A stretch of DNA of 24,641 nt from a virus. The notes beneath the pieces were generated by a model. It saw only the letters and a program-made list of their open reading frames with translations. It was not told the origin of the DNA and searched no databases. Location of the stretch: positions 1 to 24,641 of IMG/VR virus record IMGVR_UViG_3300032287_000549. One strand, 5' to 3'. The position numbers and the translations under genes were made by a program. This document shows positions 1 to 24,641 of the stretch, one piece after another. Each line of letters starts with the position of its first letter. The first letter of the stretch is position 1.

Positions 1-545
1 ATGCGCTTTGTGAGTGCAAGAATGGAAGCATCGTTGATGCCTTGGTCGCAAATTGACCATAGCTTATTTCTGTCAAAGAACCAAAGGGCGCTTTCAATAG
101 CCAGTTCACCAGCCACAAGATCAGGGTTATCCATGACATCAGGGCGGTCAATATAATCCGAAAACGCTTTGAAATTGTCATGCCCAGTCAATTGTAAAAA
201 TCCGCGCCCGCGAAATTTCCACCCCATGCCGCTGCTTTCCGGGCCATTGCCCATGCGGTTTGCATAGACCCGGTTGGCAATCTTTTGCGGCTGGCGCTCA
301 TATTGGCGGGCCAGAGCATCAGTTGGAAAATATTTGCCAAAGATGCCGCGCAGACCCTTTGCGCCATAGTTGAGGTTTTCGCTGGTGGCTTTCCAGTTTC
401 CACTCTCATGGGCGCACTGCGCAAAGAAATGCGCAGCACGGTTGTTGTTAAGTTTGTAATAGGCGGCTGCGGCCTTGAGGGTTCCCGGCCCCCAAGCGCC
501 ATCAGCAGTCACGCCAATCTTTTTTTGCAGTTCTACTAGGCTCAT
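1..545 (-). CDS. Endolysin, GH19 chitinase-like (3' partial)
   Basis: 181 residues are visible; the C-terminus runs off the left edge. The N-terminal ~30 residues (LQKKIGVTADGAWGPGTLKA) look like a short peptidoglycan-binding-type segment. The GH19 domain follows: AHESGNW with Glu47 and SENLNY with Glu57 are the expected catalytic acid and base, then KYFP, RVYANRMGNG and FRGRGFLQLTGHDNF, the typical lysozyme-like GH19 core of phage endolysins. It cleaves the glycan strands of peptidoglycan at lysis. No signal peptide is seen, so it needs the holin for export. The start at 545 overlaps the holin stop as ATGA. Confidence 0.92.
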   Translation of the reverse strand, partial: MSLVELQKKIGVTADGAWGPGTLKAAAAYYKLNNNRAAHFFAQCAHESGNWKATSENLNYGAKGLRGIFGKYFPTDALARQYERQPQKIANRVYANRMGNGPESSGMGWKFRGRGFLQLTGHDNFKAFSDYIDRPDVMDNPDLVAGELAIESALWFFDRNKLWSICDQGINDASILALTKR

Positions 546-1027
546 CGTCCGGCACTCCGCCAATCAGGAAAGTCATTTTCATCAACCACGCCATCGCCAT
601 TGGCATCATAGCGCAGGTCTCCGCGATATTTCTCCCAAGGTTCCATCTCATCGTCATCATCGTCATCATCAACCACATCAGTCAACTCAAGTTCTGTGAC
701 GGCAGCGACAGGTGTTGGGTCTGGCTGCGGGGCAGGAGGCGGTGCAATTGGTTCCGGCTGCGGCTCAGGGTCATCACGATCCTCAGGCGGCGGCGGAGCA
801 AGTTCACCCTTCATACCCATCAGGGTTGCATAAGAGCCAGCGACAGCACCGACAACCGAGGTCATCACATAGCTGAGGAGGCCAAAAACATCCTTATTGT
901 CGATGATTTCATTCGACACAAACAGGCCAACAATCATCGCGCAGGTGATGGCAATAATGACAAAAGCCATCGTCTTTGCCGCCAACAAGAGCGCCTTGAT
1001 GCGGGCCTCTAAAAGTTTATCATCCAT
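542..1027 (-). CDS. Holin-like two-TM protein with EF-hand-like tail
   Basis: 161 residues. Two transmembrane helices lie at about 19-38 and 47-71, preceded by a short charged N-terminus (DDKLLEARIKALLLAAK), which by the positive-inside rule puts both ends in the cytoplasm (class II holin plan). The C-terminal half is unusual: a Pro-rich linker (~78-105), a run of seven Asp (120-126), and DANGDGVVDEND at 141-152, which has acidic or Asn residues at EF-hand loop positions 1, 3, 5, 9 and 12 and Gly at 6. An AAAGGA site precedes the ATG. The stop overlaps the endolysin start as ATGA, the strongest argument for holin. Calcium binding is inference. Confidence 0.75.
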   Translation of the reverse strand: MDDKLLEARIKALLLAAKTMAFVIIAITCAMIVGLFVSNEIIDNKDVFGLLSYVMTSVVGAVAGSYATLMGMKGELAPPPPEDRDDPEPQPEPIAPPPAPQPDPTPVAAVTELELTDVVDDDDDDDEMEPWEKYRGDLRYDANGDGVVDENDFPDWRSAGR

Positions 1028-1029
1028 TT

Positions 1030-1557
1030 TTAGTCCTTTCCGGCCAGCGGGTTTGCCAGCGTCTTTTGAATGCGCTCATTGGTTTGCGCTTCCAACTCTT
1101 TGATACGGCGCTGCTGCTCTTGGTCTTGCTGACGCAATTGATCAATCACCGCCCGCTGCATTGCCATGTTTTGAGCATCGCTGCTCCTAACGCTATTGGA
1201 AACAGCGTCAACAGTCTGGCGAGTTCCACTCACGCTGCTGCTGATGCTGCCCGTCATGTAATTTAAGGCTTCGCTGTTAATCTTGGTCAGCCGTTCAACG
1301 CTTGTCACCCGCTCATCAAGAACAGAAATGCGCCCTTCAATACCAGACAGGTCAGGCGGCACATAAGCCGCTGTGACTTCCTGCATGGTCAGGAATTGCT
1401 GATAGACTTGAAAGCCAGCCCAGAGGCCACCAAGGATCGTTGAAAAGGCGGCAAAGATAATTGCAATCTTGCCGCTGCTCAGGCCACCAATGTTGAAGCT
1501 GAAACCGCTTTCATCAAAGGAAACCTTGGGTTCTTTTTCGTCATCTGTATTGGACAT
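1030..1557 (-). CDS. Single-TM coiled-coil protein (spanin-like or lysis accessory)
   Basis: 175 residues. An acidic cytoplasmic N-terminus (~29 residues) leads to one transmembrane helix (~30-50, KIAIIFAAFSTILGGLWAGF), then a long probably periplasmic part with heptad helices, including RRIKELEAQTNERIQKTLAN near the end. This layout matches an inner-membrane spanin (Rz-like), although no lipobox partner is seen in any overlapping frame. It overlaps the NIDO gene by 17 bp but has its own AGGAG 7 nt upstream. Immediately downstream are the holin-like gene and endolysin, so a part in lysis is plausible. Confidence 0.7.
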   Translation of the reverse strand: MSNTDDEKEPKVSFDESGFSFNIGGLSSGKIAIIFAAFSTILGGLWAGFQVYQQFLTMQEVTAAYVPPDLSGIEGRISVLDERVTSVERLTKINSEALNYMTGSISSSVSGTRQTVDAVSNSVRSSDAQNMAMQRAVIDQLRQQDQEQQRRIKELEAQTNERIQKTLANPLAGKD

Positions 1558-2971
1558 CAGTCATCTCCTGCCATTTGGCGTTGTTTGATTGGGTCATCCG
1601 ATACATCTCAAAGTTAGCGTCTCTGAGGCGACGATTGCGGTAAATATCACGCACCGCATAAAAATCAGGTCTGTCTTGCAATGAGACCTGACCATAAGCC
1701 GAGAAGCCGGGGACGCTTGCCATCGCTTCCATTTTCTCAGCGTCAGGATTGTTGCTTTGCCCGCCTTGCTGATCAGTGCCTTGGCTCATGGCATTGGAAA
1801 CAGAAAACGAGCCGCCAGACATATTGAGCGCCTCAATGGTGTTGGCAACAGATGATGGGCTGGCACTGTTGGTGGCAGATGATGCGATCTCTACTCCCTG
1901 ACCGCCAGAGAAAGCCGTTGAGGGGCCTTGGGCCACAAACCCGCCACCAGACAGCGCAGATGCCCCAAATTGGCCTGTAGGCCCTGCCATTGCCATAAAA
2001 ACTGGCGCTTCCTGCATTAACTGCTGGCTGTCTTGTGCTGGCGCATTGGCAGATAGGGCGGCAACCTGCTCAGGAGATAGGCGCTCAGCTTGTGGCTCTA
2101 CGGCAGCAACACTGACGGCAGCAGCAGTTGTTTCGGCTGCAATGGCCTCCGCAACCTGCTCAGCAACGCTTTCTGTCACCTCCTCAGCGGCAGCCGTCTC
2201 AATTTCCTGCTCAGGCTCAACCACCGTTGCGGCGGCCAGTTCGATTTGTTCGGCAGGTGCATCCTCAACATAGGAGGCTTGAATTGTGGCAATGACAGGC
2301 GATGTCACAACATCAACCGGGGAAACAATCGGCGGCGGGCAGCTTGGTTCAAGCGGTGTGACCGTGCAATCAATTTGCGCGGTAGGTGCAATCCACCTCA
2401 GCAGACCAGATTGGTTCTGCATAAACTGCGGGTCTCGCCCATAGAAAAGCTGGATGTTGTCGCCAGCCTCAGGGCCAGTGATGCCAACCGTGGCTGTGTG
2501 ACCGCGCAAAGCAAGCTGACCAAAATTAAATTGAATGTCACCGCCGCTGAAAAGGCTCACCTCAATGGTTTGTTGATTGTTTGAGCCATATTCAAAGGTT
2601 CCATACCAGCCGACAAGGAATGATCCATTATCCCGGCGATAATATGGGTTGCCAGTGTAACTGATAAGGTCAGTCCAAAAGCCATAAATGGTGTTGCGCG
2701 GTGCATCCTCCAAAGGCATCCCATTGCAGCAAAGGTTGGATGCCGTGCTAAATGAGATTGTGCCATTTGAGGACACCCATGCGCTTGAAAACGTCTGGCC
2801 CCAATAGATGAAGTCAAAGCCCAAATCCAACTGCACCGAATTGTCATCACCCAGATTTAGCGGGGTCATGGTTGTTGGTGCGCCGATAATTGTTGGCGGC
2901 AGCGGTTGAGGCTCATAAGTCTGAGCATAGGCAGGACTTGCCAGCAGCAGGGCCAATGCCAGCCGCCGCAT
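1541..2971 (-). CDS. Exported protein with NIDO-like domain
   Basis: 476 residues from the ATG at 2971 (MRRLALALLLASPAYA, signal cleavage before Gln17). An in-frame start at 3040 would put 23 odd residues before the signal and overlap the upstream gene. Residues ~44-178 resemble a nidogen-like (NIDO) domain: DLGFDFIYWGQTFSSAWVSS then NGTISFS, YGFWTDL, a middle QQTIEVSLFSGGDIQFNFG, and closing HTATVGITG. NIDO-like domains occur in extracellular adhesion proteins. An Ala/Glu/Val low-complexity region (~235-325) and a Gly/Ser-rich region follow. The C-terminus has a charged helical part (DRPDFYAVRDIYRNRRLRDA). One nucleotide separates it from the previous gene, and both are exported. The role is unknown; candidates are surface binding or receptor blocking. 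Confidence 0.78.
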   Translation of the reverse strand: MRRLALALLLASPAYAQTYEPQPLPPTIIGAPTTMTPLNLGDDNSVQLDLGFDFIYWGQTFSSAWVSSNGTISFSTASNLCCNGMPLEDAPRNTIYGFWTDLISYTGNPYYRRDNGSFLVGWYGTFEYGSNNQQTIEVSLFSGGDIQFNFGQLALRGHTATVGITGPEAGDNIQLFYGRDPQFMQNQSGLLRWIAPTAQIDCTVTPLEPSCPPPIVSPVDVVTSPVIATIQASYVEDAPAEQIELAAATVVEPEQEIETAAAEEVTESVAEQVAEAIAAETTAAAVSVAAVEPQAERLSPEQVAALSANAPAQDSQQLMQEAPVFMAMAGPTGQFGASALSGGGFVAQGPSTAFSGGQGVEIASSATNSASPSSVANTIEALNMSGGSFSVSNAMSQGTDQQGGQSNNPDAEKMEAMASVPGFSAYGQVSLQDRPDFYAVRDIYRNRRLRDANFEMYRMTQSNNAKWQEMTDVQYR

Positions 2972-2972
2972 T

Positions 2973-3791
2973 TTACTTGTCCTTAGCGTCCGGGCGCTTG
3001 TCAGCATTCTCAGTCCAAGCGTCAGTTGCCTGAGCGCCAATCAGACCCATGAATGGGCATGGTGTGCCAGCCATTTCCATTGAACGGAAAACCCGCTCAT
3101 CCTGACAAAGCAGAGAGACGGCGGCAACGCGCATCCCCATGTCATAGAGCGTCTTTGACAGCTTCATGCGTTCGCAGTTCTGATCGCGGACAGTGCGGCC
3201 AGCCGACAAGCCGATGATTTGCGTCTGCACCGCGCCTGATTGCCCAGTGGTGCAAAGGTCTTGGCTATAGGACATCATGCTTGGCGCGATGGCGCTTGGC
3301 GGCGGTGACTTGATGTTCTGATCAATCACCTGCCGAGAGACGTTCTCGCTATAGCTGGTGGACTTGCTATCGCTGAGATTGACGTTGTTGTTCTGGTTGA
3401 CGTTCGTGTTGTTGGTGGTCGCATTGGAGTTGCTGTTGACCGTCGAATTGGACACATCGTTATTATAATTGTGGTTTGAGTTTGAGTTCACCGATGTGCT
3501 GGCAGAGGTGTTCTGGTTGATATTGGTCATCGTGCCAGAGTTGATGTTCTGGTTGACGTTCGTGGTCGCCGCCGTGGTCTGATTGATATTCGTGACCGTG
3601 CCAGAATTGACGTTCTGGTTGATGTTGGTGTTGGTGTTGGTGCTGGTGCTGGCCGAAGTGTTATTGTTGTTGTTCGTGTTTGTGCTGGTGGCCGTGCTGT
3701 TGGTGGTGGTGTCATAGACATAGTTGGTGGTCTGAGCCGCCACCATGCTTGACCAAGCAACTGCAACTAAAACCCAATAACGCTTAATCAT
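2973..3791 (-). CDS. Exported Asn/Thr-repeat protein with Cys-containing C-terminal domain
   Basis: 272 residues. A Sec signal peptide (MIKRYWVLVAVAWSSMVAA, cut before Gln20) is followed by ~130 residues of Asn/Thr/Ser low complexity. In it N(I/V)NQN(V/I)NSGT(V/M)TNINQ occurs twice (56-71 and 78-93, 22 residues apart) with degenerate copies around it. Alternating small hydrophobic and Asn/Thr residues suggest a beta-solenoid or amyloid-like fibre. A C-terminal domain (~175-250) has four cysteines (180, 206, 229, 245), which could form disulphides after export. I do not recognise this domain. It begins as ATGA from the previous gene. It may act in the periplasm or on the cell surface, or be carried on the virion. 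Confidence 0.8.
   Translation of the reverse strand: MIKRYWVLVAVAWSSMVAAQTTNYVYDTTTNSTATSTNTNNNNNTSASTSTNTNTNINQNVNSGTVTNINQTTAATTNVNQNINSGTMTNINQNTSASTSVNSNSNHNYNNDVSNSTVNSNSNATTNNTNVNQNNNVNLSDSKSTSYSENVSRQVIDQNIKSPPPSAIAPSMMSYSQDLCTTGQSGAVQTQIIGLSAGRTVRDQNCERMKLSKTLYDMGMRVAAVSLLCQDERVFRSMEMAGTPCPFMGLIGAQATDAWTENADKRPDAKDK
3530..3630 (-). repeat. Asn/Thr-rich direct repeats inside the exported protein gene
   Basis: Two near-identical 48-bp stretches coding for the NxNQNxNSGTxTNINQ unit, spaced 66 bp apart, inside a longer low-complexity stretch of AAC/ACC codons. They would be prone to slippage, so copy number may vary between close relatives. Confidence 0.7.
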
Positions 3792-4018
3792 GGTCTGTCT
3801 GCCTTATTATCCAATTTGTCCTCAATCCGGCGAAGGTGCATCATCACCTCATCAAACTTTTTGTCTATGGCCGCGAATTTTTCATCACCAAAGCCAAGCC
3901 GTGCCTCAAGAAGCGTCAGCTTGTTGGTTAGGTTTACCCAAACAGTGATCAGCGCCCCAATAAAGCTGAGGGCGGTAATGACAAAGCCAAGGATGGTGAA
4001 AAGGGTGTTGGTGTCCAT
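3788..4018 (-). CDS. Small membrane protein with coiled coil (holin/lysis candidate)
   Basis: 76 residues. An N-terminal transmembrane helix (about residues 5-29, LFTILGFVITALSFIGALIT) is followed by an amphipathic coiled coil (LTNKLTLLEARLG, then EKFAAIDKKFDEVMMHLRRI). It has no signal cleavage site. This is the mirror image of XhlA-type haemolysins (coiled coil first), so I cannot call it a holin with confidence. It marks the shift from fibre genes to membrane/export genes. It is coupled by TAATG upstream and ATGA downstream. An alternative is a membrane anchor for the exported proteins that follow. Confidence 0.65.
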   Translation of the reverse strand: MDTNTLFTILGFVITALSFIGALITVWVNLTNKLTLLEARLGFGDEKFAAIDKKFDEVMMHLRRIEDKLDNKADRP

Positions 4019-4485
4019 TATGCTGTTCCGGTGTTGCTAAGTTCAACTCTCCAATAGCGTGTCACGCCACCAGCAACGGAATTTACCGTAAATACAGAAA
4101 CCCGTGGAGTTGAAGTTGGATTTGGCAAGGTGAATGTAATTGATGTTGAGGAGCCTCCATTGGAAACATTAGCGGTTCCAGCGGTGCTGCCCGTCCTTGT
4201 CCAATTCCAAACAGCACTTTGAGAGCAAGTAATTGTTACAGTTGCAGGCGAGCCTGATGTTTCATCAGATAAAACAACGGGAGCGCCAGCAGATGTTCCA
4301 CCATTAGGAGACCATGTTGGCCCAGATGATTTCCCATAAAGATTGCTCATGGCAATTGCACCAGTTGAGACCCCGGCCAATGTCCGCACCGCCGTCTCAC
4401 CAAGTGATGTTGTCGCAGTTGATGCGCGCCCAAGTTCAACGCTGACTTGAGACATTGAAATTGCGCCTGAGGCAGGAAGCGTCAT
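4018..4485 (-). CDS. Minor tail/fibre-associated protein (LPASGAISMSQ family)
   Basis: 155 residues. The N-terminus [20 protein letters not shown] and the following LGETAVRTLAGV match a module seen at the start of many phage tail and fibre proteins (LPASGxISMSQINxELG). The rest, from residue ~55, looks like a beta-sandwich domain (SGSPATVTITCSQSAVWNWT, then NGGSSTSITFTLPN and GGVTRYWRVELSNTG), similar to Ig-like/BACON-type domains that bind surface glycans. It is probably a short fibre tip or adhesion subunit. It is coupled to the fibre gene by TAATG and to the next gene by the same overlap. Confidence 0.72.
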   Translation of the reverse strand: MTLPASGAISMSQVSVELGRASTATTSLGETAVRTLAGVSTGAIAMSNLYGKSSGPTWSPNGGTSAGAPVVLSDETSGSPATVTITCSQSAVWNWTRTGSTAGTANVSNGGSSTSITFTLPNPTSTPRVSVFTVNSVAGGVTRYWRVELSNTGTA

Positions 4486-5378
4486 TAGATTGCTCCGTAT
4501 GCGGTGCTGTCACCCTTGGCCGTGAAATTGCCGCTGCTATCAAGAACGGCAATTGTGGTGCCGTTATATTTGAAAAGCAGGTTTGTTCCTGACTGCTCAA
4601 CCACAAAGTTTGATGAGGCAAAGCGCGCAGCGTTCGTGGCATTGGTTGCGTTCGTAGCGTTTGTGGCATTCGTGGCACTTGATGCGCTGGTTGCGCTCGT
4701 TGCCGTTGCGGCATTGCCAGAAATGCTAATGCCCCATGTGCCGCTTGCATTTGCGCCAGTGGTGGATGGAGCGCCAACGCTGTTATAGCTTATGGTGCGC
4801 GCAGCCGAGCCGTTAAACGTGCCACCCGGCGCTGCGCCATCGCCGCCGCTGCTGAGCGTAATTGCGGAAGCCGTTGCGTTTGCCGTGGTCGCTGTGGTCG
4901 CCGTGGTTGCGCTGCTTGCTGTTCCAGCGTTGCCAGTGACGTTGATGTTCCAAGTTCCGCTTGCGTTTCCGCCAGTAGTTGAAGGGACGCCAAGATTGGT
5001 GCGCGCACCAGCCGCATCAGATGCGCCAGTGCCGCCATTCGCAACCGCAAGATCAGTGCCGCTCCATACGTCATTGTTGATGGTGCTTGCGACAGCCAAG
5101 GAGCCAAGGCCCAAAGCTGTCCGAGCGCCAGATGCGCTGTTGGCACCCGTGCCACCATTGACGATTGCCACAACGCCAGAGACGTTATTGGCAATGACAT
5201 TCCAGTTGCCGCTGGCATTGGAACCATCAGCGCGGGAAAGTGCGCGCCCGCCGACAGTCGCGCCGTCATGCACATGGATAGTGTCAACTGTTGTGTTGAC
5301 CGTGATTTCACCCTCAACCCCAGTAAAACTGGCGTGTTGAGTGGCTGTCCCACGGCGGATTTTGACCTGCTTGCTCAT
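4485..5378 (-). CDS. Tail fibre with Mtd_N-like head and GASGTW repeats
   Basis: 297 residues from the ATG at 5378. The N-terminal ~48 residues ([28 protein letters not shown], then [15 protein letters not shown]) match the Mtd_N / hyaluronidase-like attachment module well. After this come repeats: [19 protein letters not shown] and [19 protein letters not shown], and three NASG(T/N)W units, two followed by GNA.TA.SAT. A low-complexity run of alternating Asn-Ala-Thr (about residues 232-246) precedes the C-terminal tip, which reads [20 protein letters not shown]. It lacks an S74 chaperone. The GASGTW-type unit also occurs in the S74 fibre at 19245-21836, so the two fibres share a module. It ends as TAATG with the next gene. 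Confidence 0.82.
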
Positions 5379-5980
5379 GCGATAAAACCCCAATCATCGG
5401 TTTCTGTGTGGACTGTATCAATTCCGTCCCAATCTTCATAGCCACTTGAGAAGCCAGCGACATAATCAGCCATGCTTTGCAGCGTCACTGAGAATGCGCT
5501 GGCGCTGCCATAGAATGCTGCTGCCTTGCTGTTGAAGGCTTCTGCGCCATCGTTGCGCATAGGGCTTGCGTTGACGGACGGAATAACTGGCCGCGCAGGG
5601 TCAACAATGACGGGATGCGCGGGGTCGATCTCTCCATCCATCCAAGTGCAAACTGTGTTTGCATCAGAGATGAACGGATTGAATGTTGCCAATAGGTCAT
5701 CAATCGCATCAGCCAATGGCTGTCCAGAAATGACTAAAGCGTTTGGCGGCTCATTGATAAAATGCGTCACCGAGACAGGCGATGATCCAGTGATCGGCCC
5801 AAGGTCGCCCCAATTATATGGATCAAACTTTGCTGCATTTAGATAGGTGGCAATGCTGGTGCATTCCGTTGCGAAGCCATCTTGAGCGTCAAGGAAAGCA
5901 AGGCTCTCAGTGACAAAGTTTGTCGGATCGCCCAGCCGCGAAGGCGAGACGGGAAGCGCGGTGATTGTGCCGATAGCCAT
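5375..5980 (-). CDS. Tail protein of a widespread phage family
   Basis: 201 residues from the ATG at 5980 (TAATG overlap with the previous gene); an in-frame start at 6010 would lie inside the upstream gene. It opens [20 protein letters not shown] then [12 protein letters not shown], an N-terminus I know from tail or fibre-associated proteins of many phages. The C-terminus has a helical part ([20 protein letters not shown]) followed by [20 protein letters not shown]. It has no signal or membrane segment. It is probably a fibre adaptor at the tail tip. The stop overlaps the next start as ATGA. Confidence 0.68.
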
Positions 5981-6879
5981 TAAATCAACCCCTCCACCGA
6001 AAGTGAGCATTCTGAGATTGATGGGCCTGATAGCACAATTGAGAAGTCACGGTAATAGCCAAGAACGATTGTTTCGCTGCGCGCTTCATCTCCAATGTAA
6101 ACAACAGGAGTGGTGCGGACGGATGCAAGAAAACGAGTGAAGGTGCTGACATCGCTGGTCTCAACCGTCACATCGTAATCTGCGCGCTTGCTATATGCGC
6201 GCTGCACGATGGTCACGTTGCCAAAGTCATCAATATTTTTTACCGAATAATCCTTGATGCCAACACTGGTGCCAAAGTTTGTAACGGCCAAAGCGTTTTG
6301 CTGGCCGATAATCATTTCTCCGCACGATGCGACACCAGCCCCAGCGTCCACAATAAGCTGGAATGATGCCCCAGAATAATTTGGGATGTTAAGGAATGCC
6401 ACTTCGCTTGCCCCAGTTTCAGTGATTGGGGCAAAGAAATAATTATAGAAGCTGTTTATGGCGCTAAAATCGGCAAGGCTGATCGTGCTGTCATAGACAA
6501 TCGTGCCGCCAGAGTTGCGCACAATAAGCTGCGCGCTTGAGCCATCCACCTCAAAAAGCACAACTGAATTGCAAACCGTGGCAGGGGTGATCTTGACATC
6601 AATGGTGCCGGAATTTGTGGTGCCTGATCCAACCGAAATATCAAACATCTTGAAACGGTTTGTGGCGCTGACAAAAAGCCAAGTTGGGTTGGCAGCAGCA
6701 GCGCCAACATCAGGGCGATCAGTGGTTGATGTTGCAACCACCTCATAGATTTTATGATCATAAATGCGGCGGGTGCCAAGCGTATAGGTTCCCGCCGTCC
6801 ATGCCGGATAATCAGTCTCAGCAATATTTGTCGTAGTCAGGTTTGATGCCGTGACCGTGACGGGTTTAATAATAATCAC
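5980..6879 (-). CDS. Tail-tip/distal tail protein with CBM-like module
   Basis: 299 residues from GTG at 6879; a perfect GGGAGGA lies 5 nt upstream, which rules out the upstream ATG at 6915. Residues ~22-70 read YPAWTAGTYTLGTRRIYDHK followed by IYEVVATST and a closing PTWLFV, the pattern of CBM5/12-like carbohydrate-binding modules. The C-terminal third has IGQQNALAVTNFGTSVGIKD, RAYSKRADYDV and LGYYRDFSIVLSGPSISECS, which I recognise as a widespread phage tail family found after tape measures. It probably forms part of the tail tip that carries fibres and touches surface glycans. It overlaps the tape measure by 14 bp and the next gene as TAATG. The exact role is inferred. Confidence 0.72.
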   Translation of the reverse strand: MIIIKPVTVTASNLTTTNIAETDYPAWTAGTYTLGTRRIYDHKIYEVVATSTTDRPDVGAAAANPTWLFVSATNRFKMFDISVGSGTTNSGTIDVKITPATVCNSVVLFEVDGSSAQLIVRNSGGTIVYDSTISLADFSAINSFYNYFFAPITETGASEVAFLNIPNYSGASFQLIVDAGAGVASCGEMIIGQQNALAVTNFGTSVGIKDYSVKNIDDFGNVTIVQRAYSKRADYDVTVETSDVSTFTRFLASVRTTPVVYIGDEARSETIVLGYYRDFSIVLSGPSISECSLSVEGLI

Positions 6880-9800
6880 TTGCGTCCTCCCGAATGTCAG
6901 GCAGCCCGTCACCATCCCACCTGTCCATCAACTCATAAGATTTCCCGGTGTTCTTGGCGATTTGATATAGGGCATTATACAAGTCGCCGCGCATATTGCT
7001 AATGGCATCAGCAGTTTGGCCGCTCGTTGCGGTGTTGGTCTGGTTGCCATCAAAGATCATACCAGCGCCAGCGGTGTTGATCTCAGCGTTGCTGGCAGCC
7101 TGTGCGCCCAGCGTTTCAGCAAGGCTGGATGACAGCCAAGCGCGGATGCGGGCAACTTCAAGAGCAGAGCCAGCCGAGCCAATCGTTGCCTCTTCAATGG
7201 ATCGGCTGAGTTCTGGCAGCTTACCAAGGGCGTCAAGGTTGCCAGTGCGCGCCTGAGCGGTCAGGGTCGCAAACTGAGCCTTGAGTAGCACTGAGGATGA
7301 TGATGCGTTGATCCCGCGCAGACGGTTGATCTCATCAGTGACCGTCTTGGTCACATCGGTGAGGGTCTCCATATATTTCTGCATAGCATCGGCTGCATCC
7401 TGCGCAGCCTTGGCCTCAGCAGCAGCAGCGTCCTGAGCAGCCTTTGCGGCAGCAGCATCCGCTTCTGCCTTAGCTTGCGCGGCCCAGATTTGCTCTTTGA
7501 GGCCGCGAAGGGTTGCGTCCATGCCATCAAGTTCAAGTTTGCGGCGCATGGCAAGAGCCTCAACAGCAAAGCCCTGAGCCTCAAGAAGCTGAATTTCCAG
7601 TTCGCGGCGGTCTGCGGCCAGCTTGTTTGCGGCCTCAAGTTGCTTTGCTTGCTCCTCAGCAAGAGCCTTGGTGGCAGCAGCAGCCTCATCGGCAGCGCGC
7701 TTAGCATCAAGGGCAGCCCAGATTTGCTCCTGCAATCCCCTTAGGCTTTCATCCATCGCAGCAAGTTCAATCTTGCGCCGCTCTGCCAATGCACCGCTGG
7801 CATCGCCAAGTGCTTCCATCAAATCAATCTCAAGGCTGCGGCGGTCATCAGCAAGCACCTTGGCAGCCTCAGCCGCCATCTTTGCCTCCTCAGCGGCCTT
7901 AGCCTGAGCGTCTGCCAGTTCTTGTGTAGCCTTGGCTGCATCCTCAGCAGACCAAACCTGCTGCTGCAATGCGCGAAGCCCAGCATCCATGCTTTCCAGT
8001 TCAAGCTGACGGCGCGCAGCCAGAGCGTCAGCCGCATTGCCTTGCGCCTCCATCAACTGAATTTCTAGTTCACGGCGGGGCTTATTGGCTTCAAAAATGG
8101 CTTTGGCTTGCTTGATGGCAAACAGTTCTTCAAGGCGCGCATAATCCTCAGCGGATGCGCCAGCTTCATCAAAGACAGCCTTTAGCTTTGCCATCTCAGC
8201 GGACAACTCATCAAGGCTTGCACCAAGCGGGTCAGTTTCCTTTTTCAAGTCCTTAAACACTTGGTCAAACTTGAGCGCCTTTTGCACTTGCGTGTTGAGG
8301 TCTGAGCCAGCCTTAATGAGCGTCTGAGCGCCCGCGCTGATGCCAGTGACGATGCCCTGTTGAATGGCAAGCTGTGTGACATAGGCAACGGCAGCCGCTT
8401 GGTCTTGGCCGAAGTTCATCACGCCAGCGCCCTTGGTGCGGCCAGCCCCAGTTGGGTCAACCACAAAGTCCTTTTTGCGCTGGCCGATGGACAGCTTCAC
8501 ATTGCCGCCCAAGGTGCCTCCAAGCTGCTCAGCAATGCCTTCAAGGGATTTAATCAGCCCGCCAGCCATCTTGTCGGCAACGCCCTTTAGCGCGGCATTG
8601 TTGCCGCCAAGGGTCTTTTGCATGGCACCGCCAGCAATTTGCGTCAGAGTGGCCGTTCCGGTCTTAGTTTTGGTGAGCAAGCCGCCAACAAGTCCACCAA
8701 GCAAGCCGCCAGCGATTGCGCCAAGAGGCCCAGCAAGAGACCCAAGGGCCTTGCCAAAGACCTTGCCGCCGATGTCCTGCAATCCCTTGGTCAAAAACTC
8801 TTTACCAAGCGCGCCACCGATAGCACCACCAACAGCGCCACCAGCACCGCCGCCAACCATGCTGCCAATTTTAGCATTGGCAAGGACACCCGGCAGCGCA
8901 TCAAGAAAGCCGCTGAATGCCTCCTTGGTCTTTTCGGGAAACTCATCAAACATGGTCTTGAGATTTTTCTCAAGATCAGGCGCAGCGATGCGGATTTCAT
9001 TGCCAAGGTTTTGCAGGAATGAGCCAGCGCCACCAAAGAGGTCATCAGTCAGACCGATCAGGCTGCCCATCGTTTTCTTAAATTCTTCTGCCTCTTTTTG
9101 CTGCTTATCAAAGACGCTGTTTTTGTTGATAATCTTGGTCTGCAAATCAAAATATTCTTGCCAAGCAGCGTTCACATCAGTGATGCCATCAGCCATAGCC
9201 TTTGCCTTGAATGTCTCTTTTTCAAGTTCCAAGGCACGGCGCGCGCGGGCTTCGCCAGTGAGGCCGATCAATTCCAATTCATTCTGCAATGGCTTGATGA
9301 TGTTATTTTGGAAGTCTTTGCCAGCTTGGTTGCGGGTCGCTTGTTCCCAAGCAGCGCCAGCGGCCAGAATTTTCAAACCAAGCAGCGCAGTTGGTGCAGC
9401 GGCAGCAGCGGCGGCAATATCCAGCTTTTTGATCTCAATGGCGGTCTTGCCGATCCGCGCAGTCTCTTTGTCTAGGCTTTCAATGAATTGCTCAGACTGC
9501 TTTACCCGCTGCTCAAAGAGTTTTTGCTCCTCAGACTTCTTTTCGGCAGCAGCCTTCTTCTGTTTGCGCTCCTCATCAAGCCGCCCTTTGGCAACCTTGA
9601 TGCTATTGGCATTCCACCTGTCCAAAAATTCGCCAGCGTCAGCGTATGCGTCCGTATATGCTTTGCCGATGGCCTCACCAGCTTTTTGCGCGGCACCAGC
9701 ATTCTCATTCGCCATCTGAGCAAATTTGACGGGGCTGAGCAGTGGCTTGCCAGCAAGATCATTGATGGCCTCAACAATGTTGTTGACCAAGAAATTGACA

Positions 9801-10951
9801 GCACCGATTGACGCATTCACCGCTTGGACAAAAAGGTCACTAAGGACAGCCGGAAAACTAGACCAGATAATTTTGACAGCGGCAAAGGTTCCAGCAAATG
9901 CCGCATAGATGACCTTCGCGGCCTTAATGGCAAATTGACCAGCTTGATCCATCCAGCCTTTGAGCGTGTCAAAAACAGCGCCAAGGTTGAGGCCCTCATA
10001 AATGGTCATCCAAAGACCCTTGATGGTGTCCATCGTGGTCACTGACGCACCACCAGCCTTGTCAATCTGTTCCGCTGTCATGCCCATTGATTTGGCATAT
10101 GCTTCCACTTCACCAGACTTGTCGAATTGCTCAGAGATGAGCGCAAAGCCAGCCGTCATGGTTGCGGCAGCGGCAACAACAGCAAGAATGATCGCGGTCA
10201 CTGGTGCAAATGCAGTCGCCGTGGCAGCGCCAGCAGCAGTGGATGCGGCAGCAGCTTCCATTTCTGCAACAGAAAGCACCTGAGCAGTGACGGCAGCCTC
10301 AGCCTGAGCAGCAGCAAGCCGAGCCTGACCAGCGGCCCGCCTATCCGTGGCAGCCTGAGCAGCGGTTGCCGTAGTTGCGCTTTGATACTGAGCGGCTGCC
10401 AGTGCCAATTCAGCCTCAGCGGCAACAACTGCCTCAGCAGCTTGTGAATTGAGGCCACGAAAACGTGATGCGGTTGCCGTTGCTGATGCTGCTGCTGCAT
10501 CAAGCTGCGCATCAGAGGTGACTTTAAGCAACCCGATCATGGAAAGCAGAGCGATGCCAAATTGCTTGGTGGACATCCCTGACTGCATCATAATGCCGCT
10601 GATCTGGCTCCCCTGTTGGACAAAGGCTGTCAGAGGGTTGGCACCAGAGGCAAGCTGCACTCCCAAATCTTGAAACTGGAATGCAAGGTTAGTGATTTGA
10701 TGGCTGGCAAGCTGTCCTGTCTGTCCGACAGCGCGCATGGCATTGGCAGCAGCGGTCTGAGCAGCAGCGCCCTGAGCAATGACAGTATTCATGCCATTGA
10801 TCGCAACAGAGGTGCGCGATGCGGCAGCGCCAACACTGCGCACATTTGTCTCAGCACCAGTGGCAGCCGCACCCATGCTGTTCAAACTTTGTGATGCAGC
10901 CGTGACATCACGACTATCAACTGAAATTCTCAGATTAGCTAAGTCTGCCAC
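6866..10951 (-). CDS. Tape measure protein
   Basis: A 1361-residue tail-length ruler. The start is GTG at 10951, with AGGA 8 nt upstream; the TTG two codons earlier is too close to that site. Near residues 82-118 is HQITNLAFQFQDLGVQLASG followed by ANPLTAFVQQGSQISGI, the signature of lambda-like tape measures (TMP_2). A hydrophobic segment follows near 245-275, then long charged coiled coils, and a Gly/Ala-rich hydrophobic zone around 700-770, fitting insertion into the host membrane at ejection. Residues 959-1192 hold three 78-residue repeats. The C-terminus ends RWDGDGLPDIRED, a conserved-looking tail. By the ~1.5 A per residue rule it predicts a tail of roughly 200 nm. It overlaps the next gene by 14 bp. 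Confidence 0.93.
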   Translation of the reverse strand: MADLANLRISVDSRDVTAASQSLNSMGAAATGAETNVRSVGAAASRTSVAINGMNTVIAQGAAAQTAAANAMRAVGQTGQLASHQITNLAFQFQDLGVQLASGANPLTAFVQQGSQISGIMMQSGMSTKQFGIALLSMIGLLKVTSDAQLDAAAASATATASRFRGLNSQAAEAVVAAEAELALAAAQYQSATTATAAQAATDRRAAGQARLAAAQAEAAVTAQVLSVAEMEAAAASTAAGAATATAFAPVTAIILAVVAAAATMTAGFALISEQFDKSGEVEAYAKSMGMTAEQIDKAGGASVTTMDTIKGLWMTIYEGLNLGAVFDTLKGWMDQAGQFAIKAAKVIYAAFAGTFAAVKIIWSSFPAVLSDLFVQAVNASIGAVNFLVNNIVEAINDLAGKPLLSPVKFAQMANENAGAAQKAGEAIGKAYTDAYADAGEFLDRWNANSIKVAKGRLDEERKQKKAAAEKKSEEQKLFEQRVKQSEQFIESLDKETARIGKTAIEIKKLDIAAAAAAAPTALLGLKILAAGAAWEQATRNQAGKDFQNNIIKPLQNELELIGLTGEARARRALELEKETFKAKAMADGITDVNAAWQEYFDLQTKIINKNSVFDKQQKEAEEFKKTMGSLIGLTDDLFGGAGSFLQNLGNEIRIAAPDLEKNLKTMFDEFPEKTKEAFSGFLDALPGVLANAKIGSMVGGGAGGAVGGAIGGALGKEFLTKGLQDIGGKVFGKALGSLAGPLGAIAGGLLGGLVGGLLTKTKTGTATLTQIAGGAMQKTLGGNNAALKGVADKMAGGLIKSLEGIAEQLGGTLGGNVKLSIGQRKKDFVVDPTGAGRTKGAGVMNFGQDQAAAVAYVTQLAIQQGIVTGISAGAQTLIKAGSDLNTQVQKALKFDQVFKDLKKETDPLGASLDELSAEMAKLKAVFDEAGASAEDYARLEELFAIKQAKAIFEANKPRRELEIQLMEAQGNAADALAARRQLELESMDAGLRALQQQVWSAEDAAKATQELADAQAKAAEEAKMAAEAAKVLADDRRSLEIDLMEALGDASGALAERRKIELAAMDESLRGLQEQIWAALDAKRAADEAAAATKALAEEQAKQLEAANKLAADRRELEIQLLEAQGFAVEALAMRRKLELDGMDATLRGLKEQIWAAQAKAEADAAAAKAAQDAAAAEAKAAQDAADAMQKYMETLTDVTKTVTDEINRLRGINASSSSVLLKAQFATLTAQARTGNLDALGKLPELSRSIEEATIGSAGSALEVARIRAWLSSSLAETLGAQAASNAEINTAGAGMIFDGNQTNTATSGQTADAISNMRGDLYNALYQIAKNTGKSYELMDRWDGDGLPDIREDASDYY
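7376..8077 (-). repeat. Three tandem 78-residue (234-bp) repeats in the tape measure
   Basis: Units start at 8077, 7843 and 7609, exactly 234 bp apart. Each opens RR(E/S)LEI(Q/D)L(M/L)EA, continues with an xRRxxELxxMDxxLRxL motif and Q(Q/E)(Q/I)(V/I)WxA, and closes with a variable Ala/Lys/Glu-rich helix. Units 1 and 2 are precisely 78 residues without gaps; unit 3 is more diverged at its end. This is a coiled-coil ruler cassette that has grown by duplication. Confidence 0.88.
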
Positions 10952-11008
10952 GCGCAATGTCCTATGAAGCCCGATGCGTTATCGCTCACCGAGCCTCATA
11001 GCACAAGA

Positions 11009-11443
11009 TTATTTGCGTGTCTTTGCGTTGATTTGATTTGCCCAATCAGACATCGCATTTGAAATTTTGACCCTGCGCTCCTCCGTCATAATGTTGGGGT
11101 CAACCCAAGGCGGTGGAGTATTAGGCTCAACAGACTGCGATAACATCGCTGCATATTCGCGGGAAAGCTGGCGGACTGCCTTGGCTTCCCAAGGTTTCAG
11201 CTTGACGTTTTGGTTTGACATCCATGCTGCCAAATCAGTTTCATCAATTGCTTTATGCCCACCCATCCCTGTGGCGCTAGAGGGGCCTACCTCAAAAAGA
11301 ATTTCAATGAGGTAAGCCCCAGCCCCCAGCGTTGGCATGGCGTCTGACTTAGTTTCCCTTCGCGGGCGCTTGGCCTTTGACGGGATTGTATTAAGCCAAG
11401 CCGCTTGCCTGACGAATGTGGTCAGTTGCTCAAGAGTTTGCGC
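11009..11443 (-). CDS. Tail assembly chaperone, frameshift extension (gpT-like)
   Basis: The downstream half of a fused chaperone. The frame is open from 11464 to 11009, and its first Met is only at 11338, with no good ribosome binding site, so it is most likely made as a fusion. Predicted product: 131 residues of the short form plus 144 from this frame (about 275 residues; one more if the shift is -2). The extension begins AQTLEQLTTFVRQAAWLNTI, has basic KAKRPRRETKS, then helical segments (AVRQLSREYAAM, EERRVKISNAMSDWANQINA). In lambda the T domain recruits tube protein to the tape measure. The 3' end lies 57 bp before the tape-measure start. Confidence 0.75.
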   Translation of the reverse strand, partial: AQTLEQLTTFVRQAAWLNTIPSKAKRPRRETKSDAMPTLGAGAYLIEILFEVGPSSATGMGGHKAIDETDLAAWMSNQNVKLKPWEAKAVRQLSREYAAMLSQSVEPNTPPPWVDPNIMTEERRVKISNAMSDWANQINAKTRK

Positions 11444-11837
11444 GAAAAAAGTTCGAGCGGTCTGCTACAAATTCCTGCACCTGTTCCTTGATCCAAGCCC
11501 ATTCACCATAGACCTTGCGGACATTATCAGGGGTGCATTCAAGCGCAGCGCCGTCCAGCGTGAAGCCTGTCCAGCCAGTTGTAAGCTGCACAAGATCATC
11601 AATGCCGTCCTCAGCCAGTTTCTCAGCGTCAAGATCAACGGCGCGCTTGCCTTTTGAAATGCGGTTTAGCGCAGCCTGTTGCTTGCCAAGTTGAATTTTC
11701 CGATAGACCTTGCTGTCCTGACCAAGCAGGGTGATGGTCATGCCGGGAATGATCTCTTCGTTCTCAGGATGCACAACCTCAAGGATCGCGCCGTCATCAG
11801 CCTTAACAGGCTTGAGAGAATTTAGGTCAAAAGTCAT
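11430..11837 (-). CDS. Tail assembly chaperone, short form (gpG-like)
   Basis: 135 residues from the ATG at 11837, chosen for the GAGGTG site just upstream; an earlier in-frame start would run into the hairpin. It begins MTFDLNSLKPVKADDGAILE and ends AWIKEQVQEFVADRSNFF plus a few residues, with a helical C-terminus. It sits between tube and tape-measure genes. In that position lambda gpG and its relatives bind tape measure during tail assembly and are made both alone and as a frameshifted fusion. The last codons carry a T6 run (11450-11445), and the alternative frame is open from there into the next ORF. No membrane segment is seen. Confidence 0.8.
   Translation of the reverse strand: MTFDLNSLKPVKADDGAILEVVHPENEEIIPGMTITLLGQDSKVYRKIQLGKQQAALNRISKGKRAVDLDAEKLAEDGIDDLVQLTTGWTGFTLDGAALECTPDNVRKVYGEWAWIKEQVQEFVADRSNFFRANS
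11445..11450 (-). promoter_or_regulatory. Programmed ribosomal frameshift site (+1 or -2)
   Basis: The zero frame reads TCG AAC TTT TTT CGC GCA AAC TCT TGA. The frame needed to enter the downstream ORF is +1 (equivalently -2): TTT re-pairing as TTC, then GCG CAA. That frame has a stop at 11467-11465 and the zero frame stops at 11432-11430, so the shift must occur in these 11 codons, and the T6 run is the only slippery sequence there. The -1 frame is closed by a stop soon after. Confidence 0.75.
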
Positions 11838-11875
11838 TTTACACCTCATCCGAAATGCACCCGATAAATGGTCTC

Positions 11876-11907
11876 CCCTGCCGTGGTCGGATGCAGCCAC
11901 GGCAGGG
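11876..11907 (-). other. Perfect 11-bp hairpin after the major tail gene
   Basis: CCCTGCCGTGG (11876-11886) pairs perfectly with CCACGGCAGGG (11897-11907) across a 10-nt loop, in the 83-bp gap between the major tail gene and the chaperones. No U run follows the stem in the transcript, so it is more likely an attenuator, an RNase-processing site or a 3'-end stabiliser than a full terminator. It could set the high ratio of tube protein to chaperone. Confidence 0.75.
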
Positions 11908-11920
11908 AAGTTCTTAGGTG

Positions 11921-12379
11921 TTAGGCGCTAACCTTAACAACCGAGTTGTCAATTTCAAGCGTCACTTCTGCCATCGTGATGGCGTCAGCATTGCCAACAT
12001 TGGTCTTGAACGACATCACCTGAGCGGTGAAATACTGAATGTCGCCATTGACCAAAGCAACCTTGACTGAGACAAGCGCGCTTGCACCAGCAGCGGCGCT
12101 GCCCTTGGTTTGCAAAATGGTCTGACCAGCATCAGTCTCAGAAAGAGCCATCGTCAGCGTGACAGAACCATAGTTCAAGGAACCACGGCGCTTGGCAACA
12201 ATACCCGTCTTAAGTGGCGTGTGAGTTGCAAGAGCAGCCTCAGCACCAAAAGCGGGCAGGTCGGCCAGTTCACCGCAAGCAGACCACGTTAGGGCAGCAA
12301 AGCCAGTTGCGTCATAGGTGGACGGGGCAGTTGCGGACACCGAAACAATGGTGCCAACCGAAGAAACAACGTCAGACAT
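11921..12379 (-). CDS. Major tail (tube) protein
   Basis: 152 residues, beta-rich, with no membrane or signal segment. It begins MSDVVSSVGTIVSVSATAPS, contains ALTWSACGELADLPAFG and a THTPLKTGIVAKRRGSLNYG loop, and ends in strands typical of lambda gpV / HK97 gp6-type tube proteins (ALVSVKVALVNGDIQYFTAQ, then NADAITMAEVTLEIDNS). Subunits stack as hexameric rings around the tape measure. A very strong GGAGG site precedes the ATG, consistent with high expression. It lies between the neck gene and the tail chaperones, as in lambda. A hairpin follows the gene. Confidence 0.88.
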   Translation of the reverse strand: MSDVVSSVGTIVSVSATAPSTYDATGFAALTWSACGELADLPAFGAEAALATHTPLKTGIVAKRRGSLNYGSVTLTMALSETDAGQTILQTKGSAAAGASALVSVKVALVNGDIQYFTAQVMSFKTNVGNADAITMAEVTLEIDNSVVKVSA

Positions 12380-12411
12380 AATAAACCTCCATGCATGGGT
12401 AGTTTGAGTGG

Positions 12412-12420
12412 ATTATCACA
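12412..12420 (-). promoter_or_regulatory. Candidate extended -10 promoter for the major tail gene
   Basis: The minus strand reads TGTGATAAT at 12420-12412, which fits an extended -10 element (TGn followed by a 5/6 match to TATAAT). It sits in the AT-rich 60-bp gap before the major tail protein gene and would give a leader of about 25 nt with a strong GGAGG site. No good -35 is seen, as is usual for extended -10 promoters. Confidence 0.35.
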
Positions 12421-12439
12421 ATTTTACATTCAAGTCACG

Positions 12440-12853
12440 CTAACGCATACGCCTTTCAGCGCGATTGATAGCGAGGCGCACCATACCATTTGGTGCTTGA
12501 TCTGACCATTGCTCAAATTCTAATCGAGAAATGTAGGGCAGATTGTTTGTTATCCAAAAGATATTGCCAGTTGCCTGACCGATTGCAGCCTGACCTTTGA
12601 AAATAGCATCAGTTGATCCGGCGCTTTCTTTTGGGGCGGTTATCCCGCTGCCACTGTCAGCATTGAAACTAATTGTCCCGCTTTGCGGTGTCCCGATGCT
12701 GCAAAGCCAATTTGCCCTTGCCCGCCCAGTATCAACTGGCGTGTTGAGGACAATATCTTTGAGAAGGTCAAGGCAAATGGTTCTGACATAAGTGTCAGCA
12801 TCCTGCCCAACCCGCTCTGCAAATTTTTTCATATCCAGAGAAAATGTTGTCAC
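12440..12853 (-). CDS. Neck/tail-completion protein, HK97 gp10-like
   Basis: 137 residues. An N-terminal helix (FAERVGQDADTYVRTICLDL) is followed by NTPVDTGRARANW and near the C-terminus NNLPYISRLEFEQWSDQAPN with GMVR, the two hallmark segments of HK97 gp10-like proteins of phage neck regions. The start is GTG at 12853, with AGGG 7 nt upstream and a GTGA overlap with the tail terminator. An internal ATG at 12832 is a less likely start. It is followed by a 60-bp gap holding a candidate promoter for the major tail gene. Confidence 0.87.
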   Translation of the reverse strand: MTTFSLDMKKFAERVGQDADTYVRTICLDLLKDIVLNTPVDTGRARANWLCSIGTPQSGTISFNADSGSGITAPKESAGSTDAIFKGQAAIGQATGNIFWITNNLPYISRLEFEQWSDQAPNGMVRLAINRAERRMR

Positions 12854-13245
12854 GCGAAAGCCCTATAGGTCACGCTGACAGGAATGACCCATCTGTCACC
12901 TGAGACAAATGCAGCGTTTTGAGTGGTGCGTTGGATCGTCACGGTCACATCGTCATAGGTCAGCCTGTCACCGCGCTGGAATGCAGCAGCGACATCATCG
13001 GCAGCCGATCTGGCGGGGCCTTTGTTTCCATCCATCGGCGCATAGACCAACACCTGATAAACGCCACCAAACTCATCCGATGCTGCGCTTGAAACGCCAA
13101 CAGGGATAGTGTCGCCTGTCAGGAGGCTTTCGCTGAGATAAATGACGCCAGCAGTGGGCGTGAATTTTGAGTTTTCCCAATGGGTCGGCAAACCAACCGT
13201 ATTTAATTGGGTGGCAAGGGCCGCACTAATTTTGCTGTTAATCAT
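12850..13245 (-). CDS. Tail terminator, DUF4128 type
   Basis: 131 residues from the ATG at 13245; an in-frame upstream start at 13335 would add sequence overlapping the small gene and looks spurious. The features (THWENSKFTPTAGVIYLSES, GVYQVLVYAPMDGNKGPARS, AADDVAAAFQRGDRL and a final WVIPVSVTYRAFA) match the DUF4128 family, equivalent to lambda gpU. It caps the tail tube and joins it to the head. It lies between head-closure and neck genes, as expected. The stop overlaps the next start as GTGA. Confidence 0.82.
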   Translation of the reverse strand: MINSKISAALATQLNTVGLPTHWENSKFTPTAGVIYLSESLLTGDTIPVGVSSAASDEFGGVYQVLVYAPMDGNKGPARSAADDVAAAFQRGDRLTYDDVTVTIQRTTQNAAFVSGDRWVIPVSVTYRAFA

Positions 13246-13405
13246 CAAGGCGCTCCACAATCTGCATATCAATGGCCACCTTCTTACCATTTTCAAGCAA
13301 GATGACATAGGCGATAATCCCGCCTTTAGTGTCATGCAGGACGCTATCTAAAATTCCAGTGTCCCATTGGGAGGGAAACCAAACCCGTTCCCCAATGGCA
13401 ATCAT
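13238..13405 (-). CDS. 55-residue small beta protein (SH3/Tudor-like pattern)
   Basis: A short gene that is easily missed. It reads MIAIGERVWFPSQW, then DTGILDSVLHDTKGG, IIAYVILLENGKKVAID and MQIVERLDD, then stop. The spacing of strands and turns resembles a small SH3/Tudor-like barrel (GERVW...G.L......Y.I.LENG....I). The start overlaps the previous stop as TGATG and has AAGGG 7 nt upstream. Its end overlaps the start of the tail-terminator gene by 8 bp. Without it a 159-bp hole would remain in an otherwise gapless run. It may be a small neck or head-completion component; the function is unknown. Confidence 0.75.
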   Translation of the reverse strand: MIAIGERVWFPSQWDTGILDSVLHDTKGGIIAYVILLENGKKVAIDMQIVERLDD

Positions 13406-13758
13406 CAGTTTGCCCTTAGTTGGCAGATGTAAATGACATCAGCGCCAGAAAGGCGGATCGGCTGCACATCCATGATCCGATAGGTTTTGGCGTCAACGGT
13501 TGCGAGGCATCCAACCTCAGGCCGATCAGCAATCAATTCCAGAATGAGGCGGACATCACCAGCCAGAATGTTGGTGCCGTCAACGTCCTTTTTCTTATAT
13601 TCTGATGGATAGCCATTGGCCGTATAGTCCACGTTAGCGGCTGGCGTCTCAGCCTCACCTGTGATGGGGTCTGTGGCACCGCCGCCAACAAATGTGATGG
13701 TCACTGGCTCACCCTTGGCAGCCAGCAGCTTTGAGGCTGTCAGGGCAATGCTGCTCAT
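13405..13758 (-). CDS. Putative head-closure (stopper) protein
   Basis: 117 residues, beta-rich, with no signal or membrane segment. The pattern (ASKLLAAKGEPVTITFVGGG early, GYPSEYKKKDVDGTNILAGD in the middle, YRIMDVQPIRLSGADVIYIC at the end) resembles head-closure proteins of the SPP1 gp16 / HK97 gp7 class, which seal the connector after packaging. It follows the adaptor gene with an ATGA overlap, the usual order adaptor-stopper-tail terminator. The stop overlaps the next small gene as TGATG. The call rests on length, beta content and gene order. Confidence 0.75.
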   Translation of the reverse strand: MSSIALTASKLLAAKGEPVTITFVGGGATDPITGEAETPAANVDYTANGYPSEYKKKDVDGTNILAGDVRLILELIADRPEVGCLATVDAKTYRIMDVQPIRLSGADVIYICQLRAN

Positions 13759-14267
13759 GTGCGAGTTACCGACACCTGAGAAAAGCCGCCATCACCAGAT
13801 GATTTGAGATAGGCAGCCAGCATCTTGTTGACGAATGGATAGCGTTGAGCAGGGTCAGAATAGTCCTGATACTCAATCTCAATCACATCCACCTTTTCAC
13901 GTTTCACCCGCTGGCCTTGATCGGCAATCAGCGTCTCACCAGCGGCAGCGCGCAGAGCCATCTCAATGCAAGCCTTGATGACAGGCTGAGGCACGATATT
14001 GCTATCAAGCAGAAACCGATCAACATAGGCGCTGATCCGAGGCCATGACAGTGCTTGGGTCTGTGTGACCCTATCGCCCTTCCATGCGTCCCGATATGTG
14101 GCCTCAAGATAGTCAGTGGCTTTGATGAGGGCTTGCTGCTTGGCACTGGTATCTAAACCAGACCAACCAGCGATGCCCCGCTCTGCAACGTAGTCATCGG
14201 CAGCAGCTACACTTGCATAACTATTGGAGTTTTGAAGCCCCGCTCCTGTCTCAACTACGAATGCCAT
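13755..14267 (-). CDS. Head-tail connector/adaptor, 'DnaT-like' family
   Basis: 170 residues. The sequence (MAFVVETGAGLQNSNSYASV, then ADDYVAERGIAGW, ALIKATDYLEATYRDAWKGD, and SWPRISAYVD) is the recognisable pattern of the phage family often labelled 'DnaT-like ssDNA-binding protein'. Despite that name, it is always found in head-completion modules and most likely acts as the adaptor ring below the portal (gp6/gp15-like, helical). Its place after the capsid genes and before the head-closure protein supports this. The start is set by AAGGAG at the end of the preceding gene. The stop overlaps the next start as ATGA. Confidence 0.82.
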   Translation of the reverse strand: MAFVVETGAGLQNSNSYASVAAADDYVAERGIAGWSGLDTSAKQQALIKATDYLEATYRDAWKGDRVTQTQALSWPRISAYVDRFLLDSNIVPQPVIKACIEMALRAAAGETLIADQGQRVKREKVDVIEIEYQDYSDPAQRYPFVNKMLAAYLKSSGDGGFSQVSVTRT

Positions 14268-14270
14268 TGA

Positions 14271-14570
14271 CTACTCCTTGCGAGGCCGTCCGCGCTTGCT
14301 GACTTCCTCATCACCAGAAACCTCATCAGCCTCAACCTCAACCTCAACAGGTTCGGCGGCTGCTTCGACTTCCTCTACCACTTCCTGCACCTCATCGGCA
14401 ACGACAGGCTCAGGGGCAGGTGCATTTTCTTCCTCAACCTCAACGTCGAGTTCCTCATGCAGTGGAGTGCCGGGTGGTGCAAAGATCGCATCAATGATTT
14501 TGTAACCCTTGGCTTGCAATTTTGCTTTGCGGGCAGGGTTAATCGGATGTGGCTCATAAATAATTTTCAT
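14271..14570 (-). CDS. Small acidic protein with C-terminal AT-hook-like motif
   Basis: 99 residues. The first ~36 form a compact conserved-looking part (MKIIYEPHPINPARKAKLQA, then KGYKIIDAIFAPPGTP). Residues ~40-85 are a strongly acidic Glu/Val/Ala/Pro low-complexity stretch, and the end is KRGRPRKE, which matches the AT-hook core GRP flanked by basic residues. AGGAG sits upstream of the ATG, just after the terminator-like hairpin. Similar small genes sit between capsid and connector genes in related phages, but I know of no assigned role. It could be a head-completion factor that touches packaged DNA. The AAGGAG for the next gene overlaps its 3' end. Confidence 0.75.
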   Translation of the reverse strand: MKIIYEPHPINPARKAKLQAKGYKIIDAIFAPPGTPLHEELDVEVEEENAPAPEPVVADEVQEVVEEVEAAAEPVEVEVEADEVSGDEEVSKRGRPRKE

Positions 14571-14589
14571 TGCTCAACTCCTATTGAGA

Positions 14590-14628
14590 AAAGCCGCTGG
14601 CAGGGACTTCCAATCCGCCAGCGGCTTT
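14590..14628 (-). terminator. Intrinsic-terminator-like hairpin after the capsid gene
   Basis: A perfect 12-bp inverted repeat (AAAGCCGCTGGC at 14590-14601, GCCAGCGGCTTT at 14617-14628) with a 15-nt loop lies in the 68-bp gap after the capsid gene. On the minus strand the stem ends in GCGGCTTTTCTC, a GC-rich stem followed by a short U run. It is probably a partial terminator, since same-strand head genes follow, and would reduce their level relative to capsid. Confidence 0.75.
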
Positions 14629-14638
14629 ATCTTAGGTC

Positions 14639-15610
14639 TTAGCTTGCAGCGTTGCCAACAGCCATAACACCAGCAGTGTGCTTGATGGAGGTGGCAACCT
14701 TGTCCCAGTTAGAACCAGTTGCAAGTTCAGCATCCGTTGGCGATTTGCCGCCGTTTGCCACATCCCAAGTGTAACCCTTAAGGGCAACGCCAAAGGTGTA
14801 ATCAACCTGCATCGTGGTTTCGATACGGGTCTGACCGTTGTTGGTCTGGATGTTGCTGATGACATCGCCGCCATCATAAACAACAGCAGCGCCATCAACG
14901 AGGCCAAGGACGCGCAGCTTGTTTGGAGTGCCAGCAACATAAAGGGCAGGGGCATCAGTTACGATGACCGGACGGCCCAGAATGTCCACAACCTGCACGT
15001 TTTGTGCAACGAAAAGCTGACCAGCGTTCGTGATGTTCTGCGAAATCAGCTTGTGATATGCAGAGCCGTTCATCACGTTGGCAACAATCGCTTGGCTGCT
15101 ATCGCCAAACAGTGCGTGAGCAGCGTTCATGGCGCTGTAGCTGATGCCAGCCGAAGCTGAAACGTCATTGGTTGTGGCAGCGCCTTGGTTGGCAATGGCA
15201 GCGCAAAGCGCAGCAATAGCCGTGTTAAGCTGGTCAGCCAGAAGAGCCTCAGCAAAGTTGCGCGATGCAACTTCGATGCCTTCGCTCGTTGGCTTCTGCA
15301 ACCAAGTCAACTGACCCGGCTCAAAGCGGATGGGGCCGAAACCACCAGCAACCTTGACACCGCTTGCCTGTAGCTGCGTCAGGTCAGTGGCCGTGGCCGA
15401 TGCCTGAGACGCATAACGGTCAACCCGGCGCTGTGCCGAGTGGATTGCTGCAAAGAAACTCTGCTGCAAAAAGTCACCGTCAAAGCCCGAAGTGGTCAGG
15501 CGGATGGCACCGTTCGAGGCACCGTTAAACTTATCAACCATCTGACCGAGGGTTTCGATGGTGGCTGGCATGATGTATTCGTTGAATACCTGCATCTGCG
15601 AAAGCGACAT
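14639..15610 (-). CDS. Major capsid protein
   Basis: 323 residues, starting MSLSQMQVFNEYIMPATIET, a beginning I associate with a family of HK97-fold coat proteins in marine and environmental siphophages. Features fit the fold: a helix around residues 100-140 (SEGIEVASRNFAEALLADQ), a central segment with NVMNGSAYHKLISQN, then VQVVDILGRPVIVTDAPAL and a beta-rich C-terminus with VDYTFGVALKGYTWD. There is no long N-terminal delta domain, so an internal scaffold domain is unlikely, consistent with a separate scaffold gene. An AAGGAT site precedes the ATG. The position directly after scaffold, and the terminator-like hairpin after it, also support the call. Confidence 0.92.
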   Translation of the reverse strand: MSLSQMQVFNEYIMPATIETLGQMVDKFNGASNGAIRLTTSGFDGDFLQQSFFAAIHSAQRRVDRYASQASATATDLTQLQASGVKVAGGFGPIRFEPGQLTWLQKPTSEGIEVASRNFAEALLADQLNTAIAALCAAIANQGAATTNDVSASAGISYSAMNAAHALFGDSSQAIVANVMNGSAYHKLISQNITNAGQLFVAQNVQVVDILGRPVIVTDAPALYVAGTPNKLRVLGLVDGAAVVYDGGDVISNIQTNNGQTRIETTMQVDYTFGVALKGYTWDVANGGKSPTDAELATGSNWDKVATSIKHTAGVMAVGNAAS

Positions 15611-15621
15611 AACTTAAATCC

Positions 15622-16218
15622 TTATTCTGCTAGGTTAGGGAACATTTGTTTAATTGCATTAACCCGCTGCGTTTTGTCGCCTCCAAGGTTGCCCTTGGGA
15701 GCCATAGACTGCTGCTGTCCGTTGCCCCCAGCCGCGCCACCGCCAGAGTTGGCAGGTGCCGAAATGAAGTGCTTGCCTTCATCGCTAGAAGCCCATTCCG
15801 CAACAGCGTCAACGAGCGGCTTATCAGCCATGAGCGCAGAATAGTTGCCATCCTCAGCTTTGATCTGCGCTTGATTGCGCAGCATTGCCTTGGCGGCACT
15901 CATAAACTCAGAGCGGACACCAACTTTGACGAGAGCATCAGTCAGCCCATTGTCGATCAGATAAGACTGCAAAGCACCATCCTTGGTAGTCAGGTCTTTT
16001 TGCAACTGATCAATCGTCTTTGCGCTTTCCTTAGACGCCTTTGCCAAGTCAGCCTTCAACCCTTCAACCTCTGATTGAAGTGCTGCATAATCTGCTGGAT
16101 CAATCTCAGCACCCAAAGCCTTGGCCTTGGCTGCCTTGTTTTCGTTCAACAGTTCACGATTTTTAGTCGATAAGACTTCAATCGCCGCTTCAAGTTCTGC
16201 AATCCGATCTTCACTCAT
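15622..16218 (-). CDS. Capsid scaffolding protein
   Basis: 198 residues. The first ~85 are heptad-rich coiled coil (MSEDRIAELEAAIEVLSTKN and onward, to QLQKDLTTK). A globular segment follows with YLIDNGLTDALVKVGVR and EFMSAAKAML, then DEGKHFISAP, a Gly/Gln linker and a short basic C-terminal helix (DKTQRVNAIKQMFP). This plan is typical of phage scaffold proteins, whose C-terminal helix binds coat protein during procapsid assembly. The start has an AGAGGA site. The gene lies 11 bp upstream of the major capsid gene. No separate ClpP-, U35- or S78-type prohead protease is visible nearby. Confidence 0.87.
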   Translation of the reverse strand: MSEDRIAELEAAIEVLSTKNRELLNENKAAKAKALGAEIDPADYAALQSEVEGLKADLAKASKESAKTIDQLQKDLTTKDGALQSYLIDNGLTDALVKVGVRSEFMSAAKAMLRNQAQIKAEDGNYSALMADKPLVDAVAEWASSDEGKHFISAPANSGGGAAGGNGQQQSMAPKGNLGGDKTQRVNAIKQMFPNLAE

Positions 16219-16240
16219 GTTCTATCCTCTGGATAATCCA

Positions 16241-16310
16241 CCCCTCAGGGGCTTCTTGTGTCCCTCAGGGACGGTTTTGCCCCTCAGGGGCGGGTTTGCC
16301 CCTCAGGGGC
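16241..16310. repeat. Array of four palindromes with 19-20 bp spacing
   Basis: Four short palindromes lie in series: CCCCTCAGGGG at 16241-16251, TCCCTCAGGGA at 16261-16271, GCCCCTCAGGGGC at 16279-16291 and GCCCCTCAGGGGC at 16298-16310. Their centres (16246, 16266, 16285, 16304) are 20, 19 and 19 bp apart, about two helical turns. The last two also share the flank TTTGCCCC. Unit 2 has changed both outer bases in a compensatory way (T/A for C/G), which suggests the pairing is kept. In the scaffold leader RNA each could form a small GC-rich hairpin. As DNA, the array would suit a dimeric protein bound on one helix face. Confidence 0.8.
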
Positions 16311-16350
16311 GCTAAGTTGTTCCGGCTCAGCCTTCGCAACCATTATGAGC

Positions 16351-16379
16351 ATCATAACATGAAAATGTATAAATGCTAA
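16351..16379 (-). promoter_or_regulatory. Candidate sigma-70 promoter upstream of scaffold/capsid genes
   Basis: On the minus strand TTAGCA (16379-16374) and TATGAT (16356-16351) are separated by exactly 17 nt, matching TTGACA/TATAAT at 4 and 5 of 6 positions. The surrounding 16345-16400 is unusually AT-rich for this window. Transcription would begin near 16344, placing the four palindromes and the scaffold start in one leader. Confidence 0.4.
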
Positions 16380-16412
16380 TCTCTGTTTAACAATCAGCTT
16401 CAATGCCGCTGC

Positions 16413-16613
16413 TTACACAATCGGTTCAATGTCTCCATCATATAATGGGTCATTAACAATGCGCGCAACGCCATCCATCAGCATCATGACATCATCCCAT
16501 TCCTCAGGTGGAATTTTGGTGAAAATTTCCTCCATCAAATCCAGATCGCTTTGCATCAGGGCGCTGCCCTTGCTGGACAAGATTTCTTGCGCTTGATCAA
16601 TTGGCTTGGTCAT
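16413..16613 (-). CDS. Small acidic protein overlapping the MuF-peptidase gene
   Basis: 66 residues, starting at the ATG at 16613 rather than at an upstream alternative start because AGGAG lies 6 nt before it, inside the MuF gene. It overlaps the MuF reading frame by 17 bp in another frame, so it depends on MuF translation. The protein is clearly acidic (clusters such as DLDLMEEI, PPEEWDD and DGDIEPIV) and predicted helical, with no membrane segment. I do not recognise the family. Position and charge fit an immunity or inhibitor protein for the peptidase domain, but a small head-assembly cofactor is equally possible. Confidence 0.65.
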   Translation of the reverse strand: MTKPIDQAQEILSSKGSALMQSDLDLMEEIFTKIPPEEWDDVMMLMDGVARIVNDPLYDGDIEPIV

Positions 16614-18675
16614 TAAGCAACTCCTCAATAAGTTTGATTGCGTCAGGGTCAACCAAGTCACGTTTTCCCATCATATAAAGGGCAAAGTTTTCAGCGAACC
16701 ACTCATAGCCATCAGTGGTTGAGTATTTTGACGCTTGCTTGTCCCGCTCAGATTTTGATTTTTTTGCCCAGATGTGGACAAGCCTTTTTTCAATCGGCGG
16801 TGCTTCTGATCTGCGCGATGTGGTTTTGCCATACATCTGATGGAGATGGTGAGCAAATTCATGAAACAAGACGCTTCGCGCGCGATCAACGCCATTGTCC
16901 ATATAATGCTCAACGCCAAATGGTCGCTTTTCAACGTCATCACCCGGCTTCCAACTGCTTGGCAGGACATTGTTTCGCCTGTTGAGTTGGAGGATTTTGG
17001 AGTTCTTGTTCACCTCAGCGGCCAGCTTGTTATATTCTTTGACAACAGCGGACTTCTCTAGCCAAAGCTGGCTATATTCTGGCGATGCGCGGGATACCGA
17101 GCGCAGTTGTTCATCAATAGCATCCAAGCGGCTGCTGTAACCTCTGAGGGTTGCCCTGAGGGCGTCATTGGCATCCTCAAGACGCGCAATCACGCTTGCA
17201 CCTGATTTTTCGCCAACATTCGCTGCATAGCTGGTGAAATATTGAGGGTTTAGGAACATGATCCCATCACCCATTGATCCAACAGTGTTGCTGCTTTTTG
17301 TGGTCTTAAAGCCACGGAGTTTTGGCAATCCAAAGCGGGCCGCAAGATCATCCAATTCTGGCTTGAGAGCCACAAACATGGACATTGCTTCATCACTAAA
17401 TGCGGTGCTGAGGTTTGATTTGCCTATATCGTCTTGCTTGATGCCACGATAAACGATGCGGCTTTCTGTCAAATATGCGGGGTCAGCAGCGCCAAGAGCG
17501 AATTGCGCGGTCAGAATTTTCTGCGCTTCCTTGCGCGGGATAACCTTGATGGTGTCAGCGTTCACCTCAGGATTAAATGCTGGTGCATTCACAATGCGCT
17601 TAGGCGGCTGCTGAGGCTCTATCGTTGGCTTCGCAGCAACAGATGCGGCACCATACTGGCTGCGCAGTTCCGCAAGCGTCAGCGGATTGCCACGTTGATC
17701 AAGAAGCTGGTTGAGCGTGATTTTGCCAGAGCGCCACAACTCTGCACGGCCTTTGCCGAGCATCTGGTCAGCAAACTCTGGTGGCTTGCTCCTCAGGAAT
17801 GCGTCAAAGGTCAGGTCAGCCGCAACATATCCGTCCATGCTGGCACGGGTTGATGGCTCCACATTATCCTTGATGCGTCCGTTGCTCAGTTCCTCAAAGG
17901 ACTTTGTGATCGGGATGAATGTTGAGCGGCAATTCCAATGCGCTGGCGGGCCACCATTCCAAGGGATTTTGTGCTTGATGGGCTTGAAGTCTGGATATGT
18001 CCAAGTTTTGCCTGAGCGCACAATGCAGATGTCAGAGGTGCGGCTGTCCAGAGTGGAGACCCATTGCACCGCCTTGATGATGTCAGCATTGGCCTCAAGC
18101 GATGCAAGGCGCGCATCCTTGGCAACGGTCTGCACGGCAGTGCGGGTGATCGCCATTGCGTCACGGCGGCTCTTGGCAATTGGCTCACCACCCTTGTCGC
18201 CAATGCCCATGATTGACTTGGCAATCTGAGCATTGGTCTGGCCGAGCGAAACGCCATTCTTGACCGTTCGCTCAACGTCAAAACGGGTGCTTTCATTGAG
18301 GCGGGAAAACCAGTTCCCGATGGTCGCGCCTTGGACAAGGCTGCCCTGCGCAATGCTCTCAAGTGCTGAGATGGGTGGCAGGACAGCATCAATGCCGACA
18401 CTTGCCATCGCATCCCGAAAAAACTCAGCCTCAGCGACACCAAGTTCCGCAAGATCGGGAGCCTTGATGTCGATGACGGCCTTTAGTTCGGCAACGGCCT
18501 TGTCCAGCCGCTTGCCTTGATATTCTGACAACTCCTTGCCCTTCAACTGCTTTTCAAGCGCAGCCGCAATGGCATCAAGCTGCTTATTAAGCTGGACGCT
18601 TTGCCCAGCTATCACCCGCTCTAAGAGCAGTTGCCTGATGACTGACAGGTCAAGGAGTTTGTCAGAAACATTCAT
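16597..18675 (-). CDS. MuF head-morphogenesis protein fused to a zinc metallopeptidase domain
   Basis: 692 residues from the ATG at 18675 (a TTG one codon earlier is less likely). Residues ~1-340 form a minor head protein of the phage Mu F type: an N-terminal helical part, then RRDAMAITRTAVQTVAKDAR, then two cysteines (about 217 and 249) in SDICIVRSG and PAHWNCRSTF, the MuF core signature. MuF proteins sit inside the portal vertex and can be injected with DNA. A Pro/Ala linker (~345-365) leads to a second half absent from simple MuF proteins. It has a conserved-looking stretch around residues 440-480, a coiled coil (~500-560), then HEFAHH at 605-610 and a downstream YEWFAENFALY in which Glu661 could be the third zinc ligand (gluzincin pattern). 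The C-terminal part is either an unusual maturation protease or an injected effector. Confidence 0.85.
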   Translation of the reverse strand: MNVSDKLLDLSVIRQLLLERVIAGQSVQLNKQLDAIAAALEKQLKGKELSEYQGKRLDKAVAELKAVIDIKAPDLAELGVAEAEFFRDAMASVGIDAVLPPISALESIAQGSLVQGATIGNWFSRLNESTRFDVERTVKNGVSLGQTNAQIAKSIMGIGDKGGEPIAKSRRDAMAITRTAVQTVAKDARLASLEANADIIKAVQWVSTLDSRTSDICIVRSGKTWTYPDFKPIKHKIPWNGGPPAHWNCRSTFIPITKSFEELSNGRIKDNVEPSTRASMDGYVAADLTFDAFLRSKPPEFADQMLGKGRAELWRSGKITLNQLLDQRGNPLTLAELRSQYGAASVAAKPTIEPQQPPKRIVNAPAFNPEVNADTIKVIPRKEAQKILTAQFALGAADPAYLTESRIVYRGIKQDDIGKSNLSTAFSDEAMSMFVALKPELDDLAARFGLPKLRGFKTTKSSNTVGSMGDGIMFLNPQYFTSYAANVGEKSGASVIARLEDANDALRATLRGYSSRLDAIDEQLRSVSRASPEYSQLWLEKSAVVKEYNKLAAEVNKNSKILQLNRRNNVLPSSWKPGDDVEKRPFGVEHYMDNGVDRARSVLFHEFAHHLHQMYGKTTSRRSEAPPIEKRLVHIWAKKSKSERDKQASKYSTTDGYEWFAENFALYMMGKRDLVDPDAIKLIEELLNDQAN

Positions 18676-18869
18676 CAATTGGGTTTTTCAATTTGCGCCT
18701 GTGCTTGAGCCATGACGTTGCGAATAACCGGGTCAGAAACCCGATGAGGCAATTCGCCCAATGCGCGGAAAATGAGGTTGGTATCATCAACCGACAGGGT
18801 AAAATTCAGCATAGGCGGCTGTTGCGGCTGCTGCTGCGCTTCATCAAACTTGTCCAATTCTTCATTCAT
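18675..18869 (-). CDS. Small conserved phage protein, function unknown
   Basis: 64 residues from the ATG at 18869, chosen because AGGA lies 8 nt upstream. A second ATG at 18878 adds three residues but its purine stretch directly abuts the start codon. The N-terminus is Gln/Pro-rich (a QQQPQQPP stretch), and the C-terminus carries LNFTLSVDDTNLIFRALGEL followed by LPHRVSDPVIRNVMAQ. I recognise that half as recurrent in small phage proteins of unknown role. The stop overlaps the MuF start as TGATG, so translation is probably coupled to MuF. It could be a small head or MuF-associated factor. Confidence 0.65.
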   Translation of the reverse strand: MNEELDKFDEAQQQPQQPPMLNFTLSVDDTNLIFRALGELPHRVSDPVIRNVMAQAQAQIEKPN

Positions 18870-18895
18870 ATTTTGCATCCTTTTGCATGGTTAAA

Positions 18896-19243
18896 TTATG
18901 CGTTTTCTTCCCACGGGAAATGACCGTCAGTCACTTCCTGAGTTGGAACCTTCTTTTCGTTAATCTGGCGCATGATGGTTGCGTCAACGTGGTCTTTGTA
19001 ACCATCAACCACAACACCCTCAATCCAGCCAAGAACCTGCGCCTCAGTCAGATTGTCGTAAGAGGTGAAGTTCTCAGGATCAATCTGAGCAGGGTCAAAT
19101 GGGGTCGCGCCGTTAAACGTGCCATCAAGGCCGTCCTCATCGGTGCCTGTGCAAGTCCATTGGGTCTGGACGATGACGCCAGACAAGCCATCAACGTCAG
19201 CTTTTTTGAGGGACTTCAATGCCCAAGTGTAGGTGAGCGCCAT
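18896..19243 (-). CDS. Conserved small phage protein (DUF7936-like)
   Basis: A 115-residue soluble protein starting MALTYTWALKSLKK, with a VIVQTQWTCTGTDEDG segment and GATPFDP, ending in an acidic helix and FPWEENA. I recall this layout from small conserved proteins downstream of tail fibre genes in aquatic phages (DUF7936-type), but cannot verify it. It has no signal peptide, membrane segment or catalytic motif. The start is well supported by AAGGAG located 8 nt upstream, inside the end of the fibre gene. As the next gene after a fibre it could be a fibre-assembly factor or fibre-associated protein; this is inference. Confidence 0.7.
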   Translation of the reverse strand: MALTYTWALKSLKKADVDGLSGVIVQTQWTCTGTDEDGLDGTFNGATPFDPAQIDPENFTSYDNLTEAQVLGWIEGVVVDGYKDHVDATIMRQINEKKVPTQEVTDGHFPWEENA

Positions 19244-19244
19244 G

Positions 19245-21836
19245 TCATTTACTCCTTATGTTTGCTTCAAGGGTTTCTACCTTGTTTGTGAGTTCTTTAA
19301 TAGCCTCAATCAACAAAGGCACGATGCGAGAATAATCCACGGTCAGATAATCCTCACCACTTTTTGATTTGATGGTGCCATCCTCAGCAACATCATAGTC
19401 AAACGGCGCAAGGTGAACAGCCTCAGGCAACACTGCTTGGACAGCCTGAGCCGATACACCAACCTGCTGCCGATCATTGGCATAACCAACAGAGCGGGCA
19501 GTTTCGTTCTCAACATAGGTAAAGCCTTCAAGTGAGGCCACCTTTCCAAGAGCATCTGTGATTGTGCCTGTCTTGGTCTTTAAACGATCATCCGAATAAT
19601 AGGCAGTGATGTTGCCAGCGCAAGCAGCGTCACGCGATGCACCAAAGACATAGAAGTTGTCATTCAGCGCAGAGCCAGACCAGTTGTTGATGCGGAAATC
19701 ATTGCCCACGGCAAAAATGCTGACGTTGCCGCCATTGTCCGTTGAGCCGTCTGTAGTGAATGCGATTTTGCGGCTGTTGCCATCAATCCACAAATCACCA
19801 GCGGCCCAGAAAACACCCTGATAGACGGCAGAAGCGCCACCAAGCGCAATTGATGACAGGCGAGATGTGCCATTCGGGTTGGCATAATAGCTTGTGTCAT
19901 CACGGTCATAAAAAATAGGAGACCTGACATCATTGCTGCCAGTTGTAAAAATACGATCCCATGCTTGCCATCCGCCAGATTGGACGCGACGAACATAAAA
20001 TTCATTTGCGCTCCAAAATTGGTGAGCAATTTGGAAGCCATAACGGTCAGTCCCGCCCCAACTGTTACCCATGCAGTTTATCCAGTTATACCATTCTGCA
20101 TTTGGCGCGCCAGTTGGAGACATCGCAAAATAGAAACCAGACGGGTCGGCCAGCGAGTTCATGTTGCCGGAGTTAGTTGAGCGGCCTTGCTCGCTATCGC
20201 CCTTTACCACGTTCCCGCCAGCTACGTTTAGGACATTGATGTTTGTCGTGCTGTGCGGGTCAACATAATAGGCGCTGTTGTCACGATCATACATGATCGG
20301 CGCTTGAAAGCTGCTTAAGAAAAGAATGCCTCCGCTTGGGGCGTTCAAATACATATTATAGCTATCAGTCATGCCAAATGCGGCACTGCGTCCGCTGCTT
20401 GTCGATGAAAATGTCATCGCTGCGGAGCCATCAGTAATGGTTAAGCCGCGCAGATTTGAGGTGCTGGCTGCATCAATATAATAACCAGTATTGTTGCTGT
20501 CATAAAATATGGGTGCGCGCCATGATGCGCCATTTTCGCCATAAACATTCAAATATGCGTAGCCGCTATCAAACAGCTTAAACTCAGGCCCATTTGCATT
20601 AAATAACGACACATAGTCGCTATAACGGCCAACAAAATCCAATGTGTCGCCACGAAAGCGGATGCCACTTTCCACTCCACCAGAGGCAACAGTGATATTG
20701 CTCAGCTTAGACCTGCTTGCGGGGTCTAGGTAAAATCCGGTGTTGTTGCTATCGTAAAAGATAGGTGCGCGGAAATCACCAGTTGCGGTGAAAGTAGCGC
20801 CACTTGGAGCATCAGCCCAGCCAGCATAAATCTTTGACCATGCTGACCACGTTCCACCTTCTTTGAACCGCACAGATGGATATGGCAGCCCGCCAATCGC
20901 AGCGCGAGGCCAATAAAACTGACTTGCGTAACCGTCAAAACCATAATTATTGCCAAGGCCAAGCGTCATGCCATAATATTGGGATGCGCCTGAAATTGCT
21001 GGCCCATTGGTGGCACCTTGAAGGTATCGAAACCCAAAATCACCAACCAGATTTGCATCTGTGTAAGTGCTATGTGCATTGTTCATGTTGTTGAACGTAA
21101 CGGCAGCACCGAGGACACTTCCGCTGGCAATTGTCAGCGCATTAAGGTTTGAAGTGCTGGCGGGGTCAACGTAATACCCAGTGTTATTGCTGTCATAGAA
21201 AATGGGTGCGCGGACATCGACGCTGTTTGTCGCAGATGAACCGCTTGGCATCGCGTAGTTTGTGTAATTGGTGGCGTTAAGGTTGCGCTTCCATGCAGAC
21301 CATGAACCGCTGCCACCTACGTTTGATGGGTTTCCAGCGCGACTAATTATGTCGCCAGTTCCATAATCAAAATAAAGCTGTCCAATGGTGTCACTGCCAC
21401 CATATACCGTCAGCATTTGCCCATAGTCACCGGGCCTGTTTGTTTCGGCAGCGTTTATCCTATAAAAACCGCTAGTCGTAAGCGTGTTGATATCCACGTT
21501 GCCGCTATTGGCTCTTGTAATGTTTGAAACAGTGGCAGCATTTCCTGTGATTGATATGCCCCAAGTTCCAGATGCGCCTGTTCCATTCGGCTGCGGAGGC
21601 GTGTAGCCAAGCGCCGTGGTCACATCACCGCTGGACAGCGTGACAGCGCCAGTGCGCGTGTTGAAGCTGAGGACACCAGAGCCACCGCCAACCTCAATGA
21701 TGGAGGCCGTGCCATTGTCCTTGCGCATATAGAGTTTGCCATCAAACGTGTTGATGGCGAGTTCGCCCAGCCCAAGGTCTGCCAAAGTGGGTGCTTTGCC
21801 GGAAACTGCGCTGCGCTTAAACTTCAAAAGTGCCAT
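19245..21836 (-). CDS. Tail fibre/spike with C-terminal S74 intramolecular chaperone
   Basis: An 863-residue receptor-binding-type fibre. The N-terminus (MALLKFKRSAVSGKAPT... to about residue 45) resembles the short Mtd_N-like attachment module. [15 protein letters not shown] module lies at about 88-101. Five copies of an APIFYDSNNTGYYVDP-like unit begin near residues 209, 356, 440, 511 and 638. Three WSAW/WQAW segments at the ends of Trp-rich blocks resemble pyocin-knob-type fibre repeats. The last ~117 residues fit a Peptidase_S74 (endosialidase-type) chaperone: Ser748 in YSDDRLKTK is the expected self-cleavage serine, followed by the VGVSAQ and SRIVPLLIEAIKEL segments and a closing coiled coil. 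This chaperone trimerises the fibre and then releases itself. An AAGGAG site 8 nt before the next gene lies at its 3' end. Confidence 0.88.
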   Translation of the reverse strand: MALLKFKRSAVSGKAPTLADLGLGELAINTFDGKLYMRKDNGTASIIEVGGGSGVLSFNTRTGAVTLSSGDVTTALGYTPPQPNGTGASGTWGISITGNAATVSNITRANSGNVDINTLTTSGFYRINAAETNRPGDYGQMLTVYGGSDTIGQLYFDYGTGDIISRAGNPSNVGGSGSWSAWKRNLNATNYTNYAMPSGSSATNSVDVRAPIFYDSNNTGYYVDPASTSNLNALTIASGSVLGAAVTFNNMNNAHSTYTDANLVGDFGFRYLQGATNGPAISGASQYYGMTLGLGNNYGFDGYASQFYWPRAAIGGLPYPSVRFKEGGTWSAWSKIYAGWADAPSGATFTATGDFRAPIFYDSNNTGFYLDPASRSKLSNITVASGGVESGIRFRGDTLDFVGRYSDYVSLFNANGPEFKLFDSGYAYLNVYGENGASWRAPIFYDSNNTGYYIDAASTSNLRGLTITDGSAAMTFSSTSSGRSAAFGMTDSYNMYLNAPSGGILFLSSFQAPIMYDRDNSAYYVDPHSTTNINVLNVAGGNVVKGDSEQGRSTNSGNMNSLADPSGFYFAMSPTGAPNAEWYNWINCMGNSWGGTDRYGFQIAHQFWSANEFYVRRVQSGGWQAWDRIFTTGSNDVRSPIFYDRDDTSYYANPNGTSRLSSIALGGASAVYQGVFWAAGDLWIDGNSRKIAFTTDGSTDNGGNVSIFAVGNDFRINNWSGSALNDNFYVFGASRDAACAGNITAYYSDDRLKTKTGTITDALGKVASLEGFTYVENETARSVGYANDRQQVGVSAQAVQAVLPEAVHLAPFDYDVAEDGTIKSKSGEDYLTVDYSRIVPLLIEAIKELTNKVETLEANIRSK

Positions 21837-21852
21837 GTGGCTTCCCCTTCTT

Positions 21853-21864
21853 GGCTATATAGCC
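21853..21864. repeat. 12-bp perfect palindrome between fibre genes
   Basis: GGCTATATAGCC is a perfect self-complementary 12-mer in the 39-bp gap before the S74 fibre gene. It could be a protein-binding operator or a weak RNA hairpin. It is not followed by a T run on the minus strand, so it is not a terminator. It may be chance. Confidence 0.35.
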
Positions 21865-21875
21865 GGGATTATGAT

Positions 21876-22328
21876 TTAGAACGTGCCGAGATCAACCGTG
21901 CCGACAGCAAGGGTCACAAAGCCATTGCCAGCGTCTTTTGTCCATTCCATTGATGAGTTGAGGCGGATGACGCCATTGGTGCCGTCAGTCCCCCAGATAT
22001 AGCCAGCAGTTCCGCCAGCAACCACGGCAACCTTTTCGTCAGTGTCACCATTGGGAATGTTGAGCGCCGTCTTGAAGTCGGCAATCGTGATTTTCTTGGC
22101 CTTGATACCTGTGGCGCTTGCGTCATGGATCAGCAGCAGATCGGCAGCGCCGTCAACTGCACCAATGGAGCCGAGGTCATCAACGGCTGGCACAACTGGC
22201 TGCGATGTGGTCGCATCAATTGCAATGTGCATTGTTGAGCGATCAGTGGCGAAATGCTGTTCACCTGCCAACATACCCGATGTGGGTAGGTTTGCTTTAA
22301 GACCGCGCTTAATTTGAATACGAGCCAT
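21876..22328 (-). CDS. Small fibre/adaptor-like structural protein with Mtd_N-like start
   Basis: A 150-residue protein starting MARIQIKRG. This resembles the short N-terminal module (xxIxxRRGT type, as in Mtd_N and phage hyaluronidase-like fibres) that anchors fibres to baseplates or to one another. It has no signal peptide or membrane segment. The rest is Ala/Gly/Thr/Asp-rich and predicted beta-rich (for example GGTAGYIWGTDG), typical of a virion protein. An AAGGAT ribosome binding site precedes the ATG, and the gap to the collagen-like gene is 11 bp. With fibre genes on both sides it is probably an adaptor or short fibre. Function is inferred from the N-terminal motif and neighbours only. 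Confidence 0.6.
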   Translation of the reverse strand: MARIQIKRGLKANLPTSGMLAGEQHFATDRSTMHIAIDATTSQPVVPAVDDLGSIGAVDGAADLLLIHDASATGIKAKKITIADFKTALNIPNGDTDEKVAVVAGGTAGYIWGTDGTNGVIRLNSSMEWTKDAGNGFVTLAVGTVDLGTF

Positions 22329-22339
22329 GCTTCTAATCC

Positions 22340-23503
22340 TTAGTTAAATGTGCCGCCGTCCAAGATGCCGGGGGTGTTGCGCCAAAGCCCTGATGGGCCA
22401 TCATACTGCAAAATGTCCAGATTTAGAACACCTGAGATAGCGACATCATGGATTTCATCCATCTCATAGCCGTTTTGAACCTTCACGAATAGCTTACCGT
22501 GATTTTGGTGAGCATATTCCACCACGGCCACATAAACCAAGTGAGCGGGTGCGTGAGGCTTTGTCGCAGTCATGCCGCCCGGTGTGGTTGGGCTTAGATA
22601 AAGCTGTTGGCCGTCCGTATAGGCGGCAGTGTCAACATCACTGATATAGCCAAAACTGACCACATAGCCTGTTGCCTCATTGGCGATTGTTTCTGTGGTC
22701 AGGCCAAGCGTCTGCGCGCTGGTGGCGTCCGATGTCGCAAGGGCAAGCGAGATGGTCGAGGTCTGCCCAGTTGCCCCGCTGATATAGACAACAGTGCCTT
22801 TGGGGATGGCAGCGCCAGTGCGATTGCGCACAAGGGCAACCACGTTTGTGGTCGGGCCACCGCCGCCACCGACAACGCTCAGGTCAACTGTGGTGTCCGT
22901 TTGACTGATGGTGACGGTGCCATCCTCAGAGGTGATGGATCGGATGCCTCCACCTGCACCACCGAAGCCGCCAATCCTTGTCTTGGGCAGTTCAATCTGA
23001 AACTCTTGCCCATCTGTCAGGGTGATCCAGAATGACGTTTCATCACGCTGCTCAATAAGAGCAATCCCAACACCATCAAGGCCAGCAGCACCATCATTCC
23101 CGTCACGGCCATTGCGGCCATCAGAGCCAGCAGCGCCATCGGCACCATCTTTGCCATCAGCGCCAGCAGGGCCGCGCAAACTTTCCCTGTTAATCTCAAA
23201 CCAGAGGTCAACGGCGATCTGGATTTCCTGCTCAGTTGGTGCGCGCCCTGCTGCACCGTCTGCACCATCTCGCCCGTCTGCGCCGTCTGCTGGCTGCTGG
23301 ATGTTGTCCTGTAGCCAAGCAACAGCAGCAGCTTTGATTTGTTCGTCCGTAATAGGAGGTGCATCATCGCCACGTTCCCCTTGTGGGCCAGCTTCACCTT
23401 GCGGCCCCGGCATCATAGGACGCGAGGCAGCATCGTTCACCCGCTGATTAAGGGCTGCAACCGCCTCTACAAGTGAGGCAATGATTTCCTCACTGACCGC
23501 CAC
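22340..23503 (-). CDS. Collagen-like fibre or decoration protein
   Basis: A 387-residue protein with three Gly-X-Y tracts (about residues 33-46, 74-87 and 111-146), for example GPQGEAGPQGERG. Between them sit two similar short helical segments of the type DEQIKAAAVAWLQDN and EQEIQIAVDLWFEIN, so collagen rods and helices alternate. A beta-rich C-terminal half follows a glycine stretch near residue 212 and ends in a compact domain to residue 387. Such proteins form trimeric triple-helical fibres on virions. Placed directly after the portal gene, this could be a head fibre or a tail/neck fibre. The start is GTG at 23503, right after the portal stop; the only Shine-Dalgarno candidate (GGGG) is weak, so coupling to portal translation is likely. 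The collagen repeat is certain; the location on the virion is not. Confidence 0.8.
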   Translation of the reverse strand: MAVSEEIIASLVEAVAALNQRVNDAASRPMMPGPQGEAGPQGERGDDAPPITDEQIKAAAVAWLQDNIQQPADGADGRDGADGAAGRAPTEQEIQIAVDLWFEINRESLRGPAGADGKDGADGAAGSDGRNGRDGNDGAAGLDGVGIALIEQRDETSFWITLTDGQEFQIELPKTRIGGFGGAGGGIRSITSEDGTVTISQTDTTVDLSVVGGGGGPTTNVVALVRNRTGAAIPKGTVVYISGATGQTSTISLALATSDATSAQTLGLTTETIANEATGYVVSFGYISDVDTAAYTDGQQLYLSPTTPGGMTATKPHAPAHLVYVAVVEYAHQNHGKLFVKVQNGYEMDEIHDVAISGVLNLDILQYDGPSGLWRNTPGILDGGTFN

Positions 23504-23506
23504 GGC

Positions 23507-24641
23507 TTAAAGCCCCAAACGGCGGCGGATGTTTTCCATCAAGCCCTGCTCTTGAACCTGCTCATCGCTTGGCTCAGTTGGCAGGTCTGGTGACTGTTGG
23601 TCAAAGCTAGGCCCCGCATCCGCAAGCTGCGCCTCATACTCCTCAAATTCCATCTCTGGATTGACCAGTTCGCCACGCTGCAAATTCTCAAACAGGACTG
23701 ACAGCGGCATTGCATCGCCCTGATAGGCAGAGAGCAGTGCCGTGACCATCTGAGGCTGCATCCGCGCAGCACCAAAGTCAGTGTTGAGGACAAGGCTGGC
23801 ATCGGCTGGCGCTCCAACCCATTCTGCCATCCAGTTGAGTGTGCGAGTGATGCTGTCAGAGGCAGCGCGGCTGATCGACGCAAGGATAGACCGCTCACCA
23901 GCGGTGCGTAGTTCGATGGTGCCGAATGCCTCATTGGTCTTTTTGTCATCAGCAAGCATCCGAGCGCCAAGGACAGCCATGCGCTGCTCCTTGTCCTTCA
24001 TGGCTTCGCGCAGCGTCTTGAGACCGTCACCCTTAAACTCAAGATATTCAGCCTTAGCTGACGGATCAGGGAAAACCCATGCCGTCATTGAGCCGACAGA
24101 TAGCGCCTGACCTTCACCAAGCTGGACGCCAGCGACATAAGGGGTCGGCAAGCCAGTGAAGTGCAAGCCATGCTCATAATCCGCGCTGTTGCGATAATGA
24201 CCAAGGTTGGTGTCCACCAAGTCAAGCATGGGAGGCTTTTGCACATCCGCTGATGCGCTGTTGGCACCAAGGATGACAAACGGGATGAAGTTCATCCGCT
24301 GCCCCCGTTTGAGTGGGAAAACTTCGCTCAGGACGTTATCGTTTTCATCCATGACCCGCTGGCGATAGCCCTCATTGGTCAAGTCAAGGACGCGATAGCG
24401 GGTGGTTTCTTCCACCTCAAACTCATTCTTTGCCTGATTGGCCGTCTCACGCAAGACAACCAATGTCAGAACCTCAGCGCCATTGATGTGGCTGACGCGC
24501 CAGTTGATAATGCTTTCTGCTGAATACCAGCGCAAGAATGGGCGGACGTTGAGCGCCTCAGCCATTGCCACGGTCAGGCCATTTTTCTTAACCTGAGGAA
24601 AGTCAGCCATGATGCCAACCCGGCCAACCGCAAGCTGCTGG
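23507..24641 (-). CDS. Portal protein, DUF4055 type (5' partial)
   Basis: Portal protein, the dodecameric ring at the capsid vertex through which DNA enters and leaves and to which the tail connects. The reading frame stays open to the right edge, so the N-terminal part lies outside the window; 377 residues are visible. Just upstream of the first internal Met (24610) the frame encodes GRVGIMADFP, which resembles the GRxGLLVDxP motif I know from DUF4055 portals, so that Met is not the real start. The C-terminal part carries long helices (around SAKAEYLEFKGDGLKTLREA) and an acidic, Gln-rich tail, as in portals. The gene ends 3 bp before the collagen-like gene. Terminase would be expected further upstream. 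The family call rests on remembered motifs and position, not on a search. Confidence 0.85.
   Translation of the reverse strand, partial: QQLAVGRVGIMADFPQVKKNGLTVAMAEALNVRPFLRWYSAESIINWRVSHINGAEVLTLVVLRETANQAKNEFEVEETTRYRVLDLTNEGYRQRVMDENDNVLSEVFPLKRGQRMNFIPFVILGANSASADVQKPPMLDLVDTNLGHYRNSADYEHGLHFTGLPTPYVAGVQLGEGQALSVGSMTAWVFPDPSAKAEYLEFKGDGLKTLREAMKDKEQRMAVLGARMLADDKKTNEAFGTIELRTAGERSILASISRAASDSITRTLNWMAEWVGAPADASLVLNTDFGAARMQPQMVTALLSAYQGDAMPLSVLFENLQRGELVNPEMEFEEYEAQLADAGPSFDQQSPDLPTEPSDEQVQEQGLMENIRRRLGL

What the first reader, a model, noticed from the sequence alone, without database searches (positions are those of the whole stretch)
16219..16412. Promoter-like sequence followed by four regularly spaced palindromes before scaffold and capsid
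Seen: TTAGCA-17 nt-TATGAT in an AT-rich patch, then four palindromes centred on CTCAG at 19-20 bp intervals, then the scaffold start. Unit 2 keeps its pairing by compensatory changes. Inference: either a hairpin array in the leader RNA (stability or ribosome access for the most abundant late protein) or an operator for a dimeric regulator on one DNA face. This is the only long gene-free stretch in the window, and it lies right after the MuF-peptidase pair.
Basis: partly seen in the sequence, partly recalled or inferred. Interest (0 to 1): 0.65.

Follow-up and report, generated by a model that had tools for sequence, protein, structure and literature searches.

The report
Loop-matched RNA hairpins before phage scaffold
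The four palindromes are the longest example found here of a conserved string of small RNA hairpins, the last covering the ribosome-binding site of a phage's head-scaffold gene, which probably lets a phage protein (best guess: the scaffold itself) switch that gene's translation off; no earlier description of it was found.

Summary
The palindromes are real and functionally placed. On the coding (minus) strand they are hairpins GCCCC-UGA-GGGGC (x4). About 470 loci with the same capsid family were fetched. Twin mini-hairpins (upstream P1 plus Shine-Dalgarno-covering P2) occur in 115 of 205 non-redundant scaffold leaders, against about 32 in shuffles and 25 of 203 at capsid starts. The window's P1 is expanded to four copies; close relatives have one to three. 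Within a phage the loops of P1 and P2 match (NGN triloops, GGAU tetraloops, others) while their stems do not. Loop class follows the scaffold gene, not the capsid, the MuF gene or the host. This fits an mRNA operator read by a loop-specific, phage-encoded ligand; the scaffold protein is the best candidate, but binding is untested. The DNA-operator reading is disfavoured. The promoter is plausible in the window's lineage (TGnTA invariant in 21 leaders), but many relatives have no room for one. No Rfam family matched, and no description was found in the open-access papers searched.

The parts
16351..16379 (-). sigma-70-like promoter, TTAGCA - 17 - TATGAT with TG extension
   Evidence: 9 of 12 consensus matches with TG before the -10; TGnTA invariant in 21 distinct related leaders. 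No transcription data.
16316..16340 (-). P0: two-part hairpin GUUGC-GAA-GGC-UGA-GCC-GGA-ACAAC (outer stem, purine-rich internal loop, inner stem, UGA triloop)
   Evidence: Folds alone at -7.3 kcal/mol; outer stem compensated in relatives (UGC/GCA, CGC/GCG, GUUGC/GCAAC)
16298..16310 (-). P1 unit a: GCCCC-UGA-GGGGC hairpin
   Evidence: -7.9 kcal/mol
16279..16291 (-). P1 unit b: GCCCC-UGA-GGGGC hairpin
16260..16272 (-). P1 unit c: GUCCC-UGA-GGGAC hairpin with a compensatory pair
   Evidence: -5.8 kcal/mol
16240..16252 (-). P1 unit d: GCCCC-UGA-GGGGU hairpin, outer pair G.U on the RNA strand
   Evidence: -7.0 kcal/mol
16223..16235 (-). P2: UAUCC-AGA-GGAUA hairpin holding the Shine-Dalgarno (AGAGGA); relatives have GUCC-AGA-GGAC
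   Evidence: sequence; (-3.6 kcal/mol); relatives
15622..16218 (-). scaffold gene (198 aa), the controlled gene and candidate ligand
   Evidence: phrog_206 head scaffolding protein, E 3e-18; AlphaFold model: long coiled coil plus small alpha/beta domain plus C-terminal helix, pLDDT 80.5
14639..15610 (-). major capsid gene, next in the operon
   Evidence: PF20036 Gp13-like E 1.7e-122; phrog_247

Best explanation
The stretch is the structured 5' leader of the scaffold-capsid mRNA, a translational operator. It consists of a basal hairpin (P0), an upstream hairpin (P1, here amplified to four copies) and a hairpin over the scaffold Shine-Dalgarno (P2), all with the same kind of loop (NGN triloop). 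I infer that a phage-encoded protein recognises the loops, binds several hairpins cooperatively and closes P2 against the ribosome. The most likely protein is unassembled scaffold, in an autogenous loop that matches scaffold supply to assembly. Shown: the hairpins, their conservation, the Shine-Dalgarno in P2, loop matching without stem matching, and tracking of the scaffold gene. Inferred: ligand binding, repression, and the scaffold as ligand.
For: (1) Twin hairpins in 115/205 non-redundant scaffold leaders against 32 +- 5 in shuffles, 25/203 at capsid starts and 67/363 at other genes. (2) P1 and P2 loop letters are 70% identical against 49 +- 2.5% when permuted within the same loop length, but stem positions 2-4 are not significantly matched above permutation; 23 identical loops against 3.5 expected, 0 in controls. 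This argues against simple duplication and for recognition of the loop. (3) Loop similarity is 0.69 between phages sharing a scaffold but not MuF, 0.04 between those sharing MuF but not the scaffold, and 0.16 for similar capsid with both others different. (4) Pseudomonas phages and prophages alone use three loop classes (GGAU in R656, GGU/AGU in Kakheti25, AGG/UGG in P. fluorescens-group prophages), so a conserved host ligand is unlikely. (5) Alignment of close leaders: 95.5% of cells paired against 30-53% when slid, with compensated pairs in P0 and P1. (6) 56 of 62 exact pattern hits in 2.9 million viral contigs lie directly before this scaffold gene. (7) Precedents: T4 gp43 autogenous operator, a hairpin upstream plus sequence overlapping the ribosome-binding site (PMC3014915); autoregulation of the P22 scaffold gene (Wyckoff and Casjens 1985, title seen cited in PMC5744158).
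Against: No binding, expression or structure-probing data. The scaffold model resembles no solved RNA-binding fold (no match with E <= 0.001). Leader and scaffold are physically adjacent, so co-inheritance by recombination explains the tracking equally well. P22 gene 8, the known autoregulated scaffold gene, has no such hairpins. The four near-identical units can also pair with one another: the predicted minimum-energy fold joins units rather than keeping four separate hairpins. Covariation is significant but modest in the close set, where P2 does not vary. About 44% of leaders do not pass the strict twin-hairpin test, partly because start codons were called automatically.
Confidence: 0.48

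Rival explanations
1. Ligand-free leader structure: small stable hairpins tune ribosome access (weak P2 over the Shine-Dalgarno, stand-by site between hairpins) and protect the abundant mRNA from decay.
For: P2 is weak (-3.6 to -4.2 kcal/mol) and P1 stronger (-5.8 to -7.9); short A-rich linker, median 7 nt, 44% A; placement before the scaffold-capsid pair.
Against: Does not explain why the loops of P1 and P2 match while their stems differ, or why loop classes are exchanged with the scaffold gene.
Confidence: 0.27
2. A host RNA-binding protein such as CsrA/RsmA reads the hairpins.
For: The GGAU-loop class (R656, PS-1, ctUtU524) places GGA in small loops, as CsrA/RsmA sites do (general knowledge).
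Against: Most classes have no GGA in the loop (UGA, UGU, AGU, GGU, AAA); three classes occur among Pseudomonas phages and prophages alone; the flanking A(N)GGA context is missing.
Confidence: 0.07
3. RNA antiterminator (put-like) or RNase processing site for the late operon.
For: Nascent RNA hairpins just after a promoter in the window lineage; intrinsic terminators lie upstream of the leader in 31/203 relatives.
Against: The terminators lie upstream, not downstream, of the hairpins; many leaders have no nearby promoter; the last hairpin is fixed to the Shine-Dalgarno.
Confidence: 0.08
4. DNA operator array for a dimeric transcription regulator next to the promoter.
For: Perfect palindromes at 19-20 nt intervals downstream of a promoter-like site.
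Against: The pair persists without room for a promoter (50 of 85 leaders with gap under 60 nt); the last palindrome covers the Shine-Dalgarno; non-standard stem pairs lean to G.U on the mRNA strand (19 G.U to 9 A.C, controls 7:18 and 21:21); copy number varies from one to four.
Confidence: 0.05

Closest known systems
T4/RB69 gene 43 (DNA polymerase) autogenous translational operator
   Same: Hairpin with a conserved loop upstream of the start plus sequence overlapping the ribosome-binding site (PMC3014915)
   Different: One hairpin, a replication enzyme, no hairpin over the Shine-Dalgarno, no loop-matched array
Autoregulation of the P22 scaffolding protein gene (gene 8)
   Same: A phage scaffold gene under autogenous control (Wyckoff and Casjens 1985; only the title was seen here, the post-transcriptional mechanism is from general knowledge)
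   Different: P22 gene 8 has no comparable hairpins upstream; its RNA site was not learned here
RNA-phage coat protein operator hairpin (MS2 type)
   Same: A structural protein recognises a small loop over a ribosome-binding site (general knowledge)
   Different: RNA phage, different gene and loop, single hairpin
CsrA/RsmA multi-hairpin targets
   Same: Several small hairpins with a shared loop motif, one over the Shine-Dalgarno (general knowledge)
   Different: Loop motif here is mostly NGN and changes between phage lineages of one host genus

Membership tests
Known Rfam RNA family | Covariance-model score above the gathering cut-off | tested here: not met
   No match in the window or to the leaders of 18 related loci; low-threshold matches look like chance
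Autogenous translational operator | Conserved RNA structure overlapping the Shine-Dalgarno of the controlled gene | tested here: met
   P2 covers the Shine-Dalgarno
Autogenous translational operator | Product of the controlled gene binds the RNA and represses its own translation | not testable with these tools
   Needs binding and expression assays; only indirect tracking of the scaffold gene
CsrA/RsmA-regulated leader | A(N)GGA in hairpin loops | tested here: not met
   Window loops are UGA and AGA; most relatives lack GGA in the loop
DNA operator array | Palindromes tied to a promoter and independent of the ribosome-binding site | tested here: not met
   Hairpin pair kept in leaders without room for a promoter; last one fixed to the Shine-Dalgarno
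Extended -10 sigma-70 promoter | TGnTATAAT-like element upstream of the leader | tested here: inconclusive
   TGnTA invariant in 21 close leaders, but no start-site data; 22 of 203 family-wide against 10.7 expected

The most novel reading that the evidence does not exclude
A widespread family of phages controls scaffold synthesis through arrays of loop-coded mRNA hairpins read by the scaffold protein itself, with different lineages using different loop codes, i.e. a set of naturally orthogonal RNA-protein pairs; the window holds the longest array seen.
Probability: 0.35. Interest if true: 0.8.

Novelty: new variant of a known kind. Interest (0 to 1): 0.66.

Why it matters
Phages must balance scaffold and capsid; autoregulation of a scaffold gene has been known since P22, and I found no RNA site described for it in the papers available here. 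A conserved, easily testable RNA element at the scaffold start in phages of many proteobacterial hosts (Escherichia, Serratia, Pseudomonas, Vibrio, Acinetobacter, Rhodobacter and others) makes that question directly testable. If the loops are read by cognate proteins, the lineages offer ready-made orthogonal RNA-protein pairs.

Tried and rejected
Rfam at gathering and low threshold: nothing credible. DNA operator: rejected as main reading. P22 gene 8 leader as homologue: no hairpins. General promoter in the family: not supported. Fold search of the scaffold model: nothing significant. Tandem P1-P1 pattern elsewhere in viral contigs: mostly inside long reading frames (repeats that look collagen-like), plus a GC-rich stretch and one other non-coding case, L519. 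Literature: eight usable searches found no description of the element; one search was malformed, and the Wyckoff and Casjens paper is not held. The G.U against A.C test is only mildly informative. Loop-scaffold tracking is confounded by physical linkage, so it excludes other ligands better than it proves the scaffold.

Full report
What is there. The window is a 24.6 kb virus record with its genes on the minus strand: portal, tail-fibre-like and collagen-like genes, MuF, a small gene, a 194-nt gap, scaffold (phrog_206), capsid (phrog_247, PF20036), then further structural genes. The gap 16219-16412 holds the four palindromes exactly as described. On the mRNA strand they are GCCCC-UGA-GGGGC hairpins; unit c is GUCCC-UGA-GGGAC and unit d ends in a G.U pair. 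Two features were missed. One is the hairpin UAUCC-AGA-GGAUA over the Shine-Dalgarno (P2, 16223-16235). The other is a two-part hairpin with a UGA loop (P0, 16316-16340). The whole leader folds at z = -5.1.

Conservation near the window. Forty distinct leaders from IMG/VR relatives nearly all show P0, then P1, then P2, then ATG. P1 is usually one copy (GCCCC-NGN-GGGGC), two in L006, three in L007 and four in the window, so the array is a local amplification of a conserved element. The triloop tends to be shared: in L007 P0 and all three P1 copies carry UGC, in L006 P0 and both P1 copies AGA, in the window P0 and all four P1 copies UGA. In an alignment of 21 leaders 95.5% of cells pair, against 30-53% when the partners are slid, with changes on both sides in P0 and P1. 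A pattern scan of 2.9 million viral contigs found 62 places, 56 of them directly before this scaffold gene.

Conservation across the capsid family. About 470 loci with the same capsid family were fetched (and named phages). Kagunavirus K1H, Serratia Tsm2, Vibrio, Pseudoalteromonas, Pseudomonas Kakheti25, PS-1, R656, Rhodobacter RcTitan and Acinetobacter TCUAN1 all have small hairpins ending on or at the scaffold Shine-Dalgarno; Sphingomonas phage Lucius and Acinetobacter IMEAB3 show no obvious pair. With automatic start calling and strict criteria, 115 of 205 non-redundant leaders have both P1 and P2. The comparisons are 32 +- 5 in dinucleotide shuffles (maximum 47), 25 of 203 at capsid starts and 67 of 363 at other genes. 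Leaders with gaps under 60 nt, which leave no room for a promoter, keep the pair about as often (50 of 85) as longer ones (55 of 86).

Matched loops. The loops of P1 and P2 in one phage match: GGU with AGU, UGA with AGA, AGG with UGG, UGU with UGU, GGAU with GGAU, AAA with AAA. Letter identity is 177 of 285 against 75 +- 9 permuted, with 23 fully identical loops against 3.5. When permutation is restricted to the same loop length it is 70% against 49 +- 2.5%, while stem positions 2-4 from the loop show no significant excess. The stems are free and the loops are not, which is what a loop-reading ligand would produce. The middle base is G in 52 of 64 P1 and 57 of 64 P2 triloops.

Which ligand. 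Loop similarity between phages is 0.69 when the scaffold is similar and MuF different, 0.04 when MuF is similar and the scaffold different, and 0.16 when only the capsid is similar; rank correlations agree. Phages and prophages of Pseudomonas alone use at least three loop classes. Capsid, MuF and a conserved host protein are therefore poor candidates, and the scaffold is the best one. Physical linkage of leader and scaffold weakens this as proof. The scaffold model is a coiled coil with a small alpha/beta domain (pLDDT 80.5, pTM 0.46) and resembles no solved fold.

Mechanism and rivals. I propose an RNA operator that a phage protein closes over the Shine-Dalgarno, with P1 and its extra copies as additional sites. 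The T4 gp43 operator is the nearest described mechanism (PMC3014915) and autoregulation of the P22 scaffold gene the nearest biological precedent (cited in PMC5744158), though P22 itself lacks the hairpins. The main rival is a ligand-free structured leader; it does not explain matched loops. A DNA operator is disfavoured. The predicted minimum-energy fold of the window pairs array units with each other, so which structure forms needs probing.

Novelty. Rfam has no such family and the searches of open-access papers found none, but subscription papers are not covered. I rate it a new variant of a known kind.

Noticed in passing
window 16597-18678 (minus strand): The MuF protein carries a HEFAHH (HExxH) zinc-peptidase-like motif in its C-terminal half (coded near 16830-16880), so MuF and peptidase are one 693-aa reading frame rather than a pair of genes.
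   Followed up: partly
L163, L259, L483-L495 and others, upstream of scaffold: 31 of 203 non-redundant scaffold leaders have an intrinsic terminator within 160 nt upstream (median 65 nt from T-run to ATG), against 1 of 203 at capsid starts and 5 of 516 random stretches; several leave no room for a promoter after it.
   Followed up: partly
L167 and L178, within about 110 nt upstream of the capsid gene (position 2501): The GGAU-loop class also has similar hairpins (loops GGAU and GGAC) before the capsid gene, suggesting the same ligand may control both genes there.
   Followed up: no
L164 (phage K1H, GU196278) 1817: The annotated TTG start of the K1H scaffold gene would put both hairpins inside the coding sequence; the ATG after the GUCC-AGG-GGAC hairpin is the likelier start.
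   Followed up: partly
L519 12660-12693: A tandem GCCCCTGCGGGGC repeat in a stretch without a long reading frame, the clearest such non-coding case found outside scaffold leaders.
   Followed up: no
L167 5802-5875: Rfam int-alpA RNA match (RF02996) in Pseudomonas phage R656, just above the gathering score.
   Followed up: no
window 16413-16616 (minus strand): The small gene after MuF may start at the ATG near the MuF stop rather than at the upstream GTG; it matched no PHROG or Pfam family.
   Followed up: no
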